Part shown: in pieces, positions 1 to 64,000 of the stretch
How the letters are laid out: each line of letters begins with the position of its first letter
Numbering within the stretch: position 1 is the first letter of the stretch
Virus record (IMG/VR): IMGVR_UViG_3300033145_000192
Span: 113,376 to 177,375 of that record
Reading direction: 5' to 3' (one strand)
Source: a virus
Length of the DNA: 64,000 bases
Notes under the pieces: model-generated
What the model was told of the DNA's origin: nothing
Databases searched by the model: none
What the model saw: only the letters and a program-made list of their open reading frames with translations
Made by a program: the position numbers and the translations under genes

Positions 1-3000
1 TCGTAATTGAATCAATCTTCTCGATGATTTGCTTGTTCGTGTCTTGGCCACGGCTGATTCCTTCATTCAGTCTGCCAATTGACTCAGCGAATCCTTCAGT
101 CAATATCCTCTGCATATTACGCGCAGCATCTTCCGATACCTTCGTGGTGTTATTACTCAACTGCTCAGAAAGCTTCAAGAACTTGTCAACTGCATCGGCA
201 GCCTGACCCTTTGTCTTGATGCCTCTAGCTACATCACCAAATCCCTGTGAACCTAGAAGCTGTCTTGTTCTTTCAACATTGATATGTCTACGTCCACGCT
301 TGCCTTCGCCACGAACACCCTTTAGGTCCTTGACAAACGAGGTATCTCTTCCGCCTCTTTGTTGTAGTAGTCCTCTAAAGCTACTCTCAACGGCTTCCTT
401 GCCACCTTCCTGTGCCATTAGGTGCTTGTAAATTGCGCGTCCTTGTCCACGCTTGCCGCCCCCATGAACCTTGAGACTTTGACGCTTCAGCCTTCTTAGC
501 AGATTACGCTGCTCTCTAGTTCCTCCGCTATCCGAAATCTTACGCTCAAGCTCCTTTATGCGTGGGTCAATTAGTCTAACTCCTCCACCTCCGATGGTAG
601 GACGAACTGTTTTCTGTAGCCTTGACAAGACTCCACCCATACCCTGCTTGAATTGTCCACCACCCATTCCGCCAGGAGCAGTTAGGGCACCAATTCCACT
701 TGGCCTCTTACCCATTCCAGTGATTTCTCCAAGGACCCTTGCGAATTCCTTGAGCTTCGGAGTGGCTTCATCCATACTGCCAGCCAATTTATCAGTAGAG
801 CCCTTCAGCTTCTCCTTCTTAGGGTCAACTGCGGGTAGGTCTCCAATTGTGCCACTAGAGATGATTCCCTGAACATAGTCGATGGTTTCCTTGGTTGCAG
901 TCTTATTCCTGATGTCCTTCATCATCTTCTGGATTCCAGCAACGGTTTCCATTTCCTTCTTGTAGCTGGCCTTTCTCTTCTCATCTCTCTCTGGGTCTCT
1001 CTTATAGCCGGAGTCTCTGAAGTCTTGCTGCAATTGGCCTCTTACATCCCACTGCTTGTGCCTGAAGCCCTTAAGTGCCTCCCATACCTTCTCACTTCCC
1101 TTTACTCTACCCTCTGGACCAAGTATTTTACCATACGCTGCTGTGGTGAGTCTAGCACGGTTAAGTGCATCAATACCGGTCTTTAGCTTGTCCATGTCTG
1201 TAGTAAGCTGGGCTCTAGAACCCTGTAGCGCCTTGATAATATCGGTCCTTTGCTGCATTGCAATCTGAGCATCTAGGGACGCAACCTTCAATAGCTGCTG
1301 CTGAATGTTGGCATCGAACTCGTCTATTGCGATAATCCTGTCTTGCTTTTCCTTAATCTGCTTCTGGATTTCTGCGATGCGAGCGGCTTCCTTCTCTCTC
1401 TGCTTTCCAATCTTTTCTGGTGAGAATATCTGTAGTTGACTGAATAGCTGTAGTAGCTCCTTATTGCCAACTCCACTTACTAGCTCTGGTCCACCAAATC
1501 TATCTTGTGACTGCATACCCTGAAGGACACGAAGTAGGACTTGGCTGCCGCCCTGCTCCCTTACTCTCTTGATTCTGCCACCAAGCTGTCCCAGCCCCTC
1601 CTTACCAACACCCTTGATACCGCTAACAAAGGCTTTGGCCAGGTTCATGTTCTTGATAGCTTCTTTGAACTTATCTGGACTTTCGAGAAGTAGACGGCCA
1701 AACTCAGCCTGCTGATTACGCCTTTGGGCATATAGCTGATTTTCCTGCTGCATACGCGTTTGGAGAGCGCCTATTTGCTGCTGTAGGGCGACCTTTCTAA
1801 TCTCTATTTCGCGCTGAGTGCTCCTTACTCTAAGTTCTACATCGGAACGTAGTTCGGCTGCGGCCTGCCTTTCATTAGCAAGCTTGAATCTGATAAGTCC
1901 TGTTTCTTCGTCAACAACCGTTTGGTTTGCCTTAACGCCTGCTACCTTGATTGCCTTAGATAGCGCACCTATCATTTGACCTAGGCCAGCAGTTCCGCCA
2001 ACGCCTGGACCAACAGTTCCAAGCTGCCTACCGGCTCCATGCTGGATAGCAGCCAATTGCTGCGCGGCTCCACGCCTGATTTCAGTTAGTCTACGCTCTA
2101 CGCTTGCACCACTGGTCTCAAGTAGCTGTAGTTGCTTACCTGACATGTCAGAGATTTTCTTAACAAGCGCACTGCCTATGGTGGCAAATACTGAAGCTAG
2201 TCTTTCCTGTGCTCCTATTACATTTTCGAACGCACCAGCAGCATTAGAAGCGGCCTCTTCCCATGCCTGAATCTGGTCGAGTGTCTTGTCCTTAGACCAC
2301 TCTACCATATCCATTTGGGCCTTCATCTCAGCCGCTAGCATATTGTGCTTGGCGTCCTCAATTTGCTTCGCAGTCTTCTTACTGCTAGCCTGAAGACGCT
2401 TGGCTTCTTCGCTACTCTCAGCCGTAGTTGAATCTAGTAGTCCCTTTTGTATCGTCAACGACTCAATTTGTCTCTTGAATTCACCCTTGTCAAACTTTAG
2501 AGTAGCGCCGATTGCACTTCTGCCACCAACACCAGCCATCATTCCCTGTTGAATTACACTTCGCTGCTTCGCAAGGTTATTGTCTTCCTCTTGGATACGT
2601 AGGATGCGCTCTAGAACAACGAGTCTTTCTTGTTCTACTTCCGCCATTTTTCCTACGGTTTCAAATCCAAGCTGCTTCAACTTGGCATACTTAGATTCCA
2701 TTGCTTTTCTGAGGGTTACCTGATAGGCTGCGTCAGCTTCGCCCTCGGCAATTTGCAAGCCTATACGCTCAATGTCCTTAAGGATTTTGGCTCTTCGTTT
2801 TGCAGCATCTACCGCAGCAGCCGCCCTTTCGGCGTCATTCTTTGCTTCCTTAGCAACCTGCTGTCTAGTAGTAAGTTCGGCCTTTAGCTCCTCTAGCCTT
2901 TGCTTCTGTTGCCCAGTTAGACGGTCACCGTCCTTTACCTGGGCATTCATCCACTTGAATAGCGCCTTTGCCTTAGCTACTCCTGGGTCCTTGTTTTCAA

Positions 3001-5392
3001 TTGCAGTTAGTTTATCTAGCTGCTCTTGTGTAGCTTCGCCACTGGCCTCAATTACCCTCAATCTTTCGATTTCGGCAGTTGGCTTAATCATTCTTCTGGC
3101 TTGCTTGACGAGTTGTAGTGACTCTCCTATCTTCTTAAGGTCATTTGCCTTCTTTGTAGCTTCATCGAATTGTTCCTCATACTTACCAATGGCGAACCCA
3201 AAGCCTGCTCCAACGGCAGCACCAACAATGGCTCCGATAGGTCCACCAAGCATAGCGCCCATACCAGCGCCTCTGGCGGCTTCTCCTAGGCCCTTACCTA
3301 GTCCCTTACCTGCGGACTTGGATACAGTTTCTTCTAGAGGACCAGAGATAGCAGTAAGCGCCATACCAGCGACCATACTGCCCATACCTGGCATCATCCT
3401 GCCCATACCAGAGCCCATGCCACCAAAGCGGCTAGCAATGCCACGACCAGCGCCAGCAACTCCACGGCCTGCCATTCTGGCACCAAAGCCGCCAACCTGT
3501 CCTGCTCCTCTTAGGAAACCACCAGCCCTGCTGCCCATAACAGCACCACCGGCTCTTCGTCCAACGTCAGCTACTCTTCCTCCGACTGCACCAAAGCCAC
3601 CAGCGATACGGCTACCAAATCCGCCAACGGCACTCATGCCACGACCGAGTGTGCTTCTCTGTCTCTGCATAGCTCCTAGGCCAGTAGCCATTGGGGCTTG
3701 TGCTCCAATTGCTGCGCCACCCATTGTTCTGGCAGATTGTGCTACCTTGTTGCTAAGGTTTTGAATACCTACGCCAAGCCTACTCTTGTTAATCTTGTCT
3801 GCTGTGGAACTAACACTGGCCCCAAAGGACTTAAGTGGCTGCTTGACATTCTTATTGAAATCACCCGCTCTACTCTTGTCAAAGTCCGCAGAACGAGCCA
3901 GTGCTCTCTTCGTGATATCAGCCTGTGCTCCAGTGCTGGCACGAGTTGTTAGCCTTTCTCCACTGCGCATAATGGCAGAGGTTGGGTCACCAGTTACGGT
4001 TTGGCCTCTGCGTCTCATGGCAGAAAGCTTGCTTGCAGCCCTCTGTGTTGGAGATACAGTGTGTCCAGCCTGTGACCTTAGTGCGACTCTCATAGGGTCG
4101 TTAGCTGGCATTGATGATAGTTGTCTCATACCAGGAGTTGTCATTGCTGGCATTGGCATTGGCATGCCTGGCATTGGTGCCATCATACCTGGTAGTGGTG
4201 TAAGTCCACCTCTTACCTTCTTCAATGCCTCTGTGGATTGCCACTGCCTCATTCCTGCTAGAGCTGGATATTGCATTGGCATTGTTCTGTCTGCACCAGC
4301 GCCGATACTGCGAAGACCTCCTCTTACTCCTTGAAGTGCGGAAACCTGTCCAGCAATTGGCGCACCCTGTCCGACTCTCGTTGGTCTTCCGGCAAACATG
4401 TTTCCACGAACATTCGGTCCACCGAACCACGCCTTTGTTGCTTTGGATGCAGTAGATGCTGGGGCATTAGGATGCATAGGCTGTGAGTATGGCAACATAC
4501 TCTGTCTTCTTTGTTGCCTCTGCATGCCCAGGACTTCTCTATCCTGACGCCTATAGTTTAGGTTTCCAGGTGCGCTTCCTAGTGGACGACCAGCCATTTG
4601 CCTTGTTGGCGTTCCTGCTGGCTGTAGTCTACTACTTGCCTTACCCGTGAAGAATACTCTTGTTCCTAGTGACGCAGAGCTAGCTGGAGCCTTTGGGTCT
4701 AGGTGTGAAGGTAGACGTGGGCCCTGCATTGCCCCAGTTGTTGGGAATGTTCTAGTAGCTCTTGTTGTTCCGGACCTTAGCATTGCGGAGCTTACCGCTG
4801 GGGAAAGACCTCTTCCTCCCATATTTCTGGCAACTGCCGCTTCTCTTGCAAAGTCTCTTCCAGTTCCTAGGCCAGAGAGTTGGAGCTTCCTTTGTCCACC
4901 CCACGATGCACCCTCGATTTGTCCACCACTTCTAGTAGGACCTATTCTGCGTCTACCACCTAGAGGAAGTGTTGGTAGAGGGAGTTGTCGTTGTCCAGCA
5001 GCGGCAAGGAAATCCTTTGAATAACCAGAACTGCCAGGACTAAGTAGACGACCACCCACTCCGGGATGTTGGCCACCACCACCAAGCCATCCTCTTGTAA
5101 AGCCGGGACTAGGTAGCTGACCACCTTGGGCACTTGGAATTGGACCCAACATGCCACCGGCAGGACCACGGGTTCCGCCTGCTCCTGGGAGTCGTGCAGT
5201 TCCAGCAGTAAATCTTCTGAAGTCACGACCGGCAATTAGTGACCCGCCGCCACCACCGATGAAAGGTCCAGCGCCAAATCCTGCTCTACCGGCTCCAGCA
5301 GCGCCACCGCCGCCTCCACCTCTTCCACCGCCTCCACCGCGATAATGCCGCCTCTTACCATACCGGCTGGTCCACCAGCGGCAGATATTCTT
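1..5392 (-). CDS. Tail tape measure protein, C-terminal part (continues past window edge)
   Basis: This is an uninterrupted reading frame that leaves the window at base 1. It lies in the -1 frame relative to the N-terminal part at 5236-6993. The frame opens after a TAG at 5393-5395 and stays open to the edge, about 1,800 residues. Its start is very rich in Gly, Ala, Arg and Pro. A Gly-rich, probably membrane-active segment follows near 3,180-3,480, and then long alpha-helical, Lys/Glu/Gln-rich coiled-coil sequence. That composition suits a siphovirus tape measure, which sets tail length and sits inside the tube. No start codon with a ribosome site is seen in this frame near 5,390, so I read it as the continuation of the upstream frame through a frameshift. 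Confidence 0.75.
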
Positions 5393-6993
5393 CTAGAGCC
5401 AGATTCGATTACTCTTTGCTGCCCAATGATGTCATTGAGGGCTGCGGAAACTTCCTTGACTGACCTTACTGAATCTCTCAAGCCTGCTACGAAATTCCAT
5501 ACGGCCCTTACAATCGTAACGCCGATTGTTATTCCAATCGCAGTAAGTATTGTCGAGTTACTAGCAATGAGACCTATCGTAGACTTGAATCCATCTACCA
5601 TGGCTGTAGCGCCAGAAATCACCATCTTCAAGAAGGTTCGCGTTTCTTCAGAGTTTACTAGAGAAACGAACGCTGCCTTAAGTCTGTTGATAGAACCCTG
5701 AAGACTGTTAGCCAAGTCCTCATTCTTACGCATTACGGCAATCGTGCTTTCGACTGCGAACTTGACTCTCTCCTCTTCATCACCAAACTTCTCAACGGAC
5801 TCTCTTAGTTTGTCGATGTTTAGGGCGTAGGCAAGTGTCTGTTCGATGTTTCTACCACCAAAAGCTCGCGCCAACTGCTCGGAGATAGCGGTTCCAGCAG
5901 TATCACGGATTCTCTCTAGGATATCTAGGATGACTGTTAGTCCCTTGATTTGGCCGCTAGATGGGTCAATGACCTCAATGCCACTGATTTCCTTAATCAT
6001 CTTCTGGTTCTTTGCGGCGAATGTAACCATTCTCCTAAGACCAGTTGATAGGCGGCTTACGCTAGCACCAGTTACGTTGAAGCCTGTGGCGATGAATGCC
6101 ATAGTCTGGTCTAGGTTAATGTTTTGAACATTCCTGAAAGCCGAACCGACTCTACGCGTTGCCTCCATCAATTCCTTGGCGTTAGCAATGGTCCTACTGG
6201 ACGTGGCAGCTAGCTGGCTAGAAATCTTGGTGAAGATGCCCATTTCCGTAGAGGCATCCTTGGCCACACCGATGTATTGGAGCTTAATGGCTGTAAGGCT
6301 ACGAACGGCATCGGTAGCACTCAATAGTCCATCCTCAAGACGAACTAGAGTCGTTACGGCATTTAGGAACTCGCTACTTGCGGTAGCCGTAGAGGAGCCC
6401 AGCTTTGTTGTCACTCCAATTAGTTGTTGACCAACACGAGCGGTCGTTAGAACGGCGTCAGTAACATCATCTAGGGAAAGACCAAGTTTCCTAGAAGTAT
6501 TGATGATTAGGTTGATACCTGCCGAAGTCTTCTTTGCTTCAGACCCTAGCTTTGCGAATGCCTTTGCCGTTGTTCCCAGTCCTGCCATTGCATCAGAAAG
6601 TCCCGCAACATCACGCGTAAGACCTTTGGTTGCTTTACTTGTTTCAATGAATACGCGGCCTCCACCAGCGAAGAAAGATAGCCTGCGAGCCTGAGTATCA
6701 AGCTTGATGATTTGCTGAACAGCAGACTTTAGCGCACCAATAGTAGCGAAGATGGCGGCGGCTGGAGCAGTCCAAGCCATTAGCCTCTTGGCAGCAAACT
6801 GGACCTGTCTACCAAACTGGAACGCATTAGACGTTCCTTGCTTGATAGCCTTGTTCAAGTTTACCTGGTTTTTGGTTACTCTATCAATCAGTCTAGAGCT
6901 TTGGCCCATGAATATCCTGTTGATATCCATTTGGGCTCTTTTAATTGATGATGGAGTGATGCCAACACTAAATTGAATGTCATCTCTGGGCAT
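5236..6993 (-). CDS. Tail tape measure protein, N-terminal part
   Basis: A 585-residue reading frame resembling the N-terminal region of TP901-type phage tail tape measure proteins. It has Ala/Gly-rich helices, an early hydrophobic stretch (AWTAPAAAIFATIGAL, about residues 74-89), a conserved-looking core from about 100 to 400, and a hydrophobic segment near 480-510. The start ATG is preceded by AGGAG with good spacing. The last 30 or so residues are an unlikely Val/Glu-rich tail read through GGTGGA-type repeats. The sensible Gly-rich continuation lies in the -1 frame. The full protein would therefore exceed 2,200 residues if the frames are joined. An intrinsic terminator lies just upstream, between this gene and 7076-7855. 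Confidence 0.85.
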   Translation of the reverse strand: MPRDDIQFSVGITPSSIKRAQMDINRIFMGQSSRLIDRVTKNQVNLNKAIKQGTSNAFQFGRQVQFAAKRLMAWTAPAAAIFATIGALKSAVQQIIKLDTQARRLSFFAGGGRVFIETSKATKGLTRDVAGLSDAMAGLGTTAKAFAKLGSEAKKTSAGINLIINTSRKLGLSLDDVTDAVLTTARVGQQLIGVTTKLGSSTATASSEFLNAVTTLVRLEDGLLSATDAVRSLTAIKLQYIGVAKDASTEMGIFTKISSQLAATSSRTIANAKELMEATRRVGSAFRNVQNINLDQTMAFIATGFNVTGASVSRLSTGLRRMVTFAAKNQKMIKEISGIEVIDPSSGQIKGLTVILDILERIRDTAGTAISEQLARAFGGRNIEQTLAYALNIDKLRESVEKFGDEEERVKFAVESTIAVMRKNEDLANSLQGSINRLKAAFVSLVNSEETRTFLKMVISGATAMVDGFKSTIGLIASNSTILTAIGITIGVTIVRAVWNFVAGLRDSVRSVKEVSAALNDIIGQQRVIESGSRRISAAGGPAGMVRGGIIAVEAVEEVEAAVALLEPVEQDLALDLSSVVAAGH

Positions 6994-7007
6994 TTAATTC
7001 TCCTACG

Positions 7008-7050
7008 AAAAAAGACCATGTGCGCAGTTAATTATCTGAGCAACATGGCC
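7008..7050 (-). terminator. Intrinsic terminator upstream of tape measure gene
   Basis: On the minus strand an 8-bp stem (GGCCATGT with ACATGGTC, one G-T pair) encloses a 21-nt loop and is followed by six T residues. It lies between the stop of 7076-7855 and the start of the tape measure gene, so it should end or attenuate the upstream tail transcript. Confidence 0.75.
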
Positions 7051-7075
7051 TTTAGTTTAGTCCGTTTGAGAGGAT

Positions 7076-7855
7076 TTAGTCTTTGGATGCAGCCTTCTTT
7101 TTTCTCTTCTTAGCCTTTTTAGGCTTTGCTTCTGGTTCCGGTTCATCAGCTTCGGCCTCTACTTCTGCCTCTGCTTCTGCTTCTTTTGCTGCTTCTTCTG
7201 CTTCTATCTTTACTCGTTCTTCCTCGGCCACTCGTTCTGAATAGGCTGTTAGCCACCTGTTCTCAGAATAGATTTGGCTAAGGTCGCTTGGAAGCTCTTC
7301 ACCCATGGTGACCTCTAGGGATGCGATTACCGTCTCCATATAGGAGTCCCTAGCTGCCTGCTCCTCGGCACGACTTTTGAAATCCTCTACACTCTTATAT
7401 ACACGAGAACCAGTTGTCTTGTGATAGATACATTGGGTAACCAGGAATTGGTTACGCTCTTCTCCACCAACAGATTCACATGTGTTCTCGGCAATAGAGA
7501 CAATGGGGTCGTTATGATTCTGGAGTTCGGTTCTAAGCACAACAAGCTCTTCACAGATAGCCTTTGCTGCTTCATCCCCAAGCTCTTCTTCTCCATCCTT
7601 CAGTTTGGCTTCTAGATTTCCAATCTGGAGTTGGAGCACTGCTGCCTCACGCTCCTTATCGTCATCCCAAATGCCACGCTCACGTAGAATCTTTTCTACC
7701 TCAACGCTGGTCAGGATGCCATCCCTAAAGCATTTCGAGAATGTCTTTTTGAAAATCAACTCTGCCGCGTTAAGCGAACCTTGACTTGGTGGACGGAATT
7801 CCAAAACCAAATCGTTTCCATTCTCATCCTTCGTGGTGAAAACCCTAATCCTCAT
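7076..7855 (-). CDS. Putative tail assembly protein, acidic/Lys-rich C-terminus
   Basis: A 259-residue protein directly upstream of the tape measure gene, the usual place of tail assembly chaperones. The middle is predicted coiled coil. The last 45 residues are long runs of Glu/Ala and then Lys. Residues about 45-70 (pattern L-x(3)-E-x(3)-IL-x-ERGIW) resemble a segment of the 8166-9365 product (ELKRILNERELWG), so the two look like divergent paralogues. No frameshift pair like lambda G/GT is evident. The chaperone role is inferred from position only. Confidence 0.5.
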   Translation of the reverse strand: MRIRVFTTKDENGNDLVLEFRPPSQGSLNAAELIFKKTFSKCFRDGILTSVEVEKILRERGIWDDDKEREAAVLQLQIGNLEAKLKDGEEELGDEAAKAICEELVVLRTELQNHNDPIVSIAENTCESVGGEERNQFLVTQCIYHKTTGSRVYKSVEDFKSRAEEQAARDSYMETVIASLEVTMGEELPSDLSQIYSENRWLTAYSERVAEEERVKIEAEEAAKEAEAEAEVEAEADEPEPEAKPKKAKKRKKKAASKD

Positions 7856-7866
7856 CCTATCCTCCG

Positions 7867-8166
7867 TTATTCTGGTGGCGGGATAATCTTGAAATCAATG
7901 TGATAGTTCAAGAACTCAATGTTGTATTGATTATCCAACTCAGATTCCATGTTCCGAATTTGGTCGTTACCAATATTCAATATCTTAGACCTCAGCTTCC
8001 TGAAGGTCTCCTCTTCCAGTGCTCCGTCTGCCCTCTCTTTATCAAGGGCATCTAGAACTCCTACATAAATACGTTTCATCTTGTGACGGACGCTAGCCTT
8101 CAACTTCTTCTTGGACTTGTCAGACCAATTGTCTGTTTTTTTCTCGATGTGTTTACCAAGCCTCAT
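7867..8166 (-). CDS. Hypothetical protein in tail operon
   Basis: A 99-residue protein with a strongly basic N-terminal half (many Lys and Arg) and a more acidic C-terminal half ending PPPE. I do not recognise a family. It starts exactly at the stop of the 8166-9365 gene and ends 11 bp before the next gene, so it is translated within the same tail operon. Confidence 0.6.
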   Translation of the reverse strand: MRLGKHIEKKTDNWSDKSKKKLKASVRHKMKRIYVGVLDALDKERADGALEEETFRKLRSKILNIGNDQIRNMESELDNQYNIEFLNYHIDFKIIPPPE

Positions 8167-9365
8167 CAGATTGTCCCTCCTGGGAACTGCTTGAAGGCGT
8201 TCCGACCACCTTGTCGCCCGCCTCGTCGTTGTCCACCACGGCTCTTCTTATCCAAAACAGCATCGGTAGAACCGATTATTCTTCGCGCACCACGATTGTT
8301 TCGTGAACGCAAGTCCTTTTCGTTCAATACCTTCTTATCTCGGATATGACCAAGCTCCTTCATTTTGAACTTACGAGTATTAGGTGAGTTTAACTCATCA
8401 ACAACGGCTGTGTCTGGTGCGTTAGGGTTGATGTCCGGGTTGGTTACGATGAACACTTCACCGTGTCGTGCTACCTCTTGCGATACCTTAACGCCACGTC
8501 CGACATCTTCTCTAGTTCCAGAAGTCCTAGACTTTCTCTTCTTGCGTTGCTTATCTTGCACCTCGAACCAAGCATCCAATTTAGCATCATTTTCAATCAC
8601 CTCCTCTGGTGGAGGCTCTGGAGATTCGTATACAGAGTCATATACCTGACTCCAGTATAGTAGATTTTGTTGGTCATTGTCCAACTCAATAATCGGTTTT
8701 CCAAACAAACTATCTATGTTGCTCTTTGCACCATTCCACCTAAAGCGCCAGTGGGAACTTCTAGCAACCTCTCTTGTTTCACTAATAGGAACAGTGGTAT
8801 CTTCGGCTAACGCAATTATCAACCCACCAATTAGAGTTATATCGGTTTCGTTTAGGAAATCGTCCCACGTTTCCCATAACCTCTTGTCGTTCTCATCATA
8901 CGATAAGCAGTAGGCTAGTGCAAGACTTCTGACTTCTTCTGCATATACTTCTGCCGAAGCGGCAAACATCGACCGCTTCTTTTGTTCTAGTTCTTTTAGT
9001 GCGCGGCCTTGGGCTTCAATAACCTTGGCAGTTCTCTTGAAAACTCTTGAATTCTTCTTCGCACCTGTGATTTCTTCCCCAAGCTCCTTGATGCGCTTTT
9101 TGGACCGCTTAATGGCATCGTCCTCATGTGGACCCCATAGCTCTCGCTCATTTAGAATTCGCTTAAGCTCAAAGCGACCCAAAACACCAGTAGACATAGC
9201 TTCCTTGAGCGCCTTATCATAAATGAAAGACACAAAGCCTTTTTGTCTACTATTTGGGGATTTGAGTATGACAATCTTTTTCTTGCCATATTCATTTTCG
9301 ATGTAATTATACCTGGAGCCCCACGTAATCCTAGCAATCCTATCCTCAATCTCCTCTGGAGACAC
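8166..9365 (-). CDS. Putative tail assembly or minor tail protein
   Basis: A 399-residue, mostly helical protein that is highly charged. The C-terminal third is basic and Gly/Arg-rich (repeated RGG and GGR). A region near residues 60-90 resembles the product of 7076-7855, suggesting the two genes arose by duplication. It lies between the tail tube and tape measure genes, where tail chaperones or minor tail proteins sit. The function is unproven. A GC-rich hairpin lies just upstream at 9381-9402. Confidence 0.5.
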   Translation of the reverse strand: MSPEEIEDRIARITWGSRYNYIENEYGKKKIVILKSPNSRQKGFVSFIYDKALKEAMSTGVLGRFELKRILNERELWGPHEDDAIKRSKKRIKELGEEITGAKKNSRVFKRTAKVIEAQGRALKELEQKKRSMFAASAEVYAEEVRSLALAYCLSYDENDKRLWETWDDFLNETDITLIGGLIIALAEDTTVPISETREVARSSHWRFRWNGAKSNIDSLFGKPIIELDNDQQNLLYWSQVYDSVYESPEPPPEEVIENDAKLDAWFEVQDKQRKKRKSRTSGTREDVGRGVKVSQEVARHGEVFIVTNPDINPNAPDTAVVDELNSPNTRKFKMKELGHIRDKKVLNEKDLRSRNNRGARRIIGSTDAVLDKKSRGGQRRGGRQGGRNAFKQFPGGTI

Positions 9366-9380
9366 ACCACCCCCTTATAG

Positions 9381-9402
9381 GGTAAAGGGGCGAGCAAGCC
9401 CG
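9381..9402 (-). terminator. Possible weak terminator after tail tube gene
   Basis: On the minus strand a GC-rich stem-loop (GGGGCG and CGCCCC around an 8-nt loop) is followed only by TTTA. It lies between the tail tube gene and the next gene. The short T tract makes it a poor or partial terminator. Confidence 0.4.
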
Positions 9403-9427
9403 CCCCAGACCTTTCCTTAACCAGACC

Positions 9428-10585
9428 TTATAGGAACACCTCGTGCGAGATTGTCAAATCGTTGAAGGTGCTGTAGTTGTAAGTCACGCTCATGTTGTCG
9501 CCACCAGCTTCTCCACCCGTTAGGTCGATAGACTGCAAACGACTCTTGTTTCCAAGGTTAATCCTCAAACCCTCGCAGAGCTTGATGATGATTTCCTGGT
9601 CAGCAGTGTTCTCGGCTACAACGCAGTTCACTGCCTCGTAGGAGATAGCATCGACCAAGTCACCCTGGGAAGTAATTGCCTCAATGGCGCACGTTACCTC
9701 AACTGGATAGGAAACATACTTGAAGAACGGACGCTTGGAGCCAAGCTCAAAGATGTCCTCACGTCCAAGGTCACAGGAAATTGTGATGCCCTGAATGTGC
9801 TCGCTGATGTTTGTCAATGTTCCGGACGCACTGACGCCAGGAATATCGGTTGGTAGGCGAGATACAACTAGGTCGAAGCCTTCGCGTCTTTCGACACCAG
9901 AACCGATTGTCGTAGCGGACTCACCACCACTCGTTGTGAATGGAGTAATTCCACCAGGATTAGGAGCCAAGATACCACTTGGGTAACCTAGCTGCGTCTG
10001 CGTGCTTCCACCATCTCCAACACCGCTACCTCTTAGTAGGTTAGTTGGAAGTGGGTCTCCACCCTCAAAGTTGGACCAAATCTTGTCATTACCAACTAGG
10101 GTGACAGACTCGGTGAAGTTTCCGTCAACTGGGAACGAGTAGTTGATGGAGCTTAGATACATACCGGAACCGTATGCCATAGATAGTGGCGTTCCAATTG
10201 CGCTCGTCTGAGTATCCGCATAGATAGGAACGGCAATGTCTGCTCTATAGCTGGCAGTTCTCCCGATAAGAGTCGAAGTTCCACGAGGACCAGTAGTCAT
10301 GAACCATAGAGGCTTAGTTCCATCAAGAACCTTCTCAATGGTGAACTCAATCTCTGGCTCAAGCTCTACATACTCGTATAGCTGGATTTGACCAAGCTGG
10401 AATACTTGTTCGAAGTTGAATGTCGTTGTCATTCCAACGGACTGAACGCCGCGTGGGATATCCCAGCGGCCAGAAGGAGCAACGTCAACTCCTGCGATAA
10501 GTGGAACTACTTCGTTTGTGGGTGTAGTCCCATTTTCCTTAATTGCTACACTGTGAATAGCGTAGAATACTCTATTGTTAGGCAT
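9428..10585 (-). CDS. Major tail tube protein (probable)
   Basis: A 385-residue, beta-rich, Gly/Ser/Thr-rich protein with no charged coiled coil. It sits between the connector genes and the tail assembly genes, where the tail tube gene lies in siphoviruses. The C-terminal region is typical of tube and sheath-like proteins with repeated beta strands. It has its own -10-like element (GTGTATAAT at 10639-10647), fitting a highly expressed structural gene. A GGAGGG ribosome site precedes the ATG. A different virion protein is possible. Confidence 0.6.
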   Translation of the reverse strand: MPNNRVFYAIHSVAIKENGTTPTNEVVPLIAGVDVAPSGRWDIPRGVQSVGMTTTFNFEQVFQLGQIQLYEYVELEPEIEFTIEKVLDGTKPLWFMTTGPRGTSTLIGRTASYRADIAVPIYADTQTSAIGTPLSMAYGSGMYLSSINYSFPVDGNFTESVTLVGNDKIWSNFEGGDPLPTNLLRGSGVGDGGSTQTQLGYPSGILAPNPGGITPFTTSGGESATTIGSGVERREGFDLVVSRLPTDIPGVSASGTLTNISEHIQGITISCDLGREDIFELGSKRPFFKYVSYPVEVTCAIEAITSQGDLVDAISYEAVNCVVAENTADQEIIIKLCEGLRINLGNKSRLQSIDLTGGEAGGDNMSVTYNYSTFNDLTISHEVFL

Positions 10586-10638
10586 TTTCTACTCCCTCCG
10601 AATTAGGACTGCTGATGTCTAAAACCACTGGCTACTTG

Positions 10639-10648
10639 ATTATACACC
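10639..10648 (-). promoter_or_regulatory. Late promoter-like element GGTGTATAAT
   Basis: A perfect TATAAT preceded by GTG, upstream of the tail tube gene. The same GTGTAT(A/G) element recurs before at least six other leftward genes with no conserved -35 box that I can see. Confidence 0.55.
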
Positions 10649-10654
10649 AAACAC

Positions 10655-11575
10655 CTAAAAGTTCGGATATACTCTAGCATTAAAATTGACTCTGGTGCGC
10701 TCTATCTCAAACAAAGGCATATCCTTCGTCGGACCAGTTTGGTCTAGATAGATTCGTCTCCAAAAATATTGGCCATTCACATCAGCCAAGGTTGAGTAAG
10801 TTGTGAAATTTGGATTGCGTTCCCCTCTACTTAAGAGTGGATATTGAGCCGTATTGAAGTCGATTCCAACGAGCACTTGTCTTTGTTCATCCGCAAGGAT
10901 ATCCTCAATCATATCCCTTTGGAAATCATCGTGTGCCCATACATGGAATACACCAAAATAATCGGCAACTAGTGACCTCCAACCGAGTTCGTATCCAAAC
11001 GACGTTCTGGTCAATATATCAATGAATACGGCAGGAAGCGTCCTTGTATCTGATGTAGGATAACTCTCTACACCAGTTTGGGCCGGGTTATCTTTCATCG
11101 AAGTCTCTATTTGCAATGGCATGTTTTCATTATTGAATGCATTGGCGAAATCAACAGTGACTTCTTTGAATGAGTAGTTTGCTTGAACAACTGGGCTGCC
11201 CGTTAGTGGACTATCGAAAATCACTCTTCCATTTGGAAAATCAATTATGTGCGCGTATGTCCCAGTTGTCTGTGTCGTCTGATAAAACGTCCCGTCTACT
11301 ATAACACCAGAAGAGACAACCGGAGGCGAGATAATTCCGGATTCGATAGGAATGATACCGCTCTCATAGACCCAGCCTTTGTATGGACTTTGGAACACAG
11401 TTCCGTCAACAGGAAATGTGGGGTCTTGGGATGGCATCAAACGACTTATGTCATTTCCATACACATCCGTAGTTCCAGATGCAATAGTGGTGAAGAGTCC
11501 ATGTCTGAGGAATAGGTCATTTAGCCACAACTCAAGGTTTGACTTTAGCAATGCTTTCTTGCCCATTGTAGCCAT
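10655..11575 (-). CDS. Virion structural protein, connector/tail region
   Basis: A 306-residue protein, beta-rich in its first half (many Thr, Gly, Pro and Val). Its second half contains aromatic-rich segments such as YELGWRSLVADYFGVFHVWAH. It lies between a neck-type protein and the tail tube. Genes here usually encode head-tail joining or tail terminator proteins. I do not recognise a specific family. It overlaps the upstream gene by one base. Confidence 0.5.
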   Translation of the reverse strand: MATMGKKALLKSNLELWLNDLFLRHGLFTTIASGTTDVYGNDISRLMPSQDPTFPVDGTVFQSPYKGWVYESGIIPIESGIISPPVVSSGVIVDGTFYQTTQTTGTYAHIIDFPNGRVIFDSPLTGSPVVQANYSFKEVTVDFANAFNNENMPLQIETSMKDNPAQTGVESYPTSDTRTLPAVFIDILTRTSFGYELGWRSLVADYFGVFHVWAHDDFQRDMIEDILADEQRQVLVGIDFNTAQYPLLSRGERNPNFTTYSTLADVNGQYFWRRIYLDQTGPTKDMPLFEIERTRVNFNARVYPNF

Positions 11576-12237
11576 TATGCACCCCTCCTAGGTATAATCT
11601 TGGCACCGCGAGACTTAATTGCTCTAACGGCGTCAGCACGAACCTCGTCCATTGTGTCTAGTAGCCTCATCACCTTCGGTAGAAATACCCATAGACCGCC
11701 TCGAATCATTATGCCAGCACCAGTTCTCGACGTTTTTGGAATCGGCTGATGTGCGCTGAACCTTGCACCAACAACAGTCTGACCATCAATGAACCACTCC
11801 ATCCATGGGATATTGGTGAAGATTGTATTTGATACTTCGATATTGCATTCTGGTGCATCAAACCATCTATCAGTATTTAGCTTTATCGAAACAGTTCCAT
11901 TTCCTCCTATACCAGCAACAACTTTTATCGTCATGACTGTTGTAGGATGTTTTGGAGATAGCAATTTCCATGCAGCTTGGGTCTTGTCACGCCTAATCGC
12001 GCCCCCCATTCCGATACCCAACTGTGCAGCCTCATCGTCTGTTGGAATGAATCTCTCCTTATTTCTGGTTATAGTTCGGTCAACAGAATCTTCTACATAT
12101 GGCTGTAGGTTTGCGAAGTTGTTCTTGAATTTTCTACGAACGAGTTGCCCAAAAAGACTCTTGGCCTTTTCTACTGTTCCTCGCACGATTTTGAATTCAA
12201 TAAGTCTTTCAGCCACTACTTGTCCATCTTTCTCCAT
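11575..12237 (-). CDS. Putative head-tail joining protein
   Basis: A 220-residue protein with a basic N-terminal half and a beta-rich C-terminal half. The ATG at 12237 lies inside the 3' end of the preceding gene (overlap about 20 bp), a common coupled arrangement. Position between the zinc-ribbon neck-type protein and the tail genes suggests a tail completion or joining role. No family signature is visible. Confidence 0.5.
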   Translation of the reverse strand: MEKDGQVVAERLIEFKIVRGTVEKAKSLFGQLVRRKFKNNFANLQPYVEDSVDRTITRNKERFIPTDDEAAQLGIGMGGAIRRDKTQAAWKLLSPKHPTTVMTIKVVAGIGGNGTVSIKLNTDRWFDAPECNIEVSNTIFTNIPWMEWFIDGQTVVGARFSAHQPIPKTSRTGAGIMIRGGLWVFLPKVMRLLDTMDEVRADAVRAIKSRGAKIIPRRGA

Positions 12238-12734
12238 GTAGCTTGAACATAATAGACGGTTCCACCAAATGCACGCTTCTCTAGGTCTCCAATTAGCTTG
12301 TAGTTCTCTCCATCTATAGTTGCTCCAATGCACTTCTGCAAATGCACATATGACGCAATAACCGTCTTTGTAATCAAGACGCGCTGAGATATTCTTCCTG
12401 CTGGAGTATCCTGTCCACCACTATCGGCACTCTCTAGCTTCATCTCTTCATGGCGGATATTTGCAGTATATGAGGTTTGCCTTTGCTCTAGCATGAACCC
12501 CTCGCCCTTACAGGCTCCACAAATACCACCAGTGGCGCTCATGTGTTTCTTATAGGTCGAGTTGTATCTACACGAACCTACACATGCAGACTTTAGTGGC
12601 GGAAGGTGAAGCGTAATCGCTCTTCCTCCTTGCATTATGGTATCCATAGCAATGCGCCACTTTGTCTTCAAACTAGACATCAAGTTAGGCATCGAATTGC
12701 CGTGAAAGCCTTCGCCATTAGTAATTACGCCCAT
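12216..12734 (-). CDS. Neck-region protein with Cys zinc-ribbon motifs
   Basis: A 172-residue protein with CVGSC near residue 51 and CGAC near residue 72, which could make one four-Cys zinc site. It is flanked by a connector-type gene upstream and a joining-type gene downstream, so a head-closure role is plausible. The assignment rests on position. Confidence 0.5.
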   Translation of the reverse strand: MGVITNGEGFHGNSMPNLMSSLKTKWRIAMDTIMQGGRAITLHLPPLKSACVGSCRYNSTYKKHMSATGGICGACKGEGFMLEQRQTSYTANIRHEEMKLESADSGGQDTPAGRISQRVLITKTVIASYVHLQKCIGATIDGENYKLIGDLEKRAFGGTVYYVQATWRKMDK

Positions 12735-12742
12735 GACAACTC

Positions 12743-13123
12743 CTAGTAGATAAGTCTGCCTATAGTGCCACTCATGTTATACAGGTTTATCGCCTCCTTG
12801 AGTTCGGCACACGGACTATTCATGCTATCAAAGAATGAGCCACGCGCTACGGATTGGCCACGGGTGTCGAGCTTCTGCTCACCGTCCACTGCAAGAAGCC
12901 CAGCAGTGCCGTCTGTTAATTCCTGCTGGAATTCTCTAGAGGCTATCATGCACTCTGCCTGGAGAAGAACGATGTCTTCCAGGTCGTCATTGTCAGGCGA
13001 CATGACGCCGCTTGCATTTACGGTTGTCTGATTTGTTGTGCCGGTCAAGTGTAGCCGACGATTTACTCGTCTTGATGCCTTCTGCAAGATGGCAACTAGC
13101 ACGGCATTTGTGAAACGGGCCAT
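12743..13123 (-). CDS. Putative head-tail connector protein
   Basis: A 126-residue, mainly helical protein of the size of phage adaptor (gp6/gp15-like) connectors. It is the first gene after a GTGTATGAT promoter-like element and has a very strong ribosome site (AGGAGGAGGA). Placement before the neck and tail genes fits, but the family match is not clear by eye. Confidence 0.5.
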   Translation of the reverse strand: MARFTNAVLVAILQKASRRVNRRLHLTGTTNQTTVNASGVMSPDNDDLEDIVLLQAECMIASREFQQELTDGTAGLLAVDGEQKLDTRGQSVARGSFFDSMNSPCAELKEAINLYNMSGTIGRLIY

Positions 13124-13155
13124 ATCTTCCTCCTCCTGCGATAGAGTCTTAGAAT

Positions 13156-13164
13156 ATCATACAC
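13156..13164 (-). promoter_or_regulatory. Late promoter-like element GTGTATGAT
   Basis: Lies about 35 bp upstream of the connector gene start. It is one member of the GTGTAT(A/G) family seen across the leftward block. Confidence 0.5.
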
Positions 13165-13198
13165 TTATCTGGGGTGTAAGACATGAGCCACATTCTAT

Positions 13199-14938
13199 TT
13201 AGAAGTTTGTGCCGTAATATGGGGCGTTTTCGGTCACCGCATCATCTGCCCTTGAGTAGTAAATCCAAATTCTAGCATCCCTGAATGGTTCACCACCAGC
13301 CTTTGCCCTGAACTGATACCCACGGTCATCAATAACTTCATTCTCATTGATGAGTCCAACCTGCCAAAATTGTAGTCCACTACCAATGTGATTTGTTAGG
13401 TCCGTAATAGCGATGTCATTTAGATATTCGGGAGCCCAGTTAAGAGTCTGAGCGTGGTTTGAATATCTTTTGAATTCCAATCCACTGCCTATTTCTGTGA
13501 ACGAAGTCCATGGGTCAGAACCAGAAACTTCGCACCAAATACCACCCAATCTGGTCCAATCCAGTGCATTGTAAACACTTACGTTATATGTCTCAAATAG
13601 AATCTTGGTGATATTAGCATTGTCTGGCAGTTCAGTGATATCAAAAATGCAAGCAGAACGATACAGAACAGTGGCATCCCTGCCGACAAACTCGGAGGCA
13701 TCAGCATCCCACCTGTTACCAATGTCGTAACTCGTAGTATGCACTCCAGTTATGACTGTTAGGTGGTCAAGTCCCTCGTCCCATGGACCGTCAACGAAGT
13801 CGTCAGTAGTATTTACTTCGAACGTATGGTCATAGCTCTTGTGAGCAGCAGTATTTTGTAGAACCAAGCACACACCAAAGCGGTCTGTTTCATCATCATT
13901 AACTACGCTGAATATCGCATTGTCTACTGTCGTAGCCAACTTCAGTCCTGTGCCTAGAAATGCGGCTTCTTCCTGTGAGTGCGCAGGGTGCGTGTCTGAA
14001 TCATCATTGCTTTGTGGAAGACGACAGAATTGTCCAGCATAATACTCAAGTGGCAATAGTCCATATTCAATAGCCGCACCAGCCACAAGACAGTCAATCT
14101 GACAACGATATTCTCCTTGTGGCCATTCTACGCCTGGAAGACCAGACATACTTACTGCATCATATGCAACTCCACCAACTGCTGCGGGAACCGTAAGAGC
14201 CTTGGTTCTTTCTGTAATACTGTCGGCATGTTTTGTGATGTATTCTGTATAGATGCCAGTATGCGCTGAAACACCAGCAGCATATGTTCCACCACGAATA
14301 TACATGGTCATTGTTCCGCTAGGAACGCTATACCTTCCTTGTGAGCGTTGGCCCAGCAATTTTCCAGTTACATCAAGCTCTGATTCTGGAAGATGCTCAG
14401 TCCACTGTCTCCAGCTTATCTCCTCTGTTGCTCCATCGTGTGTAGAAAGCAACTCATTGTCATCAACTTGCTTACCGTGACGAATCAATTCAGGAGCAGG
14501 AAGCTTGAAATCAGTCCACTTTTTGAATATAGTTTTTTCTGGAATGCCACTTTTTGTAAGTCTAGCAACAGCCTTTTCTTCAGCATAGACTACACGCGAC
14601 TGATTGGTATTGATTGCTCCACCAAGCCTTGCATCTGGAGCTAGGGGGCGAAATGTGATTTCTGTAGCATATCGCTCGCCAATTGGGTTTGTTCTGGGGT
14701 CGTCATCCCAAATTGTGGCCCTACACCCTCCGTCCATTGTATGCTCCACATAGTAATGGTCGGCACCCATTATGACACCTTGGATATTTAGCGAATATAC
14801 CCATCCGGCATCGTTATCTATAGAAAGACTTACAGGTGGAGTAGGGTCCACCTTGAATGGCGTGTTAGCCCACTCTGAACTATCTATTTGTTCCCACCCA
14901 GACGGGGTTGCCCTCGTCCACTGAACCAATACCTTCAT
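13199..14938 (-). CDS. Large beta-rich virion protein
   Basis: A 579-residue protein, rich in Asp, Thr, Gly and aromatic residues and poor in coiled coil, as in phage fibre or baseplate-associated proteins. It is the last gene of a run of fibre-like genes and is followed by a promoter-like element. Its ATG lies 11 bp after the stop of 14949-15590. I do not recognise a catalytic motif. The receptor-binding or adhesion role is inferred. Confidence 0.5.
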   Translation of the reverse strand: MKVLVQWTRATPSGWEQIDSSEWANTPFKVDPTPPVSLSIDNDAGWVYSLNIQGVIMGADHYYVEHTMDGGCRATIWDDDPRTNPIGERYATEITFRPLAPDARLGGAINTNQSRVVYAEEKAVARLTKSGIPEKTIFKKWTDFKLPAPELIRHGKQVDDNELLSTHDGATEEISWRQWTEHLPESELDVTGKLLGQRSQGRYSVPSGTMTMYIRGGTYAAGVSAHTGIYTEYITKHADSITERTKALTVPAAVGGVAYDAVSMSGLPGVEWPQGEYRCQIDCLVAGAAIEYGLLPLEYYAGQFCRLPQSNDDSDTHPAHSQEEAAFLGTGLKLATTVDNAIFSVVNDDETDRFGVCLVLQNTAAHKSYDHTFEVNTTDDFVDGPWDEGLDHLTVITGVHTTSYDIGNRWDADASEFVGRDATVLYRSACIFDITELPDNANITKILFETYNVSVYNALDWTRLGGIWCEVSGSDPWTSFTEIGSGLEFKRYSNHAQTLNWAPEYLNDIAITDLTNHIGSGLQFWQVGLINENEVIDDRGYQFRAKAGGEPFRDARIWIYYSRADDAVTENAPYYGTNF

Positions 14939-14948
14939 TTGTTCTCCA

Positions 14949-15590
14949 TTATGTCGTCTGGAAGTCTAGACTCTGCACGGCATAATAGTCTGTTCCATCA
15001 TAGTAGAATGAGATGATATCAATAGCGCCACTGCCCGTAGTAATTGTTGGTGCAGTTCCTCCTGGGAAAAGCACTGCGGCTGGGGATGAGGCATCCCACG
15101 TTGGAGCGGTAAAAGCTCCCATTTGAACTACCTTGAGCAAAAAGTTGCCTGGGCCTGGAGGGGCCGTAAATGCAAATAGACAGTCCTGGTCCAATAGCAC
15201 CCTTTGCTTCTGGCCATTGTTCCAGTCGATAGCGCACGTTGAATGCGCTAGTCCGTGGTCATATTCAGCATCAAATGTAGCGGTGTGCAGGTCGCTCATG
15301 TTGTCGTTGTCGTCCAACAAGACGCTGCTTCCTTGAAGGTTGCGGCCCGACGTTGTGTTGAATCTAGGAATTGCGTTATCTAATGAATCTATCTGTTCAT
15401 TTCCTACGTTACCTGTTGCTGATGCTGTCGCTTCGTTCTTCCACCTTGGGACAAGGTCCACGTTCATATACAGAATTTGGTTCTCGTTGCCTGGAGGCAC
15501 AGACTGGGCCGTCCCACCATCATCGTAGTAATAGATAACTCCACTTGTTCCTGCCGCAGCTTCTCCACTATGAGTCATACGATGTTCCAC
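14949..15590 (-). CDS. Fibre-like structural protein, paralogue 4
   Basis: A 213-residue beta-rich protein. Its C-terminal region (GAIDIISFYYDGTDYYAV) matches the pattern of the C-terminal domain shared by the next three genes upstream in the operon (TIDG...YNGTEWN). It overlaps the preceding gene by 16 bp. Probably part of a set of related fibre or decoration proteins. Confidence 0.55.
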   Translation of the reverse strand: MEHRMTHSGEAAAGTSGVIYYYDDGGTAQSVPPGNENQILYMNVDLVPRWKNEATASATGNVGNEQIDSLDNAIPRFNTTSGRNLQGSSVLLDDNDNMSDLHTATFDAEYDHGLAHSTCAIDWNNGQKQRVLLDQDCLFAFTAPPGPGNFLLKVVQMGAFTAPTWDASSPAAVLFPGGTAPTITTGSGAIDIISFYYDGTDYYAVQSLDFQTT

Positions 15591-16261
15591 TCCGTCCCAT
15601 TATACAGCATGGAATATGCCTGGTAGTTGTTTATCATTACGACGCTACTAAGGCCATCAATGGTCTTCCCTGGAGCCAGAATGGTAATGTTGTTCGCCTT
15701 TGCATCGCCCTTTCCATCTTTAACCAAAACTTCTTGGCCCACCTTTGGTGTCACTGGAAGATTAACGGTTGTGATGCCAGCAATAGATTTGTTGATAATG
15801 ACTTTTCTACTACTAGAAGTGAGGTCTACTGATGCGCCAGCAGTAACAATTAGCGGGGTGAATATACAATGCTCTACCCAGTCGGGGTCGAGTCCATCAT
15901 TGCCTAGGACTTTGCCAGATTCGCCAATCGGCTTACGCGCCCACTTTGAGGCAGCAGTTACAGCTAGCAAGTCTCCACGAGTAACGGAATCAATGACAGA
16001 GTCGGAGTGCGACAAACTTAGGATGTCGTGACCACTAACCGCAACTGGCTGTGGAGACCACCTTGTTCCATCCCAGGTAAGGGCATACCCAGTAATTGGA
16101 GATTCAGATGATACTGGATTTTGCTGAATAGCAAGCACGACAAGGTTGTCGAGCACGCCCGATACGTCGCCCCTTGCTTCTTCCCATCCAACCCTGCCGA
16201 CACCGCCGCCTATGTTAAGCGTTAATACGGTGCCGCTGGGTGCTGTGCCATACCATGTCAT
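15575..16261 (-). CDS. Fibre-like structural protein, paralogue 3
   Basis: A 228-residue protein. The N-terminal part (MTWYGTAPSG..., then GHDILSLSHSD) closely resembles the 16347-17198 product (MTWIGVASSG..., then HNLLSATHSD). The C-terminal part carries the domain ending NYQAYSMLYNGTEWN shared with neighbouring paralogues. The shared modules suggest repeated duplication and shuffling, common for host-recognition proteins. Confidence 0.6.
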   Translation of the reverse strand: MTWYGTAPSGTVLTLNIGGGVGRVGWEEARGDVSGVLDNLVVLAIQQNPVSSESPITGYALTWDGTRWSPQPVAVSGHDILSLSHSDSVIDSVTRGDLLAVTAASKWARKPIGESGKVLGNDGLDPDWVEHCIFTPLIVTAGASVDLTSSSRKVIINKSIAGITTVNLPVTPKVGQEVLVKDGKGDAKANNITILAPGKTIDGLSSVVMINNYQAYSMLYNGTEWNIV

Positions 16262-16346
16262 AGCCCGCCCTATCTAGGCAATATGCCCATTCCGCAATAA
16301 AAGCCATTGCATTTACCAAACGAGAACCAGGTAGATTATCTGTAGG

Positions 16347-17198
16347 TTAGATAATGCTCCACTGAGTTCCGTTATACATCAGGGTCAGGGCTGAGAAGTT
16401 GTTTCTCATAATGACAGTCGCATTTCCGTCAATGTCGTTTCCATTTCCATCGACAGTAATTGCGTTTGACTTGGCATTTCCGTTGGCATCCTTCACAATG
16501 TGCAACTCTCCACTTACTGGAGCAGCAGGCATCGTAATTGTGATTGCTTCGGAGTTCTTTACAGAAACAATGTAGTCGGCTACTGTGACAGTATATGCGC
16601 CAACCGTGTCTGTGTCCCTGATAATCTGTCCACCATTCAGAACTAGGTTATCATTCGCACCGTCTAGTGTCAACATCTCGTTGCCACCAGCGGTTCCAAT
16701 TAGCGTGTTGGCTGTCTCAGCAGACCAGCCTGTGTCTACATCACCAACAAATGTCATTGAAGGTGCGGCAGAGGTTCCTAGAGCGAATGGAGTTACTGCG
16801 CCTAGCTGAGTCCACTCTACATCAGAGCCGCCAGCATAAAGGACGTATCCCTCTGTGCCCTTCTCATACTCTTCCCACTTAGGAGTAGAGTTCGCTCGAA
16901 TGATGGCACCCTGAGTCGGGCTATCAACATCAGTATCCGAGTGTGTTGCGCTCAATAGGTTGTGAGCGCCACCAGCGCCACCTGAGTCAGTAACCGGCGT
17001 CCACTGTCCACCAGTGAATACCAGAATTTCAGTTTCGCGTGGTGGAGTTGGGCTAACTGGAGACTCTTGAATACCAGAAACTACTGTTACTCCAACAGTT
17101 CCGGTAACATCACCGATTAGCTCGCTATACAATACTAGGTTCTCGTCCCCCATCGCGTGAAGGAGTTCACCACTACTGGCTACGCCAATCCAAGTCAT
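16347..17198 (-). CDS. Fibre-like structural protein, paralogue 2
   Basis: A 283-residue protein with three visible parts. These are the shared N-terminal module, a central segment with FVGDVDTGWSAE and NGGQIIRDTDTV, typical of phage tail and appendage domains, and the shared C-terminal domain (DIDGN...NNFSALTLMYNGTQW). It sits in the four-gene paralogous run after the capsid genes. Confidence 0.6.
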   Translation of the reverse strand: MTWIGVASSGELLHAMGDENLVLYSELIGDVTGTVGVTVVSGIQESPVSPTPPRETEILVFTGGQWTPVTDSGGAGGAHNLLSATHSDTDVDSPTQGAIIRANSTPKWEEYEKGTEGYVLYAGGSDVEWTQLGAVTPFALGTSAAPSMTFVGDVDTGWSAETANTLIGTAGGNEMLTLDGANDNLVLNGGQIIRDTDTVGAYTVTVADYIVSVKNSEAITITMPAAPVSGELHIVKDANGNAKSNAITVDGNGNDIDGNATVIMRNNFSALTLMYNGTQWSII

Positions 17199-17213
17199 AA
17201 TATGCCCCCTAGG

Positions 17214-17789
17214 TTATATCACGTTCCATTCAGTTCCATTATAGACAAACGTGAATGCTTGATAATTCTGTGTTATCACAAAAGAGTTAAGGCCATCAAT
17301 TGTTCCAGCGGACGCTCGAATAGTGATGTTGTTCGTAAACGCATCGCCCTTAGAGTCTTTCACTACTACCATTCTACCAGCGCCGGGTGATGATGGCAAT
17401 ATCACAATCGTTGCCGCGCCAATAGTTTTGTTCACCATGATTATATCGTCGGCAGGAGTTCCAGCAATATTACCGCCAGCAGTTACAATTCTTATGTTTC
17501 GCTTCAGATATCCGTTTAGCTTGATTCCACCAGGAGTTATGATGTTTCCATTATCGTCCAGCGTAGCTAGACTATTCTGAATTTGCTCCCCTGTGATTCC
17601 ATCCCATCGGACAATCGCGTTATCAGTAGATACACTAGGAGTAGTTACTCCGCCAGAAGCAACCACTGCTCCGTCGTCAGAAATATCAGTTCTTAGGTCA
17701 TCTACTAGACCAGCATCATCGGTGATTGTGCCAGATATGGCTACAAGCTCATCTCCAACGTCTGTTCTAAGGTCAGCCAGTAGATTCAT
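17214..17789 (-). CDS. Fibre-like structural protein, paralogue 1
   Basis: A 191-residue protein. The N-terminal third is Asp-rich with repeated LRTD-type segments. The rest includes VSTDNAIVRWDG and ends in the shared domain (TIDGLNSFVITQNYQAF...YNGTEWN). It is the first of the four related genes and follows a GTGTATATT promoter-like element and a GGAG ribosome site. Confidence 0.6.
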   Translation of the reverse strand: MNLLADLRTDVGDELVAISGTITDDAGLVDDLRTDISDDGAVVASGGVTTPSVSTDNAIVRWDGITGEQIQNSLATLDDNGNIITPGGIKLNGYLKRNIRIVTAGGNIAGTPADDIIMVNKTIGAATIVILPSSPGAGRMVVVKDSKGDAFTNNITIRASAGTIDGLNSFVITQNYQAFTFVYNGTEWNVI

Positions 17790-17808
17790 GCATCTTACTC
17801 CTTACCTT

Positions 17809-17817
17809 AATATACAC
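17809..17817 (-). promoter_or_regulatory. Late promoter-like element GTGTATATT
   Basis: Member of the GTGTAT family, about 20 bp upstream of the first fibre-like gene start. Confidence 0.5.
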
Positions 17818-17833
17818 CCGCATAGAGTTGTTG

Positions 17834-18190
17834 TTAGTTCGTCAATCTGGCTATCACGCTCCTGCGCAACGCCATTTTTTCCGATGTTGATGGCTTGTTC
17901 CTTCCTACGTGGTAGTCTATACCAAATGCACATGCGATTTCAACAAGGATGTCGAAGTCTACTAGGTGCATCATAGATATTCTAAACGATACTGCTGGAA
18001 TGTCAACGCTAAACATTTCCTTGACGATTTCCGGAGTGTATGTTGCGTCTTCTAATACATCTCTGTTTTCCCTATACAAAGAAATAGGGATATCAGTAGG
18101 CCCGTAGCGGCCATAATCGAAATATCTACCATAGACTCTATATTTACCTACGGTTGTATACCCCATAGGCTCTTTTAGGTAAACTAGCAT
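17834..18190 (-). CDS. Hypothetical protein after capsid gene
   Basis: A 118-residue protein; no family recognised. The first third is Tyr/Gly-rich (YGRYFDYGRYGP). The chosen ATG at 18190 lies downstream of the strong terminator that follows the capsid gene. An upstream in-frame start would fall inside that hairpin. It may be a minor head protein read by terminator readthrough. Confidence 0.45.
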   Translation of the reverse strand: MLVYLKEPMGYTTVGKYRVYGRYFDYGRYGPTDIPISLYRENRDVLEDATYTPEIVKEMFSVDIPAVSFRISMMHLVDFDILVEIACAFGIDYHVGRNKPSTSEKMALRRSVIARLTN

Positions 18191-18198
18191 TTTAATCC

Positions 18199-18238
18199 AA
18201 ATAGAAAAGGCAGACACAGAGTCGAGTCTGTATCTGCC
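18199..18238 (-). terminator. Strong intrinsic terminator after major capsid gene
   Basis: On the minus strand a 12-bp stem (GGCAGATACAGA with TCTGTGTCTGCC, one T-G pair) closes a 6-nt loop and is followed by TTTTCTATTT. It lies directly downstream of the major capsid gene and probably isolates its high expression from the fibre genes. Confidence 0.85.
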
Positions 18239-18265
18239 CCCTCATATTTTCGGCTGACCTTCGAT

Positions 18266-19270
18266 TTAGAAGGAGCCTAGGATTACTCTACGGTTATCGA
18301 GAACGGCGAAGCCATGCTCCATCCATCCGTAGATACCTGCCCTTTGCTGACGGTGTAGGTGCTCGTCCTCAAAGGTCTGTAGCTCCTGGCGAATTGGCTG
18401 GACAAAGCTGTCGTTGGTGCTTAGGTCGAGACCTACAACGAACTCTTGGTCACCAGCACTGATTGCTGTTACGGAGCGGGCTAGCGTGGTGTCTAGGTAA
18501 GTCTGATACTCTTGACCGACACCAAACTCGGTCATGAAGTGTAGCTTGGTTCCATATAGGATTCCAACGCTTCTTCCAGAGCTAGTTAGAATCTCACGGC
18601 GAGTTACCTCGTCGATTTCGGAGATGTCCCATGCTCTTAGGTCCTCCATAGCCTCCATAGAGACGAAGAGGTCAGTAAGCATACCAGCCTGGCCGTTTCC
18701 ACCAGCGTTACGCGTCATGGCAGTCTGCATACGGGAGACAAGCTCCTTAGTAAACTGACCAGCGGCAGCGCCAGTATCAGCGACAACAAGACCACGAGCG
18801 TCGGCGGCTGCTAGAAGCGTGTGCCATCCATCCTCGTTAATCTTGCGGACAAAACCCATCTGGTAGACGCGGATTGCGCGACTTACGACATCGAAGCGGG
18901 CATCGCGGGCGTAGCGTAGGCTCCAGTCAATTGCGTTAGCAATCTGGAAAGTAGGAACCCATAGCTCATCGCCTTCGACGTGACGCTCTGGAACCTTGCC
19001 CTGCTTAGGCAAAGTGATGGCGGTGAAGTCGAGGTCTTCTGTGCCTGGACGGACGAAATCAAGCGGATAGTTTGCCTGGGCACCTGGGGCTAGAACTTCA
19101 CGACGGAAGATTCCACCTAGGTTGTCCTCGTCAAAGATACCCTGACGAAGAGGCTCACTTAGAGCAGCGGCAAAAGCCTTTTGTGCTGCCATAGCCACTT
19201 GGACGTTATCAGAAGCGGTTGCTCTTAGTAGGGCAATCTGTTCTGGTGTTAGCTTAATCAATGCACTCAT
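18266..19270 (-). CDS. Major capsid protein (HK97-fold, probable)
   Basis: A 334-residue protein in the classic order protease/scaffold, decoration protein, capsid. It has a helical N-terminus, a central part with conserved-looking Trp/Arg-rich and Gly-rich segments, and an AGIYGWMEHGFAVLDNRRVILG ending typical of phage major capsid proteins. The length fits a capsid without a long cleaved delta domain. Strong ribosome site, and a strong terminator just downstream. Confidence 0.8.
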   Translation of the reverse strand: MSALIKLTPEQIALLRATASDNVQVAMAAQKAFAAALSEPLRQGIFDEDNLGGIFRREVLAPGAQANYPLDFVRPGTEDLDFTAITLPKQGKVPERHVEGDELWVPTFQIANAIDWSLRYARDARFDVVSRAIRVYQMGFVRKINEDGWHTLLAAADARGLVVADTGAAAGQFTKELVSRMQTAMTRNAGGNGQAGMLTDLFVSMEAMEDLRAWDISEIDEVTRREILTSSGRSVGILYGTKLHFMTEFGVGQEYQTYLDTTLARSVTAISAGDQEFVVGLDLSTNDSFVQPIRQELQTFEDEHLHRQQRAGIYGWMEHGFAVLDNRRVILGSF

Positions 19271-19293
19271 ATTGTTTTCCTCCTAAGCCCTTC

Positions 19294-19749
19294 TTATAGG
19301 TCGATGTGGACTAGCGCGTAGCCGTTAGCGTTAGCAACCGTCCTGAAGTAACCGACTAGAGGAGAGTTCTTACCGGATGCACCATCAAGCGCCAACGTGG
19401 TGGAAATGTATCCACTTGCGCCGAGATAAGCTGGATTACCAGCTACAGGTGTTCCGATTAGAAGATTCGTCTCATAATCGCCCTTTGCTCCAACGCCGAC
19501 TACGCTGCCGACATCAGACACGTTACGGTTCAGGAACTCACCGTGACGGTCATAGTTCATATTCTCAACGTCGTCGAGAAGAATACCAACTGGATATACA
19601 TTCAAACCTGTTGCGGTTGCAAGACCTGTTACTTCACCAGCAGCGGTCGTTCCTGCGTCGATGCAAACAATCTTGCCTCTTTCCGCAACCTCATTCAATG
19701 CAAAGTGGACTTCTGTCCAAATTTGCTGTCTTCTTGGTGCTAGAGCCAT
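19294..19749 (-). CDS. Head decoration (cement) protein, probable
   Basis: A 151-residue, beta-rich, Gly/Ala/Val-rich protein between protease/scaffold and capsid genes, the usual site of a lambda gpD-like or other decoration protein. It starts with a short basic segment and then hydrophobic strands with many Gly turns. Assignment rests on context and composition. Confidence 0.65.
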   Translation of the reverse strand: MALAPRRQQIWTEVHFALNEVAERGKIVCIDAGTTAAGEVTGLATATGLNVYPVGILLDDVENMNYDRHGEFLNRNVSDVGSVVGVGAKGDYETNLLIGTPVAGNPAYLGASGYISTTLALDGASGKNSPLVGYFRTVANANGYALVHIDL

Positions 19750-19761
19750 GTTAAATCCTCC

Positions 19762-21360
19762 TTAGTTGTCTTCACTGCTTGGCTTGTGAGCCTTAAGCAT
19801 TGTGGTTACTAGACCAGCATAAGCGTTTTCAAAGTCCATAGGTGTTGGAGCTTCTCCAGCGGATGGAGCGGCTTCAGCAACTACATTCTCAAGAATAGAC
19901 GCATCGGTTTCACCCTCTCCGTCATCATCTTCACTTTCGTCCTCATCAGCGGCACTTGCCTCTGCTGGAACTTCCGGCTTTGCTGGAACTGTTGCAAGCG
20001 CAACCGTCTCCTTGTAATCCTCAAGGAATGCTGCAAAAGCCTCGTCATCCATATGCTCGGCGGAAGAAAGAATCTTCTGTGCCTTCGCATCAATCATGTC
20101 TGTGTTCTCGTCAGTGCGTAGACCAGAAAGAACCTTGTCAATCTCTGACAATCTGTCTCTCGTCTTCGCCTCTGCGGCCTGTGCTGCTAGCTTTTCGTTA
20201 GCTTCGGCTAGCTGCTTCTTAAGCTCGTCGGTTTCTAGGTTGCTGGCTGAGATAGCCTCAACAAGAACTCCGAAGAACTCCTCGGCCTTTGCACTTGCTA
20301 GCTTCTCACCGACTCCGGGAAGAACCTTATCAAGCGCCTGTGCGCCCTTAACAAATGCACTGGTAATGTTCTCGACTTGCTTCTCAAGCTCTACCTTCTC
20401 AGCCACAGCGGCGTCCTTCTCACTGGCAGTAGTCTTAACTTCTGCTCGGAGAGTAACAGCTTCTTCTGTAGCGGCAGTATACTTGTCGAGAGGGACTCCA
20501 GCGCCGGTCTCTGCGTTGTTAGTATCACTCATTGTGTCTGAATCCTTCCTTGACTCTTTAACAGTCTGACTATTACTCCCCAAGTCACCAATAACATTGT
20601 TGGCAATTGCTTTTACGCTTGCCTCATTGGCTCCCATAGGTGTGTGAGTTACCGATTGAATAACAGATGGTTCGTTTGCTGGTCTTTCTACTATTCCTTT
20701 ACCGCCAAAAACTATGTTTCTCAGTATTCTCTTTACGGTAGAACTTCCAAATGAACCGTTTCCGCCATTAGCCTTAAGGCTGTCGTCCAAGAAGGCCGTA
20801 TCTTCGTTTCTAGCAATGACCTTGCTACCTACTAGGTAATCATAGTCACTAAACCATGCTTCCATCGAAACGAAAAGTCTACCTTCTTCTGCGCCTTTTT
20901 CAATTCTAGCAGCAACCGTAGGAAACAAAGCCTTCCAAATCACGGATTCATCCACGACATGGAATTGAGTTGGAACCTCGAAATCTACTGCTGACGCCTT
21001 ATCTTCAGAAATCACAACACCGTCGTTATCAGTAACGTATGCATTATACATTACACCAATTGTCTGGTTATCAACGACGACTTTTCCTGGATTTTCTTTT
21101 TGTTCGGACTCTGTTAATTCTCTACCCGTATTATGCTCCCAATCAACAGGCTTAAGTGCTGGCGTGGCGCGGGCTTTCCATGTCTCTTCTGGTAAGAATA
21201 CATCATCGTTCAGGTTTGAACCAGTGCTAACTAAAACAGACTTCATATAGAGAAGGTCTGGCTGTGCAACTACCGCCATCCCACCAACAGTTTTATGCTG
21301 TGTTTGTGGTGATGCGATTACTTGACACGGCACTAGCAATCTGGTTTTGAACTGTTCCAT
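19762..21360 (-). CDS. Prohead protease fused to scaffold protein
   Basis: About 532 residues from the ATG at 21360 (ribosome site GGAG). The N-terminal 260 or so residues resemble a prohead maturation protease (VDWEHNTGRE, FVSMEAWF). The C-terminal half is an acidic, Ala/Glu/Lys-rich coiled coil typical of scaffold. A second ATG at 20532, after AAGGAAGG, would give a scaffold-only product of about 256 residues, the nested arrangement known from lambda C/Nu3. It cleaves and shapes the procapsid. Confidence 0.7.
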   Translation of the reverse strand: MEQFKTRLLVPCQVIASPQTQHKTVGGMAVVAQPDLLYMKSVLVSTGSNLNDDVFLPEETWKARATPALKPVDWEHNTGRELTESEQKENPGKVVVDNQTIGVMYNAYVTDNDGVVISEDKASAVDFEVPTQFHVVDESVIWKALFPTVAARIEKGAEEGRLFVSMEAWFSDYDYLVGSKVIARNEDTAFLDDSLKANGGNGSFGSSTVKRILRNIVFGGKGIVERPANEPSVIQSVTHTPMGANEASVKAIANNVIGDLGSNSQTVKESRKDSDTMSDTNNAETGAGVPLDKYTAATEEAVTLRAEVKTTASEKDAAVAEKVELEKQVENITSAFVKGAQALDKVLPGVGEKLASAKAEEFFGVLVEAISASNLETDELKKQLAEANEKLAAQAAEAKTRDRLSEIDKVLSGLRTDENTDMIDAKAQKILSSAEHMDDEAFAAFLEDYKETVALATVPAKPEVPAEASAADEDESEDDDGEGETDASILENVVAEAAPSAGEAPTPMDFENAYAGLVTTMLKAHKPSSEDN

Positions 21361-21384
21361 TTTGTATTCTCCGGACCTTACTGA

Positions 21385-21394
21385 TTTATACACC
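21385..21394 (-). promoter_or_regulatory. Late promoter-like element GGTGTATAAA
   Basis: Lies about 25 bp upstream of the protease/scaffold start at 21360; member of the GTGTAT(A/G) family. Confidence 0.5.
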
Positions 21395-21399
21395 AAGTC

Positions 21400-22137
21400 T
21401 TACGACTTCCGATAATGACTTCTAAACTCCTCGCGCTCATTTTCTGTATAGAAGTGCTTGGCTAGTTTGCTATTAAGCATCTTGCGCATAAATACCTGTG
21501 ACAAGGTCAATTCTGCCCTGTATTTGTATAATGCTTCAGGCCCACGATTCTTTTGATATATGCTCCCGATTGAATCTACTTCCAAAAAGTTCTTAATCAT
21601 GCCGCGCCAATGCTTGACATCTTCTAGACGAAGAATCATCGCTTCGACGTTTCCTGCACTTATGATACTACACCTACGGTCAAAGTCAAACGGAAGGCTA
21701 TATGCATCTATGCCGAAATCTCTCAGAAGGTGAGTATCCAACCAATTTAACGACCATTCCGAATTGTGGAAATCCTCCATGACCTTTACTGGGGGATGTC
21801 CGACGAACATCTTCTGATACATCTTCCAGTGATGGAAAACTCCAGAAATCATGCGCTCGACTGGATTACGAACCGCTGTAATTAGTTTGATTGGTGGCTT
21901 ATTGTCGATAATCCACTTCAATCGCTCGGCCTTAGCTTTTGGTATTGAGCGAAGCTTATGTGGGCGAACGAGCCCGTCTATTATTCCTAAGTCGGGCGTA
22001 TGTGCGCTAAAGAATTTTGCATTACGCATCTGTTCTTCGGTCGTTGGACGCCCACCGAAGCAAGATTGAATTGACGAGACGAGGGTGCTCGAACCAACCT
22101 TGCCCATCGTATATACGATTACGTAATTATAGGACAC
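21400..22137 (-). CDS. Sulfotransferase-like protein
   Basis: A 245-residue protein. Residues 6-20 (VIVYTMGKVGSSTLV) match the PAPS 5'-phosphosulfate loop of sulfotransferases, and AVRNPVERMISGVFHHW (about 88-104) matches the 3'-phosphate binding region. This pattern resembles the putative capsular-polysaccharide sulfotransferase family. It would move sulfate from PAPS to a sugar or protein. Unusually, it sits between portal and protease genes and is probably co-transcribed with head genes. It overlaps the next upstream gene by 11 bp. Confidence 0.65.
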   Translation of the reverse strand: MSYNYVIVYTMGKVGSSTLVSSIQSCFGGRPTTEEQMRNAKFFSAHTPDLGIIDGLVRPHKLRSIPKAKAERLKWIIDNKPPIKLITAVRNPVERMISGVFHHWKMYQKMFVGHPPVKVMEDFHNSEWSLNWLDTHLLRDFGIDAYSLPFDFDRRCSIISAGNVEAMILRLEDVKHWRGMIKNFLEVDSIGSIYQKNRGPEALYKYRAELTLSQVFMRKMLNSKLAKHFYTENEREEFRSHYRKS

Positions 22138-22522
22138 TGTCCGGTTTCTCTGGAATCAAGTCTGTTCCACTGTTATCATCATCTTCAGGGTGATGGTGCC
22201 AACCAAGACCACTGAAATCGTGGTAATGGCCACCATCAGCCAGGACCATACCCTCAAGGTTGCCATGGACGTGCTCGCCCTCTGGATTTATGAACGTATG
22301 ACGATGCTCACCATCAATAGTGTCATCTATGTTATGCCTGTGCTTGCCAGTGGCATTATCTTCATCATGGATGTGATACCCAGGACTAGAGAAGTCCTTT
22401 TCGGCGTTCCACTGTTTTTCTAGGAGTGCCTCTTCTTCAGGCAATAGGGCTCTAGTATATCTCCTAGTGATGTCGGCAAATGCCTCACTTAGTAGTTTTT
22501 TTTCTTGCTTGCTTAGTGCCAT
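22127..22522 (-). CDS. His-rich protein with repeated HxH motifs
   Basis: 131 residues from the ATG at 22522, which has a good AGGAG site. A charged helical N-terminus is followed by a run of HxH motifs (YHIH, KHRH, EHRH, EHVH, HYHDF, HHHPE) separated by Gly/Asp loops. Such motifs bind metal ions in phage spike tips and other beta structures. The substrate is unknown. The gene overlaps its neighbours on both sides within the head operon. Confidence 0.6.
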   Translation of the reverse strand: MALSKQEKKLLSEAFADITRRYTRALLPEEEALLEKQWNAEKDFSSPGYHIHDEDNATGKHRHNIDDTIDGEHRHTFINPEGEHVHGNLEGMVLADGGHYHDFSGLGWHHHPEDDDNSGTDLIPEKPDSVL

Positions 22523-22922
22523 CGTTTTTTCTCCTGGTCGTTTTATTCTTACTGCCCTTTGGTCGGCCCCTCTTCTTCTTAGGAGTCTCACCAGTGTCCT
22601 TAATTACACCAGCAGTAGGATTGTCTAGTGGAGTTTTCGCCACGGGCTTGGGCTTATGAATCAGCTTCTTCACATCGGTAGATGCGTTTACTACTGGCTT
22701 GCCTTCCTTCGGGCTAATGTTCCGTCTCTTTGGCACACCTGGCTGAAAATTGAGACTTCTCGCCATCTTTGGCTTATTGACCCTGAAATTGTCTACCTTT
22801 GCAGGAGGGATGGGCTTTCCATCCTCATCTACATCAGCTAGCCTAGAAAGTTCTTCCCGAGCCCTACGTCTTTCAAAATACTTCTTGCTCAAGTCCTCGT
22901 AAATGTCCTTACCCTTTGGCAT
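22485..22922 (-). CDS. Basic protein with AT-hook-like motif
   Basis: A 145-residue protein, about 30 percent Lys plus Arg. It has KKRGRPKGSKNK near residues 115-126, an AT-hook-type minor-groove DNA-binding motif, and a Lys/Arg tail. Possibly a DNA-packaging or condensation protein, since it lies between the portal and capsid genes. The start follows GGAGAGG, directly after a GTGTATAAA element. Confidence 0.55.
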   Translation of the reverse strand: MPKGKDIYEDLSKKYFERRRAREELSRLADVDEDGKPIPPAKVDNFRVNKPKMARSLNFQPGVPKRRNISPKEGKPVVNASTDVKKLIHKPKPVAKTPLDNPTAGVIKDTGETPKKKRGRPKGSKNKTTRRKNDGTKQARKKTTK

Positions 22923-22932
22923 TGTCCTCTCC

Positions 22933-22942
22933 TTTATACACC
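22933..22942 (-). promoter_or_regulatory. Late promoter-like element GGTGTATAAA
   Basis: Overlaps the portal stop codon and lies only about 10 bp before the start of 22485-22922. If it is a promoter, the transcript leader would be very short or missing. This is the weakest case of the family. Confidence 0.4.
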
Positions 22943-25156
22943 TATCCGATAACTCGCAATAGCCGTAGCCATAGCCAGCTTCTTGTCCTTCAATGTTGGT
23001 CTAGATTTCTCAGCAATGACTTCCGCATAGCGACTAAAGATAATAGGATGATATCCCCTAGTCGATTCATTAGCAAGAACTTCTAGAACTCTCTCAGTAG
23101 TTATCTCGTCTTCTAGGTATGAAGCAACGCCGAATGCAATGCGCTCGATACCTGTTCTATCGGTCTTTGTCAAAGACTTCTTGTATTTCTTCCCCGTGGT
23201 CTTCAATATCATCTTGGTGACGATATCGTAAACCTCTTCTACTCTGTCCAGTTCATTCGCCTTGGTTGTCTCCCAATCAAGCAGCCATCCCATGCCCTTC
23301 GGCTTGGTTTCTCTTGGCTTTTGTTTGATGTCGGTAGTTCCACCTGGTCTTCCAACTGGTGGCCTATTTCTATTCTGAGGCTTGCCTGGCTTATTCAGCG
23401 TAGGCATGCCTTCCTGCTCTTCCTCGTATTGTTCTGATAGAGGGTCAGTGAATGGGCCGTGCTTGATAAGCAATTCAGACTTCTCCCTAATTGCCTTCTC
23501 ATCACGCATACGCTCAAGCTCAATCTCAAAGTCCTCACCAAATGCCTCAAGGACTGCCTCAATGGAGATGATGTTTCTGTCTAGCAGACCCATAATGAGT
23601 TGCTTCTCAGCCTTCTCGTCACGTAGCGACATTCTTCCGAACTTAACCTTCGGAACGTCCCTATGGCCCATCGTATCGGCAATCATCTTCAACTGGCTGT
23701 TAATCCAGCGTGTGACGGTTTGGCGACCTTCCTCAAGACGCTCAAGCAAAGTTCGCACACCAAGGAAGCCTGTGCTAAAGCTAGCTCCAGTAGTTCCTCC
23801 TAGGAGAGTATCTGGGACGCCGAGGCCACGAAGAATGTCTCTATCAACTGCCTCATACTTGGCAACATTCAGGATTCTATCTACTGGTGGGTAGCTACTC
23901 TCAATAGAGATGGCATCATTCCATACCATGTTCATTGCGGCACTTGGAGTTCTCAAGAACTCAGCGAATGCTCTAAAATGCTCCTCTGGTGGAATAAAAC
24001 CGTTCTTGAAGTCGCCAATCTTGAAAATAGTGACTGCGTTAATTACGCTATCACATACGCTCATATCCATCTGGCGCAGTCTGTTCTTGTAGTAGATATC
24101 AGACATTACTGGCCATAGAAGTGGGTCAGCCCAATCCTCGTGGTCGTCCTTCATATAGTGGAGTGTCCACAGCTTTGCTGGGTCAACATCTACTATTAGT
24201 GGGTTCTTCCCCTTCTTTGATAGCTTCTTAAACTCGGGTGGTAGATTGATTTCGGTTTTGTCTAGGAAGTCGATTTCGTGCGTTGAGTTATACTGCCCAG
24301 TGTCGATATCGTTTGCTGTCAATGGGTCTAGGATAAAGACCCACTTTGACTCTCCGAAATACTTGGTGCCACGAAGGTCCATCTGGAATGGGTTGAGCAT
24401 AGTATAGCGCCATGGAATTTGCTTATCGCCAGGCTTCTTTCCAGATTGGTCGTCAACGTGCTGATTCTTGTCGTCTTCCGCCGGGTCATTTACATCACCA
24501 CGGACTTCAACAAATCCCTTCAGTGATTTTGTTCCCTTTGCTCTCTTCATCTTATTGTAGGCTGATTCGTTGATTGTGCCATGTGTTGTGTAGATGAATA
24601 CGTTGGCATACTTGTAGTAGTATCGAAGGATATCCTTTACTCTACCTGCAAGGTCTACGTGCTCGGCCCATCTTTTGTAGAACTTCTCAACGGCCTTGCT
24701 TGGGTGCTTGATGGTTAGTCCTTCTGAAGCGAAGTTAGCCATCAGGTCAATTACGTTCTTAGCTACGCCAAATCCCTTATATGCTTCAACACATAGACCC
24801 ATCTTGTAGTGGGCCATTCTGGCTCTAGAACTGAACGCGCTCATGCTCCCTTGGATTCGGCTATTACTGCCAGACAATCCACTGAACTGACTACCTCCAC
24901 CAAACATGCCGTTAAAGTTCTGTGGCATCAACCAAGAAAGTGGCCAATTTTGCAGACCATCCATTCCGAAGTTCTGTCCGGTGTCTCCACCTATGTTGAC
25001 GCCACGCCTTTGAATGTTTGCAGCATCGGCCCTAAACGCATCTACAGTTTCTCTATTGGCCTTAATGGCACCAGAAAGCGAACCCTCCAACTGTTTCAAA
25101 ACAGATGGGCTCAAGCCTATAGTATTGATGCCTAGTTCTACTCTGTTATCTGACAC
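22934..25156 (-). CDS. Portal protein
   Basis: A 740-residue protein directly downstream of the large terminase, as usual for portals. It has the size and helix-rich composition of the family, with segments such as IPWRYTMLNPFQMDLRG and LGGTTGASFSTGFLGVRTLLER. An extended Pro-rich linker follows near residues 590-630. It forms the dodecameric DNA entry ring at one capsid vertex. Start chosen at the ATG after a GTGTATGAT element; the leader is about 35 nt. Confidence 0.85.
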   Translation of the reverse strand: MSDNRVELGINTIGLSPSVLKQLEGSLSGAIKANRETVDAFRADAANIQRRGVNIGGDTGQNFGMDGLQNWPLSWLMPQNFNGMFGGGSQFSGLSGSNSRIQGSMSAFSSRARMAHYKMGLCVEAYKGFGVAKNVIDLMANFASEGLTIKHPSKAVEKFYKRWAEHVDLAGRVKDILRYYYKYANVFIYTTHGTINESAYNKMKRAKGTKSLKGFVEVRGDVNDPAEDDKNQHVDDQSGKKPGDKQIPWRYTMLNPFQMDLRGTKYFGESKWVFILDPLTANDIDTGQYNSTHEIDFLDKTEINLPPEFKKLSKKGKNPLIVDVDPAKLWTLHYMKDDHEDWADPLLWPVMSDIYYKNRLRQMDMSVCDSVINAVTIFKIGDFKNGFIPPEEHFRAFAEFLRTPSAAMNMVWNDAISIESSYPPVDRILNVAKYEAVDRDILRGLGVPDTLLGGTTGASFSTGFLGVRTLLERLEEGRQTVTRWINSQLKMIADTMGHRDVPKVKFGRMSLRDEKAEKQLIMGLLDRNIISIEAVLEAFGEDFEIELERMRDEKAIREKSELLIKHGPFTDPLSEQYEEEQEGMPTLNKPGKPQNRNRPPVGRPGGTTDIKQKPRETKPKGMGWLLDWETTKANELDRVEEVYDIVTKMILKTTGKKYKKSLTKTDRTGIERIAFGVASYLEDEITTERVLEVLANESTRGYHPIIFSRYAEVIAEKSRPTLKDKKLAMATAIASYRIGV

Positions 25157-25197
25157 ATCTCACCTCACGATTGGATTGCAACTGCATTACTAATCCT

Positions 25198-25207
25198 ATC
25201 ATACACC
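25198..25207 (-). promoter_or_regulatory. Late promoter-like element GGTGTATGAT
   Basis: Between the terminase stop and the portal start. Member of the GTGTAT(A/G) family with a leader of ordinary length. Confidence 0.5.
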
Positions 25208-26995
25208 CTAGAGCCTAGAAGCCCAACCACCAATATTGGGAACTACCTGTCTGGCCCCCATTGCGGTAAATGACCTCGCGGCATAAGAGGAAAGAAGCAT
25301 TGCAGAATACCTGTCCTTCCTTTGATATGTCTTGAGTGTCCCTTGCTGTGCAGAAGGCAAATCGGGCGTATCAAAGTGCTGAACGCCAGTCTTTGTTGAA
25401 GTTACGACAATCATGCACATCTCATTGATTTGCTCATCAATCTCACTCCATACATCTTCATGTTCCGCCTCAGAGAGTCCATCTCTTGAACGATTCGGGA
25501 ACAAGCACCTGTGGTGTTCGATATCTGCTAGAAGTCCATAGTTCGCTTCGCCAATCCATGTTGGAGTAAAGTTGACCATTTCAAGAATATGGCGACCTTC
25601 ATATCTCGCGGACTCGTCATCATCAAAGCGCCAAATCGGGGCCTCTCCAGGCTGTAGCATATTTGGGTCGCACAGCAAATCCTCAATCGTTGTTCCTCCA
25701 CCACCAGCATCCATCGCGATGTGGACGATGTTGAACTTGCTTAAAACGCTCCTTACTCTCCTGGTAGCCTCTGGCCACCTTTTACCGTTCATGCTTTCGC
25801 AATATACATTTCTGTAGGAACCGTCTTTCATCATCTTCACAACGCTAATTGCGAAGTTGTCGGTCTTACGAGCAGGGTCAATTCCCATAACGTAGTTGAA
25901 TCCTGGGGTTCCCTTTGTCTCAATGCAGAATCCAGGCTTTGGTGTAGAGTCGTTAATTGCGCTACGTCTTATGAAGCCATCTGAGTCTGTAGGGAAGACA
26001 CATTCATATTCCATTTGGAACAGGGCCTTTGGCATTGTTAGCTTGGCCTGTGCAATTTGTTTCTCATCCATGAACGAGCGAGGAAGTGCTTGGTATGGGA
26101 TTTGGATTATAGCATAGTCTCGATAATCAAGCGCACCATCCATAAGTGGGTCATCTTCTTCGAAATCGAGGTCTTTGCCTATTACCTTGCCATCTCCAAT
26201 TATCTTGTTATCTATGAGATACTTGTGAGCTAGGTAAACCTTGTAGAAGTGGTTGAACTGAAAATTGGCAGTTCCACTGTAGACAATTTGGTTGCCTTCA
26301 GTTTGCTGTCTATCCTTCTCCTCCATCCTGCCTTCTCTAATTGCCACCTCTTCCTTGTGGGTCTGCTTTGCTGCTTCAATGGGGTTTGCAGCTACAGCGG
26401 CGAAACCTCTAACAACGACCTGGAAGATTTCTGGTGGGATGGATGCAAACTCGTCCGTAAGGATATGCGTTGCACGAATACCACGGATTTTCTCACCATT
26501 GCCTAGCGGCAAGGCTTGGATTGTTGAATAGCCACAAGTCAACTTACGAGAATCACTTGGCTTCTCTGGGGCTCTTGAACAAGCTGCCCTGAAAATTGGT
26601 GAGTAGTTGTAAAGCTGCTCAATGTATTCAAAGACCAATTTCGACTGCCTGAACGAAGCGGCCACAATCACAATCTTCGACCCAGGCGTCAGCATGGCGC
26701 GTAAAACCGCGTAGACCGCTAGCATAAACGTCTTGCCACCACCACGGGTCATCAGTAGGATAGGGAAGGTCTTGCCCCACAGCGTTTCTAAAATTACGCT
26801 CTGGAATGGAGCTAGCTGGAGCGGCTGGCCACGCCACATTAGTAGATGGTAGGCAGCCCACGTCAGGTTCTCCAAACAAATGGCAGCGAACTCATCATAT
26901 GGGTCAGAGTATTTACCAAGATTCTCATAGAACGGATTTGTGAGTCTTGTTCCTTTTTCTATTTCATATGTGATTGGGAGTCTAATGCTTTTCAT
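25208..26995 (-). CDS. terL: Large terminase subunit
   Basis: A 595-residue packaging motor. Walker A is visible as RGGGKT (about 84-89) and Walker B as ILTDE (about 178-182). The RNase H-like nuclease domain begins with MGIDPA (Asp near 373) and includes IAMDAGGGG near 430. It cuts concatemeric DNA and drives it through the portal. It overlaps the upstream ERCC4-type gene by 4 bp, implying coupled translation. Confidence 0.95.
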   Translation of the reverse strand: MKSIRLPITYEIEKGTRLTNPFYENLGKYSDPYDEFAAICLENLTWAAYHLLMWRGQPLQLAPFQSVILETLWGKTFPILLMTRGGGKTFMLAVYAVLRAMLTPGSKIVIVAASFRQSKLVFEYIEQLYNYSPIFRAACSRAPEKPSDSRKLTCGYSTIQALPLGNGEKIRGIRATHILTDEFASIPPEIFQVVVRGFAAVAANPIEAAKQTHKEEVAIREGRMEEKDRQQTEGNQIVYSGTANFQFNHFYKVYLAHKYLIDNKIIGDGKVIGKDLDFEEDDPLMDGALDYRDYAIIQIPYQALPRSFMDEKQIAQAKLTMPKALFQMEYECVFPTDSDGFIRRSAINDSTPKPGFCIETKGTPGFNYVMGIDPARKTDNFAISVVKMMKDGSYRNVYCESMNGKRWPEATRRVRSVLSKFNIVHIAMDAGGGGTTIEDLLCDPNMLQPGEAPIWRFDDDESARYEGRHILEMVNFTPTWIGEANYGLLADIEHHRCLFPNRSRDGLSEAEHEDVWSEIDEQINEMCMIVVTSTKTGVQHFDTPDLPSAQQGTLKTYQRKDRYSAMLLSSYAARSFTAMGARQVVPNIGGWASRL

Positions 26996-27483
26996 AACAA
27001 CTTGTCTGTATGATATTTGAACATCTTCGACATAAGCCTTCTGACGTATGCCCTGGCTCTATCTTGCCTTCCGGCAAAGACTACATGAAGATTGTGTTTT
27101 ACTTGTAGTGAAATAAGCTTCGCATGCACATTGTTCACTGGAACCTGTGAATAGCTGTATCCTCTATCGACATCTGCGAGTGACCCTTCGATTACAAGGA
27201 ACTTAATCCTGTGGTCCTTGGCTCTCTCCATCTCTCGCAAGAACCGCTGATAATTCTTCTGTGGTCCAAGCGTGCCCCACAGGTCACCTATGGTCTTACG
27301 CTCAATCATCAGGATATCTTCCATGCCCTCGACTGTATAGTCTCCAACATCGAGCTTCTTAACCTTCTGGCCATAGCAATTCGCTGAAGCCCTAAAGTTC
27401 CAGCCCTTGCCCTTCTGCTCTCGGGTGTCTCTGATAATCCTGAATTTCTTCGGCGGCACGAAGCCTTCTTTTACAGTCGCCAT
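26992..27483 (-). CDS. ERCC4-type nuclease
   Basis: A 163-residue protein with the XPF/MUS81-type core: RDTRE (about 18-22), LDVGDY (44-49) and the catalytic-type ERKTIGDL (61-68). The family cuts branched or flap DNA. Its place just before the terminase suggests a role in trimming branched replication products before packaging. The ATG overlaps the terminase upstream region by 4 bp at its 3' end. Confidence 0.85.
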   Translation of the reverse strand: MATVKEGFVPPKKFRIIRDTREQKGKGWNFRASANCYGQKVKKLDVGDYTVEGMEDILMIERKTIGDLWGTLGPQKNYQRFLREMERAKDHRIKFLVIEGSLADVDRGYSYSQVPVNNVHAKLISLQVKHNLHVVFAGRQDRARAYVRRLMSKMFKYHTDKLL

Positions 27484-27577
27484 AACTGAACCTACCCTTC
27501 TTGTTTCCTAACCATCTAGCTTGACACTCTAGAATCGTGCCCTTCCGTCTGGACTTTTTCCTTCTAAAATGCGGCAT
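27392..27577 (-). CDS. Possible small basic protein, overlapping
   Basis: A 61-codon frame starting MPHFRRKKSRRKG. Half of it lies out of frame inside the ERCC4-type nuclease gene. The basic start could be real, but the overlap with two other frames makes it doubtful. Confidence 0.2.
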   Translation of the reverse strand: MPHFRRKKSRRKGTILECQARWLGNKKGRFSYGDCKRRLRAAEEIQDYQRHPRAEGQGLEL

Positions 27578-27708
27578 ATCTCACGCTTCCCTTGCGCTCT
27601 GCGGCGCTTCGATGTAAGTCGTTTGGTCCCATGACGCTTTCTAACGTGGCCCGCCCATTCGCCATTCAAATAGGAATTCAGCTTACTACCAACGTCAATT
27701 CGCGACAT
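27529..27708 (-). CDS. Small basic protein (59 aa)
   Basis: A 59-residue frame (MSRIDVGSKLNSYL...) starting just after the stop of the small-terminase candidate, behind AGGGGA. It fills the gap before the ERCC4-type gene and is rich in Arg and Lys, as are many nucleic-acid-binding small proteins. No family recognised. It overlaps 27392-27577 by 49 bp. Confidence 0.5.
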   Translation of the reverse strand: MSRIDVGSKLNSYLNGEWAGHVRKRHGTKRLTSKRRRAQGKREICRILEGKSPDGRARF

Positions 27709-27709
27709 A

Positions 27710-28462
27710 TTATTCCCCTAGTAGAAAATCCATCTTACTCATATCGGCTTTGCACTTATTAGTGAAGTAACTCATCATGCCCGCTGTATTTCCAGCCTTG
27801 TTTCTATTTCTCGCATCAAGTAGCGAAGACACCATTCCTGTAATAGTTATCTTCTCTTCCCTATTGGCCTTGAGTCTTTGTTCTCTGGTAAGGTTCATGT
27901 CTTTGTGGTATTTAGCGTAGCGGCCCTCGGCATCATTTAGGTCTTTGTATAGATACTGAGGAGGTGGACGCTTGTCCTCATCATCACTTCCCCTGTATGC
28001 AGTTACGGCCTCAGCTATCTGTTCTTGAATTCGAAGAATTTGAATCTCCGTCATGAGCATGTTATGCAAAATTTCTTCTTCTTGCAATGTTATGCTATCG
28101 ACATTGTCCAAGAACTCGATGTATTTGTGCTTATAGTATGGAAGCTCATCGTCAATTAGAATCTTTAGCAAGAACGGATACCTGTGGTTCTTGTCGAACT
28201 GACTCTTGTAGAAGGCAATTCTATCGTCCTTTGATAGTGTTGCGAGCGAATACTCTGTTGGATTGGCAATTACTGCGGCCTTCTGGGTTTTCTTTGCTGG
28301 CCTACCAGCCCTCTTTGAAAGTCCCAGAGCTTTACGTCTGCGAGCTACAGACTCAGTCGTTCTACCAATCTCTTTGGCTATTTGTTCATCAGTGGTAGTC
28401 TGCCACTTATCACGGATTATTTGGTCTTCCCAGCCCTTGAAGTGGTGTTTCTTCTTCGACAT
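27710..28462 (-). CDS. Probable small terminase subunit
   Basis: A 250-residue protein. The N-terminal 55 residues form an HTH of the Myb/SANT-like kind (W-x(2)-QIIRDKW, then IAKEIGRTTESVARRRKALGL). A basic linker (KRAGRPAKK) and a helical oligomer-type region follow. A DNA-binding N-terminus and position upstream of the large terminase fit TerS, which picks the packaging site. An unrelated DNA-binding protein cannot be excluded. Confidence 0.65.
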   Translation of the reverse strand: MSKKKHHFKGWEDQIIRDKWQTTTDEQIAKEIGRTTESVARRRKALGLSKRAGRPAKKTQKAAVIANPTEYSLATLSKDDRIAFYKSQFDKNHRYPFLLKILIDDELPYYKHKYIEFLDNVDSITLQEEEILHNMLMTEIQILRIQEQIAEAVTAYRGSDDEDKRPPPQYLYKDLNDAEGRYAKYHKDMNLTREQRLKANREEKITITGMVSSLLDARNRNKAGNTAGMMSYFTNKCKADMSKMDFLLGE

Positions 28463-28544
28463 GTCTCACTATCTCCTATCAACCTACCTGTTACCTTCTC
28501 ATTGTAGCAGAAGTATCGGATGTTTCTACCTGCTACTACACCAC

Positions 28545-28580
28545 AAAAAAAAGGACGCATGCCACAAAATGACAGCGTCC
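28545..28580 (-). terminator. Intrinsic terminator before terminase operon
   Basis: Minus-strand stem GGACGC/GCGTCC with a 16-nt loop, followed by eight T residues. It sits between the sulfotransferase-like gene and the small-terminase candidate. Confidence 0.75.
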
Positions 28581-28605
28581 TTAATTGTTTGGTAAAGTTG
28601 TTTGA

Positions 28606-29241
28606 TTAGGCGGGAAACCTCACTCTTCTCTTATCTATGCAATCCATCAATTTGGCCATGTCACAATGCAGAAATCTTGCAATCCTGCCAAATTCGCCCA
28701 CGTCCTTGTCTATCAGTTTTTCGAAGCAAACTCTTAGGTGAGGATGTCTAGGAAGTATGCCTTCTCTCTCAAGCAAGACCTTGTCCTGTAGGAAGAGTCT
28801 ATGGTTGCACATTTCCGCTGTTTTCTTATCAAGCTCCTCTTGCGTAAATGGAGGGACATCAGCACGTCTAAGAACTTGTCCTGCCACATTTCTACTACAG
28901 ATACTTTTTCTTCTATTGGCTCTTATCCTGTCTGGTGCAAGAATCTTGACATCAAACTTTTCAGCCAAGAGAGGTATCCAGTCGTAAAATCCAATAACCT
29001 TGGCACAACTCATCCCCTCTTCTTTAATAACTCTCCAAGCATGCTCAACATTGCCTGGAAGTTTTCCAAACAAAGGATGCTCATTCCTCCCAGCCCTTTT
29101 GTCAAGCGGTTGTCTGTGGCATCTTCCTGCACAATATCCAGCAGCTTGAGCTATATCCATGCATAGGCTGGTGCCAGTTCTTGGAGCACCATATACTACG
29201 ATGAACGTCTCGACCTCACGTCTGCTCTGTAAATCGTCCAT
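28606..29241 (-). CDS. Second sulfotransferase-like protein
   Basis: A 211-residue protein. FIVVYGAPRTGTSLCMDI (about 13-30) is a clear sulfotransferase-type phosphosulfate loop (PRTGTS). Downstream are Arg-rich segments that may bind the 3'-phosphate of PAPS. Start chosen at the ATG behind AGGAG, inside the 3' end of the preceding gene. With 21400-22137 this gives two sulfotransferase-like genes among virion genes. A nucleotide kinase-like role is the main alternative. Confidence 0.6.
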   Translation of the reverse strand: MDDLQSRREVETFIVVYGAPRTGTSLCMDIAQAAGYCAGRCHRQPLDKRAGRNEHPLFGKLPGNVEHAWRVIKEEGMSCAKVIGFYDWIPLLAEKFDVKILAPDRIRANRRKSICSRNVAGQVLRRADVPPFTQEELDKKTAEMCNHRLFLQDKVLLEREGILPRHPHLRVCFEKLIDKDVGEFGRIARFLHCDMAKLMDCIDKRRVRFPA

Positions 29242-29609
29242 GGCTCTCCTGGGTCTTTGCAGTATCTCGTTATGCTGCTTTTGTCTGACCCAAGCTCATG
29301 AATCATTGCCAGTCCACCTTGAGCATATCCAACACATATGCATGCTCCACTGGTAGCTCCAGTAGACCATATCTTTTTCTTTTGGATGTAGCCTTCTTGG
29401 TTTTTTGGCAGCTTGACTTCTAGCCCACCTATTTGGACGCGCAGTTGAGTAATCGAGAGGTCGTTTTCCTCAAGATACTCACTCAAACGCTGCCAGGTGG
29501 GCCTATCTTTTCTTGAGTCTTCGAAGATTGTTTCTCCGTTAGACAATGAAGCAATCCACCGATTTTTCGGCACGAACTTATCCGCACTTCTAGAAAGTGC
29601 AATCTCCAT
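29196..29609 (-). CDS. Hypothetical protein
   Basis: A 137-residue protein of mixed composition, no family recognised. Its 3' end overlaps the sulfotransferase-like gene by about 46 bp, so the two may be coupled. It begins 15 bp downstream of the virion-type gene 29624-30220. Confidence 0.5.
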   Translation of the reverse strand: MEIALSRSADKFVPKNRWIASLSNGETIFEDSRKDRPTWQRLSEYLEENDLSITQLRVQIGGLEVKLPKNQEGYIQKKKIWSTGATSGACICVGYAQGGLAMIHELGSDKSSITRYCKDPGEPWTIYRADVRSRRSS

Positions 29610-29623
29610 ATATCACCTTCGGC

Positions 29624-30220
29624 TTATAGGAATTCAGTCTCAAAATAGAAGCCAATGTTGGTCTTCTCACCAATGCTCGTTGGTGTTGCGGACAAAGCGA
29701 TGAAGAAGTCGTGCGTGGTAAAGTCCGCTGTAATCTGGTCGTAAAGACTAAGCGTCGAACCTGAACCGGCAATTGTTGACCAGTTCGTATTACCAGAACC
29801 TCTATCGCCCGTAAGGAACTTGCGAACCTCGGCTGCCCTAATTGTCACGCCACTTGGGTTGTTGTCAATATCCACACGGTCGAACGCTCTTAGCGATGCA
29901 TTCTGCGTCTGGATGGCGTTGTCAGTTACCAACGTAATCTTGAGCGTTGTCTCGTCGTTGTCAACTTCCCTAAGCTCAGTAGCCGTTAGCTCACCGGCAA
30001 CATAAGCGCCGGATACATTGGCATAACGCAAGTTAGGTAGCGCACCACCATTTGACGTTCCATTCTGATTTGTTCTGAATGAAGTGTTGTTGTATTCCCC
30101 AACTCGAATCGAGAATCCGAAGTTCGAGCCGAAGAATCCTAGAGTGTTAAGTCCACCAGAAGCGGCTGGTAGAATTTCTGGGCTGCCGTCTCCAGCATAC
30201 CATCTAATTGTAGTTGCCAT
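29624..30220 (-). CDS. Probable virion decoration-type protein
   Basis: A 198-residue, Asn/Thr/Gly-rich, beta-predicted protein (MATTIRWYAGDGSPEILPAASG). Such composition is common in capsid decoration or fibre domains. It is separated from the sigma-like gene by about 90 bp. The role is inferred from composition only. Confidence 0.5.
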   Translation of the reverse strand: MATTIRWYAGDGSPEILPAASGGLNTLGFFGSNFGFSIRVGEYNNTSFRTNQNGTSNGGALPNLRYANVSGAYVAGELTATELREVDNDETTLKITLVTDNAIQTQNASLRAFDRVDIDNNPSGVTIRAAEVRKFLTGDRGSGNTNWSTIAGSGSTLSLYDQITADFTTHDFFIALSATPTSIGEKTNIGFYFETEFL

Positions 30221-30310
30221 TGTTACCTCTCTGTGTCAATGAATTGTCCTATGACAGATTATCGCCACTCAACGCTATGAAGGTTAACAACCCAGCAATA
30301 CATCAAGTAA

Positions 30311-30916
30311 TTAAGCCAGCAGCTTTTTAACAAACGACTGGATTTTCCTTTTGTCCTTCTTAGGGACCTTTTTTCCTTGGCCTTTCAGCATCTTGCACAA
30401 TGATTCCTTCAGGTCTGGAGATATCGAGTCAACGACATACTTCTCCAAGTCTTTATACTCCAATTCCTCCTCGAATCGAGCATGTTTTATTGTATCTCCT
30501 AGCATATCAATGGGTATGGGATGGAGAATCCGCAGCTTCCTTTGGAGGTTAGCTTGGAATTTCTGCCACCTGGCATAGTCCTGAGTCTTTTTGAATTCAA
30601 GCATCTCGGCAGGAGTCATACCATCTAAGTTCACACGAACTGGTGGGGACGTGCGTAGATAGTTGTCTCGCTTGAGGTTCTTTAATCCGTTATCGACACA
30701 TCGCCCAAAGAAATTCTTCCAGCGGTCAGCCTTGACCCTAGTAGAATCAAAATGTTCGATTGCCTTAAAGCAAATCAGACGTATCTCCTGAGCAATGTCG
30801 TCAGGTGCCCAACAGCCAAATGCATATGAATGAGACTTGGTTCTAACAAGATACTCTACGATATCAGTGATATCGCTGTATTCAATCCTTGTCTTTACCG
30901 TCTCCGTCTTCAGCAT
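30311..30916 (-). CDS. Sigma-factor region-2-like protein
   Basis: 201 residues from the ATG at 30916, behind GGAGGAG. The central part (PDDIAQEIRLICFKAIEHFD, then a Trp/Phe-rich helix, CVDNGLKNLKRDNYLR) follows the layout of sigma-70 region 2: core-binding helix and -10 recognition helix. I see no region 4, so it may work like T4 gp55, which needs only a -10 type element. The recurring GTGTAT(A/G) boxes before leftward genes are candidate targets. Confidence 0.55.
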   Translation of the reverse strand: MLKTETVKTRIEYSDITDIVEYLVRTKSHSYAFGCWAPDDIAQEIRLICFKAIEHFDSTRVKADRWKNFFGRCVDNGLKNLKRDNYLRTSPPVRVNLDGMTPAEMLEFKKTQDYARWQKFQANLQRKLRILHPIPIDMLGDTIKHARFEEELEYKDLEKYVVDSISPDLKESLCKMLKGQGKKVPKKDKRKIQSFVKKLLA

Positions 30917-31097
30917 CTCCGGACTTATCTCCTCCGTCGTCTTGTCCTTCTTGTCCTTCTTCGTATTCACCAATTGTATTTCTCTCAATCAGTTCGGCTT
31001 CGCTCAATCCTGCGACAGCCTTACGTTGCACTTTTCTAAGGTCCGGGGACTTTTTAACAGTGACAGACGATTTTACGACAATCTTCTTTTCATTCAT
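30882..31097 (-). CDS. Small protein with acidic tail
   Basis: A 71-residue protein: Lys-rich start (MNEKKIVVKSS) and a very acidic C-terminus (EEGQEGQDDGGDKSGDAEDG). It overlaps the sigma-like gene by 35 bp in another frame, using the chosen sigma start. An AGGA ribosome site precedes the ATG. No family recognised. Confidence 0.5.
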   Translation of the reverse strand: MNEKKIVVKSSVTVKKSPDLRKVQRKAVAGLSEAELIERNTIGEYEEGQEGQDDGGDKSGDAEDGDGKDKD

Positions 31098-31329
31098 TTC
31101 TTATCCTGTCGGTTTGCTTTTGTGCTTCTGCTTCAGTGATTTTGACTATTTCGCCACCACATCCAATAGCAACATTCTGTCCGTATTCCGCGCCTTTTCG
31201 ATATACCGTTCGATACTCGACAAACGCACCACAGATGTCTGGACTACCAGCACCCGCAAACATATGACCGCACTTAATGCATCGGAAAAACATCACTTCC
31301 TCCATGTTCAACAAACCTTTGTCGTTCAT
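31090..31329 (-). CDS. Small zinc-ribbon-like protein
   Basis: 79 residues from the ATG at 31329 (ribosome site AGGGAAG), immediately after the ribonucleotide reductase stop. It has CIKCG and later DICG, and CGGE near the end, a plausible zinc site. Its place next to the reductase may be coincidental. Function unknown. Confidence 0.55.
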   Translation of the reverse strand: MNDKGLLNMEEVMFFRCIKCGHMFAGAGSPDICGAFVEYRTVYRKGAEYGQNVAIGCGGEIVKITEAEAQKQTDRIRNE

Positions 31330-31339
31330 AACAGCTTCC

Positions 31340-33340
31340 CTACTTAATTGGGCAGCTTCCTCTTGAGCACTTTTGCTCAGGGTCGATAACCAACTTCTTA
31401 CCATCGTAAGCTTCATATGACTCGCGAGTTATTTCTGTATAGGGAGGCTGTGGTCTGCCCCCGGCTCCCACCAACACGGTGGTCCCCTTGAGCTTTGGAA
31501 GGAACTTAATTACCGTGTGGTAAAGCTCCTTCTCAGTTGTAGCAGGAGTTAGGTTGACTGTCAAGGAAATTGAATTGTCAGCCCACTCACGCTGCAACAT
31601 AGCCTGAATCGCGAGGGTGTCATGCATCGAAATGTCGTGCTGTCCCTCAACGATGTCTTCTGCATCGTAACCTAATTCAGAAACTTCGTCAACAAGCGGG
31701 TGCTTACAAACATGCTTGGCAATGATTGTGTTTATACCCTCTTCCTTGTTAATACACTCTTCGAACTCTATCCCGTCACTCATAAGTTTTGGAATGTTAG
31801 GGTCGTCCTTTTGATAACGCACGCGTTGCTCATAGTATGGGAACAGTAGAGCCTGGCCACCCTCGGTTGCTCCAGCCAATTTTGCAATTGTGCCAGTTGG
31901 AGCTAGGGTGGTGTTCTTGATTGGAGCAGGAATTCTAAGCTCATGGGCATATTCCATGCCGGTCTTTTTCACTACTCGGTAGAACTGACGCAGCGTGCTA
32001 TGCACCTCTGGGTCATTGTGGCAATCGCTATACTTCTTGCCTTGCTTGCACAGCCAACCCTGGAAGCCAAAGAACCCGACACCAATGCGCCTGTTGCGAT
32101 TAACTACGGCACGCTGCCATGGCGAATAGATATCGCCAAAGGTAGCACGAATAAGGAAGCGAGTCATCATCATAAATGCTCGCTTTGCTCCTTCGACATT
32201 GTCGTGGAATTCTGATAGGTTGATATGTCCTAGGTTGCAATTGCCAAATGGGAGAGCGAAAATCTCACCACATGGATTTGAACTTACGACCTCTTCGGTC
32301 TCACCGTGTTGCGCCAAAGACATATTGCAGAAGCCTGGCTCGCCACTGACATACATCGACTCGATGCATTTCTTATAAACCAGCCTGGCGTGCTTGTCGC
32401 CCTTCTTGAATAGTCTGAAGAAGGAATTGTCAACACCTACCGAGATGTTTGTTGTCCAATGAGAGACCCTGGCATTGTCGCCCTTACAGTGAATGAACTC
32501 AAAGATGTCCGGGTCCTTCCAATGCTTAATTGACATACGGGCACTACGACGGACATTGCCAGCAACTACGCACACTGCAATACGGTGGTCAATCTCCATG
32601 TGGTCGAGAGATGTGAGCCTCTGGCCCACTTTGCTACTCAACAATTCAGCAACGCCCTGAAGCATTCGGATAAGAGCCTCTGGCCCCGAAGCGGTGCCGC
32701 CAAATGACCTAATAGGGGAACCATAGGGTCTTACGCGGCTCATATCAAATACAAGCGGCTGTGGGTTCTTGGCAAATGCCTGCTCCAAAACCAAAATAAG
32801 AGCCTCTACCCAGCCCTCACGACTATCCTCGACAGGAATACATCCATCCCAAGTATGGTGATAATCAGTAGATAGAGTATCCCCAATGCGCTCGTGGTCA
32901 GCATGCTTAGAGTCGCATACGATGTGAACATCGAGCTTGTTCTTAATAGGAGGATATTTCTTGATGAACCTGTCGGAGTAGTTAGCACCGACGCCACCAC
33001 CCTTCATAAGCTCATCGAACATGAAGGAATAGTGGTCGGCCATATTATCACGCCAACCAGAGACGTGACAATTAAACAAGAACTGACGACCTTTGACGCC
33101 ACTAACCCACAGGTGACGGCCTGCGGGTAGTGCCTTAAAATCCATGAATAGGTCAACCAAATCTTGGCGTTCGTTCCTGCGCCAGAATTTTTTGTCTACT
33201 AGAGCAAGATTACCGTCTACGACACGTTCAACTGTCTCTGGCCATGTCTCGTTTGAGCCGTCTGGTTTCCTCCTACTATACGTTCTTTCATAAACTTGCT
33301 TCCCTATCGGACCCCACTTAATCTGCTGCATAGTAGGCAT
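31340..33340 (-). CDS. nrdJ: Class II (adenosylcobalamin) ribonucleotide reductase
   Basis: A 666-residue single-chain reductase, starting MPTMQQIKWGP behind AGGAG. Key features are NPCGEIFALPFGNCNLG with the active-site Cys, GTIAKLAGATEGG in the barrel, and a C-terminal redox Cys pair in CSRGSCPIK. The layout and length fit the monomeric B12-dependent (RTPR-like) type, which reduces ribonucleoside triphosphates without oxygen or a small subunit. It supplies deoxynucleotides for phage DNA synthesis. Confidence 0.9.
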   Translation of the reverse strand: MPTMQQIKWGPIGKQVYERTYSRRKPDGSNETWPETVERVVDGNLALVDKKFWRRNERQDLVDLFMDFKALPAGRHLWVSGVKGRQFLFNCHVSGWRDNMADHYSFMFDELMKGGGVGANYSDRFIKKYPPIKNKLDVHIVCDSKHADHERIGDTLSTDYHHTWDGCIPVEDSREGWVEALILVLEQAFAKNPQPLVFDMSRVRPYGSPIRSFGGTASGPEALIRMLQGVAELLSSKVGQRLTSLDHMEIDHRIAVCVVAGNVRRSARMSIKHWKDPDIFEFIHCKGDNARVSHWTTNISVGVDNSFFRLFKKGDKHARLVYKKCIESMYVSGEPGFCNMSLAQHGETEEVVSSNPCGEIFALPFGNCNLGHINLSEFHDNVEGAKRAFMMMTRFLIRATFGDIYSPWQRAVVNRNRRIGVGFFGFQGWLCKQGKKYSDCHNDPEVHSTLRQFYRVVKKTGMEYAHELRIPAPIKNTTLAPTGTIAKLAGATEGGQALLFPYYEQRVRYQKDDPNIPKLMSDGIEFEECINKEEGINTIIAKHVCKHPLVDEVSELGYDAEDIVEGQHDISMHDTLAIQAMLQREWADNSISLTVNLTPATTEKELYHTVIKFLPKLKGTTVLVGAGGRPQPPYTEITRESYEAYDGKKLVIDPEQKCSRGSCPIK

Positions 33341-33347
33341 ACATCTC

Positions 33348-34026
33348 CTAACGTAAGTCTTTGATATCACCTCTTAGAAACTTCTTGAGAGATGACTTCT
33401 TATTTGTTCTATGGTCTACAACCAGGTCTTTGCGCTCGCAATAGGTTCTAACTTTGTCCCCTCTTGCCCCTCTACCGACCTGGCTTTTCCTCTTGGCGTT
33501 CTTTTTATCTTTGTTGCGTCCCCGTTGGGCACTAAATAACTTAGCCCGCATGGCGTTCAGGGCCAACGCCTTATTGCGTCCCTGCCTGCGGCCATACTGG
33601 GCTATAACTACCATTCCTGTTGGGATGTGGGTTAGTCGAACTGCACTGTCAGTTTTATTTTTATGCTGTCCACCAGGTCCGCTACCTCTAAAGAAAGTAA
33701 ATCTGAGGTCTTGTGGTCTAAGTGCCACTTCAGTCTTTTGCTGGTGTTGTAAGACAGCAACGGTAATAGTGCTTGTATGAACTCTTCCCCTGCGCTCTGT
33801 AGGCGGGACTCTTTGGTATCTGTGGACCCCTGCCTCGTGACTGAAAACTTCATTTGCTCTCCTTCCTCCTACTTCTAGGACGACATATGATGCGGCGCGG
33901 TCGAGCAATTCAATGCTAAAGATGCTCCTTAGCGGCGACCTTCCTGAATACGTTCTCGAACTTGACAACCAAGTCCTTGGCGTCTGCACCACCAGCGGCG
34001 GCGCGAATCTCAATCGTTACGTTCAT
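33348..34026 (-). CDS. RF1-type peptide chain release factor with +1 frameshift
   Basis: Translation starts at 34026 (GAGGAG site) and runs 36 codons (EIRAAAGGADAKDL) to an in-frame TAG at 33916-33918. A +1 shift gives 225 residues. The following frame holds VPPTE, the PxT stop-recognition motif of RF1, and GPGGQ, the catalytic motif. Sequence around the stop reads AAG GAG CAT CTT TAG C, matching the layout of the E. coli prfB shift site (internal Shine-Dalgarno, 3 nt, CTT, stop). Domain 1 of normal release factors is missing. It would terminate at UAG and UAA. Confidence 0.85.
33910..33930 (-). promoter_or_regulatory. Programmed +1 frameshift site (CUU-UAG)
   Basis: Minus-strand AAGGAG, CAT, then CTT TAG C. 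Internal Shine-Dalgarno, spacer and slippery codon have the same spacing as prfB, but the stop is UAG rather than UGA. Slipping CTT to TTT moves the ribosome to AGC, and the downstream frame encodes the rest of the release factor. Confidence 0.85.
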
Positions 34027-34034
34027 TATCTCCT

Positions 34035-34436
34035 CTATTCCTCACTCCAGAAACAATCGTCGTCAATCATCTCTTCGACTGTAGTGTCTCCTTGATTCAA
34101 ACTGTCTTCAATGCGGGCATCCCAGATGTCAAAGTCAACGAACTGGTTGCGCCTTAGATAAAACAAAAAGTTGCGCACGTTCTTCACCATTAGATAGTCA
34201 GCATCCATGCCGCCCCTATGCGCGTTCCAATAGTATTCGATGAAGTAGGCATACCTTGTGCATCTCAGTATACATACGTCGGGACCGTTAGACAACATGA
34301 AGAAAACCATGTCGCCAAATTCTTCGGCATTGTCGCGGACGGGACCAATTACAAGGCCCATCTTTTCCGCAGCGTTGCCAACTTTTGTTGCTCTTTTGAG
34401 TGTCTCAATTGAAAACTTCGGCTTGTCCACTTTCAT
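34035..34436 (-). CDS. Hypothetical protein, first gene of the leftward block
   Basis: 133 residues from the ATG at 34436 (AGGTGGGAGG site); an upstream in-frame ATG at 34457 overlaps the promoter-like element. Mixed, somewhat acidic, with an aromatic segment (FIEYYWNAHRGG). No family recognised. It directly precedes the release-factor gene, 8 bp apart. Confidence 0.55.
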   Translation of the reverse strand: MKVDKPKFSIETLKRATKVGNAAEKMGLVIGPVRDNAEEFGDMVFFMLSNGPDVCILRCTRYAYFIEYYWNAHRGGMDADYLMVKNVRNFLFYLRRNQFVDFDIWDARIEDSLNQGDTTVEEMIDDDCFWSEE

Positions 34437-34448
34437 TCCTCCCACCTT

Positions 34449-34457
34449 TCTATACAC
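34449..34457 (-). promoter_or_regulatory. Promoter-like element GTGTATAGA
   Basis: Lies 12 bp before the first leftward gene start. It shares the GTGTAT core of the leftward family. Confidence 0.45.
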
Positions 34458-34648
34458 TTAGAGCAGACCATCCCCTATAGGCGAACATCATGGTTGCCCT
34501 CTAGTAGTAGAAGAGTCTCTACAAACCAGGAAGTCAAGGGGCCGAATTGAAGATTCTGCGGCGAATTAAAATCTGACGAAGCTGCTTGACTTTTCATTTG
34601 TTGCTCACTCTTATGACTGTAGAGCACCAAGATGTGTGAGGAGGACAG
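34458..34648. other. Divergent intergenic region
   Basis: About 190 bp between the leftward and rightward blocks. It should hold promoters for both. On the plus strand TTGACT near 34587 and a weak TATGACT some 20 bp later could be a sigma-70-type promoter with long spacing. No tRNA or strong hairpin is seen. Confidence 0.4.
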
Positions 34649-34948
34649 ATGAAAGTTACTTATCAACTGGGATGGATGAAACGTGGTAGGACACCTGGAA
34701 TGTTCAGGGCCATGGTTCATGAAATCGGGACACCTAACTGGGTCGAGAGACTCATAGGGAAGGACAATTACACAAAGAGCGACGAGTATATTGGGCACAA
34801 CATGTGGTTTCGTGACGGGACCAAAGTTAGGGCTAAAGTAGCCCTGGAGGAGTTTCTGAGTAAACGAACGATGTATGCTGATGCCAAACGCGGGGGAGGT
34901 ATCAAGTGTGCGCTACAGTTCAACATGATTACATTCAAGCGAGGCTAG
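34649..34948 (+). CDS. Hypothetical protein, first rightward gene
   Basis: A 99-residue basic protein (about 20 percent Lys/Arg) with a strong GAGGAGG ribosome site. No family recognised. Its position just after the divergent region suggests early expression. Confidence 0.6.
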   Translation: MKVTYQLGWMKRGRTPGMFRAMVHEIGTPNWVERLIGKDNYTKSDEYIGHNMWFRDGTKVRAKVALEEFLSKRTMYADAKRGGGIKCALQFNMITFKRG

Positions 34949-35011
34949 TGCTGACCACTTGGCCCGTATGGTATAAGATAGGCAAGCATTGGATTTTAAG
35001 GGAGGAGGCCC

Positions 35012-35323
35012 ATGATGTCTGGCAATTTGAAAGAATTCAAGGAAAATGTGACGAGTGACCTAGGCGACCTGACCGCTGTGCAACTCAATGCGCTTTACGG
35101 CGAAGTGCTGAAGGAATACGCGGGAAGGCTGTGCGGCGAAGCCAAGAGGCAAGAGGGCGTAGAGGTCAGGCTGTCAGCCGAAGTTGTTGTTGGTGCTGTT
35201 TGTTCTGTGGTGATGAGCACCGAGCATTTGATTACTCACACCGCTAGTCCGGTCCAACTGTTTCACAAAGGCGGCGATGACCCACTTTACGTAGACACGC
35301 GAGAGCCATACGGCGGATGCTAG
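35012..35323 (+). CDS. Hypothetical protein
   Basis: A 103-residue protein, helical in its first half, preceded by GGGAGGAGG. It starts at tandem ATG codons. No family recognised. Confidence 0.55.
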   Translation: MMSGNLKEFKENVTSDLGDLTAVQLNALYGEVLKEYAGRLCGEAKRQEGVEVRLSAEVVVGAVCSVVMSTEHLITHTASPVQLFHKGGDDPLYVDTREPYGGC

Positions 35324-35341
35324 TAAGAGAGGAACGAAGTT

Positions 35342-35584
35342 ATGTGCCATGGAAGAGCTTCTAGGTATGATATTATTGCCGCAATGGGCTGTAACGCAGA
35401 CAAAGGCTGCGCCGGTAGTTGTGGAGGGAGTGAGGGAGGAAGCGAAAAATGCGGCGACAAGTGCAAGTGCAAAAAGCAATGTGTCTGTGAGCATTTGGTA
35501 ATGGTCAATAGAGGATGTCAGTGTGGTGCCGTGAAGGCGGCGAAGGAATGTAAAGAAAAGGGCGAGTGCAATGATTGCACCTAG
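35342..35584 (+). CDS. Cys-rich metallothionein-like protein
   Basis: An 80-residue protein with about 14 Cys, mostly in CxC, CxxC and CxxxC spacing (KCGDKCKCKKQCVC, GCQCG, ECNDC), few aromatic residues and many Gly/Lys. That is the composition of metallothionein-like metal-binding proteins. It overlaps the next gene by 14 bp. Binding of Zn or Cu is inferred; it could also be a small secreted Cys-rich protein. Confidence 0.5.
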   Translation: MCHGRASRYDIIAAMGCNADKGCAGSCGGSEGGSEKCGDKCKCKKQCVCEHLVMVNRGCQCGAVKAAKECKEKGECNDCT

Positions 35585-35918
35585 CGGAGTCGCAAAGTGG
35601 GACGGAAGAAAGACACGAGTTCCTCGTAGATGTATGGCATGTGGGCAAGAGCATAACATCATACCAGGGTCAGGAGGATTTTACATAGAGCCTAATGAGC
35701 GCGGAGAAATGAATCATGATTGTGTGATTGCCATGCGGCAGGCATGTTGGGATAGCTGGACTGAAGTTATTACGAACCTGTATGGCGTGCCAGGAAGGGA
35801 ATTTCCTAACTCACCCGTAATGGTAGCGTCGGAACGTAATTGGCGCGAAGATACCATCTTGCCTATAAGGGGATTTGATTACCGACCAGGAATGGGACCT
35901 AGCGGTGTGCTTGAATGA
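35571..35918 (+). CDS. Hypothetical protein with Cys pair
   Basis: A 115-residue protein starting inside the end of the Cys-rich gene. It has CMACGQEH near residue 21 and a His/Cys segment (NHDC) later, possibly one zinc site. No family recognised. Confidence 0.5.
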   Translation: MIAPSGVAKWDGRKTRVPRRCMACGQEHNIIPGSGGFYIEPNERGEMNHDCVIAMRQACWDSWTEVITNLYGVPGREFPNSPVMVASERNWREDTILPIRGFDYRPGMGPSGVLE

Positions 35919-36461
35919 TTAGGTGAAACACCTATTATTTGGGGCCTACACTATATCAGGGCCCCGCCGTAAGTCCTTTGTTTTCGACCACCGCTCTAAG
36001 TTCAATAATACCAGGGGGTTACGTAAAGCCTTTGTTTCCGACCCTTTCTTTTCATTTCACCGCCCCCATGAAATGAAATGCTTATCTCCTTTGTTTGCGA
36101 CCGCCCGATTTCTGGCACCCCCAACCCCTTGCCCTGTAAGGGTTTACGGCGGTGACCGTTTTCCGGCACCCCCAACCGCCCGATTTCCGTCGCCCCGCAC
36201 CGAAAACAAAGGAGTTATGACTGGCACGGGACGTGCTATAGGTAGGGTGGCGGCGCGGGGTCGGGTGCGACCCAAAAGCGTCCCGCTCTTTGACAATTCG
36301 GCTCATTTGCGTGTCACGGTGGGGGGCCTTGCGCCTCATTTGTGACGCACGGACCACGTCGAGAGACGTATCTGGAACCGAGACCCGCCGGAGGCTGAGA
36401 CGCTTCTGACACCTACGGGGGCGGCAGGAGGGACGCAAATGAGACGGCCTTGAAACGCAAC
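35919..36461. other. Non-coding region with repeats and a sigma-54-like promoter
   Basis: About 540 bp with no convincing gene. It contains three direct copies of CCTTTGTTTNCGACC (35975, 36029, 36088), duplicated GGCACCCCCAACC blocks, an inverted copy of the first repeat near 36201, and a sigma-54-like promoter at 36222. The TGANACG array starts at about 36310. Confidence 0.6.
36222..36237 (+). promoter_or_regulatory. Sigma-54-like promoter 1
   Basis: TGGCACGGGACGTGCT: GG at 36223-36224 and GC at 36235-36236 are exactly 10 bp apart. Preceded by AAAGGAGTTATGAC. No gene starts close downstream. It may drive the whole array region. Confidence 0.6.
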
Positions 36462-36524
36462 GGGTCGCCCTGAAGGCAGGGAGTCGCAAATGCGACGAAT
36501 CCGGTTCGAATCCGGAACGACCCA
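36462..36524 (+). ncRNA. tRNA-like element with short loops
   Basis: Acceptor GGGTCGC with ACGACCC (one C-A mismatch), T-arm TCCGG-TTCGAAT-CCGGA, and two mini-hairpins in the D and anticodon positions with only 4-nt loops. It cannot read codons but keeps the top half of a tRNA. The next reading frame's first possible ATG is its 3' discriminator. Confidence 0.5.
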
Positions 36525-36583
36525 TGACACGTTTCACCATGCGTCTCACAGAAAGGGACGCAAATGACACGAAGGAGGAGGAG

Positions 36584-36814
36584 ATGAAACGAATGCGGCC
36601 TGTCACTGAGACGATGGCACGCATCTGCGACGAATGTGACGGGTTGGGTTTCGTTCCGCGACACTCAACTGGAACGAAAGTGACACTGGTCGAGGCGCAT
36701 ACGGCACAGAAATGCGACGAATGCGACGGCTTCGGGCTGGTGGCACGCAAGCGAGACGAATCCACCCTGACTGAGACGATTCTGCGACTCAAAACCCTCT
36801 ACGAAACGAACTGA
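36584..36814 (+). CDS. Small zinc-finger protein (two CDECDG motifs)
   Basis: 76 residues from the ATG behind GGAGGAGG. CDECDGLGF and CDECDGFGL are DnaJ-like CxxCxGxG zinc motifs, spaced to form one zinc site. The upstream in-frame ATG at 36524 coincides with the tRNA-like 3' end and lacks a ribosome site. It sits inside the TGANACG array; its codons carry several copies. Confidence 0.6.
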   Translation: MKRMRPVTETMARICDECDGLGFVPRHSTGTKVTLVEAHTAQKCDECDGFGLVARKRDESTLTETILRLKTLYETN

Positions 36815-36823
36815 GAGACGGAA

Positions 36824-37333
36824 ATGACACGCTTCTGGACCATTGCCCACGACGATAAGGTTTCAAATGCGTCCCACGAACACCTAACCCTTGCGTTTCA
36901 CGACGATGGGACGATTGCGGTTCGAACCAAGACCGTCTCAGAAGGGGCTCATATGCGTGACACTTACGAGTCATGCGGCTCCTACGGTCGGTGGGATACG
37001 GGTCACCGTTGGGTCGAATTCGACTCAAGCTGCACCGCATTTGACATGGCTTCGGTTGCCATGCAACGCGAGTGGAACGTAACGGTTCTCAACTGCAACG
37101 CAAGTGACTCGGATTGGGGTCACATCAGTTTCATCGAGTGCGACGGAAACGTCACCGACCCGGATACGTTGCGCGGCATGGGACGCAACAAAGACGCGGA
37201 CGCCGATGAGACGAGTGCGACACGCAAGCGGAACGGAAACAGCCTCATGCGGTTCGGCGGGTGGAACGCAACGCGGGTCGTAAATGACAAGGCTCTGGCA
37301 CGAGCCAAGGCTGCCGACGCGGCACGCAACTGA
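36824..37333 (+). CDS. Hypothetical protein in repeat array
   Basis: A 169-residue acidic protein (many Asp and Asn, moderately aromatic). Its ATG lies in GGAAATGACACG, itself a copy of the array motif, and its TGA stop is the first base triplet of a tRNA-like hairpin. No family recognised. Weak ribosome site. Confidence 0.5.
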   Translation: MTRFWTIAHDDKVSNASHEHLTLAFHDDGTIAVRTKTVSEGAHMRDTYESCGSYGRWDTGHRWVEFDSSCTAFDMASVAMQREWNVTVLNCNASDSDWGHISFIECDGNVTDPDTLRGMGRNKDADADETSATRKRNGNSLMRFGGWNATRVVNDKALARAKAADAARN

Positions 37334-37375
37334 CACGAACGGTGCTCGGGGCGGGTTCGACTCCCGCCCGTGTCA
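37331..37375 (+). ncRNA. tRNA-like minihelix
   Basis: TGACACG and CGTGTCA form a perfect 7-bp acceptor. The T-arm GGCGGG-TTCGACT-CCCGCC follows after a 12-nt linker. The gene's stop codon is the TGA of the acceptor strand. T-loop agrees with the tRNA consensus. Confidence 0.6.
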
Positions 37376-37432
37376 TTTCGGTTTCACCATACGTGCCACC
37401 CAGAGGCACGCAAACAGAACGGAAGTTTCAAA

Positions 37433-37651
37433 ATGAAGAACATTCACGACCTGCGAGACGCATTCGACACGATTCAGGCTGCGGCACGAGACGGAAAACG
37501 AGCCTGCAACGGATTTGAGACGCTAGAGGCGTCCTGCGTGTTGGACCACGATATGCTGGCCAGCATACTCCTGAGCGTTGAGGAGCAGTTGCGTCTCATT
37601 GCGGACCACGCGAACCGGAGCCTGGGACAAACCGCTATCCGAATCGACTGA
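37433..37651 (+). CDS. Small helical protein in repeat array
   Basis: 72 residues, predicted almost entirely helical (DLRDAFDTIQAAARDGKRA, LASILLSVEEQLRLIADHAN). No family recognised. It ends just before another tRNA-like hairpin, in the same layout as its neighbours. Confidence 0.5.
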   Translation: MKNIHDLRDAFDTIQAAARDGKRACNGFETLEASCVLDHDMLASILLSVEEQLRLIADHANRSLGQTAIRID

Positions 37652-37659
37652 CACGCATC

Positions 37660-37707
37660 TGAGACGGACGGCTTCTAGGGTCGTAGGGTTCGATTCCTTA
37701 CGACTCA
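37660..37707 (+). ncRNA. tRNA-like minihelix
   Basis: TGAGACG and CGACTCA pair at 6 of 7 positions. The T-arm TAGGG-TTCGATT-CCTTA is present, with a 17-nt linker. Located after the stop of 37433-37651. Confidence 0.5.
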
Positions 37708-37761
37708 CTTGCGGTTCACAATCCGTGAAACGCACAACTGCCTGGTGGCAAAGGATTTAGC

Positions 37762-38355
37762 ATGAACGTCAGAAAGAACGCGCTTCGTCTCATGGTCGTC
37801 CGCAACGCAACTGAGACGGAGTTCGCTGCCCAGTTCGCCTACCGCACCGCACCGCTCGGCTCGACGGGACGCAAATGGGACGCAATGATGGACGACGGCT
37901 GGTGGAGGGGCGACGGTAACGAGTGGGTCAAGGTCTACAAGGGTATCAGTGAAACGCATTTGAGCCCGGACGACTACAACTACCTCTCGTGGGACGAAAT
38001 TGACTCGATTCTGCGACGAGAGACCATTCGGTGCGTAAGCGTGTCAACGACTCGTCTGCGGCGTGTTCGGTCTCACTTGCGTATCACCGAGGCGTCGTCC
38101 TTCGGTGGCAACGTGGCCCGCAGGGTTCGGTGGCTCAAGGACATGCGGGACGAAGCGGAGCGAAACGCATTTGAGGCGAACGTCCTGCTCTGCTCCGATA
38201 TGGACCAGTTGGCCGTAACTCCCGGCGACGAGTGGGATTACACCTACAACCCCGAGACCTACGGTTGGGACCACAGCGAGCCGTCCGGGTCATTTGCGTT
38301 CCAGAACCGTGCCAGCCACGAGTTGACCTTCGACGACATGGACGACTGCTTCTAG
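37762..38355 (+). CDS. Hypothetical protein in repeat array
   Basis: A 197-residue protein, Trp/Asp/Glu-rich in its C-terminal half. No family recognised. AAAGG precedes the ATG after CCTGGTG, a block also seen before the next two genes. Codons include many TGANACG copies. Confidence 0.55.
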   Translation: MNVRKNALRLMVVRNATETEFAAQFAYRTAPLGSTGRKWDAMMDDGWWRGDGNEWVKVYKGISETHLSPDDYNYLSWDEIDSILRRETIRCVSVSTTRLRRVRSHLRITEASSFGGNVARRVRWLKDMRDEAERNAFEANVLLCSDMDQLAVTPGDEWDYTYNPETYGWDHSEPSGSFAFQNRASHELTFDDMDDCF

Positions 38356-38374
38356 CAGACACGCATTGGTGACG

Positions 38375-38403
38375 GAGGCGGTAGGTTCGATTCCTGCCGT
38401 CTC
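38375..38403 (+). ncRNA. tRNA top-half-like minihelix
   Basis: GAGGCGGTAGG pairs over 11 bp with CCTGCCGTCTC around loop TTCGATT, like a stacked acceptor plus T-stem with no other arm. Confidence 0.55.
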
Positions 38404-38458
38404 ATTTGCGTCTCAATTATGGGACGCTTAACGGCCTGGTGGCCAAGGTGACACGCAT

Positions 38459-38698
38459 ATGAGTATCTTCCTGAACGGCGAGGCGTATGAGCAGGACATG
38501 GCCGAGACTGTCGTTGAAACGCAAGTGGAACGATACACCGGCAACTGGGAAATGAAGGACGGCAGCCAGCCCGTTGGCATGGTGACCGGAATGAGACGGA
38601 AGGACAGTTTGTCCCGTTTGCGTCTCACCGACTCCCAGGCCAAGTTCTTCCTCAGCGACACTCACTGGGATATCTACTGGGAGGTGTTCACCGACTGA
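38459..38698 (+). CDS. Hypothetical protein in repeat array
   Basis: A 79-residue protein with a mid-region of EVERYTGNW and a C-terminal aromatic patch. It follows GCCTGGTGGCCAAGG. No family recognised. Confidence 0.5.
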   Translation: MSIFLNGEAYEQDMAETVVETQVERYTGNWEMKDGSQPVGMVTGMRRKDSLSRLRLTDSQAKFFLSDTHWDIYWEVFTD

Positions 38699-38735
38699 TA
38701 CGCATTTGAAACGAACCAACGTCGGTTTGTTTCAG

Positions 38736-38766
38736 AGGGATAGACGGTTCGATTCCGTTTGTCTCT
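38736..38766 (+). ncRNA. tRNA top-half-like minihelix, also terminator-like
   Basis: AGGGATA plus GACGG pairs over 12 bp with CCGTT plus TGTCTCT (G-T pairs included), loop TTCGATT. This is exactly 7+5 bp, the acceptor plus T-stem length of tRNA. It is followed by TTTT and so could also act as a weak terminator. Confidence 0.6.
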
Positions 38767-38809
38767 TTTGCGTCTCACAATGAGGCGCAGCAATGCCTGG
38801 AGGCACGCA

Positions 38810-39040
38810 ATGAACACGTATCTGCTCACGGTTTGGGACGGAAGCAACGCAAATGGGCTCGGCCAGACCTACAATCTGGGGCGCAGCAACGGGCTCTACA
38901 CCCCGATTCAGCAGGCTGGAACGATTCTGGCACAGTGGCACGCAAATGGCACGAACGAGTGGACGTGCAACGATAACGGGGCGTGGGAGAACCTGGAGAC
39001 GGGCCACAAGGCGCAACTGAGCCGAGTGCTGGGCCGCTAA
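38810..39040 (+). CDS. Hypothetical protein in repeat array
   Basis: 76 residues from the ATG behind GGAGG (MNTYLLTVWDGSNANG). Gly, Asn and Trp-rich. No family recognised. The upstream in-frame ATG at 38759 falls in the preceding hairpin. Confidence 0.5.
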   Translation: MNTYLLTVWDGSNANGLGQTYNLGRSNGLYTPIQQAGTILAQWHANGTNEWTCNDNGAWENLETGHKAQLSRVLGR

Positions 39041-39089
39041 ACGCAAGTGAGACGAATCAACTTCTAGCCTGAAACGCAAAGGAAACGAA

Positions 39090-39314
39090 ATGCTGAAAAG
39101 TGAACTGATAGAGGAAAACAAGCGGCTGCACGATACCGTCGATTACCTTCGGTCGCAGTTGCGTCTCATACCGCACAGTCGTTTCGAGAAGTATCGGCAC
39201 GCAAAGGACACGAACGAGACTCTGGCCTACCGCAAGTGCGCCCAAGAGGTAGACTCGCGCTGCCTCGCCGCACTGAGCCACGCAACTGACATACAAGACG
39301 GTTGCACCGACTAG
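39090..39314 (+). CDS. Small coiled-coil protein
   Basis: 74 residues: LIEENKRLHDTVDYLRSQLRL is a leucine-zipper-like segment, followed by a basic/Ala-rich half. AAAGGA precedes the ATG. Last gene of the array cluster; a terminator hairpin follows. Confidence 0.5.
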   Translation: MLKSELIEENKRLHDTVDYLRSQLRLIPHSRFEKYRHAKDTNETLAYRKCAQEVDSRCLAALSHATDIQDGCTD

Positions 39315-39336
39315 GCGACACGCATTTGAGACGGAC

Positions 39337-39369
39337 CTGAGCATGTCGTTAAACTGCTCGGTTTCTTTT
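39337..39369 (+). terminator. Intrinsic terminator at end of array gene cluster
   Basis: CTGAGCA and TGCTCGG make a 7-bp stem with an 11-nt loop, followed by TTTCTTTT. This element takes the place where upstream genes have tRNA-like hairpins. Confidence 0.65.
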
Positions 39370-39562
39370 GCGTCTCACAACTGGCCAGGCCAGGGGGCAG
39401 TCTGTCTATAATGAATCAGCGAACGACACGCAAATGCAACGTATCTTCTCTAGCAGTTACGAATGACACGCAAATGCTACGAATGCTTTCGTTTCACCAT
39501 ACGTCTCACGAGAATCCGCCCGAGGTGTTCACGCATAAGGAGTAAATGACACGCAAATGAGA

Positions 39563-39724
39563 CCCACTACATATGGTATGCTATTTGTTATGACACGCAA
39601 ATGAAACGCTGTTGTTCCCTACGGGGAGATTGGCATGATTCCAACACAACTAAAGGAGTTACAAATGAGACGCAAATGCAACGAGCACCTGCGCCATTCT
39701 AATACACCCCCCATATGTAGTGGG
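39563..39724. repeat. 14-bp perfect inverted repeat, 134-bp spacer
   Basis: CCCACTACATATGG at 39563-39576 and CCATATGTAGTGGG at 39711-39724. The spacer contains further TGANACG copies and a possible small frame. Confidence 0.8.
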
Positions 39725-40004
39725 TTGGCACGCAAGAGAGACGCAACGAGCCTATGAAACGCATTTGTGACATAAAATCAATTCGTTTCACTATACGTCT
39801 CACGGAAAGCCGCCCGAGGTGTCTGGGGAGAGGGAGGAAACGCAAATGAGACGAGAGCCGCAAATGAGACAAAAGCCTCCGCTGCGCTGCGTCATGCTTC
39901 TTTTCATTTCACCTTGCAACGCATTTGTGGAGCAAGGCTACCTAAAGGCTTTACAGCGTTTCACTTACGTCTCAGATGTTGCACCGTATGTGACACGAAG
40001 ACTT

Positions 40005-40020
40005 TGGCACGGGATTTGCT
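40005..40020 (+). promoter_or_regulatory. Sigma-54-like promoter 2 (near-consensus)
   Basis: TGGCACGGGATTTGCT matches the RpoN consensus TGGCAC-N5-TTGC at every fixed position. GG and GC are 10 bp apart. A TGACACG copy ends 8 bp upstream of it. Confidence 0.65.
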
Positions 40021-40114
40021 TAGGGGGCGGCTGGCGGCTGGCCGACGTAACTCTATACGCCACGTCTAAGCCATTGTGCCCACTAGCTTTATGAACTCAG
40101 TGGACCTTGGGGTC

Positions 40115-40130
40115 TGGCATGGCATTCGCT
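40115..40130 (+). promoter_or_regulatory. Sigma-54-like promoter 3
   Basis: TGGCATGGCATTCGCT; GG 40116-40117, GC 40128-40129, 10 bp apart. Unlike most others it is not palindromic, which favours a promoter over an RNA hairpin. Confidence 0.45.
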
Positions 40131-40192
40131 TAGTGAGACGTATCTGACCCATGACACGCATAACTCCTTTGTTTTGGCAATGAGACGTATTG

Positions 40193-40228
40193 TGGTGTCC
40201 AGCCGGACACTGTAGCCAAATGGACACC
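40193..40228 (+). promoter_or_regulatory. Palindromic upstream sites of promoter 4
   Basis: Two sites: GTGTCC-AGCC-GGACAC, a perfect palindrome, followed directly by TGTAGCC-AAAT-GGACACC. They lie about 40-60 bp upstream of the -24 GG. Confidence 0.55.
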
Positions 40229-40261
40229 ACTGGAATCATTAGAGTTACGTCAAATACCCTC

Positions 40262-40277
40262 TGGCATGGGACGTGCT
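40262..40277 (+). promoter_or_regulatory. Sigma-54-like promoter 4
   Basis: TGGCATGGGACGTGCT followed by ATAG; GG and GC 10 bp apart. Preceded by AGAGTTACG as in the other members. Confidence 0.55.
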
Positions 40278-40465
40278 ATAGCTTCCCTGTCGGCCAACGG
40301 CAACACGGGAGGAAAGGTAAGGTATCACGGGGGTTACGGGTGTCATTGTGATACCCTCCCATGATACTAACCCTAGACTCGCCAGCATATTCGGGAGGTA
40401 AGCCTAACCCCTATTCGCAGGAATCGTGTCAAAACGGTCCCGAGCGAGCCATAAATGAGACGGAT

Positions 40466-40483
40466 TGTCGCCAAAAGGCTACA
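40466..40483 (+). promoter_or_regulatory. Palindromic upstream site of promoter 5
   Basis: TGTCGCC-AAAA-GGCTACA. TGAGACG ends 3 bp before it and 51 bp before the -24 GG. The same layout is found at promoters 7 and 8. Confidence 0.65.
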
Positions 40484-40511
40484 GCGTCCACGCAACGGGG
40501 GGAGTTAGGTT

Positions 40512-40527
40512 TGGCATTCGGCGTGCT
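40512..40527 (+). promoter_or_regulatory. Sigma-54-like promoter 5, upstream of ornate RNA
   Basis: TGGCATTCGGCGTGCT; GG 40513-40514, GC 40525-40526. A start about 12 bp on (near 40,538) would transcribe the structured region that ends at the 41397 terminator. Confidence 0.6.
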
Positions 40528-40539
40528 ACTGTGTTCCGT

Positions 40540-41425
40540 AACGCTAACTTGAGAGGGTAAAGCGAGCCACTATACCGCCCCATAAACGGGATTCCGACTG
40601 ATAGCGGGATAATGATTCTATCAGGGTTTTATACTAACCGGCGTTAAAAGCGTTGGACGTATTGTGGACCTTAGCACGATACGTAGGGTTCCCCTGGCGG
40701 GGAATACAAAGGTTGTATGGTCTACTGTGCAAGGTAGCTTAAGCCATACAACCGGGGGCGGTAAGCCGAGATACTGGCTTGCTCAATGTCGTAAGACTGC
40801 CCTGTAAAAGCGACGGCGCTTGCCCAAAGTATTTAGGCTTTAACCTATAAGGTTGCGGTAGGGGTTGGAATCAGGATACCCTGAGCGAGTAGACTAGGTT
40901 AGAGTTTCTGCCATGCGGGCGACAAGCCGATTGTTAAGCGGCTCGCGTGGATAGGTTGGCAAACCTATAACCCTGTTTTGGTGGGGTATATGGTGAGCTA
41001 TGGCCGACTGTTGGGAGCGTGGCGCAAGCTACGCCAGTCGGTTATCTCGCTAGTCTGTGCAAGCGGACCTTGTATATCCTTTTAATGAACGGGGCCTAGC
41101 CCGAAACGTCCGTTTCCGTTAGCTAGACACGGTTTCGCCTCTATTCGCCTATATCCGTGAGTCGTTTAGACTCGTGGGCTACCTAACTTGGTAGGTTACA
41201 GGATACCGCAAGGTCTCCCCAATACCGTAAACCCAGGGGCCTACAGGATAGCGGGCGATTGGCGATAACACGGTCCATAATGCGTTGATACCAAGGGACT
41301 CCAAACGGAGTTATTAAATCCCGTGAACGGTTTATGCCGGAAACAATGGCTTATTAGGGCAGGGTTCAAGGGGTCATATCCCCTGGCAGGGTTTTTGCCG
41401 CCACCATTCGGGAGGCGGCTTTTTT
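40540..41425 (+). ncRNA. Large ornate structured RNA candidate (about 0.9 kb)
   Basis: No reading frame fits. Many helices are visible: GGTTGTATGG/CCATACAACC (10 bp) near 40,710, ATAGGTT-GGCA-AACCTAT, CCGACTG...CAGTCGG enclosing GCGTGGC-GCAA-GCTACGC (GNRA-type loop), AGCCG/CGGCT, GAGTC/GACTC, CTACC/GGTAG and ACTCC/GGAGT. A sigma-54-like promoter precedes it and an intrinsic terminator ends it. Size, tailed-phage context and nearby tRNA elements recall GOLLD and ROOL RNAs, but I cannot show homology. Confidence 0.6.
41397..41425 (+). terminator. Intrinsic terminator of the ornate RNA
   Basis: GCCGCC and GGCGGC stem, 11-nt loop, then TTTTTT. Confidence 0.85.
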
Positions 41426-41439
41426 CGTGGGAGTGTATC

Positions 41440-41634
41440 GTGTTCAAGTTCTCGATTCGTTCGGCTCGCTCGGGTGGCGAGACCGAGGTATTCTCAATGG
41501 TCCCGTTCTGCGGGGTCAAGGTCGCCTTGGGCGGAAACGCCCCCAAGGCAAACTGCGTCCGAAACGGCGCGGGCTACGTCTACGTGGGACGGCGCAAGCG
41601 GTCGCAAATGCGCTCAGGCCGCACGCGGGTCTAA
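41440..41634 (+). CDS. Small hypothetical protein
   Basis: 64 residues from a GTG start behind GGGAG, right after the terminator. Composition is Gly/Ala/Arg-rich with a basic end (VGRRKRSQMRSGRTRV). The next gene also starts GTG TTC AAG. A longer in-frame start would lie inside the structured RNA and is rejected. Confidence 0.5.
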   Translation: MFKFSIRSARSGGETEVFSMVPFCGVKVALGGNAPKANCVRNGAGYVYVGRRKRSQMRSGRTRV

Positions 41635-41659
41635 CTCCCTCGCATTGGTATTGGTCGCT

Positions 41660-41730
41660 ATGCCACTGGCCTAAAAGTAAGGCGCTCGCCGCAAAGGCGG
41701 GAGGTATGGGTGCAAATCCCATGTGGCGTT
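41660..41730 (+). ncRNA. tRNA-like cloverleaf, non-canonical anticodon loop
   Basis: All four stems fold: acceptor ATGCCAC/GTGGCGT, 3-bp D-stem with a 9-nt loop, CTCGC/GCGGG anticodon stem, T-arm ATGGG-TGCAAAT-CCCAT. Length 71 nt. The anticodon loop CGCAAAG lacks U33 and may even close to 5 nt, so decoding is doubtful. No CCA is encoded. Confidence 0.55.
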
Positions 41731-41763
41731 TTGTTCCGTTCGTTTCTTCTACTAGGAGTGATT

Positions 41764-42045
41764 GTGTTCAAGCCCGACGAGTCCAAGGCTGAGGAAAACT
41801 CGGCCATTCTCAGGACCGAGACCGTTCCCGGTATCGGTTCGGTTCTCGTGTTCACCGACAGCGCGGCGCGTGACGCATACGGCAAGTATGTGGAGCCCGA
41901 GGGTTTCGCGGACGAGGGTTCGTTCGAGGAAATTCTCTTCGACAAGCACGGGGAAATGGTGCTCACCTACCGCGACGACCCCCGTGGTATCGACGAGTAT
42001 CTGGAGGAGCCCGCAATGGTGACTCGGTTCTGGGGTCGCAAGTAG
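41764..42045 (+). CDS. Hypothetical protein
   Basis: 93 residues from a GTG start behind AGGAG, directly after the tRNA-like element. Acidic, mixed alpha/beta; no family recognised. Confidence 0.55.
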   Translation: MFKPDESKAEENSAILRTETVPGIGSVLVFTDSAARDAYGKYVEPEGFADEGSFEEILFDKHGEMVLTYRDDPRGIDEYLEEPAMVTRFWGRK

Positions 42046-42085
42046 CGGGACCAATACTCCCGCAAACCTAGCCTGCTCGGGCTAT

Positions 42086-42171
42086 CCGCGATAACTGAGC
42101 GGCTGGGCTACGCTTTACGAGGGGAAGGGAATGATAGCTCCCTACTCGGGTTCGACTCCCGAGATTGCGGT
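42086..42171 (+). ncRNA. tRNA-like element, atypical middle
   Basis: Acceptor CCGCGAT/ATTGCGG (7 bp, one G-T) and T-arm CTCGGG-TTCGACT-CCCGAG are clear. The D and anticodon arms cannot be placed. GGGCTA/TAGCTC may form a stem with a 24-nt loop. Total 86 nt. Confidence 0.45.
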
Positions 42172-42206
42172 TTTTCGGTTTGTTTCGTCTCACGTTGGGA
42201 CGATTT

Positions 42207-42234
42207 TGAGACGGAGTGTAGCCCGCTGGAAACA
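42207..42234 (+). promoter_or_regulatory. Upstream activator-type site of promoter 6
   Basis: TGAGACG, 3 bp, then TGTAGCC-CGCT-GGAAACA, a degenerate form of the palindrome. It lies 12 bp further from the -24 GG than at promoters 5, 7 and 8, about one helical turn. Confidence 0.5.
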
Positions 42235-42274
42235 GTCGGGCTTGCTTTGTTTCGGAAGCAAACGAGTTACGCTT

Positions 42275-42290
42275 TGGCACGTCGGGTGCT
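42275..42290 (+). promoter_or_regulatory. Sigma-54-like promoter 6
   Basis: TGGCACGTCGGGTGCT followed by ATAGG; GG and GC 10 bp apart. A start near 42,301 would give a 46-nt leader for the 42347 gene. Confidence 0.6.
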
Positions 42291-42346
42291 ATAGGTTGGT
42301 CGTCAAGTTCAACCGAATGTAGCAAGCACAAGGGAGGGAGGGGCAT

Positions 42347-43057
42347 ATGAAACGTCGCAAGCGCAGCGGGCGAACGACTCACAAACGGGCGTGGCATAGC
42401 GCGGCGAAAGCCCCCCGTGGCAAGCCGTGGGCAAAGGTCGATACCTTGCTGGAACGGCTCAAGGCAGAGCACAGTTTCAAGGCTATGGCTCTCCCCGTGT
42501 TTCAGACGCTCTGGACACTCCAGCGTGACAACGGCTGGAAGGGAAACGCTGTTACCCAGTTCGTTTGGGAGCAGTATCGTCGGCGCACGGAGTATATGCC
42601 CTACGTCCGGGACGGCCTGGATATGGGGGACGTGCTCGCTGCGGTAGACGGGCAGGCTTTCCCCAACTGGCTTGACGCATACGCTGAGAAGCACGGTTCG
42701 GGCCAGCGCAAGTATGGGGAGTCAAAGGGAGAGATTATCCCTGAGACGAAACCTACTCGGTTCAAGGTCCGTGGAAAGCCCAAGCCCAAGGTTGAGGCTC
42801 CCAAGGTCGAAACCCAGGCAGAGCGGTGGAAGCGTATCGGAGACGAGCGGCGAGCGGAAAACGCCACGGCTGAGGAACAGTCGGGTATCCGCCAGAAAGC
42901 CTGGCTCCGCGACAGAGACATTGAGGACATTTGGCGACTCATATCCAAGGGAGAGTTTCCCCTGGGGACCGTCGCTTTTGACGCAGAACTGAAACGGCGT
43001 GCAAACGAGCGGGAACAGGCCCGACAGCACGCGGTTTTGTTCGACCACGGGCGGTAG
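42347..43057 (+). CDS. Basic hypothetical protein
   Basis: A 236-residue protein with strong GGGAGGGAGG site. Very basic N-terminus (MKRRKRSGRTTHKRAWH) and a Lys/Pro-rich middle (KPKPKVEAPKVE), suggesting nucleic-acid contact. No family recognised. First gene after promoter 6. Confidence 0.6.
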   Translation: MKRRKRSGRTTHKRAWHSAAKAPRGKPWAKVDTLLERLKAEHSFKAMALPVFQTLWTLQRDNGWKGNAVTQFVWEQYRRRTEYMPYVRDGLDMGDVLAAVDGQAFPNWLDAYAEKHGSGQRKYGESKGEIIPETKPTRFKVRGKPKPKVEAPKVETQAERWKRIGDERRAENATAEEQSGIRQKAWLRDRDIEDIWRLISKGEFPLGTVAFDAELKRRANEREQARQHAVLFDHGR

Positions 43058-43076
43058 AACCGCCATAGGAGTTTTC

Positions 43077-43727
43077 ATGGCAAAGGCCAAGTTCGATTTC
43101 ATTGGTATGGTCATGGACGCTCCCGAGGACCAGCGGGCTGGTATGTTGGAGCAAATGGCCAACATGACCAGCACCCCGGTTTCCGAGCTTTCGGAGCAGT
43201 TGGACAGCCGACTGAACAAGCGGAAGGAAACTGAGGAGCAGAAGGCTCGACGTTTGGAGCGCGAGGAGCGTAACAAGCGGGTCGAGACTGTTACCGCTAC
43301 GGTGGAGTCGCTGCGCGACGATATCGACGGTCTGCGGGTGGCGTTCGAGGAGGTTTCGGAACTGGAGGGGCAGATTGTCCTGAGCGGTTTCGACAGCGAT
43401 ACCCTCGTGTTCACGGTCGGCGGGCTCAAGGTGAGCAAGCGTGGTGGCGGAACTGGCGGCGGAAAGCCTGCCGCGAATCAGCCGCGCCCCTACGTTTCGG
43501 ACGGCGAGCGTATCTTGGGCCAGTTGCCCAAGTGGGCTGAGGAAAACGTCGGCCTGGCTGAGTTGGAGGAGCTTTCCGAGGAGCACGAGATTGACCTTTC
43601 GTATTCCGCAAAGACGGGCAAGCTCGGTTCCAAGAATCTCGCCAAGTTGCTGCTCAAGGCAGAGCTTATCGAGAAGAGCGAGGTAACTGCTGAGGAGCAG
43701 GCCGCGTTCGAGGCGACTCGGGACTAA
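43077..43727 (+). CDS. Coiled-coil protein
   Basis: 216 residues from the ATG behind AGGAG. An Arg/Lys/Glu coiled coil spans about residues 45-85, a Gly-rich linker sits near 120-130, and an acidic helical end follows (ELEELSEEHEIDL). No family recognised. 19 bp after the preceding gene. Confidence 0.55.
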   Translation: MAKAKFDFIGMVMDAPEDQRAGMLEQMANMTSTPVSELSEQLDSRLNKRKETEEQKARRLEREERNKRVETVTATVESLRDDIDGLRVAFEEVSELEGQIVLSGFDSDTLVFTVGGLKVSKRGGGTGGGKPAANQPRPYVSDGERILGQLPKWAEENVGLAELEELSEEHEIDLSYSAKTGKLGSKNLAKLLLKAELIEKSEVTAEEQAAFEATRD

Positions 43728-43769
43728 CAAGGTCCAATGCGCTGGCATACCGCCTCATAGTATGCCGCT

Positions 43770-43818
43770 GCCTTATCTCCGACTGGCGGGGTTTACGGGT
43801 CCGACTCCCGATAAGGCT
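43770..43818 (+). ncRNA. Mini tRNA-like element with one inner arm
   Basis: Acceptor GCCTTAT/ATAAGGC (7 bp), one hairpin CTCCG-ACTGG-CGGGG, and T-arm CGGG-TCCGACT-CCCG, 49 nt in all. A separate perfect hairpin GGCATAC/GTATGCC lies just upstream at 43744-43766. Confidence 0.5.
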
Positions 43819-43819
43819 G

Positions 43820-43905
43820 TCGTTGCTGGTCTAGTAGAATGACGCCCGCTATCAAAGAGCATAGCTCTTATGCGGGAGATATGGGTTCATGTCCCATGCA
43901 ACGCG
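43820..43905 (+). ncRNA. tRNA-like element with hairpin in anticodon loop
   Basis: Acceptor CGTTGC/GCAACG, D-arm GTC-N9-GAC, anticodon stem CCCGC/GCGGG and T-arm ATGGG-TTCATGT-CCCAT are all in canonical order. The anticodon loop is 22 nt, not 7, and holds AAGAGC-ATA-GCTCTT. Removing 15 nt after the first loop base would leave TTCTTAT, with U33 and anticodon CTT (Lys). Confidence 0.5.
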
Positions 43906-43987
43906 CTACACAAGCCAGTAGGTAGAACCCCGCGTGGGGTATCACGCCGTATGGCTGTTTCTTTCACTCCAGCAAATAGGAGGGCAA

Positions 43988-44194
43988 ATGCCCCACCCCG
44001 CAATCATGGCTCCGCGTCCGACCGTTTGTTTCAAACAGGGAAACCGAGTCTACTCGGTCACTCGGATTCGAGAGGGCAAGGTTGAGGCGAGTTTGACGCT
44101 CAATGGGCGTAGGCTTCGCGGTCGGCCCAAGTTCTTCAAGCCTGCCGAGATTTGCACGTTTGGCGTGCGGAATATCGTTCGGCGGGGTAACTAG
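43988..44194 (+). CDS. Small basic hypothetical protein
   Basis: 68 residues from the ATG behind AGGAGG. Basic, with RLRGRPKFFKP. Not recognised, although residues 10-50 (VCFKQGNRVYSVTRIREGKVEASL) look like a small beta-barrel. Confidence 0.55.
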   Translation: MPHPAIMAPRPTVCFKQGNRVYSVTRIREGKVEASLTLNGRRLRGRPKFFKPAEICTFGVRNIVRRGN

Positions 44195-44471
44195 ACAGCC
44201 TCAGTTTGTAGGCGGCGCGGGAATGGGGGTTTCAAGTATAGGCTGGCCCCCTCGCCCCGTATTCCCTGGGGAGGGTAAAGAATCCATGCGTATCAGGGCT
44301 GTTTGAACGGGGGGCTTCGGCCCCCTTCGTAATGTAGCTAGGCAGTTTGTGCGGCGCACCATGTCGGAATTGGATTGGGTGCGAGCGTATTGCGCGTGAA
44401 TGGGGCGCATACAATACAAACTCTCTAACGGTCCCAAGCCCGTGTAAATACAGAGGGAGGAAGGAATAACC
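44195..44471. other. Intergenic region with UUCG hairpin
   Basis: 277 bp without a convincing gene. It holds GGGGGC-TTCG-GCCCCC at 44310-44325, a very stable tetraloop hairpin lacking a T tract. Confidence 0.5.
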
Positions 44472-44780
44472 GTGAGTAGCCCGTCATACTACCTTTTCCG
44501 AATAAGCCTGCCGCCGCATTTGGTGGGCGGGCTTGACCCGATTGTGCTTATCCCCGCCCCAAACGGCGAGGATTCCGAGCATAGTGGGGATACGGTGTTC
44601 CATAGGGACGGGACGGTAACGTGCCTGCGGGATATGGTGCGTTTTCGTGCGGCTCACGACGAGGTAAGGGAGCATATCGGGGACGGCCAATGGATTGGAA
44701 CCGTCTGCCTGTATGACGATACTCTGGAGGACCTTGTGAGGTTTATCCAGAACGGCTTTCGGTGGCACGTTTCACCGTAA
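44472..44780 (+). CDS. Hypothetical protein
   Basis: 102 residues from a GTG start behind GGAGGAAGG. Slightly acidic, alpha/beta. No family recognised. Confidence 0.5.
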   Translation: MSSPSYYLFRISLPPHLVGGLDPIVLIPAPNGEDSEHSGDTVFHRDGTVTCLRDMVRFRAAHDEVREHIGDGQWIGTVCLYDDTLEDLVRFIQNGFRWHVSP

Positions 44781-44837
44781 GTAACCCGCAGAAATCAACA
44801 AACAACGGCTAGGCCGCACGTCTCATAGGGAGTAAGT

Positions 44838-45092
44838 ATGCGGAATCCAGGGTGTTTTGGCGATTGGCGCAACCTACTCAGCGCGGAACGCGGTGAGATT
44901 GGTATGGATTGGCCCTATACGTTCAAGGGAACGGTGGCCAGTATCAGCGCGGTTACTGGGGCGGCGCTTGTCGCCAGTGTCCCTAACGCCGAGCCGCTGG
45001 ATAACAAGTTCTGGCTGTGCATAGAGAACGGGCGCGTTTTCTTGTATACCCACGATTGCGACGTTCGGCTGATTGTTCTGGAGGAGGAGTAG
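44838..45092 (+). CDS. Hypothetical protein
   Basis: 84 residues, GGGAG site. Residues 25-60 look like a small beta-rich domain (YTFKGTVASISAVTGAALVASV). It ends 3 bp before the next start, so the genes are coupled. Confidence 0.5.
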   Translation: MRNPGCFGDWRNLLSAERGEIGMDWPYTFKGTVASISAVTGAALVASVPNAEPLDNKFWLCIENGRVFLYTHDCDVRLIVLEEE

Positions 45093-45095
45093 CCT

Positions 45096-45308
45096 ATGTA
45101 TGAGGAGTTTATTGCCGCAATGGCAAAGGCTACTCAGCGAGCTAATGACCTAGCAGGGCTTGAGGACGCGGTCGCGCTTATGCGACGGCTCTACGTCATA
45201 CGCCCCACCGAAGCGAATACCATTCGCCGGGAGTATCAGGAAGTGGTGGCCGAGTTTCATAGGTCGCCGCTTTACGTGGCTTGGAAGAAACAAAGCGAGG
45301 GGAGTTAG
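45096..45308 (+). CDS. Small helical protein
   Basis: 70 residues, almost wholly helical, preceded by GGAGGAGGAG. Not recognised. Coupled to its neighbours. Confidence 0.5.
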   Translation: MYEEFIAAMAKATQRANDLAGLEDAVALMRRLYVIRPTEANTIRREYQEVVAEFHRSPLYVAWKKQSEGS

Positions 45309-45309
45309 A

Positions 45310-45612
45310 GTGGCGAAACTGATTGAGGTAAAGGTCGGACAGATTTGGCGAGCCCGCGTTAGCGGAAATTTCGTGGACGTGGAGGTTATCGCCATTCACA
45401 AGCCCGACAATTACGGCGGTCGTCGGCAGAAAACGAAGCTCACGCTGCATAACCTCAAAACGAAGCGCCAGATTGAGCGCACCCCTGCTTTCCTGCGGCG
45501 TAAGGTCGCGAATAGCAGGGTCGAGGGAAATATCCGAGTGACCCCCAAGGCCGCTCTGGATATCAGGATTCAGGAGTTGCCGAACTGTCTCGGTTTCGCA
45601 GGGGAACGCTAG
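45310..45612 (+). CDS. Basic beta-rich hypothetical protein
   Basis: 100 residues from a GTG start behind GGGGAG. Basic, strand-rich (EVKVGQIWRARV, FVDVEVIAI), possibly a small nucleic-acid-binding barrel. Not recognised. Confidence 0.5.
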   Translation: MAKLIEVKVGQIWRARVSGNFVDVEVIAIHKPDNYGGRRQKTKLTLHNLKTKRQIERTPAFLRRKVANSRVEGNIRVTPKAALDIRIQELPNCLGFAGER

Positions 45613-45649
45613 AAAACACGGTCTGGAGTATTGCGCCGTAGGCTTGACA

Positions 45650-45695
45650 AACCGGCGTTGGTAGAAATACCACGGGGACTCCAATCCTGCCGGTT
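45650..45695 (+). ncRNA. Mini tRNA-like element
   Basis: Acceptor AACCGGC/GCCGGTT (7 bp perfect), inner hairpin TGGTA-GAAA-TACCA, then a T-arm-like GGGA-CTCCAA-TCCT with a short loop. 46 nt. Less tRNA-like in its T-loop than the others. Confidence 0.4.
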
Positions 45696-45817
45696 ATTGG
45701 TCCCGAGGTAGCTAGGAGTTTGGTGAAACTTACTCTGTTTGAAACTACCCGAGAGAAAGTATCGGGTATAGTCAAGCCCCAGACAAATTCCACAACTGAT
45801 TGCCAGGAGAGCAAAAC

Positions 45818-46549
45818 GTGAACGATATCACCACAAACAAGGGTTCCGAGTGTTCGTGCGGAGACTGCCAGAGCATGTGTAACCGTCCATGCTGGCCGAC
45901 GCCCGAGGAAGCCAAGCGGCTTATCGAGGCGGGCTTTGGCGACAAGCTAATGCTCGACCATTGGGTCGGAAACCCGAAGGACGACGACGTGGATTGGGAG
46001 GATTACTGCGGCGATACCAGAATCCTCAGCCCCGCGTGCCAGGGTAGCGAAAAGCGCCGAGCGCCGTTCTGGCCCGAGGGACGTTGCACCATGCAAAACG
46101 AGCAGGGGCTTTGCCGCCTGCATACGTTCGAGGGGCTGAAGCCCATTGAGGGACGTTTGGCCGCTTGCCATGACGGTCCCGACGATACCCCGTCAAACCT
46201 CCACCAAGAGGTTGCGAAGCTCTGGGCTAACCCCGAAGCGCAGAAGCTCTGCGACGAGTGGGACGATATGGTGAACGAGGATACTCTGCCTGCCCTGAAG
46301 GACGAGTATCGCGAGAGTGAGCCCGAGGTTTACTCCGTGGACGACGAGGTTGAGGTAAAGCGAACTAACGGGGAGTGGACCAGGGGGACTATTCACCGGA
46401 TTCAGCCGCTCGGATACGTCTACGGCAACGTCTACACCGTAAAGGTGGCGTTGGACGAGGAGCACTATATCAATGCTCGGGGATACTATCCCCCGCAGAA
46501 GCACGGTTACAAGTGCAACATACCGCCGACCGATATTCGGCGCGTGTAG
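45818..46549 (+). CDS. YkgJ-like Cys-cluster protein
   Basis: A 243-residue protein from a GTG start behind AGGAGAG. The N-terminal 110 residues have the Cys-cluster layout of the YkgJ family: CSCGDCQSMCNRPC, later LSPAC, GRC and GLCRLH. Such proteins bind zinc or an Fe-S cluster. The C-terminal part is acidic and then strand-rich (EVEVKRTNGEWTRGTIHRI), like a small Tudor or KOW-type barrel. Function unknown. Confidence 0.6.
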   Translation: MNDITTNKGSECSCGDCQSMCNRPCWPTPEEAKRLIEAGFGDKLMLDHWVGNPKDDDVDWEDYCGDTRILSPACQGSEKRRAPFWPEGRCTMQNEQGLCRLHTFEGLKPIEGRLAACHDGPDDTPSNLHQEVAKLWANPEAQKLCDEWDDMVNEDTLPALKDEYRESEPEVYSVDDEVEVKRTNGEWTRGTIHRIQPLGYVYGNVYTVKVALDEEHYINARGYYPPQKHGYKCNIPPTDIRRV

Positions 46550-46552
46550 CGA

Positions 46553-47005
46553 ATGGACAATATCCGAACCGACTACCTGAGCGACGTGTTCTATCCAGAG
46601 ACGTTCAAGGCGGCGGTCGATAAGGCAACGGAGCGACTGCGAGAGTTTGACGGGCATACCCCGTTCGACTCTATCGCGTTCACGGGGGTTAGCGGGGCGG
46701 CATTCGCGTTCCCGCTATCCCTGGCGCTAAATAAGACGCTACTTTGCGTGAGGAAAAAGAAGGGCGAAAGCTCCCACTCCCCATACGAGGTTGAGGGGAA
46801 TTACTCCTCCGAGAGTTACGTCATTGTAGACGATTTCATATCGTCTGGCGCTACGGTCATGGAAATCCAGAGGATGATATCCAGGCACGTCGAGGATACG
46901 AAGCCTGCCGCTATCTACCTCTATCGCGATTACGGCGGCAAAGAGAAGTGGGACGACCTAAACGGAGGGATTATCCCGGTTCTGTCGCAGGAGGTTGCTG
47001 ACTGA
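46553..47005 (+). CDS. Phosphoribosyltransferase
   Basis: A 150-residue protein with YVIVDDFISSGATV (about 93-106), the PRPP-binding motif of type I phosphoribosyltransferases, and an early SIAFTGVSGAAFA loop. It would transfer ribose-5-phosphate between PRPP and a base, as in purine or pyrimidine salvage. The target base cannot be read. It starts 3 bp after the YkgJ-like gene. Confidence 0.8.
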   Translation: MDNIRTDYLSDVFYPETFKAAVDKATERLREFDGHTPFDSIAFTGVSGAAFAFPLSLALNKTLLCVRKKKGESSHSPYEVEGNYSSESYVIVDDFISSGATVMEIQRMISRHVEDTKPAAIYLYRDYGGKEKWDDLNGGIIPVLSQEVAD

Positions 47006-47011
47006 AATAAC

Positions 47012-47141
47012 GGGGTGTTAGTCCAACGGGAGGACGCCGTCTGTAATGCTGCGCAGCGGGCATATTACTGCTAGGAGTAGCTATCCTGGCCGAGTATGTC
47101 GTCACTAGACGGAAACATAGGTTCGACTCCTATACACTCCA
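47012..47141 (+). tRNA. tRNA-like gene with 59-nt anticodon-loop insertion
   Basis: Acceptor GGGGTGT/ACACTCC, U8-A9, D-arm GTCC-AACGGGA-GGAC, anticodon stem CCGTC/GACGG, T-arm ATAGG-TTCGACT-CCTAT and discriminator A are all canonical. The anticodon loop is 66 nt. The insertion folds into GTAATGC/GCATATTAC and GCTAGGA/TCCTGGC hairpins. If the intron lies just 5' of position 33, the loop becomes TTCACTA, anticodon CAC (Val). No CCA encoded. Confidence 0.6.
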
Positions 47142-47262
47142 TTCCACGTCTGGCCGAGTAGAGCAAACACGCAAAAACTCATTCCAGAATATGAATCTGA
47201 CCTGTAAGGGTTAGCTTTACTCACTCGGGCGTGGTTCAAATACGTCTCACTTGGGGCGTTTC

Positions 47263-47290
47263 TGAAACGGAACGTCGCCATTTGGCTACA
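47263..47290 (+). promoter_or_regulatory. Upstream activator-type site of promoter 7
   Basis: TGAAACG, 3 bp, then CGTCGCC-ATTT-GGCTACA. Both spacings to the -24 GG (51 and 38.5 bp) equal those at promoter 5. Confidence 0.65.
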
Positions 47291-47318
47291 CTACCACCGA
47301 CTGCAAAGCACTTATGGC

Positions 47319-47334
47319 TGGCACGCCTTGTGCT
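47319..47334 (+). promoter_or_regulatory. Sigma-54-like promoter 7
   Basis: TGGCACGCCTTGTGCT followed by TAG; GG and GC 10 bp apart. The next ATG is only 15 bp after GC, so the message would be almost leaderless. Confidence 0.6.
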
Positions 47335-47347
47335 TAGATAGGACAGT

Positions 47348-47617
47348 ATGAACCCAGACAACCCGCCGAGTAAGACAAAGTGGCGCGAGCCGCGTATCCC
47401 CGCCGTGCTTCCGAAGCATATCGACCCGAAGGAGGTAAAGGCTGCGTTGCGTAAGCTCCAGCGTATTACCTCGGGCCTTGAGGCTATCGAAAAGGTCGAG
47501 ATTGCGGTGGGCATTACCAAGTGTATGGCGCTGCGCCTGGATATCGAGCAGTCACTCACAACGGCTGCTAAGGAACTCGTTGAGGCGGTTAGGATTGACC
47601 GCGTGACGGTTGGCTAG
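47348..47617 (+). CDS. Hypothetical protein
   Basis: 89 residues, Pro-rich basic start and then helical. AGGA lies 6 bp before the ATG but upstream of the predicted transcript start. Not recognised. Confidence 0.55.
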   Translation: MNPDNPPSKTKWREPRIPAVLPKHIDPKEVKAALRKLQRITSGLEAIEKVEIAVGITKCMALRLDIEQSLTTAAKELVEAVRIDRVTVG

Positions 47618-47658
47618 TTTCACCCAATGTAACCCGCCGAGCGGCGGTAAGGGGAGGA

Positions 47659-47760
47659 ATGACTGACGGCGAGATAGCTGTGGCAGTTGTTCTCTTTGTG
47701 TTTCTGGCACAACACATTTACGAAGAGTTCCTAAAGAAAAGGGACAGGAGCGGCTTATGA
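47659..47760 (+). CDS. Small membrane protein (33 aa)
   Basis: 33 residues with one hydrophobic helix (IAVAVVLFVFLAQHIY) and a charged end. GGGGAGG site. It overlaps the next start by 4 bp (ATGA). Single-pass; could relate to lysis or membrane modulation. Confidence 0.55.
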   Translation: MTDGEIAVAVVLFVFLAQHIYEEFLKKRDRSGL

Positions 47761-47978
47761 CCTGCATTTACTGTGGGCTGACTGACTGCGACTGCAAAGC
47801 ACGTATGGCATGTAACGAGGTTGGAAAGCCTGGCCATACAATGTGCGGGCGCAAGCCTTGCGGGTGCCCCAAGTTTATCCCGTGTTCGCACGAGGGTAAC
47901 AAGTTCGACCGTGGTATGGGACTGAGTATGCCTGATAGCGTGCTTGCCTCCCTTATCACGAGGGGACGGACCCAATGA
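47757..47978 (+). CDS. Cys-rich zinc-binding-type protein
   Basis: 73 residues with CIYCGLTDCDC, CGRKPCGC and C-x-H pairs, enough for two zinc sites. Not recognised beyond that. Overlaps both neighbours by ATGA. Confidence 0.55.
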   Translation: MTCIYCGLTDCDCKARMACNEVGKPGHTMCGRKPCGCPKFIPCSHEGNKFDRGMGLSMPDSVLASLITRGRTQ

Positions 47979-48154
47979 CCAAGAAACACTTTGTCGCTAT
48001 TGCGCGGATTCTAAGGGGTCTGCGTTGTGGAAGCACCACCATAGAGGAAATGAACCTTATCAACCGACTGTCGGACGATTTGGCGCGTTACTTCGCAACT
48101 CAAAACCCGCTGTTCAAGCACAACAGATTCATAAACGAAACCGAGGAGAGGTAG
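47975..48154 (+). CDS. Small hypothetical protein (59 aa)
   Basis: 59 residues, helical, basic start (MTKKHFVAIARILRG). It begins in the ATGA overlap with 47757-47978 and its TAG directly precedes the next ATG, so the three genes form one coupled unit. Confidence 0.55.
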   Translation: MTKKHFVAIARILRGLRCGSTTIEEMNLINRLSDDLARYFATQNPLFKHNRFINETEER

Positions 48155-49615
48155 ATGGGCGGCTTTGACCGAAACATCACGATTGGCGCTAGGTGGTTTG
48201 ATACCATCAAGAAGGATTATTCCGACTGGCGCTTTGCTTGGGCGCGTGAGGCTGGACAGAATAGCCTTGACGCGGGAGCCCAGAATATCGTCATTACCGT
48301 GGAGTATGACGAGGATACCGACGAGACCACCGTTAGCTGGAACGACGACGGTTGCGGTATGGACGAGGATACGCTTGAGTCCAAGTTCATGGCTATTGGC
48401 GGAAGCCAAAAGGCCGAGGGCAATACCGGCGGCTTTGGCGTAGCCAAGCTAATCCTGGCGTTTGCTCAGGAGAATTACGCGATTCGCACCCGTGATATCC
48501 ACGTCCGGGGCGAAGGCTCGCAATACTCGGTCGAAACCGGACTGCTCTACAAGCGGGGGCTACGGCTTACCGTTACCATGTCTGGCGACGAGACATACTG
48601 CGTGCGTGAGCGTATCAGGCGGTGGGTTCGGTTCACTACCACTCGCTGCGCTATCATGCTAGACGGCGAAAACCTCACGACGTTGCGTATGCACCGACCA
48701 AAGGTCCAGAACGAGTGGTGCAAGGTTTACACCCACAACATTGGCGACGATTTCGCGCACCAAATCCGGGTCCGAATCAATCGCCAGTATATGTTCGACA
48801 TTTACTCCAGTGTCCCGAGGCACATTACGGTGGACCTTATCGGGGACTCCACGGAGTATCTCACGTCGAACCGGGACGGAATGAACTGGCAATGGCGCAG
48901 TAAGCTCCAGAAGCTCTGCGAGGAGCTATTCGCTGACCCCAGGCAAATCAAAGAAACCCCCGACCACGTAAAGATTTATCGTGGAACTATGGGGCGTATC
49001 TCGTGGCAAACTGAGGACGAGAAGCCTCGCAAGGTTTCGCTGAATACCAAGCCCGAGAGGGTTGCGGCTGTTCCCACCACGTATGCGGGTTCCCCCAACG
49101 CAAGGGAGTGTAACCCCGTCCCGCTGCCGCCGCACAAGCGGAGTTTCAGAGAGATTCAGCACCTTATCGACGGGTTCGATGTGGTCGTTATGAATCAGAC
49201 GAGTAAGGAGTTGCCCGAAAAGTGGGAGCCGGGAACTTTGAGCAAAACGAACTACAAGCTCCTCAACCGTTGGATTCGAGTTATCCAGACGGTCGGAGAG
49301 ATACTCGGGCGAACCGAGGACGTGACTATCGGCTGGGTTTTCTCGTTCGATGCGCGTGCTATGCACCGTTACAACGACGAACACGGCCATATGGTGCTCC
49401 TCAACCCCGTGGACGTAAAGGAAACTCGCATGACGAATCACTGGAGGGCGGATATTTCCTCCTTCTATGAGATGGTCGTCTGCGCTATCCACGAAATCAC
49501 GCATATCGACAACTCGGGACATACCGAGGCGTTTGCTCGGGACATTACCTACTCAATGGGCAAGGTTATGGCTCGCCAGTCGCTTCTGGAAAAGGTCCGA
49601 AAGGAGACGAGGTAA
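48155..49615 (+). CDS. GHKL ATPase fused to HEITH metallopeptidase-like domain
   Basis: A 486-residue protein. The first 150 or so residues hold GHKL (Hsp90/MutL/histidine-kinase-type) ATP motifs: REAGQNSLDAG (N box), NDDGCGMD (G1) and GGFGVAKL (G2). The C-terminus has CAIHEITHIDNSGHTEAF with HEITH at about 446-450, an HExxH zinc-protease motif with a possible third ligand. Such a pairing is not one I recognise as a standard phage protein. Possible roles include proteolytic takeover or counter-defence. Confidence 0.75.
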   Translation: MGGFDRNITIGARWFDTIKKDYSDWRFAWAREAGQNSLDAGAQNIVITVEYDEDTDETTVSWNDDGCGMDEDTLESKFMAIGGSQKAEGNTGGFGVAKLILAFAQENYAIRTRDIHVRGEGSQYSVETGLLYKRGLRLTVTMSGDETYCVRERIRRWVRFTTTRCAIMLDGENLTTLRMHRPKVQNEWCKVYTHNIGDDFAHQIRVRINRQYMFDIYSSVPRHITVDLIGDSTEYLTSNRDGMNWQWRSKLQKLCEELFADPRQIKETPDHVKIYRGTMGRISWQTEDEKPRKVSLNTKPERVAAVPTTYAGSPNARECNPVPLPPHKRSFREIQHLIDGFDVVVMNQTSKELPEKWEPGTLSKTNYKLLNRWIRVIQTVGEILGRTEDVTIGWVFSFDARAMHRYNDEHGHMVLLNPVDVKETRMTNHWRADISSFYEMVVCAIHEITHIDNSGHTEAFARDITYSMGKVMARQSLLEKVRKETR

Positions 49616-49998
49616 TGCCCGTCAGCATTTGCGACGTGCTTTATGCGCGGAAGCCTGAGCTAAAGGACTCCGAGTATATCACCGCGACCGAGTTTGATAA
49701 GGAGGGTTTACCCTTCTTTTCAGGCTGCCAGGGTTGCGGTGAGTCGCTTGGGCCACATAACGCTTACCCCTCCAATACCGGATTCATTCGGTGCGAGGCG
49801 TGCGTTGAAGGGCGCGGTTTCGATACCGTCGAGGCATTCCGTAAATACGAGGAGGATAACCTCGTAACGTGCGAGGTTGGCAATCGTTGCGGAGTATGCG
49901 ACGACTGTTACAACGGATACCACGGACACGAGGGAACAAAGGCTGGTAACGAGTATGCCAGCAAGCAAAAGGAAAGGCGGGAGCATGACGAAGATTAG
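49615..49998 (+). CDS. Zinc-ribbon protein
   Basis: 127 residues. CQGCG and CEAC pair with later CGVCDDC to give likely zinc sites; the end is charged. It overlaps the preceding TAA by one base. Not recognised. Confidence 0.55.
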   Translation: MPVSICDVLYARKPELKDSEYITATEFDKEGLPFFSGCQGCGESLGPHNAYPSNTGFIRCEACVEGRGFDTVEAFRKYEEDNLVTCEVGNRCGVCDDCYNGYHGHEGTKAGNEYASKQKERREHDED

Positions 49999-50074
49999 CC
50001 TCACTATCAAGTGGTGGCACGTCGCCGTGCTTATTGGCGGCTACCTTGTCGCCAAGCATTTCGGCGTCATCTAG
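49985..50074 (+). CDS. Very small membrane protein (29 aa)
   Basis: MTKISLTIKWWHVAVLIGGY then LVAKHFGVI: a basic start and one hydrophobic helix. It overlaps the preceding gene by 14 bp and has a GGGAG site. Confidence 0.5.
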   Translation: MTKISLTIKWWHVAVLIGGYLVAKHFGVI

Positions 50075-50080
50075 GAACAA

Positions 50081-50377
50081 ATGAACTGCGCTGATTCCCG
50101 TTACGGGGAATGTGACGCCTGTTACCACGGGAACAAAGAAAGGTGCGTTATGGCAGGGATAAAGCCTGAAAAGGTATCAATCTTCGCCGCAGCTATGGTC
50201 ATTCTAGACGAGCGGCATATGGTGAGGGCCACTATGGCAGTCGTGGACGCTATCGTTGACGGTGCCTTTGAGGATGGCACTATTGACGATATGACCGCTC
50301 GATTCACTGAGAGGTTCTCCGCGCCTCTGGATAAGGACGGAAACTTCATTCCTCCTAGGAGTGCATATCCTCTATGA
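50081..50377 (+). CDS. Hypothetical protein with Cys-rich N-terminus
   Basis: 98 residues. CDACYHGNKERC at the start suggests a zinc site, followed by helices. Overlaps the next gene by 4 bp. Confidence 0.5.
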   Translation: MNCADSRYGECDACYHGNKERCVMAGIKPEKVSIFAAAMVILDERHMVRATMAVVDAIVDGAFEDGTIDDMTARFTERFSAPLDKDGNFIPPRSAYPL

Positions 50378-50850
50378 CCATTACGAAAACAGTCAAGCTG
50401 TATGTCGAGGGCTGGATTTGTTCTGGCTGTAAAGCCGACGTGGACACTAACGTCGAGAAATGCCCCAAGTGCGGCAAGGCGTTTGAGGACACAAAGGACT
50501 CCGGTTACGACGAGGAGCGCGAGGTAGAGTTTCCCGCCGAGTGGGAGATTTGCCCGGATTGCCGTGGTAAGGGCACCACATATCTCGGGTGGGCTGCGCG
50601 TGACCAGCCAGCCTTTACCGCCGAGGATATGGCATACGAGGGGCCAGATTTCATGGAGGATTACATGACTGGCGCGTATGACAGTCAGTGTCCCGAGTGT
50701 AAGGGTAGCGGCAAGGTCAAGGTTATCGACTCAAAGGCAGTCGAGAGTAATCCTGAACTGAACAAACTCTACAAGGCATACCTCGAATCGGTCGAGCAGG
50801 ACGCCTATTACGACGCAATCAGTAGAGCCGAACGGGCTATGGGGGCTTGA
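50374..50850 (+). CDS. Zinc-ribbon and DnaJ-like CxxCxGxG protein
   Basis: 158 residues. CSGCKADVDTNVEKCPKCG is a zinc ribbon. CPDCRGKGT and CPECKGSGK are DnaJ-type zinc motifs. It may be a chaperone-like adaptor. It overlaps the kinase gene by one base (TGATG). Confidence 0.65.
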   Translation: MTITKTVKLYVEGWICSGCKADVDTNVEKCPKCGKAFEDTKDSGYDEEREVEFPAEWEICPDCRGKGTTYLGWAARDQPAFTAEDMAYEGPDFMEDYMTGAYDSQCPECKGSGKVKVIDSKAVESNPELNKLYKAYLESVEQDAYYDAISRAERAMGA

Positions 50851-51401
50851 TGAAGGGCATTTGTTTCATTCTCTCTGGTGTTTCAGGCATTGGCAAGAGC
50901 CTCCTATCCAGTCATATCTGGAAGCGCGTTATCGACGCCGGGCTTGTTGCCTCGCTTATCAACGCCGATAGGTTCCACGAGAACCCTGCGACGGGTGAGT
51001 ATGAGTTTGATATCGCCAAGGCTGGCGAGGCTCATAACTGGTCGTTCCGTGGCGCTTTGTCTGCGTTTGGCTGGCACCGTGGCGGTTGTGAGGAGATTCC
51101 GGTTGACACGGTTATCGTGGACAATACCAACTGCACGGCTGCGGAAATGAGCCCCTATATCCTGGCCGCTACGGCAAGTGGGTATGAGGTGAAGATAATC
51201 CGCGTGTCCGGGGATTTCGAGGCTGCCTTTGCCCGAAACTCTCATGGCGTGCCTCGCAACGTGTTCGATTACATGGTGGCCGAGTTTGAGAAGAAGAGCC
51301 TAGCCCCTTGGTGGGAGGTTTCTGAGTATCACACCGATACCGCCGCCGAACAGTTCGATAGCGATTTCGTCCCTGCCGACGAGGATACGCTGGAATGGTA
51401 A
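50850..51401 (+). CDS. P-loop kinase, polynucleotide-kinase-like
   Basis: 183 residues. GVSGIGKS (about 11-18) is a Walker A loop. VDTVIVDNTN (about 88-97) fits the strand plus DNTN motif of the AAA_33/PNK-like group, which includes T4 Pnkp-type kinases. It may phosphorylate nucleic acid ends or a small molecule. No phosphatase domain is present. Confidence 0.7.
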   Translation: MKGICFILSGVSGIGKSLLSSHIWKRVIDAGLVASLINADRFHENPATGEYEFDIAKAGEAHNWSFRGALSAFGWHRGGCEEIPVDTVIVDNTNCTAAEMSPYILAATASGYEVKIIRVSGDFEAAFARNSHGVPRNVFDYMVAEFEKKSLAPWWEVSEYHTDTAAEQFDSDFVPADEDTLEW

Positions 51402-51595
51402 GGCTTGCTTGCCTAGCAGTTATTCTCATGGTGGGCTGCGCTACACCGAACAGTGTTCCAGCCAACGTAACACGCCCGAAACCACAGCGAGAGGCGACAA
51501 ACTGGGAGCATAGACCGTTCCCAGTTATGTATGTCTGGGAGGATGTCTATTACGGGCACGTTGACCCTGAGTATGACCCCGAGGAAGAGGAATGA
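51395..51595 (+). CDS. Small lipoprotein
   Basis: 66 residues. Short basic start, hydrophobic stretch, then LMVGCAT with a lipobox-type Cys at about residue 15, followed by a Pro/Glu-rich tail. Position and size would suit an Rz1-like or superinfection-type lipoprotein. Overlaps the kinase gene by 7 bp. Confidence 0.6.
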   Translation: MVRLACLAVILMVGCATPNSVPANVTRPKPQREATNWEHRPFPVMYVWEDVYYGHVDPEYDPEEEE

Positions 51596-51804
51596 CAACC
51601 CGCTTTGGCCAGGACGTAGATACTCAGGCTACCGCCGCGTTTGTGAGAATGTGGCGAGAGTGTAAGGACGAGTTTGAAGGGCTCCCGAAACAAATCGCGC
51701 TCCTGGTATTCAAGGTGGGCTTCACTGAGGGAATGAAGGAAGGGACTGCTAGAGCAAGGGATATGCTTGGCAAATCAGGAGAAAGCCATGACAAATCAGG
51801 ATAA
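51592..51804 (+). CDS. Hypothetical protein
   Basis: 70 residues, helical, mixed charge. ATGA overlap with the lipoprotein gene. Not recognised. Confidence 0.5.
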   Translation: MTTRFGQDVDTQATAAFVRMWRECKDEFEGLPKQIALLVFKVGFTEGMKEGTARARDMLGKSGESHDKSG

Positions 51805-52033
51805 GGTCGAACGGTGCGTGAGTCGCGGCCATTACGCGACATTTCTCGACCGACGCAAGAAAGGAGACTGGCCATCCCAGCGTTTAGGCCAGGCGTTCGT
51901 AAACTTCTTCAATATCAACTGTTGCGCCGATAAGGAGAAGGCCGGTTACAGTGGAGCCTGTCTTTTCCACGAGAGAGACGAGAAACGCGCAAGGGAGATT
52001 ATCAGGGACCTGTATCTCGATACGGGCTGGTAA
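51788..52033 (+). CDS. Hypothetical protein
   Basis: 81 residues from the ATG at 51788 behind AGGAGAAAG; an ATG at 51767 is the alternative. Basic, with NINCCADKEKAGYSGAC. Overlaps the preceding gene by 17 bp. Not recognised. Confidence 0.55.
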   Translation: MTNQDKVERCVSRGHYATFLDRRKKGDWPSQRLGQAFVNFFNINCCADKEKAGYSGACLFHERDEKRAREIIRDLYLDTGW

Positions 52034-52040
52034 CTCAAGC

Positions 52041-52113
52041 GCCTCTATAGCTCAGTAGGTAGAGCAGCGGGCTTTTAACCCGTGGGTCGGGGGTTCGATT
52101 CCCTCTGGGGGCA
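52041..52113 (+). tRNA. tRNA-Lys (anticodon TTT)
   Basis: A fully canonical cloverleaf: GCCTCTA/TGGGGGC acceptor with G-T/G-U pairs, D-arm GCTC/GAGC, anticodon stem GCGGG/CCCGT, loop CTTTTAA and T-arm GGGGG-TTCGATT-CCCTC. 73 nt, no encoded CCA. It shows that normal tRNAs exist beside the odd ones. Confidence 0.95.
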
Positions 52114-52647
52114 TCCTACCGTGATGGTGGGTAATAAAGATTAAATAACAAATAGAAGTATATAGGTGTTGTTGTGTGTAATTGTTGAACTAAAATGGAT
52201 ACTCTAAGGCGGTAGAGGTATATTATGTGGGGTGTCGCAGCCGCCAATGCGATACCAGCGCGACGTTTAGGCAGGGTCCGGTTACATACCCGGACGGGTC
52301 GCATATGCAGGTGTTGGTCTGTGTTAAGTGGCTAAAGACGCCACGCCGAGTATTATTCATATCATACAAAATGAATATAACATGCTCGGTGCCGTTGCTT
52401 CTCCGTGGCCTTAGCGGGCAGGATAAGCAGGCTGCTCGGTGCAATACCGAGACACAGTATAGTCGCTGGTGGGTAATTCTTCCCGCCTTAATAATCATTG
52501 GGTTCTGCCAGCGACACCAATCGAATGCCGTCTGGGGTAATTCTTCCCGCCAAATTAAGAATTGTATAAGCCGAGTCGGTGCGTAAGCACCACAAAATCT
52601 CGGTGGATATGTTAGAAAAGGGTTCTCAGGCGGCAGCTACAAAGAGG
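52114..52647 (+). ncRNA. Structured non-coding region
   Basis: About 530 bp without a real gene. After an AT-rich lead (52130-52230) come GTCCGG/CCGGAC, a long stem pairing GCCGAG...ATTCAT with ATGAAT...CTCGGT, CTCGGT-GCAAT-ACCGAG and GGTGC-GTAA-GCACC within GCCGAG/CTCGGT. GGTAATTCTTCCCGCC occurs twice (about 52470 and 52535). Probably a second structured RNA. Confidence 0.45.
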
Positions 52648-52725
52648 AGATGTCTCGTGGAACGTATTACGGGCGCTGGATACATCGACTCAACCGGAAT
52701 CCACTGGACCTATAAGGAGGGTCAA

Positions 52726-53202
52726 ATGGCCAAACTGAAGGCTGGAACTGTTTACGCAATCACTCATGGCGAACTCCACGGGCTGAAGAAGCCTGCAATC
52801 CGCGTTTCCAAGTGCGGCCAGTATGGCTGGTTTTGGAATACCGCTGAGGCCGAGGAAACCCGCGTGCATATCAAGCATACGGACGGAGCAGACCCCGACG
52901 CTACTAAGCCCCTCCCTGGCGATTTCTTCACCGAAAAGGCTGCCGAGGAGCTTGAGGTTGCGCGAGCTATGGCGTCCGAGCTTGTTTCGGCACGAGACCT
53001 CGACCGTATCCGCAAGTTCAAGTTTCGGGTCAAGTCCCGAACCGAGACTATCGCGGAGGAACTGCGGGCACTGGAGGACGTTAGCGGAGAGTATCCTCCG
53101 TTCTTCTCCACCGGTCGTATGACCGATTTCGCTCTCGGTGCGCTCGTTAGCGGCGCGGTGGCTGGCGCTACCGTGCTCGGCACTATTCTCTACGTGCTGT
53201 GA
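52726..53202 (+). CDS. Membrane-anchored hypothetical protein
   Basis: 158 residues from the ATG behind AAGGAGG. A C-terminal transmembrane helix (ALGALVSGAVAGATVLGTI) follows a charged helical middle. Possibly a tail-anchored inner-membrane protein. Not recognised. Confidence 0.6.
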   Translation: MAKLKAGTVYAITHGELHGLKKPAIRVSKCGQYGWFWNTAEAEETRVHIKHTDGADPDATKPLPGDFFTEKAAEELEVARAMASELVSARDLDRIRKFKFRVKSRTETIAEELRALEDVSGEYPPFFSTGRMTDFALGALVSGAVAGATVLGTILYVL

Positions 53203-53432
53203 ACAAGCGCGAGTTTGCATACGCCCTGATACCAGGGCTAGAGCAGGACATTGACGGTGCGAGTAAGGCTCTCAGTAATGCTGGGAGCCTGCTCGGCCTT
53301 CCTGAGTCGTATCTCCTAAGCCTTCAAGCCGAGTTTGCGGCGGCGGGGCTAGAGGAGCGATTTCAGGAGTGGAATGAAGGGACTATCTTTCCCGAGGCTA
53401 TGAGGCGGGAATTGTTCCTTCGGACTATTTGA
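53199..53432 (+). CDS. Hypothetical helical protein
   Basis: 77 residues from a GTG that overlaps the preceding TGA by 4 bp. Helical, acidic. Not recognised. Confidence 0.5.
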   Translation: MNKREFAYALIPGLEQDIDGASKALSNAGSLLGLPESYLLSLQAEFAAAGLEERFQEWNEGTIFPEAMRRELFLRTI

Positions 53433-53437
53433 AACAA

Positions 53438-53618
53438 CGACCGTTGTGGTGAGCTTAAAGCATGGGCCCAATAAGCAACAAAATCCACGGGCGACGTATT
53501 GTGTCAAGCATTACTGTATGTGGCGTAAGCCGCAGCGCAGGGGCCTAATCGTCGGGGAATTTGCAAACCCTTTGTCGGTTAGGACACAAACGGCCAGGCT
53601 CGAATCCTGGGCGGTCGA
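53438..53618 (+). ncRNA. Possible tRNA-like element with long insertion
   Basis: Acceptor CGACCGT/GCGGTCG and T-arm CCAGG-CTCGAAT-CCTGG are in the right relation, but 181 nt separate the ends. TTTGT/ACAAA could be the anticodon stem. Inner arms are not resolved. Confidence 0.35.
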
Positions 53619-53826
53619 TTTGGCGCGTGAATAAGGGGAAACCCGAGTATCGGAGATAAAAGTTAGACAACTCTCGTAAAGGGAGGTATCTGGTAGGATA
53701 TTCTACCCATTGGAAGCGACCACCGACGCGCTAATTGAAACATGGGGAGCACGACGGAGACGCCGTGTTATGACCCAGTGATGTATGTAACTGTCATAGA
53801 CTGCATTACTGGCCCCCGCCATACAA

Positions 53827-53961
53827 GGGAGTCTAGCTCAAAGGCGTGGCCACGTCTGCTGGGGAGTATCTGGACAGGCCGCAGATACAACCGTTAACAG
53901 TAAGTAGAGCAGCCGATTTGAAATCGGAAGGGTCCTGGTGCAAGTCCAGGGGCTCCCACCA
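53827..53961 (+). tRNA. tRNA-Ser-like (TGA) with 59-nt D-loop insertion, encoded CCA
   Basis: Acceptor GGGAGTC/GGCTCCC, U8-A9, D-stem GCTC/GAGC, anticodon loop TTTGAAA (anticodon TGA, U33 present), 5-nt variable region, T-arm CCTGG-TGCAAGT-CCAGG and ACCA end all fit canonical spacing; 27-43 is a G-A mismatch. The D-loop is 67 nt instead of about 8. The insertion has CGTGGCCACG and the hairpin GTATCTG/CAGATAC. A class I shape is unusual for tRNA-Ser. Confidence 0.65.
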
Positions 53962-53974
53962 TATAGGAGTGAGT

Positions 53975-54169
53975 ATGAAAGTCTATGTCTGCCAACATCA
54001 AAACGGGTATGCAGTAGCCGTATCTTATGGCCGAGGCCATGCCGTTAAGATGATAGCCAAGGCGCTAGAGGCAGAGGGCTTTACGCTCACAAAGGAAGAT
54101 AAGGTCGAGGAATTGACCTTGGAAACAAAGAAGGGCTATGCGAAGCTCTTGCCCACGAAAGAGGCGTGA
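53975..54169 (+). CDS. Small hypothetical protein
   Basis: 64 residues from the ATG behind AGGAG, right after the tRNA. Strand-helix-strand pattern. Not recognised. Confidence 0.55.
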   Translation: MKVYVCQHQNGYAVAVSYGRGHAVKMIAKALEAEGFTLTKEDKVEELTLETKKGYAKLLPTKEA

Positions 54170-54170
54170 G

Positions 54171-54419
54171 ATGTTCAAATTCTATACGACAGACAAAACG
54201 GTCGCCCTGGTATTCGAGGATACCAAGAAGGTTTGGCAAATGGCCTGTCAAATGCTGCAACTCGAACAGCCCCGAAGGGTTCTTTTCTTCAGTGACGAGG
54301 AAGTTACTGACGAGGAGGCTAAGGAGATTCTGGATAGAATCCATGCTGACGGCATTGAAACCGAGGAGCCTATCAGGCATAATGGAGTCAGTTGGGAGAA
54401 CCCAAATGAAGGTGGATAG
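54171..54419 (+). CDS. Hypothetical acidic protein
   Basis: 82 residues (MFKFYTTDKTVALVFEDTKK), alpha/beta, one base after the preceding stop. Not recognised. Confidence 0.55.
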   Translation: MFKFYTTDKTVALVFEDTKKVWQMACQMLQLEQPRRVLFFSDEEVTDEEAKEILDRIHADGIETEEPIRHNGVSWENPNEGG

Positions 54420-54606
54420 AATCTGCCCTTGCGGCAATCCGGTTTATCGAGGCCGAAAGCACTCCTGTAGAGGGATTGGTATGGGGCCTTGGCAGGAACA
54501 CGGAGCTATGGGGCACGCCACTCGAACCAAGAACAAACGTCGTATGGCTTCAAGGTTAGCCTGTCGAGGAAACAAGGCGGGTAAGCTAAGGAGTAGCGAC
54601 TACTAG
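54406..54606 (+). CDS. Basic protein with Cys motif
   Basis: 66 residues, basic. ICPCGNPVYRGRKHSC may bind zinc. Overlaps the preceding gene by 14 bp behind GGGAG. Not recognised. Confidence 0.5.
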   Translation: MKVDRICPCGNPVYRGRKHSCRGIGMGPWQEHGAMGHATRTKNKRRMASRLACRGNKAGKLRSSDY

Positions 54607-54613
54607 GAACAGC

Positions 54614-54898
54614 ATGTGCTGTATCCAATCACTTGGCAAAGAGACTGAGGAGGCCGTAATGGTCCGATACAACGTGGGCGATATCATTCTGCAACAGTCG
54701 TGGTCATTCGGACAGCGATACATCCGAATCACAAATAAGGACAACGATATCAAGAACGGTTCATCCGGGTTTGATGGAGTCCTGTGCGATAAGCGCGGCA
54801 ATGAGGTCAATAAGGACGACAAGTATGGGAATACAGTCTGGGGCTACGATACCCAGATTCTCAAGGTCGTGGACCCAAACGACGAAGAGGATGATTAG
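54614..54898 (+). CDS. Hypothetical protein
   Basis: 94 residues, strand-rich in the middle, acidic end. AGGA lies before the ATG; an inner ATG at 54659 is possible. Not recognised. Confidence 0.5.
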   Translation: MCCIQSLGKETEEAVMVRYNVGDIILQQSWSFGQRYIRITNKDNDIKNGSSGFDGVLCDKRGNEVNKDDKYGNTVWGYDTQILKVVDPNDEEDD

Positions 54899-55040
54899 CC
54901 CCGAGATAACCTTCTGGCGGCAATACAGACAGCGATTAGTAGGTATTGAGTGGGAGTGGGATTACATCTCATTCTACCTGCTTCTCTTTGGAATCACAGT
55001 AAGATGGTGGGATAGACCCATCGGAGGTAAACATGGCTGA
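54891..55040 (+). CDS. Small membrane protein (49 aa)
   Basis: 49 residues with the aromatic-rich hydrophobic helix YISFYLLLFGITVRWW. It overlaps neighbours by 8 bp on both sides. Ribosome site weak. Confidence 0.45.
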   Translation: MISPEITFWRQYRQRLVGIEWEWDYISFYLLLFGITVRWWDRPIGGKHG

Positions 55041-55599
55041 CTTTGACCCCAGGAGCGTAATCCAGGGAATGTTCTCTGGAATAGCAGACGCGCAATCCCG
55101 CAAGTATCACAAGGCTGTGGGTAAGAGCGGCGCTGTTTGGCTTTATGCTGACCAGCCGAACGCTGGCGATAACGTCTATTCTCACACTCCAAACCCTAAC
55201 TGGCGCACCATGCGAGCGTCCTTTGCTGGCTTTGGTGGAGCCGTGCTCAAGTTTCCTCTAGTAGACGGGACAGTTTACGAGGCTCGTGCGCCGTGGCATT
55301 CCAATGCGGTAGCGATGTTTACCGACACGGGGATTGATTTGAGACAGACTCACCTTACCTTGGTCGTGATTGGTAAGGGAGTGAGGCGTGTAAGCGGCTC
55401 ACTACACGGCATCATTACCGACGTGCTATACAAAGACCTCAAGCCCCTAGTCGGATACTTCAAGCGTGGCGATTACCTTGCGGACAAGCTGGCGAATGAG
55501 CTTGATACCGAGGTTTTCCTGTTCGTATCCTCGCAAGGCGGCTCGTCGGCTGGCTTTAGACAGCCTGGGAAAACGGTAGACGAAAGCAATAGGTGGTGA
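55033..55599 (+). CDS. Hypothetical protein
   Basis: 188 residues, strong GGAGG site. Mixed alpha/beta, Gly-rich middle (FAGFGGAVLKFPLVDG). No motif recognised. Confidence 0.6.
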   Translation: MADFDPRSVIQGMFSGIADAQSRKYHKAVGKSGAVWLYADQPNAGDNVYSHTPNPNWRTMRASFAGFGGAVLKFPLVDGTVYEARAPWHSNAVAMFTDTGIDLRQTHLTLVVIGKGVRRVSGSLHGIITDVLYKDLKPLVGYFKRGDYLADKLANELDTEVFLFVSSQGGSSAGFRQPGKTVDESNRW

Positions 55600-55716
55600 G
55601 TAACTGCCCCAGTTGTATCCAACTTTGGATAGAGGGGTTCAAGTATTGCCCAAGCCACAAGGTCTGGAAAGGCCCGTGGCATTGGGTAATGTGTCTCCAC
55701 GACCAAGGGAGTTACA

Positions 55717-55914
55717 ATGGTCCACGTTTCACCTAACATATCAAGCCCGAAACCAACCGACTGCTTCATTGTAGAGGAGCTAGGCCCGTCGAGGCTGGAG
55801 ATATGTGACCTTTGCTGGTATATGGGGGACACAAAAGAAAAACAGTGCAAGGAAGCGTTTGGCGTGATTTGCTGTCAGAAGTGTTACAAGAGTATGGCTT
55901 CCATCGAACGCTAG
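55717..55914 (+). CDS. Cys-rich zinc-type protein
   Basis: 65 residues with CDLCWYMGDTKEKQC and CCQKC, one likely zinc site. GGGAG site. Not recognised. Confidence 0.55.
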   Translation: MVHVSPNISSPKPTDCFIVEELGPSRLEICDLCWYMGDTKEKQCKEAFGVICCQKCYKSMASIER

Positions 55915-55923
55915 GAGACTCGC

Positions 55924-56352
55924 GTGAGAATCTTTGAGACGGACGGAAAGACGAATTACGTCGATACCAACGACGTGTTGGTCGGTTTCGACGCCTGGCA
56001 GAGTTGCTGCGAAACCTTTGGCCACAAGTGGGCCTATAAGCCGGAATTTCCCGATGACGACGCTGAGGATAAGCCCGAACCGGCAAACCTTGAAGCTATG
56101 GTGTTCGATACCAACTTCTTTAAGGACCATGACCACAGTTGGGGCGGTGGCGAGGTTATGTTCCGTCTGGTAGTGCCTGAGTTGCAGCGCACCCGAACCG
56201 ACGAGGAAATGCGCCGTATCCAGCGTCGATTTGCGAGCGATAAGATGCCTTTCGAGGCATACCTCATCCTCTTCAATCACCACAACGGATACTACTCTCA
56301 CGGTTTCGAACTTACCGTGGGCGGTGAGATAATCCGCGACGGTGGCATTTGA
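55924..56352 (+). CDS. Hypothetical acidic protein
   Basis: 142 residues from a GTG start behind GGAG. Acidic middle (PEFPDDDAEDKPEP), strand-rich end. Overlaps the next gene by one base. Not recognised. Confidence 0.55.
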   Translation: MRIFETDGKTNYVDTNDVLVGFDAWQSCCETFGHKWAYKPEFPDDDAEDKPEPANLEAMVFDTNFFKDHDHSWGGGEVMFRLVVPELQRTRTDEEMRRIQRRFASDKMPFEAYLILFNHHNGYYSHGFELTVGGEIIRDGGI

Positions 56353-56519
56353 TGTTCCCGTGGAGTTTCCACGCCTGCCCCAAATGTGGCGTGAAAGACG
56401 GCTCGCCTGACGGTAAACAATACTGTCACAAGTGCGAGATAGAGTATCAGAAGGATATGGGTGAGGAGGTTAGAGAGGCCAAGCGTCTCATTTCCGACTC
56501 ACAACGTCTCAATCCGTGA
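56352..56519 (+). CDS. Small zinc-ribbon protein (55 aa)
   Basis: 55 residues: CPKCGVKDGSPDGKQYCHKC is a complete zinc ribbon, followed by a charged helix. Its last codons hold three CGNNTCA units and end in the TGA of TGAAACG, part of the promoter 8 upstream sites. Confidence 0.6.
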   Translation: MFPWSFHACPKCGVKDGSPDGKQYCHKCEIEYQKDMGEEVREAKRLISDSQRLNP

Positions 56520-56543
56520 AACGATTGTAGCCAAACGGCGACA
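56484..56543 (+). promoter_or_regulatory. Upstream activator-type sites of promoter 8
   Basis: CGTCTCA, CGACTCA and CGTCTCA spaced 11 and 10 bp, then TGAAACG (ends 51 bp before the -24 GG) and the palindrome TGTAGCC-AAAC-GGCGACA at 56526-56543. Confidence 0.65.
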
Positions 56544-56572
56544 GTAGCCACGGATTCCAAAGGAGTTACGAA

Positions 56573-56588
56573 CGGCACGAGATGTGCT
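56573..56588 (+). promoter_or_regulatory. Sigma-54-like promoter 8
   Basis: CGGCACGAGATGTGCT followed by TAAAGG; GG and GC 10 bp apart; AAAGGAGTTACG just upstream. The next ATG is 14 bp after GC. Confidence 0.55.
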
Positions 56589-56600
56589 TAAAGGACTACC

Positions 56601-56981
56601 ATGAGAATCAAGGTCAAGCCAAGCGGAGCAGCAACCCATACGCTCCATATCATGTTCAGAAACGGCAAGCAGCGGACATATCACGTCTATAGTGACAACA
56701 CCGCTCTCCGCACTATCGCCGTATGGACCAAGAGTGGTAATCCAGTGCCAAAGCTGATTCTCCACAGGATAACGGATATCATTGGTGACAGCCGTATGAA
56801 GTATGTCACCGGACTCCAATACCTGCTCCTGAGCGATAAGCTCTGGGAGTTTCGACACTCAAAGGGCCAGGCCGCTTTGCGAACCGCTGAGATTGCCGAG
56901 ATTTCAGTAGAGGTTGGCCTAGTAGACCCAACGGATAATCCCCTCAATGGGGCCGATTATTACGACAACCCGCTCAACTAG
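56601..56981 (+). CDS. Hypothetical protein under promoter 8
   Basis: 126 residues. Basic, strand-rich first half and an acidic Asn/Pro tail (NPLNGADYYDNPLN, a small repeat). Not recognised. AAAGGA lies before the ATG but upstream of the predicted transcript start. Confidence 0.55.
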   Translation: MRIKVKPSGAATHTLHIMFRNGKQRTYHVYSDNTALRTIAVWTKSGNPVPKLILHRITDIIGDSRMKYVTGLQYLLLSDKLWEFRHSKGQAALRTAEIAEISVEVGLVDPTDNPLNGADYYDNPLN

Positions 56982-56993
56982 GAGGCTAACGCC

Positions 56994-57179
56994 ATGCAGG
57001 AGAAAGTCATTCGAGTAAGGGATATGAGGCGACGTGTCGGGGATATCGACGCGGAGCTAAAGGTCGAAAAGAACAAGAAAGAGGTGGCCAGGCTTACGGA
57101 TGAGCAGGCCGCATTGAAGTTTGTGCTGCGAACACAGCCGATGTTCGTTGCAGACCACGCTAGTTTGGGGCCGAAATAG
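56994..57179 (+). CDS. Small helical protein
   Basis: 61 residues, charged coiled-coil-like (RDMRRRVGDIDAELKVEKNK). AGGAGG site. Its stop overlaps the next GTG. Confidence 0.5.
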   Translation: MQEKVIRVRDMRRRVGDIDAELKVEKNKKEVARLTDEQAALKFVLRTQPMFVADHASLGPK

Positions 57180-57250
57180 TGCAGCCTGGAATCGGATTTG
57201 CTGTCCTTTTCTGTATCTGCGCTCTCGCGGTATTCCTTCTGGACATATAG
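57179..57250 (+). CDS. Very small membrane peptide (23 aa)
   Basis: GTG start in the stop of the preceding gene; VQPGIGFAVLFCICALAVFL is one hydrophobic helix. Its existence rests on translation coupling; low certainty. Confidence 0.35.
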   Translation: MQPGIGFAVLFCICALAVFLLDI

Positions 57251-57257
57251 GAGAAGC

Positions 57258-57467
57258 ATGATTGTTAAGAGAACGAGCCCATTCAGCGGCAAACTCAACG
57301 AGATGGATATTCCCGTCACTCAGGACCAGCTAACGGCGTGGGTTGGTGGCGAGCTTATCCAGAACGCTATGCCGAATCTTTCGGCAGACCAGCGTGAATT
57401 CATTAAGACTGGTATCACTCCTGGCGAGTGGAATAGTCTTTTCCCTGCAAACGCAGACAACAACTAG
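57258..57467 (+). CDS. Conserved-looking small phage protein
   Basis: 69 residues (SPFSGKLNEMDIPVTQDQL, then LSADQREFIKTGITPGEW). I recognise this layout as one that recurs in phage genomes of unknown function. AGGAG site. Confidence 0.6.
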   Translation: MIVKRTSPFSGKLNEMDIPVTQDQLTAWVGGELIQNAMPNLSADQREFIKTGITPGEWNSLFPANADNN

Positions 57468-57481
57468 CAAAGAGAAGCCAA

Positions 57482-58498
57482 ATGAGTAAGGATTTTGCGA
57501 ACATTGACGGAGGTTCGGCGGCTGCTTCTAGTGGCCAACGACCGTGGAACTCAAAGGGAATCAAGGTTCCCGGCCTTATGACGGTGGAAGAGGCGCTTAT
57601 TGCCGGTCGGGCAAACTGGGATGTGACTAGGGAGTCCATCATGCTTGCCGACCTCAATATGACGCCTGTGGCCGACCACTGGGCAACGTGCCGAAATGGC
57701 CCCGAAACCGACGACGACGGTGTTATCAAGAAGATTCCTCTCGGCATTGTCGGGAAGAAGTATACCATCGTTCAGAACCGTGAGGCGTTTAGCTTCTTCG
57801 ATTACGCAATCGAGGAGGGTGTCGCCTGTATCGAAACGGTGGGCGTGCTCGGTAACGGTCAGACCGTTTTCGCCGTGGCAAAGCTGCCCAAGACTTTCGA
57901 GCCCACGCCGGGTGACCCGATTGAGGCGTATATCCTTCTGATTACCACCCACGATGGTAGCGGAAGTATTCAGGCGCTTTTCATGCCTTACCGGCTTTCC
58001 TGCACCAATATGCTCATCGGAGTAATGAAGGGTGCGAAGAACATCGTGAAGATTCGCCATACCAAGAGCGCACAGTCGCGCCTGAAGATGGCTCACGAAC
58101 TCATGGGCGTTTCGGACGCATACTGGACAAACCTGGCTGCCTGCTATAGCAAGCTCGCCATGTCCAACATGGTCCGTCTGGACGTTATCGAATTCATCAA
58201 GAAGCTCTTTCCTGGGCAGATGAAGGAGATTGTCAAGAATGGTGTGGCAAAGAAGGAGGAGGTTGTTTCGACTCGGACGAAGAACAACCGTCTCAAGGTT
58301 TTCGGGCTTTACGAGGGTGAGGCCAAGGGTTCTCGGTTCGCTCCTGGGACAAAGTGGCAGGCGTTCAACGCTGTCACTGAGTATATCGACCACGAGCGGT
58401 CAATTCGTAAGACCTCGAACGCATGGGAGTCGAGTGTCTTTGGTAGCCAGGCGCAGAATATGCGTCAGAAGGCCCTTAACCTTCTGCTCGCGCCGTAA
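57482..58498 (+). CDS. DUF932 phage/plasmid protein
   Basis: A 338-residue protein of the DUF932 (TIGR03299-type) family: GLMTVEEALIAGRANWDV near the start, IPLGIVGKKYTIVQNREAF, SIQALFMPYRLSCTNML, and a helical end. The family is widespread in phages and plasmids, with unknown biochemical role. AGAGAAG site. Confidence 0.75.
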   Translation: MSKDFANIDGGSAAASSGQRPWNSKGIKVPGLMTVEEALIAGRANWDVTRESIMLADLNMTPVADHWATCRNGPETDDDGVIKKIPLGIVGKKYTIVQNREAFSFFDYAIEEGVACIETVGVLGNGQTVFAVAKLPKTFEPTPGDPIEAYILLITTHDGSGSIQALFMPYRLSCTNMLIGVMKGAKNIVKIRHTKSAQSRLKMAHELMGVSDAYWTNLAACYSKLAMSNMVRLDVIEFIKKLFPGQMKEIVKNGVAKKEEVVSTRTKNNRLKVFGLYEGEAKGSRFAPGTKWQAFNAVTEYIDHERSIRKTSNAWESSVFGSQAQNMRQKALNLLLAP

Positions 58499-58502
58499 AC
58501 CA

Positions 58503-58697
58503 ATGACCGACGAACAGAAAAAGTGGATTGATAACGCTAGCTATACAGCCCTGCTGAGACGTTGGAGATTTGCGCCATCAGAGGATGGGATATTCCAAGG
58601 CGAAACCGGGCAGTATTACTGCAAGGTCATAGCCAAGCGTAAAGCAGAGGTTGGCCAAGCGGCGCATGTCAAGGCCAGTAAGTCGATTGGTTGGTAG
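58503..58697 (+). CDS. Conserved small phage protein
   Basis: 64 residues (MTDEQKKWIDNASYTALLRR, then WRFAPSEDGIFQGETGQYY). This is a small family I recognise from many phages, function unknown. It starts 5 bp after the DUF932 stop. Confidence 0.65.
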   Translation: MTDEQKKWIDNASYTALLRRWRFAPSEDGIFQGETGQYYCKVIAKRKAEVGQAAHVKASKSIGW

Positions 58698-58819
58698 CCT
58701 AAGTAGTATTGGTCGGGAAACGGCTAGGGTCAAACGTAGCTGACTCTGCGGAAATGCGAGCGAGGGGCTTCTTCCGCAATCAAAACAAACCAAACTAAAC
58801 AACGAACCTAGGAGTTAAC

Positions 58820-59314
58820 ATGAGTTACAGCAATTTGAAGGAAGCACTGAAGGACTTGGAGACGGACCAGGTGGTTATCGTGTTGGATACCACCGGAGAC
58901 GAGGACCACAAGGTTACCTTGCACCTTTGCCCCGATGGGCTCAAGTATGTGCTTGAGCAGGCCGAGGAGCATATGAACCTGGACGGTTCCGCCCTTTCGG
59001 AGCTTTGCCCGCAACTGAAGGATATCGACCTCACCGACCTCGTTCTCAAGGCCATTACTAATGGCAGCGTTGAGATTGAGGATTTGCTCGAAAGTATCGA
59101 GGAGGCTACCGAGGAGGGAACTGATAACGCGGTTGCGGTTCTGAAGAACCCCCAAGTTGGCGACAAGGTTACCGCCACCCGAGAGGTTACGTCGGTGTAT
59201 GGCTATGGAATCGACCGCACCGTCCAGTTCCGTGACGACCACGGCAAGTATTCGACCGTAAAGCTCAAGTCTTGGCAGGGCTACGGCAACAAGCGAAAGG
59301 TCTCCCGCAAGTAA
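58820..59314 (+). CDS. Hypothetical acidic protein
   Basis: 164 residues; very acidic helical first two thirds, and a small basic beta domain at the end (GDKVTATREVTSVYGYGIDR). AGGAG site. Not recognised. Confidence 0.55.
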   Translation: MSYSNLKEALKDLETDQVVIVLDTTGDEDHKVTLHLCPDGLKYVLEQAEEHMNLDGSALSELCPQLKDIDLTDLVLKAITNGSVEIEDLLESIEEATEEGTDNAVAVLKNPQVGDKVTATREVTSVYGYGIDRTVQFRDDHGKYSTVKLKSWQGYGNKRKVSRK

Positions 59315-59351
59315 TCCACTCCCGCCACAACCACTTACCTGGAGGTAAACG

Positions 59352-59555
59352 ATGAAGGGTGACAAGCGATTGATTTGTGTCCGTTACATCGCGACCGGAC
59401 GACCGGCGCGTATTCCCCGGAACAGCGCAGAGCAGCTAGTTCTGGATAACGAAGTGGCCTACATTAGTAGGTCGGAGTGGAGGCTTGCCACTGGAAGGAA
59501 ACTCACGAAGGCCCAAGAGGCTGACCTGAAGTTTAGAAAGAACAAGGGGCGCTAA
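59352..59555 (+). CDS. Small basic protein
   Basis: 67 residues, basic: RYIATGRPARIPRNSAEQLV with a Lys-rich end. GGAGG site. Possibly nucleic-acid binding. Confidence 0.5.
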   Translation: MKGDKRLICVRYIATGRPARIPRNSAEQLVLDNEVAYISRSEWRLATGRKLTKAQEADLKFRKNKGR

Positions 59556-59619
59556 TCAGGGGTGGTTTGGCGTTCCAACACGGTTGACAGTTATCCGTGA
59601 TTGTTTGAAACTGTCACTT

Positions 59620-59751
59620 AGTAGAGTAGCATAAGTGAATGCTATCGGCTGACCCCGTCATAGTTTGAACGGCAATAATGTATCTGTGGGTGAACGGTTA
59701 GTTGCCGCTGGTCAGAACCGAAGGATTTAGGTGCAAGTCCTAACTCTGCTG
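59620..59751 (+). tRNA. tRNA-like gene with 62-nt anticodon-loop insertion
   Basis: Acceptor AGTAGAG/CTCTGCT (one T-G), U8-A9, D-arm GCAT-AAGTGA-ATGC, anticodon stem TCGG/CCGA, 4-nt variable region, T-arm TTAGG-TGCAAGT-CCTAA, no CCA. The loop is 69 nt and begins and ends with the complementary CTGACC/GGTCAG. Removing 62 nt after the first loop base leaves CTCAGAA, anticodon CAG (Leu) with U33. Confidence 0.6.
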
Positions 59752-59769
59752 TAACAATGAGAGGTAAAC

Positions 59770-60249
59770 ATGCAAAATCTAGCAGGCCACGTCCGTTCCA
59801 CTGAAATCATCACGCACGAACTAACCCGCTGTGGTATTGAAATTGTAGAGAGCGACAAGCCTCTAGGTGAGCCAAAGTCAATGGTAAAGGGTAAGCTAGG
59901 TAACTTTGATTTCCAGCGTGCCTGGTATTACTGGATGGTTAAGGGCTTGGTGCCAATGAACGTGGCCAATGAGCTTTATGCGAACAGAATCGGACGCACC
60001 GATATCCGCTCTGGCGGGCATTGTGGCTGCCCGTCTCCAAGTGAGTATGGCGCAGAACGCTTCAATCCCAAGACTGGTATCAGAATGACCGGAACAAGGG
60101 AGGCTAAGGAGTATCCCGACGCCGTTAAGAGCCTTGGCTGGGAAGTAAACGACGAGGGTGGCGAAATGTTCGTTACCTCGTATCACATTGACTCCGAACT
60201 GGGGCTCTACTTGTTCGTTGAGGCGCTAAAGAAGCACAAACTGGTATGA
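59770..60249 (+). CDS. Hypothetical protein
   Basis: 159 residues, AGAGG site. It has CGCPSPSEYG and a mixed alpha/beta layout. Not recognised. Codon use from here on is less GC-biased than in 41-59 kb. Confidence 0.55.
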   Translation: MQNLAGHVRSTEIITHELTRCGIEIVESDKPLGEPKSMVKGKLGNFDFQRAWYYWMVKGLVPMNVANELYANRIGRTDIRSGGHCGCPSPSEYGAERFNPKTGIRMTGTREAKEYPDAVKSLGWEVNDEGGEMFVTSYHIDSELGLYLFVEALKKHKLV

Positions 60250-60452
60250 GCGTCCAGCTAACAATCAATAAGTGTGGTGAATGCCCACACAAGCACTCTA
60301 AGCGCCAATACACCGCAGACTCGTGGGAACATGCGTCCGAGTGGCTTTGTAGGGCAGCGGACGACAAGCAAATTGCGGGATACATTGAATGGTCACGCGA
60401 TGAGCCAAAAAAGATACCAGAGTGGTGTCCACTGAGGAAGGCAAAGCCGTGA
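60246..60452 (+). CDS. Small Cys/His protein
   Basis: 68 residues. CGECPHKHSKRQ at the start and WLC and WCP later, likely one zinc site. ATGA overlap with the preceding gene. Confidence 0.55.
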   Translation: MSVQLTINKCGECPHKHSKRQYTADSWEHASEWLCRAADDKQIAGYIEWSRDEPKKIPEWCPLRKAKP

Positions 60453-60772
60453 TTGACCACAACTTTTCTGTAAGGATTAACCAATGCTTTGCTCGGTTTG
60501 AGGCAAACCTCTACCTTCACAATGACGAGTTTCGTGATGTTATCCATGATTACTTCACGGAATCCCCAGGCTGGGACGAATACCGCGTTAGTCCAATGGA
60601 GTGGGCATACAGGATTCCACCACATCTCTGGGACGAGCTAGTTACCCTTAAGACTAAGGAAGAAGCAGAACGGGCATATCACAAGGCTCGCAATCTAACC
60701 TCCCAAGAGTTTGAAGCTATGGACATTGCGACCTGGCAACTCGGAGGAAACCTGCCACCGGCATCTTACTAA
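60449..60772 (+). CDS. Hypothetical protein
   Basis: 107 residues from a GTG overlapping the preceding stop (GTGA). Aromatic-rich, helical. Not recognised. Confidence 0.55.
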   Translation: MIDHNFSVRINQCFARFEANLYLHNDEFRDVIHDYFTESPGWDEYRVSPMEWAYRIPPHLWDELVTLKTKEEAERAYHKARNLTSQEFEAMDIATWQLGGNLPPASY

Positions 60773-60802
60773 GGGGGTCACCCCGGACTTATAGGAGAAA
60801 CA

Positions 60803-61549
60803 ATGCGCCCAGTAAATAGATGTAAAGCGGAAATCATGCAGCGCATTAAAGCTGACCCATACTGGCTTGAGGTATTCACGCTTGTCCAGAAGAATGTGTC
60901 TGGTAAGTTCTATCTCGTCGGTGGGAAGCTATACAGGACTGCCCTAGAGGTAATCTATGGGATTGACGCTGGTAGCGCCACGGCTGATTGGGATTTCCTG
61001 GCCCTAAAGGTTGAGGCTCAACGTATGAGGCTCGCTAGTGGGTGGAGGTTTGCTCGTTTTCCAGATAGGCACGAAGATGAGGCTTATCCAGAAGAACTAA
61101 CTAAGCGCAGCGCGAGGCTAGAAAAGCATGAAACGCGCAATGCGGTCGAGTTTATCGTATCGTTTGGTAGGCTAAGAGCACCAAAGGTGGTGTGCAAGCT
61201 AGACATCATTGATGTGCGCGATACTCAGAACTACAGGAAACCATCGCTCGACGTTGCTGGATACTTTGACGCGGTTCCAGCCTCCATTCAGGCAATCGCG
61301 TATGACTTCCATAAGGACGAGATAATCGGTGACAGAGGCATTTGGTCTATTATGAACAAAGCCATCTTTGTCAACCCGACGTTCAACATACGCAGAGAAA
61401 ACTACCGTAGCCCTTCACAGTGGAGGACTTACTTCAATAAAAAGGTGCAAACAACGGGCTGTAAGCTATTGACTGGCAAACATACCTGTTACTGCTACCC
61501 AGAGAATCACGCGATGCTCGCTTGGGGCTGTAAGTGTGGAGGGGCCTAA
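60803..61549 (+). CDS. Nucleotidyltransferase-like protein
   Basis: 248 residues. FYLVGGKLYRTALEV (about 36-50) followed by ATADWDFLAL (about 59-68) resembles the GG and DxD elements of the polymerase-beta nucleotidyltransferase fold. The end is Cys/His-rich (HTCYCYPENHAML, CKCGG). Target unknown; a nucleic acid or protein is possible. It overlaps the next gene by one base. Confidence 0.6.
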   Translation: MRPVNRCKAEIMQRIKADPYWLEVFTLVQKNVSGKFYLVGGKLYRTALEVIYGIDAGSATADWDFLALKVEAQRMRLASGWRFARFPDRHEDEAYPEELTKRSARLEKHETRNAVEFIVSFGRLRAPKVVCKLDIIDVRDTQNYRKPSLDVAGYFDAVPASIQAIAYDFHKDEIIGDRGIWSIMNKAIFVNPTFNIRRENYRSPSQWRTYFNKKVQTTGCKLLTGKHTCYCYPENHAMLAWGCKCGGA

Positions 61550-62301
61550 TGGACGAAGCAACAATTCTGAAATACACAGTCTTTAACGTCGTTCACGGCT
61601 CTCGCGCATACGGGACTCACACTCCTAGTAGTGACTATGACGAGAAGGGAATTGCGGTCATTCCTATTCCCAAATACTACTTCGGGTTTACTAAGTTTGA
61701 GCAAAAGGACTCAGGCTGGGCTGATGGCTCTGATAGGGTGATTTACGACGTGCGCAAGTTCTTCAAGCTGGCGCTATCGTGCAACCCGAATATCATCGAA
61801 GTTCTCTATGTCCCGAAGGACAACATCAAGCTCATGGATTTCACAGGCACACGTATTAGGGGGTTCCGCGACCGCTTCCTTTCTAGGAAGGCGCACGCAA
61901 CATTCTCTGGATATGCCGTCGCTCAAATGCGAAGGATTGAAAGAAGGATGAAAAGCCTTGGCACCTATGGTGTTTGTGATTGCCCTGGCAACCCGAAGAT
62001 TTGGAAACACGCCGCGCATATCATTCGCCTGTGCCGTATGGGTGAGGAAATCCTGCGCGATGGAGAGGTAAACGTCGCCCGTAAGGACGCGGATTATCTT
62101 CTCAAAATCCGACGCGGAGAGGTTCCGCTTTCAGAGATAATGAAAGAAGGCCGCGAAAGGCTGGAGATTATCGACTCACTGGTAGATAAATCTCCTTTGC
62201 CCGAACAGCCTGATTTCGACAATGCAGAGCAACTGCTAGTTGATATCATCCAAGACGCGCTAAGAACGCAACGAAGGAGAGTTTTGAATGACCGACCCTA
62301 A
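61549..62301 (+). CDS. RlaP-type nucleotidyltransferase
   Basis: 250 residues. HGSRAYGTHTPSSDYDEKGI (about 16-35) holds the GSxxYG and SDxD motifs of the DNA-polymerase-beta-like family linked to RNA repair (RlaP/PF10127-like). KYYFGF and the central helices also fit. Adjacent to 60803-61549, it may act on RNA ends, perhaps of tRNA. Confidence 0.7.
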   Translation: MDEATILKYTVFNVVHGSRAYGTHTPSSDYDEKGIAVIPIPKYYFGFTKFEQKDSGWADGSDRVIYDVRKFFKLALSCNPNIIEVLYVPKDNIKLMDFTGTRIRGFRDRFLSRKAHATFSGYAVAQMRRIERRMKSLGTYGVCDCPGNPKIWKHAAHIIRLCRMGEEILRDGEVNVARKDADYLLKIRRGEVPLSEIMKEGRERLEIIDSLVDKSPLPEQPDFDNAEQLLVDIIQDALRTQRRRVLNDRP

Positions 62302-62545
62302 GCCCAAGAAGGACGAGAAGGACGTTGAGCCCAAGAAGGAAACGAAGCCTCGAAAGTCTCGATATGAGACCGACCCTGATTGGCGTGCTGCCGACGATAT
62401 GGCCACTGGCATTGTCGTGGGTAGGGACAAGTCCAATCCTTATAGGGATGAGGATGAGATGATTGAGGAGCGGCGTTTTCTCCGAGAGGACCTTTATTAC
62501 GACCGCATGGAGCGAAGGGAGCGCAGTAGATATGGACGCTACTAA
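62288..62545 (+). CDS. Highly charged protein
   Basis: 85 residues, Lys/Glu/Asp/Arg-rich, probably disordered at the start. Overlaps both neighbours by 14 bp. Not recognised. Confidence 0.5.
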   Translation: MTDPKPKKDEKDVEPKKETKPRKSRYETDPDWRAADDMATGIVVGRDKSNPYRDEDEMIEERRFLREDLYYDRMERRERSRYGRY

Positions 62546-62714
62546 GGCTCTGGGCGCTATTCAGGAGATTCTCTTCAATCGTCAGCATGACGAGAGTTGC
62601 GAGGGCACAAAGCTCTGGGGCATTCATAACATCGTGAAGCTATGCAATCTTCCCCCGAAGGCTGCATGTAAGCAGCACGGAGTAGAATACTGTAAGCTGT
62701 GCCACGAGGCGTGA
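62532..62714 (+). CDS. Small Cys-containing protein
   Basis: 60 residues from the ATG at 62532. It has C-x(11)-C and CKLCHEA at the end, possibly one zinc site. Not recognised. Confidence 0.45.
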   Translation: MDATKALGAIQEILFNRQHDESCEGTKLWGIHNIVKLCNLPPKAACKQHGVEYCKLCHEA

Positions 62715-62914
62715 GAATCAAATGCTCAAGGCCGGTAATGTCAAAGGAGGGAATGAGGGAACTCGTTTTCTTCTTTGATACAGAGACACTAGAGTTTGTC
62801 TTTGACGAAGCCGACACTGAGCTACTCTCGGAAATCTATATGGGCAGCGCCCAAGATATCCCAGAAATGGCCGAATACAAACAGGAGCAAGACGATGGAG
62901 CGGTTCTTTACTGA
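62711..62914 (+). CDS. Hypothetical acidic protein
   Basis: 67 residues from the GTG at 62711; an ATG at 62753 directly after AAAGGAGGG is an alternative, shorter start. Acidic (ETLEFVFDEADTELL). Not recognised. Confidence 0.45.
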   Translation: MRIKCSRPVMSKEGMRELVFFFDTETLEFVFDEADTELLSEIYMGSAQDIPEMAEYKQEQDDGAVLY

Positions 62915-63134
62915 TGATGAAGAATGGACGCGAGATGCACATGACTTGCACTTTCGTCTTAAGATGGATGCAGAAGCTATAGTGCGTGACTATCCAGAGC
63001 ATAACTTGCGAGAGTTGCTCTATATTATGCAATCGGCTGTTACTGACGCTGTGCATACTGCTATTATTCGTCGCCGCCTTTCGCCACCTTGCCCGAAAAA
63101 CTCCGAGGTGGAATCGTCACAAGTCGAGCCCTAG
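62895..63134 (+). CDS. Hypothetical helical protein
   Basis: 79 residues from the ATG behind AGGAG. Helical, ends in a Pro/Ser-rich tail. Overlaps the preceding gene by 20 bp. Not recognised. Confidence 0.5.
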   Translation: MERFFTDDEEWTRDAHDLHFRLKMDAEAIVRDYPEHNLRELLYIMQSAVTDAVHTAIIRRRLSPPCPKNSEVESSQVEP

Positions 63135-63198
63135 CAGGGGTTTACGACATATTTCTTTCAGAAAAAACTAGGTAGAACTTCTGAAAAACGGAGCTAAG

Positions 63199-63417
63199 AT
63201 GACTGATAAGGCCAGACTCGACCAGGCACGCCAATTACTCAACAAACACGGTATTCACCGAGGTATGACCGTCGAAGATAAAGACGGTAAAGGTGAGTTC
63301 GGATATGTGAGTGGCACGGGTCATCTTATCTTCTACGAGGTAGGCTGCTGCAATATGCAGGATAGCTGGGCTATGACGCCCGAGAATGCCGAGAAAGCCT
63401 ATTTCCCCACAGAGTAG
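63199..63417 (+). CDS. Hypothetical protein
   Basis: 72 residues, GGAG site. GKGEFGYVSGTGHLIFYEVG suggests a small beta barrel. Not recognised. Confidence 0.55.
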   Translation: MTDKARLDQARQLLNKHGIHRGMTVEDKDGKGEFGYVSGTGHLIFYEVGCCNMQDSWAMTPENAEKAYFPTE

Positions 63418-63474
63418 ATTAAGTCTAGGTGCCATAGGCATTTAGGTTTCTACAGAGTAGATACTGGAGTAGAG

Positions 63475-63705
63475 ATGGCAAAGAAAGAAAAGATGTGTCC
63501 ACAACCCGCGACTAAGGTCGGCTGGGTATCGAAGGAAAAGAAGGGCTCATACCTCAAGAGGGCTTACTGTCCTACTTGCAAACGGCACCTAGAAACTTAC
63601 CTAGAATTGTGCCACGATGGCTGTTGCTTCTCTGTAATGATTCCGCCCCACAAACGCAAGGGTTGGTGGAAGAAGGGCAAGAAACAGTCAAAACAAGGAA
63701 AGTAA
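63475..63705 (+). CDS. Basic Cys-containing protein
   Basis: 76 residues, very basic at both ends. YCPTCKRH and CHDGCC may bind zinc; ends KKGKKQSKQGK. Not recognised. Confidence 0.5.
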   Translation: MAKKEKMCPQPATKVGWVSKEKKGSYLKRAYCPTCKRHLETYLELCHDGCCFSVMIPPHKRKGWWKKGKKQSKQGK

Positions 63706-63855
63706 ATGTCAAAACAAAACTGTTGGCTAACAAACACCTGGTATTGCCGCGTGAAGAAATCAATGAAGCGCGACACCTCAAAGGCTCGTCGTCGTTGGGG
63801 TAAAGCTGTTGTGAAGCAGCAACAAGGGTTGCCAGCAAGAGAAAAGAAAAGCTGA
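63706..63855 (+). CDS. Small basic protein (49 aa)
   Basis: MSKQNCWLTNTWYCRVKKSM then Arg/Lys-rich. It begins one base after the preceding stop. Not recognised. Confidence 0.4.
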   Translation: MSKQNCWLTNTWYCRVKKSMKRDTSKARRRWGKAVVKQQQGLPAREKKS

Positions 63856-63908
63856 CGGGTTGCACCTAATGTAACCCGCCGATATTGAGGGCCATAGGAG
63901 CCAAAAGA

Positions 63909-64000
63909 ATGAAACGCTACAAGGTCTTTGATATTCACTGGGACACGGACGGTTTCGACCGTGACGTGCTTGAACTACCCCAAGAGGTTGCCGTCTCTAT
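63909..64000 (+). CDS. Partial gene at right edge
   Basis: At least 30 codons (MKRYKVFDIHWDTDGFDRDV, then LELPQEV), open to the window end. The start resembles small phage/bacterial proteins of unknown function. The ribosome site AGGAG lies 10 bp upstream. Confidence 0.5.
   Translation, partial: MKRYKVFDIHWDTDGFDRDVLELPQEVAVS

Follow-up and report, generated by a model that had tools for sequence, protein, structure and literature searches.

A predicted domain-2 phage sigma factor and a proposed single-element promoter motif before leftward late genes in a clade of large uncultured tailed phages

In an undescribed clade of large uncultured tailed phages, it seems quite probable that a phage sigma factor of the domain-2 type, together with the element (A/G)GTGTAT(A/T)(A/T), directs the host core polymerase to the leftward late genes without a -35 element. 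The proposed protein has sigma-70 domain 2 at its centre. Here the DDIAQE helix (region 2.2) would most likely bind the beta' coiled-coil of the host core, while the region 2.3-2.4 helix (WKNFFGRCVDNGLKNLKRDNY) would read and open a single -10-like element, upon which transcription of the leftward late genes (portal, capsid and tail) would follow; a box in front of the sigma gene's own run may let the switch reinforce itself. Core binding, late timing, autoregulation and the choice among the three sigma-like proteins of the phage are what we infer. The pairing of protein and motif had been put forward in an initial annotation of this DNA, of which the observation itself is confirmed and the interpretation supported.

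The system looks like a new sigma family and a variant within a known kind of phage gene switch (T4, phiEco32), and literature searches found nothing on the clade's sigma or its motif. A late-gene switch can thereby be predicted for this clade and the late promoters of its genomes become annotatable. Across the relatives the promoter word shifts from one sigma factor to the next, a natural series in which the reading and opening of promoters by domain 2 without region 4 becomes testable.

The window (i.e. the whole stretch of 64,000 nt that was analysed) covers positions 113376-177375 of the 177,375-base virus record IMGVR_UViG_3300033145_000192. The phage itself is denoted G000, related contigs G001-G014, and loci fetched from contigs carry L numbers; the records are assemblies, several of them fragmentary, and gene starts were set by the longest open frame. 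Between ~51 and 148 kb of the record the genes are almost all leftward, and this block holds the terminase, portal, major capsid protein, an RF-1-like protein and a class II ribonucleotide reductase. The closest terminases in 50,697 named phage records share only ~21-29% identity, and the clade is therefore without described close relatives. A search for the host found no relative of the sigma-like protein or the terminase in GTDB genome contigs. The RF-1-domain, release-factor-like protein (window 33348-34013, minus strand; PF00472, 1.6e-29) is encoded in the same gene run as the ribonucleotide reductase and the sigma-like gene. In L006, the ribonucleotide reductase and terminase frames (1303-4095 and 8351-11290) greatly exceed their orthologues in length and look as if they carry inteins.

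Table 1. Sigma-like genes, the overlapping small frame and the leftward boxes (window coordinates unless marked "record")
Feature	Position	Strand	Remarks
Sigma-like gene	30311-30973	-	Open frame to 30988; conserved TTG start 30973
71-aa ORF with acidic tail	30882-31097	-	Overlaps the start of the sigma-like gene; conserved in six genomes
Full sigma-70 protein, regions 2 and 4	record 9979-10716 (L013)	+	PF04545, 1.9e-11
120-aa region-2-only sigma-like protein	record 87778-88140 (L017 7778-8140)	-	PF04542, 1.3e-6
Box GTGTATAGA	34449-34457	-	21 nt before ATG 34436; kept in G001 as GGTGTATAGA and in G002 as GGTGTATTAA
Box GTGTATGAT	25198-25206	-	50 nt before portal start 25156; kept in G001, G003, G002, G005
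Box GTGTATAAA	22933-22941	-	19 nt before ATG 22922; kept in G001, G003
Box GTGTATAAA	21385-21393	-	~33 nt before likely ATG 21360, gene 19762-21360; kept in G001, G003, G002, G004
Box GTGTATATT	17809-17817	-	28 nt before ATG 17789; kept in G001, G003
Box GTGTATGAT	13156-13164	-	41 nt before ATG 13123; GTGTATAAT in G001, G003
Box GTGTATAAT	10639-10647	-	62 nt before ATG 10585, gene 9428-10585

The sigma-like protein and its family

The open frame 30311-30988 on the minus strand encodes 225 residues. The initial annotation had started the gene at ATG 30916. This is probably wrong: five relatives keep the TTG at 30973, and the residue that the ATG reading takes as its start is missing from L001. 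The TTG, preceded at 7-8 bases by a GAGAG/AGAGG-like Shine-Dalgarno sequence, is the likely start.

Relatives were collected by direct search, by walking from the terminase and by alignment-based scans, which gave a family of 14 members on IMG/VR contigs, each located a few kb upstream of a related terminase on the same strand. Further viral searches, with the L033 protein as query, left the family at this size. The protein of the window clade has no significant PHROGs match, and the window protein has no tblastn match in the 50,697 named phage records. Seven residues (D64, Q67, E68, R70, C97, N100 and R107) are invariant in 14/14 members. The first three of these correspond in the alignment to the DLIQEG helix of RpoD, a helix of sigma-70 that contacts the core. 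In the distant relatives L071, L072, L074, L075, L076, L004, L009 and L034 a Cys-rich, zinc-finger-like stretch of the form CxxC..C..C or CxxxC..H..C stands just after region 2.4; the window member is without it.

Taken alone, the window protein matches Pfam Sigma70_r2 (PF04542) at E = 0.032, which is below the curated cut-off. Four of the 14 members do exceed this cut-off (L033 at 1.3e-10, L032 at 2.3e-9, L071 at 1.8e-8 and L074 at 1e-5), and a profile of five family members retrieves L033 at 1.4e-24 and L032 at 5.9e-16. Because these relatives pass the cut-off and are linked to the window protein by the profile search and by alignment, its region-2 homology follows by transitivity. The sigma-70 region-2 homology of the family is therefore established at the level of sequence, through the relatives and not through the window protein alone. 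The region-2-like character that had been ascribed to the protein, for which an HMM search had been named as a check, is thus borne out by these four relatives, and the structure agrees.

The structural model was built with AlphaFold from nine sequences (mean pLDDT 71), a five-sequence model with a pLDDT of 57 having been set aside. All 50 of the 50 PDB matches listed by Foldseek are sigma or holoenzyme chains, with a best E of only 0.014 and with low whole-chain TM-scores, the domains being placed differently. Residues 36-110 of the model superimpose on domain 2 of sigma-A with -10 single-stranded DNA (3ugo) at 2.0 Å over 68 residues, with a Z of 7.8, a value that can also come from common helical arrangements. 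The superposition of the model supports, rather than proves, sigma homology.

Region 4 was not detected by Pfam in any member, nor by hhalign. The protein had been described as being without region 4, which holds in so far as none is detectable in the sequence, but a helical C-terminal domain is present: the last third of the model is formed by helices 170-188, 191-201 and 210-224, which the structural aligner puts on sigma region 4, though the overall rmsd exceeds 20 Å. Between domain 2 and this C-terminal part lies a conserved PID..GD stretch that recalls the sigma region 3.2 linker, by resemblance only.

A second reading of the protein starts from this C-terminal part. Domain 4 would have been reduced to a polymerase anchor that does not read DNA, the small overlapping gene would encode a partner, and the element and the recognition helix would drift together through the clade (GGTGTAT, TAGTGTA and others), with the Cys insert that follows region 2.4 in several members as a further part of the picture. 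A single chain would then do the work that gp55 and gp33 share in T4. As a joint proposition this is rather unlikely, with something of the order of one chance in five. The product of the 71-aa ORF, for which no Pfam match was found, could possibly be a partner or an anti-sigma protein of the sigma-like protein.

The GTGTAT boxes in front of leftward genes

Over the 177-kb record, GTGTAT(A/G) occurs 21 times leftward versus 6 times rightward. The seven leftward genes said to be preceded by such boxes indeed have them, at all seven sites (Table 1), and the enrichment is repeated in relatives; beyond the window, the record has three further leftward boxes (55097, 55042 and 37114). In the leftward block, GGTGTAT is the most upstream-enriched of all 7-mers (7/8 copies upstream, p ~3-5e-6, uncorrected), where upstream means the 100-110 bases before leftward genes and p-values are uncorrected unless the word was fixed beforehand. 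The top upstream 6-mer of the block is TTTTTT, a terminator tract. The motif as originally written is real, albeit looser at its end, with (A/G)GTGTA(T) as its conserved core and A/T-rich sequence after it. No motif stood out when one was sought for rightward genes. The second enriched word in G000, CCTATAA, was considered as another promoter type and rejected, since some copies are the ends of upstream genes (CTA TAA); the copy at 29630, for example, is kept in G001 as coding sequence.

Alignment of 25 sites pooled from five genomes, which were picked by the core pattern so that only their flanks are informative, gives t.GGTGTAT(A/T)AA and a T/A-then-purine pair 13-14 bases downstream from the initial G of GTGTAT. 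This pair is a plausible transcription start, as far as can be read from the alignment. The claim of a single element with no shared -35 holds on the same 25 sites, where the best match to TTGACA has 2.56 mismatches versus 2.62 in the background.

Two boxes (22941 and 34457) lie so near the start codons that the presumed transcript start would leave leaders of only ~5-8 nt. This had been recognised as a weak point and it does remain one as regards leader length, but both boxes are conserved, 22941 in G001 and G003 and 34457 in G001. For the former, G004 has GTGTATTGC at a greater distance upstream. The abutting of these two boxes on the start region, together with the partial explanation of CCTATAA by stop codons, is what could be said for the enrichment being a by-product of ribosome binding or of stop/start codon context, or for the boxes being some other kind of site. 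Against this, the boxes lie 19-62 nt before start codons (up to ~95 nt in relatives), they are strand-biased and non-coding, and they are kept where the neighbouring sequence is not. A by-product of this kind can be given almost no probability.

Several boxes are indeed conserved in front of orthologous genes, even though the encoded proteins share only 42-74% identity. The boxes before genes 9428-10585 and 19762-21360 are both retained in G001, G003, G002 and G004, the former as GTGTATTTA in G002 and as GTGTATAAA in G004. Among upstream 7-mers, GGTGTAT takes first place in G000, G002 and G007, each tested separately (in G007 with 8/12 copies upstream), and as a fixed word it ranks first of all 7-mers in the divergent relatives G002, G004 and G005 pooled (p 5e-6). 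Individually, the motif is weak in G004, G005, G006 and G010. The word shifts in other relatives: TTAGTGT is on top in the more distant G011 (12/14 copies upstream, p 3e-11), where the form is TTAGTGTA followed by variable bases, and TAGTGTA is joint top in G014 (6/6 upstream, p 1e-6). No GTGTA motif was found in the family members G012 and G013. In G013, a 79,804-base contig with a distant sigma member, TATAAATA, the T4 late promoter word, has 5/8 copies upstream, with modest significance. Judging from the sequence, several sites in G011 and one in G005 come immediately after inverted repeats that carry T runs, a placement that is expected of promoters following terminators. As a positive control, the same script ranked TATAAAT first in T4 late DNA (3e-8), and not GGTGTAT; on phiEco32 it was too weak to recover the few promoters of that phage.

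The boxes could also be extended -10 promoters for the primary sigma of the host, for which no phage sigma would be needed. In favour of this, GTGTATAAT contains TATAAT beside TG, like some extended -10 promoters. However, the TG is joined directly to TATAAT, versus the one base between them in TGnTATAAT, and TATAAT is not likewise enriched, most sites not being TATAAT at all; the conserved part is GTGTA (TTAGTGTA in G011). It is thus very unlikely that the host sigma accounts for the boxes.

Pairing of the protein with the boxes

The phage has genes for two further sigma-like proteins (Table 1), and from correlations between protein and motif we infer that the window protein would be the one reading the (A/G)GTGTAT boxes. 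Of the sigma types, the window family alone was found in every motif-bearing contig, whereas the other types come and go, although this co-occurrence is partly built in because the contigs were gathered by the terminase or by the window family itself. The protein of record 9979-10716 has a 31%-identical relative in G006 and that of 87778-88140 one in G007, likewise 31% identical, while G011 has two sigma-like genes of other kinds.

Either of these two proteins might instead read the boxes as late promoters, the window protein then being a competitor, a co-regulator or something with another role. Both are encoded in the same record and both match Sigma70_r2 better than the window protein does. 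Yet G000 has both types, G006 the region 2+4 type, G007 the small type and the 50 kb analysed from G002 neither, whereas the window family is present in G000, G002, G006 and G007 alike (absence from incomplete contigs being weak evidence). For a sigma factor that has region 4 one would expect a -35 element, and none is seen at the boxes. That another sigma-like protein of the phage reads the boxes is therefore improbable.

Some large phages encode their own polymerases, and the motif might accordingly be the promoter of a phage-encoded RNA polymerase, to which the sigma-like protein would be unrelated. The RNA polymerase beta domain (PF04563) is absent from eight contigs with working controls, which makes the host core the likely partner and leaves only a very slight chance for a phage polymerase. 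A T7-type polymerase (PF00940) gave no match in the contigs searched, nor did its controls.

For the proposed sigma factor itself, the arrangement of boxes and genes is consistent with feedback. Box 34457 heads a gene run comprising gene 34035-34436, the RF-1-like gene, the ribonucleotide reductase and the sigma-like gene. A box heads the gene run that includes the sigma-like gene in G000, G001 and G002, and in G004 and G005 it stands nearer the sigma-like gene; with a box in this position, self-reinforcement would be possible.

Comparison with known phage systems

The nearest known arrangement, in logic as well as in promoter word, is that of phiEco32 gp36 with tAATGTAtA. Its middle and late promoters consist of this single element, which has been explained by the missing region 4, and transcripts start 6-8 bp downstream of it (PMC8948821). 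The phiEco32 and window systems resemble each other in the size of the phage sigma, in its having no recognised region 4 and in promoters of one element that lack a -35; the phiEco32 element is one base off TAGTGTATA of the relatives G014 and G010. On the other hand, phiEco32 belongs to another phage clade and the element of the window has the form GGTGTATAA. Comparison of gp36 with the family by hhalign gave only a 20-residue match in region 2.2 and no significant link beyond it.

T4 gp55 is a small, divergent sigma reduced to region 2, with late promoters that have only a -10 element (PMC2988020). The likeness to gp55 and T4 late promoters that had been proposed stands as an analogy, as the window system would, like T4, combine a domain-2 sigma with -10-only promoters, and both phages have the gene in the neighbourhood of ribonucleotide reductase genes; it does not extend to the promoter word, and phiEco32 gp36 is nearer. 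The T4 late promoter is TATAAATA, whereas TATAAAT ranks 122nd upstream in G000, with GGTGTAT first. No significant hhalign match was found between the family and one gp55 sequence, which is a weak test of homology. The C-terminal clamp-binding tail of gp55 is not visible in the window protein, and a search for a bacterial-type clamp (PF00712) found none.

In phage 7-11, the late-gene sigma gp47 also acts with the host core, with region 4 present and with bipartite promoters, GTAAtg-(16)-aCTA (PMC8948821). Bacterial sigma-70 and ECF factors and the SPO1-like sigmas of Bacillus phages share the domain 2 fold and the region-2 signature with the window family; they have region 4 and usually a -35 element, neither of which was detected in the window system. 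Region 4 is present in most members of the sigma-70 superfamily and absent in gp55 and gp36.

Outside the part of the window that carries the boxes, between 36000 and 64000, there are three tRNA-like genes (Leu, Asp and Lys) as well as numerous short ORFs that have no clear function, and the G+C content rises from ~0.47 to 0.50-0.58 where the genes turn mostly rightward.

Follow-up and report, generated by a model that had tools for sequence, protein, structure and literature searches.

Bacterial RF1 releases the peptide at UAA and UAG but not at UGA, the partner gene of PrfH is RtcB-like, and eRF1-type factors are not homologous to the bacterial class I factors. Recoding control of bacterial release factors had been assigned to RF2 and UGA. 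A survey published in 2025 covered more than 12,000 genomes; the stop in its 8,164 prfB motifs was UGA in 98.6% and UAA in 1.4%, UAG did not occur, and no programmed shift was reported in prfA (PMC12421855). The RF1/UAG counterpart was called unknown in a 2016 recoding review, while UAG had served as the stop in a CUU-site substitution study (PMC5009743). Among viruses, the eRF1-type factor gene R726 of Mimivirus carries CUU UAG C, and its +1 shift was shown in E. coli (PMC3521657). PrfH (RFH) is a class I factor that lacks domain 1 and retains GGQ (PMC1586002), and RF1 genes are encoded by huge phages (PMC7162821) and code-4 phages (PMC10746230), without mention of a frameshift in the available portions of these two reports.

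The gene analyzed here encodes a shortened RF1-type release factor in a phage and is split by UAG at a prfB-like site. Its layout resembles prfB in the SD-like element 3 nt upstream, the CUU, the stop, the following C, the short leader and the +1 body, and the E. coli prfB site (AGGGGG TAT CTT TGA C, read from L222) matches it. It differs from prfB in that the product, referred to as mini-RF, is RF1-type and without domain 1, in that the shift falls inside domain 2, and in that the stop in this family is UAG or UGA, never UAA. Mimivirus R726 and Megavirus mg280 are similar in being viral release-factor genes with CUU UAG C (UAA C in Megavirus), a +1 shift and proposed autoregulation (PMC3521657), whereas they encode an eRF1 of eukaryotic/archaeal type, reside in giant viruses of amoebae and have an additional UGA readthrough. 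By analogy, the Mimivirus CUU UAG C provides the best support that a UAG version can work. Mini-RF shares with PrfH the missing domain 1 and the retained GGQ (PMC1586002), and domain-1-less homologues are present in huge-phage records (L004, L005, L008-L010); in contrast to the code-4 phages, the phages of the shift family use the standard code as judged by ORF statistics.

The initial annotation knew of no described RF1 counterpart in a phage. Searches of the open-access literature returned no report of the bacterial-type mini-RF shift family and, with the exception of Mimivirus, none of a programmed shift in a phage gene or in RF1; the gene is, however, neither unique nor confined to phages, and Mimivirus R726 is the closest precedent and a viral one for UAG (PMC3521657). 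An RF1/UAG counterpart is now seen in phages and on the chromosomes of myxobacteria that can be cultured, and looks like an unreported way of tying release-factor production to the termination performance of ribosomes. Because UAG and UGA both occur naturally at this site, what it senses is directly testable, and the split layout suggests that annotation often treats mini-RF genes as broken or truncated.

Anatomy of the split gene and its product

The window, a stretch of 64,000 nt from IMG/VR record IMGVR_UViG_3300033145_000192 (177 kb in total), contains the following features around the gene:

34035..34457, minus strand: upstream ORF of 140 aa, ending 8 nt from the release-factor start (ORF list; no family match)
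34030..34035, minus strand: release-factor ribosome-binding site GAGGAG, overlapping the stop of the upstream ORF (sequence)
33919..34026, minus strand: leader ORF of 36 codons with ATG at 34026, peptide MNVTIEIRAAAGGADAKDLVVKFENVFRKVAAKEHL (sequence, ORF list)
33925..33930, minus strand: SD-like AAGGAG, 3 nt (CAT spacer) upstream of the slippery codon (sequence)
33915..33921, minus strand: shift site CTT TAG C, with CTT at 33921-33919, TAG at 33918-33916 and C at 33915 (sequence)
33348..33917, minus strand: +1-frame body of 189 codons plus TAG stop at 33350-33348, with VPPTE loop and GGQ (sequence, profiles, structure model)
31340..33340, minus strand: downstream ribonucleotide reductase, likely ATG at 33340; its TAGGAG shares bases with the stop of the release factor (sequence, Pfam)

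The 3' end of the leader reads GCT AAG GAG CAT CTT TAG C. A slip of one base after CTT makes AGC (33917) the next codon and enters an open frame, SIELLDRA...VPPTE...GGQ, that extends to the TAG at 33348, so that leader and body together yield a fused product of 225 aa. All components of a prfB-type +1 signal are therefore present (SD-like element, 3-nt spacer, CUU, stop and +1 body), and AGGAGNNNCTTTAGC was found once in the 64 kb window, with 0.01 occurrences expected by chance. The initial annotation had described a leader frame ending at TAG after 36 codons, a +1 shift joining it to a class I release factor with VPPTE and GGQ, and the spacing AAGGAG, 3 nt, CTT TAG C with UAG as the stop, all of which can be read directly from the sequence (leader ORF 34026-33919, body open over 189 codons). 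The coordinates first assigned to the feature hold for the leader but not for the whole gene, which spans 33348-34026 on the minus strand. It lies just upstream of the ribonucleotide reductase gene, and the translation signals of the two overlap; the ORF list starts the reductase at GTG 33370, as opposed to the likely ATG at 33340.

Comparison of the fused product with release-factor profiles gave 221.8 and 207.5 bits for RF1 models, 159.1 for RF2, 92.9 for PrfH and 37.7 for ArfB; the alignment to both RF1 and RF2 that had been proposed as a check thus favors RF1. The RF-1 domain (PF00472) scored 102.6 bits against a gathering cutoff of 35 and contains the catalytic motif GPGGQ, as expected of a class I factor. 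The recognition loop HRYQRVPPTERRGRVHTS aligned with HRVQRVPATESQGRIHTS of E. coli RF1 and includes PxT with Q as well as HTS. The product did not qualify as a full-length prfA equivalog with domain 1 (221.8 bits, NCBIfam cutoff 400), its match to the RF1 profile begins at position 105, and in Pfam it matches PCRF from model position 101 in addition to the RF-1 domain. Domain 1 is absent from the phage factor. The original assignment as RF1-type is consequently supported by the HMM, PxT and GGQ but does not extend to a full RF1, and the product is predicted to be a domain-1-less RF1-type class I release factor, the mini-RF, which could serve a function other than stop-codon release.

An AlphaFold2 model of the fused product, built with 30 alignment rows from DNA, reached a pLDDT of 93.7 and a pTM of 0.78, and its closest PDB matches were ribosome-bound RF1 (query TM 0.92) and mtRF1a (0.88). 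According to the secondary structure of the model, the leader supplies the first strand and the helix of RF domain 2, and the shift point lies inside that domain, between the helix at 14-33 and the strand at 37-44.

Other family identities were considered and rejected. RF2 (prfB) was ruled out by the PPT loop, the lack of SPF and an RF2 score below that for RF1, PrfH by its score relative to the TIGR03072 cutoff of 166.65 bits, and ArfB/YaeJ by falling short of 100 bits and by the presence of domain 2 with PxT. No RtcB partner gene was detected among the window proteins or the neighbors scanned, which is a further difference from PrfH.

Conservation of the shift site in relatives

A relative on a second phage contig (L001) encodes a fused protein 84% identical to that of the window. 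The 20-nt block CTAAGGAGCATCTTTAGCAT is unchanged in L001 even though the leaders differ at 18 of the 35 codons compared. To sample more widely, loci were gathered with patterns that describe the N-terminal motif GGxDAK and take no account of the site; among the 66 loci from this search with the body in another frame, CTT precedes the stop in 65. De-duplication and a scan of bacterial genomes led to 85 full-length members, comprising 58 phage contigs (window included) and 27 bacterial contigs. The latter belong mostly to Myxococcota, and complete genomes of Minicystis and Nannocystis are among them. Since CTT and a GG-to-site distance of 25, 30, 35 or 41 codons were selection criteria for this set, neither feature is independent evidence within it; the site lies exactly 25 codons after GG in 75 of the 85. 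In a quick maximum likelihood tree the members of the mini-RF family grouped together (support 95), next to bacterial RF1 and separate from RF2.

Counting fragments, 80 sites belong to the 25-codon class, and their consensus is CGG AGG GGT CTT TGA C. An SD core is present in 73 of them (6% expected), and the mean anti-SD energy is -7.68 kcal/mol at the site versus -1.70 across the rest of the genes. All elements of the signal are deeply conserved, and the CTT-stop split site looks widespread in phages and myxobacterial chromosomes. A second class of sites, located 41 codons after GG, was noted in L054, L061, L108, L120, L122 and L131; it always reads CTT TAG C and has no SD-like element.

Taken alone, a frame break seen once in a metagenomic contig could reflect an error of sequencing or assembly, or a pseudogene in decay. 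The break at 33,916 nevertheless recurs in L001, which keeps the site letter for letter and so argues against a sequencing error, and in dozens of independent assemblies that include complete isolate genomes. Over the 189 codons of the body, the window and L001 genes differ by 29 synonymous and 27 nonsynonymous changes while both motifs are preserved, which is contrary to decay. We regard error or decay as having practically no chance of accounting for the break, which the initial annotation had been right to take as genuine and had proposed to look for in relatives.

It is also very improbable that the two frames give separate products, with an internal start for the body, a leader that is just a short upstream ORF, and no frameshift. 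A +1-frame ORF can indeed be drawn from the TTG at 34013, but in 73 of 90 loci a stop within the leader closes the +1 frame. Moreover, the fold requires the conserved domain-2 sequence EIRAAxGGxDAK, which the leader encodes, and separate translation would leave the SD-CTT-TRA signal without a role; an internal SD at a fixed distance ahead of CTT-stop is a known stimulator of frameshifting.

Stop identity and proposed control of the shift

Very probably, a programmed +1 frameshift is required for synthesis of the domain-1-less RF1-type factor of this phage, with its output tracking UAG termination capacity. The absence of UAA from all 85 sites, the SD energy and the closed +1 frame are counted in favor of a programmed shift. 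A ribosome at the UAG of codon 37 would either be terminated by a release factor, yielding a leader peptide of 36 aa, or would have time to shift when termination is slow: the tRNA-Leu on CUU would slip to UUU, aided by pairing of AAGGAG with 16S rRNA, and the full 225-aa factor would be made. The phage encodes a tRNA-Leu(GAG), the expected reader of CUU. Less UAG termination capacity would then mean more factor. Since the factor of the window keeps an RF1-type loop, it probably reads its own UAG, which would close a negative feedback loop; in the family as a whole, the site would sense the host factor that reads its stop, namely RF2 for UGA and RF1 for UAG. The occurrence of the shift in cells and its efficiency, the signal that it responds to, the activity of the factor and any feedback are all inferred from sequence.

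The stop at the site is TGA in 62 and TAG in 23 of the 85 members. It changed at least 15 times on the tree, with four changes forced by well-supported branches. Coupling between the stop and the loop was examined over 852 residue/column pairs, and the sole significant hits after correction were at position 37, which we discounted because its codon overlaps the bases of the stop itself; no codon-recognition residue among these pairs was associated with the site stop. The RF1-type loop QRxPPTE is common to both stop classes and kept in most members with a UGA site. Judged at the sequence level, site stop and recognition loop vary independently in the family.

These patterns bear on the idea, contained in the initial annotation, that the RF1-like protein senses its own codon. 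This fits the phage of the window, where UAG and an RF1-type loop agree, but it is not a rule for the family because 62 of 85 members have UGA and most of these an RF1-type loop. The feedback step is weakened by the same 62 members, given that UGA should not be recognized by RF1-type factors. A termination-capacity sensor fits the family better than own-codon sensing. UAA is recognized by both host factors, so its absence from the site fits the need for a stop under the control of a single factor.

Strict autoregulation in the manner of prfB, in which each factor reads its own site stop (UAG here, UGA in relatives) and mini-RFs have relaxed to all stops, is possible but rather doubtful. Besides the agreement of stop and loop in the window, it could draw on signs that specificity may be relaxed: the Thr of PxT is replaced by Asn, Gly or Ser in several members, the His of HTS is often Gln, and about four recognition-loop residues are deleted in L006 (LR745208.1) and L018 (RTSNGRIHSS and HAPTGKVHTS), both with UGA shift sites. 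The retention of QRxPPTE at most UGA sites and the lack of an associated recognition residue speak against it. A broader view, which we advance tentatively as a reasonable if somewhat less than even prospect, is that mini-RF represents a third, widespread class I factor of bacterial type in tRNA-rich phages and myxobacteria, triggered by failure of UAG or UGA termination whatever its own codon preference. Unlike RF2-style homeostasis, this would amount to a general response to termination stress, and it would include a sister version with in-frame UGA readthrough in place of the +1 shift.

Genomic setting and shiftless homologues

All three stops end long ORFs in the phage (TAA 59, TGA 48 and TAG 29 among ORFs of at least 150 aa), and among the tRNAs that ARAGORN detected in the phage pieces scanned, neither CUA nor UCA occurs as an anticodon. 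Stop-codon reassignment was therefore rejected as unsupported, and the phage of the window uses the standard code by ORF statistics. A tRNA-Ser labeled TGA carries these letters as its anticodon and is not a suppressor. Roughly 100 kb from the release factor, the phage has about 40 predicted tRNA genes, which serve most of the amino acids, and a tmRNA (Rfam RF00023, 108.4 bits) (L224:3699-18950 and L225:695-9252). Many related mini-RF loci likewise lie within dense tRNA arrays; the one at L128 has 16 tRNA genes, including one with a CUA anticodon (labeled tRNA-Pyl) that is a possible amber suppressor beside a UAG-type factor.

In the eight bacterial genomes searched, mini-RF is extra to two canonical-length release factors. 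Myxococcota chromosomes (among L139-L183, e.g. L146, L167 and L170) encode canonical RF1 and RF2 and, in addition, mini-RF with this +1 site, and the Pfam-matched neighbors at L157, L150 and L167 are ordinary chromosomal genes.

Homologues without the shift but with one or two in-frame TGA codons were present at L005, L008-L010, L021, L044, L053, L094, L169, L171, L172, L175, L177 and others. These TGAs all fall between gene codons 31 and 51 and none elsewhere. Some of the genes come from Thalassospira, Variovorax, Rhodovibrio and Jiella, bacteria expected to use the standard code. The pattern suggests UGA readthrough as a second control of the same factor, while the viral homologues may belong to code-4 phages. 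Patescibacteria (L184-L214 and L216-L218) encode RF2-type factors of about 230 aa with an SPF/SPY loop, which are without domain 1 and have no shift.

What the first reader, a model, noticed from the sequence alone, without database searches (positions are those of the whole stretch)
36462..38766. tRNA-like minihelices after successive genes
Five elements (36462, 37331, 37660, 38375, 38736) have a T-loop TTCGATT, TTCGACT or TTCGAAT on a stacked acceptor-like and T-like stem. The one at 38736 has exactly 7+5 bp. They follow gene stops, and in one case the stop is part of the stem. They cannot decode. Such top halves are minimal RNase P and RNase Z substrates, so they may punctuate transcripts as tRNAs do in mitochondria.
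Basis: partly seen in the sequence, partly recalled or inferred. Interest (0 to 1): 0.8.

Follow-up and report, generated by a model that had tools for sequence, protein, structure and literature searches.

The report
Phage mRNA elements mimicking tRNA tops
A tailed bacteriophage carries, in front of five genes of one small gene cluster, short RNA structures that copy only the top half of a transfer RNA; their base pairing has been preserved in a related phage, so they are probably functional, perhaps as signals that let transfer-RNA enzymes cut the messenger RNA, but no cutting has been shown.

Summary
Five elements with a canonical tRNA T-loop lie at the stated places in a tailed-phage contig (177 kb, one tmRNA, about 42 tRNAs in a cluster elsewhere). 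They grade from an anticodon-less cloverleaf (el1, 62 nt) through a one-arm form (el2) to bare T-loop hairpins (el3-5). Hairpins of the el3-5 type number 3 in 177 kb against 0.05 expected.

One related contig (79-85% DNA identity) keeps all five in the same places. In the six el3-5 sequences, 7 of 12 minihelix pairs change on both sides and 95.8% of cells stay paired (0 of 500 shuffles). The T-loops differ at 1 of 35 positions, the el3-5 stems at 21 of 72. Selection on RNA structure is well supported.

Caveats: no encoded CCA, stems of 11-16 rather than strictly 12 pairs, el1 does not follow a gene, two gene junctions lack an element. Eleven named phages and eleven distant viral relatives show no such hairpin. 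Each of el3-5 is followed, three bases later, by a second covarying hairpin, then a third beside the ribosome-binding site.

The parts
36222..36238 (+). promoter-like motif TGGCAC-N6-TGCTA (GG-N10-GC spacing, as in sigma-54 promoters by recall), the only match of that pattern before 40005; same motif at the same place in the relative (L002:4501)
   Evidence: function inferred
36462..36523 (+). el1: anticodon-less cloverleaf with T-loop TTCGAAT
   Evidence: relative L002:4716-4777 has 3 of 6 acceptor pairs changed on both sides, all kept
37331..37375 (+). el2: 7 bp outer stem, short one-arm insert, T-arm with loop TTCGACT; its first three bases are the stop of the gene 36824-37333
   Evidence: relative L002:5579-5622 keeps the outer stem with a C-G to G-C swap
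37677..37707 (+). el3: minihelix, loop TTCGATT
37711..37733 (+). HP1 hairpin 3 bases after el3
37739..37750 (+). HP2 hairpin TGCCTGGTGGCA beside the ribosome-binding site of gene 37762
38374..38404 (+). el4: minihelix, loop TTCGATT
38408..38427 (+). HP1 hairpin 3 bases after el4
38433..38444 (+). HP2 hairpin GGCCTGGTGGCC
38736..38766 (+). el5: minihelix, loop TTCGATT
38770..38788 (+). HP1 hairpin 3 bases after el5
38794..38805 (+). HP2 hairpin TGCCTGGAGGCA
36584..36814 (+). gene after el1; 76 aa, two CDECDG motifs (weak DnaJ zinc-finger-like match below the curated cut-off)
36824..37333 (+). gene, 169 aa, no known family; no T-loop element before it
37433..37651 (+). gene after el2, 72 aa, conserved in the relative
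37762..38355 (+). gene after el3, 197 aa, 88% identical in the relative, no known family
38459..38698 (+). gene after el4, 79 aa, 77% identical in the relative
38810..39040 (+). gene after el5, 76 aa, no known family

Best explanation
The five elements are tRNA top-half mimics (T-loop on a stacked T-stem plus acceptor helix) embedded in the leaders of one phage operon. Shown: predicted structure, position, and conservation of pairing in a relative. Inferred: one long transcript from the promoter-like site at 36222 carries them; tRNA-maturation enzymes (most likely RNase Z at the 3' side, with or without RNase P at the 5' side) recognise the T-loop and helix and cut, separating the small genes into individual mRNAs. 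A cut at the 3' end of el3-5 would leave the downstream mRNA with a 5' end only 3 bases from hairpin HP1, a 5'-terminal stem-loop that would protect it from decay, followed by HP2 beside the ribosome-binding site. Elements trimmed from a cloverleaf to a bare minihelix would keep the processing signal while losing everything needed for decoding.
For: Top-half anatomy at all five places. Chance excluded. RNA-level selection: 9 of 20 pairs (7 of 12 in the minihelix, 2 of 8 in HP1) change on both sides, 95.8% of cells paired, covariation score 0.553 against 0.250 shuffled, 0 of 500; slid controls 0.085-0.204. In el3-5, 14 of 36 pairs differ between the phages: 6 compensated on both sides, 5 kept by G-U wobble, 3 involving a mismatch. 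T-loops 1 of 35 positions changed against 21 of 72 in the el3-5 stems, Fisher p 0.0009; the single change is at a position that varies among tRNAs (tRNA rule recalled). UU follows the stem at fixed places in el2-5 of both phages, 8 of 10 element copies; a title in a reference list says downstream uracils activate tRNA maturation in B. subtilis. 41 of 42 of the phage's own tRNAs that I checked also lack encoded CCA, so they too need 3' maturation. No second promoter-like motif of that kind lies between 36239 and 40004 in the window or after 4501 in L002, and terminator-like sites in 36-41 kb are fewer than in shuffles (3 against 5.8). RNase P is known to cut phage C4 RNA and a polycistronic mRNA (PMC11143913, passages and reference titles).
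Against: No RNA data. No CCA. Helices of 11-16 pairs, not a strict 12. Only one relative with the elements; distant relatives (11 records) and 11 named phages gave none, although the model was built from only six sequences. Not every junction has one. The elements' outer arms overlap a motif scattered through this region, so part of the stem sequence may have another cause. The downstream half of the leader is conserved too, so the T-hairpin may be one module of a regulatory leader rather than a cut site.
Confidence: 0.4

Rival explanations
1. A regulatory or stabilising mRNA leader: minihelix, HP1 and HP2 act together as a protein- or RNA-binding structure controlling translation, mRNA stability or antitermination of the small genes. 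The T-loop is kept as a stable, recognisable fold (or as a target of T-loop-modifying or elbow-binding proteins) and nothing is cut.
For: HP1 covaries and sits at a constant 3-base distance from el3-5 in both phages; HP2 sits beside the ribosome-binding site; layout parallels the start-associated sequences of cluster K mycobacteriophages; one junction has a hairpin without a T-loop in the same place (39320-39385).
Against: Does not explain why all five keep the full tRNA T-loop consensus closed by G-C, nor the cloverleaf of el1 and one-arm form of el2, which have other spacings to the next hairpin.
Confidence: 0.3
2. Decoys or anti-defence baits: surplus tRNA tops that occupy host tRNA-acting enzymes or tRNA-targeting toxins. 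The phage also carries tRNAs, two RNA ligases and a polynucleotide kinase-phosphatase, a tRNA-repair kit.
For: Pfam RNA_ligase in two proteins and PNK3P/AAA_33 in one, in the rest of the record.
Against: Placement in gene leaders, at most one per gene, with conserved downstream modules is not needed for a decoy; no anticodon loop is present for anticodon nucleases.
Confidence: 0.08
3. Decaying tRNA genes of a tRNA-rich phage, kept by inertia.
For: About 42 tRNAs and a tmRNA elsewhere in the record; a size gradient from cloverleaf to hairpin.
Against: Compensatory and wobble-preserving changes; el3-5 are three near-equivalent hairpins at equivalent places in both phages, which decay does not predict.
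Confidence: 0.07
4. DNA-level by-product: inverted copies of the dispersed motif (GNNACGCAAATGNNACGAA) happen to flank T-loop-like sequence, and the element matters as DNA (recombination or protein-binding site).
For: The motif occurs dozens of times in this 4-5 kb and in the relative, and outer arms of el2-5 (TGAGACG, CGTCTCA) resemble it.
Against: The inner T-stem half and loop are not part of the motif; five one-sided changes keep only G-U pairing, which matters in RNA, not in duplex DNA.
Confidence: 0.1

Closest known systems
mascRNA / menRNA (Rfam RF01684), tRNA-like RNAs cut by RNase P and RNase Z
   Same: Anticodon-less tRNA-like fold of about 60 nt; el2 gives a weak sub-threshold match (22.7 bits, E 0.77, cut-off 42.5). 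Function of the family recalled.
   Different: Vertebrate long-RNA ends, one per RNA; here serial, in a phage operon, down to a bare hairpin.
tRNA punctuation of mitochondrial transcripts
   Same: tRNA-type structures between genes of one transcript (recalled).
   Different: There the tRNAs are functional; here the elements cannot decode.
RNase P cleavage of phage C4 antisense RNA precursor and of polycistronic mRNA
   Same: Phage RNA or mRNA cut by RNase P (passages and reference titles in PMC11143913).
   Different: As recalled, single sites rather than a series with T-loops; no comparison of sequence was made here.
Start-associated sequences (SAS/ESAS) of cluster K mycobacteriophages
   Same: Repeated leader modules at gene starts: a motif with symmetrical ends at the ribosome-binding site and an inverted repeat upstream (PMC3203893, passages).
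   Different: The 13-bp SAS is absent (2 matches with 2 mismatches each in 64 kb, chance 1.21); the paper finds little support for RNA pairing of ESAS repeats, whereas HP1 covaries; no T-loop element there in the passages seen.
Phage tRNA genes (this phage's own cluster)
   Same: T-loop consensus, CCA-less 3' ends.
   Different: No anticodon arm able to decode; below Rfam tRNA threshold.

Membership tests
tRNA (RF00005) | match at or above the curated score | tested here: not met
   el1 20 bits against 29; el2-5 not listed as tRNA up to E 5
tRNA (RF00005) | anticodon stem with 7-nt loop | tested here: not met
   el1 has a 4-nt loop AAAT; el2-5 have no such arm
tRNA (RF00005) | T-arm: 7-nt loop T-T-C-R-A-N-Y closed by G-C | tested here: met
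   10 of 10 element copies in two phages
mascRNA-menRNA (RF01684) | match at or above the curated score | tested here: not met
   el2 22.7 bits against 42.5
minimal RNase P substrate | coaxial acceptor plus T-stem with T-loop | tested here: met
   folding and covariation; coaxial stacking itself is inferred
minimal RNase P substrate | 12-pair helix | tested here: inconclusive
   of six el3-5 copies: 11, 16, 11, 12, 14 contiguous pairs, and one interrupted by a mismatch
minimal RNase P substrate | 3' RCCA | tested here: not met
   no CCA after any of the 10 copies
minimal RNase P substrate | cleavage by RNase P | not testable with these tools
   needs enzyme assay or RNA ends
RNase Z substrate | T-loop/elbow plus CCA-less 3' trailer | tested here: met
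RNase Z substrate | cleavage by RNase Z | not testable with these tools
   needs enzyme assay or RNA ends
cluster K SAS | 13-bp GGGATAGGAGCCC before start codons | tested here: not met
intrinsic terminator | G+C-rich stem followed by a T run | tested here: not met
   only el2 is listed by a loose scan that finds fewer sites than shuffles (3 against 5.8)

The most novel reading that the evidence does not exclude
A bacteriophage has evolved a dedicated set of anticodon-less tRNA tops, reduced as far as a bare 31-nt T-loop hairpin, that punctuate a polycistronic mRNA by recruiting the host's tRNA-maturation enzymes, each cut delivering a downstream mRNA capped by a 5' hairpin: tRNA punctuation without tRNAs.
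Probability: 0.33. Interest if true: 0.85.

Novelty: new variant of a known kind. Interest (0 to 1): 0.6.

Why it matters
If the elements are cut, this would be a natural case of the minimal tRNA-enzyme substrate (T-loop plus helix) used as a serial mRNA-processing signal in a DNA phage, and a natural size series from cloverleaf to minihelix for testing what RNase P, RNase Z and CCA-adding enzymes really need. Even if they are not cut, conserved T-loop modules in phage mRNA leaders are an unusual use of tRNA mimicry.

Tried and rejected
Chance hairpins: rejected. Terminators: rejected. Ordinary or decayed tRNAs: ARAGORN finds none at the five places and Rfam none at threshold; decay disfavoured by covariation. 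Wider spread: pattern scans of IMG/VR gave 33 and 4 stretches, of which only the known relative has the contiguous hairpins; one other (L025) reaches 11 of 12 paired positions but reads to me as an ordinary tRNA. A genome-contig scan gave 0. Protein searches for relatives gave only the same contig plus one 4-kb fragment; a HATPase gene 10 kb away gave 25 loci, none with a minihelix in the fetched stretch, and model R2 found nothing in the whole records behind 11 of those 25 loci (L069 and L075-L087 were not given to that call). R2 in 11 named phages: best 20.9 bits against 43-45 for the real elements; these low hits were not inspected one by one. Two further fetched phage records (L089, L090) were not searched. 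Alignments A1 and A2 were discarded because the coordinates of the relative were off by 2-3 bases. The el2 pair count is not used for its T-stem because the bracket string was out of register there; only the outer stem is used. Phage look-ups in INPHARED with the region, portal, another structural-region protein, the HATPase and the tmRNA: no match.

Six of the 8 paper searches made asked about tRNA-like processing or tRNA-like elements; I saw listings, and passages of three of the listed papers, and in these no report of T-arm minihelices between phage genes. This is not a claim that none exists.

Full report
What the window is. The window is positions 113376-177375 of an IMG/VR virus record of 177,375 bases. 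It encodes a terminase large subunit and a portal protein, a class II ribonucleotide reductase about 47% identical to mycobacteriophage versions and an RF-1-type protein, and the rest of the record has a tmRNA and 42 ARAGORN tRNAs. The region in question has no nucleotide match among 50,697 phage records. It is a tailed phage without close named kin.

The elements. The five T-loops are at 36505, 37356, 37689, 38386 and 38748. El1 (36462-36523) folds as a complete four-way cloverleaf whose arms are shortened; its 'anticodon' loop is 4 nt. El2 (37331-37375) has a 7-bp outer stem, a short insert and a T-arm. El3, el4 and el5 (31 nt each as defined here) are single hairpins under the loop TTCGATT. 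In the whole record, T-loop hairpins with at least 11 of 12 pairs number three, all here; 60 Markov shuffles give a mean of 0.05 and a maximum of 1.

The relative. Contig IMGVR_UViG_3300033142_000579 (L002; 35 kb) matches the same region in the same order, at about 80-85% identity in the longest blocks and lower in others, and keeps all five elements at corresponding places. The genes between them are real: seven were compared and all have an open counterpart in the relative, although my script gave the wrong start for one of them in the window.

Selection on structure. In the alignment of el3-5 from both phages (the minihelix part has no gaps), 7 of 12 minihelix pairs and 2 of 8 pairs of the next hairpin (HP1) show a change on both sides; 95.8% of cells pair against 81.8% in shuffles; the covariation score exceeds all 500 shuffles and all slid controls. 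These six rows are three neighbouring loci in two phages, so cells are not independent events. Compared locus by locus, 14 of 36 pairs differ: six are double compensations, five are one-sided changes kept by G-U, three involve a mismatch (two in the window at the outermost pair, one in the relative). A random-substitution model with the same number of changes per arm gives 21.4 pairs in the relative; 35 of 36 are seen. El1 has three double changes among six acceptor pairs and an otherwise almost unchanged core (two sequences only, and 59 of 500 shuffles equal it, so this is only suggestive by itself). El2's outer stem has one C-G to G-C swap. T-loops differ at 1 of 35 positions.

The leader as a whole. 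El3-5 are each followed, exactly three bases later, by HP1, then by a short hairpin HP2, in most copies NGCC-TGGT-GGCN, at the ribosome-binding site, then the ATG, 43-54 bases after the minihelix. El1 and el2 lie 57-60 bases before their gene, with a hairpin further off. Genes 36824 and 39090 have no T-loop element before them. El1 opens the cluster, about 225 bases after the promoter-like motif TGGCAC-N6-TGCTA at 36222, which recurs at the same place in the relative.

Interpretation. The T-loop signature (fixed loop, closing G-C pairs, free but covarying stem) is that of a tRNA T-arm. Such tops are read by RNase P, RNase Z, CCA-adding enzyme and TruB (review PMC4810234, passages; details recalled). 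Because 41 of 42 phage tRNAs that I checked lack CCA (the undetermined tRNA at record 24125 and two weak window hits of ARAGORN's 45 were left out), and because UU follows the stem in el2-5, RNase Z is the likelier enzyme. A cut there would place HP1 at the 5' end of the next mRNA. This chain is inference. The main rival is a purely regulatory leader.

Limits. One relative; no RNA; no CCA; stems of 11 to 16 contiguous pairs; the outer arms share sequence with a motif that is scattered through this region. The elements were not found in 11 records of distant relatives or 11 named phages, with a model made from six sequences, so their spread is unknown.

Noticed in passing
36200-40600: A motif of about 19 bp, GNNACGCAAATGNNACGAA (two GNNACG units 11 bp apart), occurs dozens of times on both strands, inside genes and between them, in this 4-5 kb and at one or no copy per 2.5 kb elsewhere in the record. 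It is also dense in the close relative and present in several copies in a distant phage contig (L054) that shares a 38%-identical HATPase gene. Role unknown.
   Followed up: partly
44394-44461: Likely type-P1 twister self-cleaving ribozyme between genes: 33 bits, E 0.001, below Rfam's cut-off of 67 but with the core CGGUCCCAAGCCCG and GAGGGA intact.
   Followed up: partly
47012-47141: A tRNA (45.7 bits) with about 59 extra bases in the anticodon loop; 43820-43906 can fold as a tRNA with a small hairpin in its anticodon loop, and L003:7508-7659 is a 152-nt tRNA match. The phage encodes two RNA ligases and a kinase-phosphatase, so removal of inserts by cut-and-ligate is conceivable.
   Followed up: partly
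40660-41320: A 661-nt stretch without a convincing gene folds far better than shuffles (-268.9 kcal/mol, z -5.2, 20 shuffles) and matches no Rfam family at threshold: possibly a large structured RNA.
   Followed up: partly
36222, 40005, 40262, 40512, 42275, 47319: Six copies of TGGCAY-N5/6-TGCTW, all on the + strand and all in this part of the record (shuffles: mean 0.7, maximum 4), also in L002 and L054. GG and GC are 10 bases apart as in sigma-54 promoters (recalled).
   Followed up: partly
38707-38735: An 11-bp hairpin directly before el5, conserved with changes in the relative; its 3' arm resembles the 3' arm of el5, as if the element had been partly duplicated.
   Followed up: no
43770-43817: Another top-half-like fold (acceptor-like GCCTTAT/ATAAGGC, loop TCCGACT) outside the cluster, but no more stable than shuffles (z 0.17 for 43771-43818).
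   Followed up: partly
L003:5135-6403: The phage encodes a protein with PARP catalytic and WGR domains.
   Followed up: no

Follow-up and report, generated by a model that had tools for sequence, protein, structure and literature searches.

The window analyzed here is a stretch of 64,000 nucleotides, positions 113,376 to 177,375 of the 177,375-bp IMG/VR record IMGVR_UViG_3300033145_000192 (G000). The record comes from a bacterial virus, a large phage known solely via environmental DNA, and its terminase is 21 to 29% identical to phage records (among the matches listed, 30 of 36). G000 encodes a ribonucleotide reductase (RNR), an RlaP-like protein and, outside the window and near the GC-skew maximum, a tmRNA with an array of 42 predicted tRNAs (positions 23,699 to 49,252 of the record). 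The GC-skew minimum lies at 147 kb of the record, or approximately 34 kb of the window; gene orientation near it changes from mostly minus strand on the left to mostly plus strand on the right. A release-factor-like protein is encoded on the minus strand at 33348 to 34013, with a complete RF-1 domain and a PCRF domain matched at its end only. The candidate RNA, whose core spans 40540 to 41425 on the plus strand, lies 5 to 7 kb to the right of the skew minimum, near the head of the plus strand gene block. After its terminator come a small plus strand open reading frame (41440 to 41634; 64 codons from a GTG, without a PHROGs match) and a plus strand tRNA-like cloverleaf (41660 to 41730) whose anticodon loop has 5 nt and which ARAGORN calls tRNA-Leu(caa). 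The candidate RNA had been compared in setting with RNAs often found near tRNAs; such proximity is weak here, consisting of the one cloverleaf, with the 42-tRNA array more than 100 kb off in the record. No tRNA was found inside the candidate RNA.

The densely interspersed repeat ACGCAWWTG, with AGACG or a related sequence after most copies, occurs 24 times on both strands of the window (1.83 expected). Twenty-three of these copies fall within 3.6 kb (36304 to 39927) adjoining the GC-skew minimum, the run ending at the border of the structured RNA. Similar repeats are found in two related records, G001 (IMG/VR 3300033142_000579) and G002, and they possibly represent an origin or binding sites.

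The core of the candidate RNA is predicted to form 21 hairpins with 297 base pairs at a minimum free energy (MFE) of −359.2 kcal/mol. Measured against dinucleotide shuffles, which control for composition, its fold z score is −6.1 (20 shuffles) or −6.5 (60 shuffles). For background, 43 random 886-nt windows of G000 on either strand gave a mean z of −1.01 (standard deviation, 1.34; lowest, −4.37), values that are rough because each window was compared with eight shuffles; two of the 43 reach −4.3 to −4.4. A known ROOL RNA from L. salivarius scored likewise gives −4.7. The minus strand of the core also folds beyond chance (z of −4.2 versus −6.5 for the plus strand). The predicted ensemble is unusually sharp and well defined: the centroid lies within 3.5 kcal/mol of the MFE (mean gap of 59 and smallest gap of 17 in 40 shuffles), and the mean base-pair distance is 114.9 (mean of 212 and minimum of 116 in the same number of shuffles). 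These results bear out the many strong helices of the original prediction. Its single GNRA-type hairpin is likewise upheld and becomes four GNRA tetraloops in the MFE structure, GUAA at 40791 and GCAA at 41024, 41059, and 41208, compared with a mean of 0.23 and a maximum of 1 in 80 shuffles. Among the best-defined elements are an 11-bp helix, GGTTGTATGGT/GCCATACAACC, enclosing an inner hairpin (40711 to 40753, plus strand; pair probability, 1.00) and a hairpin of 11 plus 7 bp with a GCAA tetraloop (41000 to 41045, plus strand; pair probability, 0.97 to 1.00). A further predicted helix pairs 40911 to 40920 with 40941 to 40950.

As had been proposed, the core is free of reading frames: across all six frames, stop-to-stop stretches reach at most 63 codons, and no open reading frame of at least 50 amino acids overlaps 40553 to 41240. 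Taking a long, frame-free stretch with excess structure as the descriptive criterion, we found both in 40540 to 41425. In a separate scan by 200-nt windows, the strongest folds (z of −5.4 and −6.5, plus strand) occur in two windows within 43001 to 43300, which is coding. The case for the candidate is made only by a combination, namely, fold depth and sharpness together with the GNRA loops and a terminator. On this combination, we hold with good confidence that 40540 to 41425 is real as a structured noncoding element, and structure at the RNA level is likely.

The terminator, also anticipated at the end of the element, consists of a GCCGCC/GGCGGC hairpin (41397 to 41419) followed by T6 (41420 to 41425) on the plus strand, and the two together score −15.4 kcal/mol (z of −3.7). 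This intrinsic terminator was absent from the list produced by a simple consensus scan.

The 5′ end differs from the one first drawn. The original prediction described almost 0.9 kb of RNA; the core is indeed structured, but the structured block reaches upstream to approximately 40031. In 450-nt windows, the fold excess begins between 39.85 and 40.35 kb, with none at 39,600 to 40,049 (z of −0.2). The z scores are −3.1 for 40031 to 40537 and −6.4 for 40031 to 41425 as a whole, and the segment from 40288 to 40540 (z of −3.5) folds beyond 100 of 100 shuffles. Two further domains upstream of 40540 are closed by strong predicted helices. The helices predicted in this probable plus strand 5′ extension (40031 to 40539) include 40044 to 40055 with 40240 to 40251 (12 bp), 40192 to 40201 with 40221 to 40230, 40297 to 40308 with 40529 to 40539 (interrupted), and 40399 to 40408 with 40504 to 40513. 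When the fold is started at 40274, positions 40285 to 40291 pair with 41385 to 41391, immediately 5′ of the terminator; this helix is tentative because it requires a start a few bases before 40288 and because other starts pair the segment differently. The modeled structures thus suggest that the block probably starts near 40031 and that the first-drawn boundaries were too short. Given the upstream helices and fold excess, an RNA of 1.14 or 1.40 kb appears more likely than one of 0.89 kb.

Sigma-54 promoters have a GG-N10-GC core in the context TGGCAY...TGCW. The pattern TGGCAYN6YGCTW occurs seven times in the window, always on the plus strand, compared with a mean of 0.29 and a maximum of 3 in 100 shuffles, although the pattern was drawn up post hoc and the figure is therefore flattered. 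In all of G000, the stricter TGGCAYN6TGCTW has six forward and no reverse occurrences, and the reversed control has zero and one. Four plus strand sites stand in tandem at the structured block: TGGCACGGGATTTGCTT at 40005 to 40021, directly 5′ of the block; a weaker site at 40115 to 40131, with CGC at −12; TGGCATGGGACGTGCTA(TAG) at 40262 to 40278, which differs by C/T from a site at 36222; and the site chosen originally, at 40512 to 40528. The first, third, and fourth of these would start transcripts at approximately 40031, 40288, and 40538, respectively, following the sigma-54 spacing rule. With a transcript that begins farther upstream, the 40512 site would lie within predicted helices and may then belong to the RNA rather than act as a promoter. 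Enrichment of the motif supports a promoter-like start, with both the promoter and the 5′ end on less firm ground than the original prediction held.

Elsewhere in the window, the sites at 42275 and 47319 lie just 5′ of ATG codons. The site at 36222 to 36241 has counterparts in two relatives (IMG/VR 3300023214_000296 at 1956, minus strand; IMG/VR 3300033142_000579 at 31408, plus strand), all with TGCTATAGGTARGGYGGC downstream, and comparable sites precede open reading frames in the phage contigs IMG/VR 3300035698_003924 and 3300027779_003675. The motif shows no enrichment in the most complete relative, G005, described below (one occurrence versus two for the control). Neither sigma-54 itself (PF04552) nor its activators (PF00158) were found in the two records searched, the phage and its relative, and a host having both must therefore be assumed. 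A T7-like RNA polymerase that might read these promoters was not found in either record, in a search in which control genomes also gave no match.

We next compared the candidate with known RNA families. One report (PMC12286853) describes GOLLD as a phage-linked RNA, often longer than 800 nt, with an ornate fold, no protein product, and a frequent location near tRNAs, and describes GOLLD and ROOL as unrelated in sequence, both forming RNA-only cages via kissing loops and A-minor contacts. The candidate RNA shares with GOLLD its phage setting, size, ornate fold, and lack of protein product, and with ROOL the character of a large, ornate, phage-linked RNA, to which the fold excess of the L. salivarius copy is comparable. 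It differs from both in lacking a model match, from GOLLD in having no tRNA island directly adjoining it, and from ROOL in its greater length. Covariance models of GOLLD (RF02032) and ROOL (RF03087) each matched none of six related phage records at E ≤ 10, the GOLLD model having been run without a positive control and the ROOL model with a working one; in a genome search, ROOL was found in the one control plasmid and in none of three phage records. Earlier Rfam searches of the whole window at gathering thresholds and of 2,501 nt at E ≤ 10 returned no match and are not relied upon: in control cmscan runs, the L. salivarius ROOL was missed in a 5,001-nt sequence and found in a 1,201-nt sequence at 130 bits, so we set these early negatives aside and searched a 1,151-nt stretch anew. 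This search yielded nothing meaningful in Rfam; the best E value belonged to PAGEV, at 17.3 bits against a cutoff of 61.1, which we take as noise.

Membership in GOLLD or ROOL is rejected on these grounds, since the same tools recovered a known ROOL. The idea that the element is a divergent member of either family is accordingly not supported. The original reading as a candidate giant RNA, with extensive structure between a promoter-like start and a terminator, has good support. Phages also make long noncoding RNAs that belong to neither family: the reports on ICP1 (PMC7567579) and phage K (PMC9241854) document abundant examples, of approximately 800 nt in ICP1, which their authors liken to GOLLD or ROOL in size or setting. 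The candidate RNA resembles these in lying outside both families; theirs are known by RNA sequencing, whereas the candidate is proposed from its sequence alone.

Searches of the IMG/VR, GTDB, phage, and plasmid collections found no sequence homologue of the candidate RNA, and 50,697 phage records held no informative nucleotide similarity to it. Neighboring proteins used as bait in IMG/VR led to no RNA homologue; RNR as bait returned one already-known contig and one 4-kb contig (RNR, 46% identical), again without an RNA homologue, and a terminase alignment against GTDB genomes likewise led to none. When the RNA was read as a pseudo-peptide from several seeds, IMG/VR gave no match and GTDB gave eight stretches, none confirmed. 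The promoter pattern recovered five stretches, including three new records whose best RNA match was no better than E = 0.7, and an 18-nt conserved block 0.6 kb upstream recovered 10 stretches, 9 of which have only 18 to 19 nt in common with it. A partial literature search found no publication on this RNA.

Terminase searches led to four loci, and an alignment-based search led to a 167-kb record, G005 (IMG/VR 3300038379_000173). G001, the only close relative with DNA reaching so far, is 78% identical over 658 nt up to window position 39,997, and its record then ends before the RNA; that of G002 ends 250 nt past a sigma-54-like site. At the corresponding place in G005 (152,830 to 153,700) is a structured noncoding stretch of approximately 0.85 kb (z of −5.6). 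It follows the RNR gene and precedes both a tRNA-Leu(CAA) and the gene for a homologue, at 27% identity, of the protein encoded at 42999 to 43727 of the window, and it is flanked on both sides by tRNA-like cloverleaves whose anticodon loops have 4 nt. The two strands of this stretch differ little in folding (z of −5.6 and −4.8). The G005 stretch and the window RNA show no sequence similarity beyond chance (Smith-Waterman score of 164, approximately 2 standard deviations above shuffles, whose maximum was 206), and single-sequence covariance models of two subdomains, run on 387,770 bases, matched nothing except the window. We treat the G005 stretch as a candidate counterpart by position only. 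The best match with filters off in 2 kb of G005, a 37-nt piece (10.8 bits; E = 0.0015), lies on the opposite strand and was judged to be chance. A 1.27-kb gap at 104 kb of G005, also considered as a counterpart, shows no similarity and by eye resembles a broken or atypical coding sequence.

Computation shows for the candidate RNA a nonrandom, sharp fold, enrichment of GNRA loops, no frame, a terminator, and enrichment of a promoter motif; beyond a stable, specific fold, we infer. Among giant phage RNAs, the element probably represents a new class. Transcription would run rightward from at least one sigma-54-type promoter, most likely 40005 or 40262 and possibly 40512, and would end at the 41425 terminator to give an RNA of 0.89, 1.14, or 1.40 kb. 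Its many rigid helices would carry several GNRA caps that could dock on other helices. Because the anatomy of the candidate matches the GOLLD/ROOL kind, the most likely mode would be structural, an RNA-only scaffold or multimer; such an RNA might accumulate during infection and bind or enclose partners, for example, ribosomes or tRNAs. Whether the element is, in full, a stand-alone, protein-free giant phage RNA of a new class with a structural role, perhaps as a GOLLD/ROOL-like multimer, we consider evenly balanced. More tentatively, and with rather less confidence, it may be a 1.1- to 1.4-kb RNA of a new class with tandem sigma-54-type promoters, in a lineage that keeps a giant RNA at one place although the sequence diverges until it is no longer recognizable; one relative perhaps has the RNA cut out between two tRNA-like cloverleaves without a standard anticodon loop.

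The block could instead be a long structured leader: transcription would be held at the 41425 terminator until a signal lets it continue into the genes beyond, in the manner of an attenuator. The terminator does lie 14 nt 5′ of the GTG of the next small open reading frame on the same strand, and the motif sites at 42275 and 47319 directly precede genes, but the 1,151-nt cmscan matched no Rfam riboswitch or leader family, and known leaders are far shorter than 0.9 to 1.4 kb; we regard this explanation as unlikely. We think it equally unlikely that selection acts on a DNA feature, whether an origin, a site for packaging, or an array of binding sites close to the origin, with the fold a by-product of inverted repeats. 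Such a feature would suit the GC-skew minimum approximately 6 kb to the left, the dense repeats between, and a minus strand that also folds beyond chance. Against it stand the better fold of the plus strand, the enriched GNRA loops, the intrinsic terminator at the end, and the ACGCAWWTG repeats, which stop at 39927, short of the structured block.

Idle or decaying DNA, such as tRNA-like remnants that fold by chance, would agree with the lack of a detectable homologue and with the tRNA-like elements nearby. Composition is controlled by the dinucleotide shuffles, however, and neither the GNRA enrichment nor the sharp ensemble would be expected of such DNA; the candidate has no tRNA inside it, and it is rare for a phage genome to retain over 1 kb of idle sequence. 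This origin seems less probable still. Least probable, and in our view improbable indeed, is a GOLLD or ROOL member so diverged that it lies below the reach of covariance models: the candidate resembles both families in its size, its setting in a phage, and its ornate fold, but each model matched none of the six records (GOLLD without a positive control) and the 1,151-nt search was empty, while a comparable search recovers a known ROOL.

Few giant RNA classes are known from bacteria and phages, and their function has stayed open even after cryo-electron microscopy. If the reading as a giant RNA is true, one more class, matched by no catalogued RNA family, would join the few giant virus RNAs whose purpose is unknown. 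Another class with no sequence relationship to GOLLD or ROOL, and with a candidate counterpart in a distantly related record, would put to the test the idea that such RNAs have arisen repeatedly for one purpose, and the promoter type would point to expression via a host regulator that phages are not commonly believed to use.

Two further features of the region were noted. A 486-amino-acid protein encoded on the plus strand at 48155 to 49615 carries a histidine-kinase-like ATPase domain; the phage collection yielded no match to it, and G002 encodes a relative with 38% identity. In addition, tRNA-type T-arm hairpins lie between or ahead of genes on the plus strand at 36500, 37351, 37684, 38381, 38743, 41706, and 42146, giving seven on the plus strand and none on the minus strand in 33.0 to 44.6 kb; several are full cloverleaves with a 4- to 5-nt anticodon loop, and counterparts occur in IMG/VR 3300033142_000579 and 3300038379_000173. 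The sequence GGTTCGANTCC occurs eight times in the window (0.13 expected), once within a true tRNA-Lys at 52041. A possible role for these tRNA-like hairpins is to mark places between genes where RNase P/RNase Z cut, including, in G005, either side of the large structured stretch.
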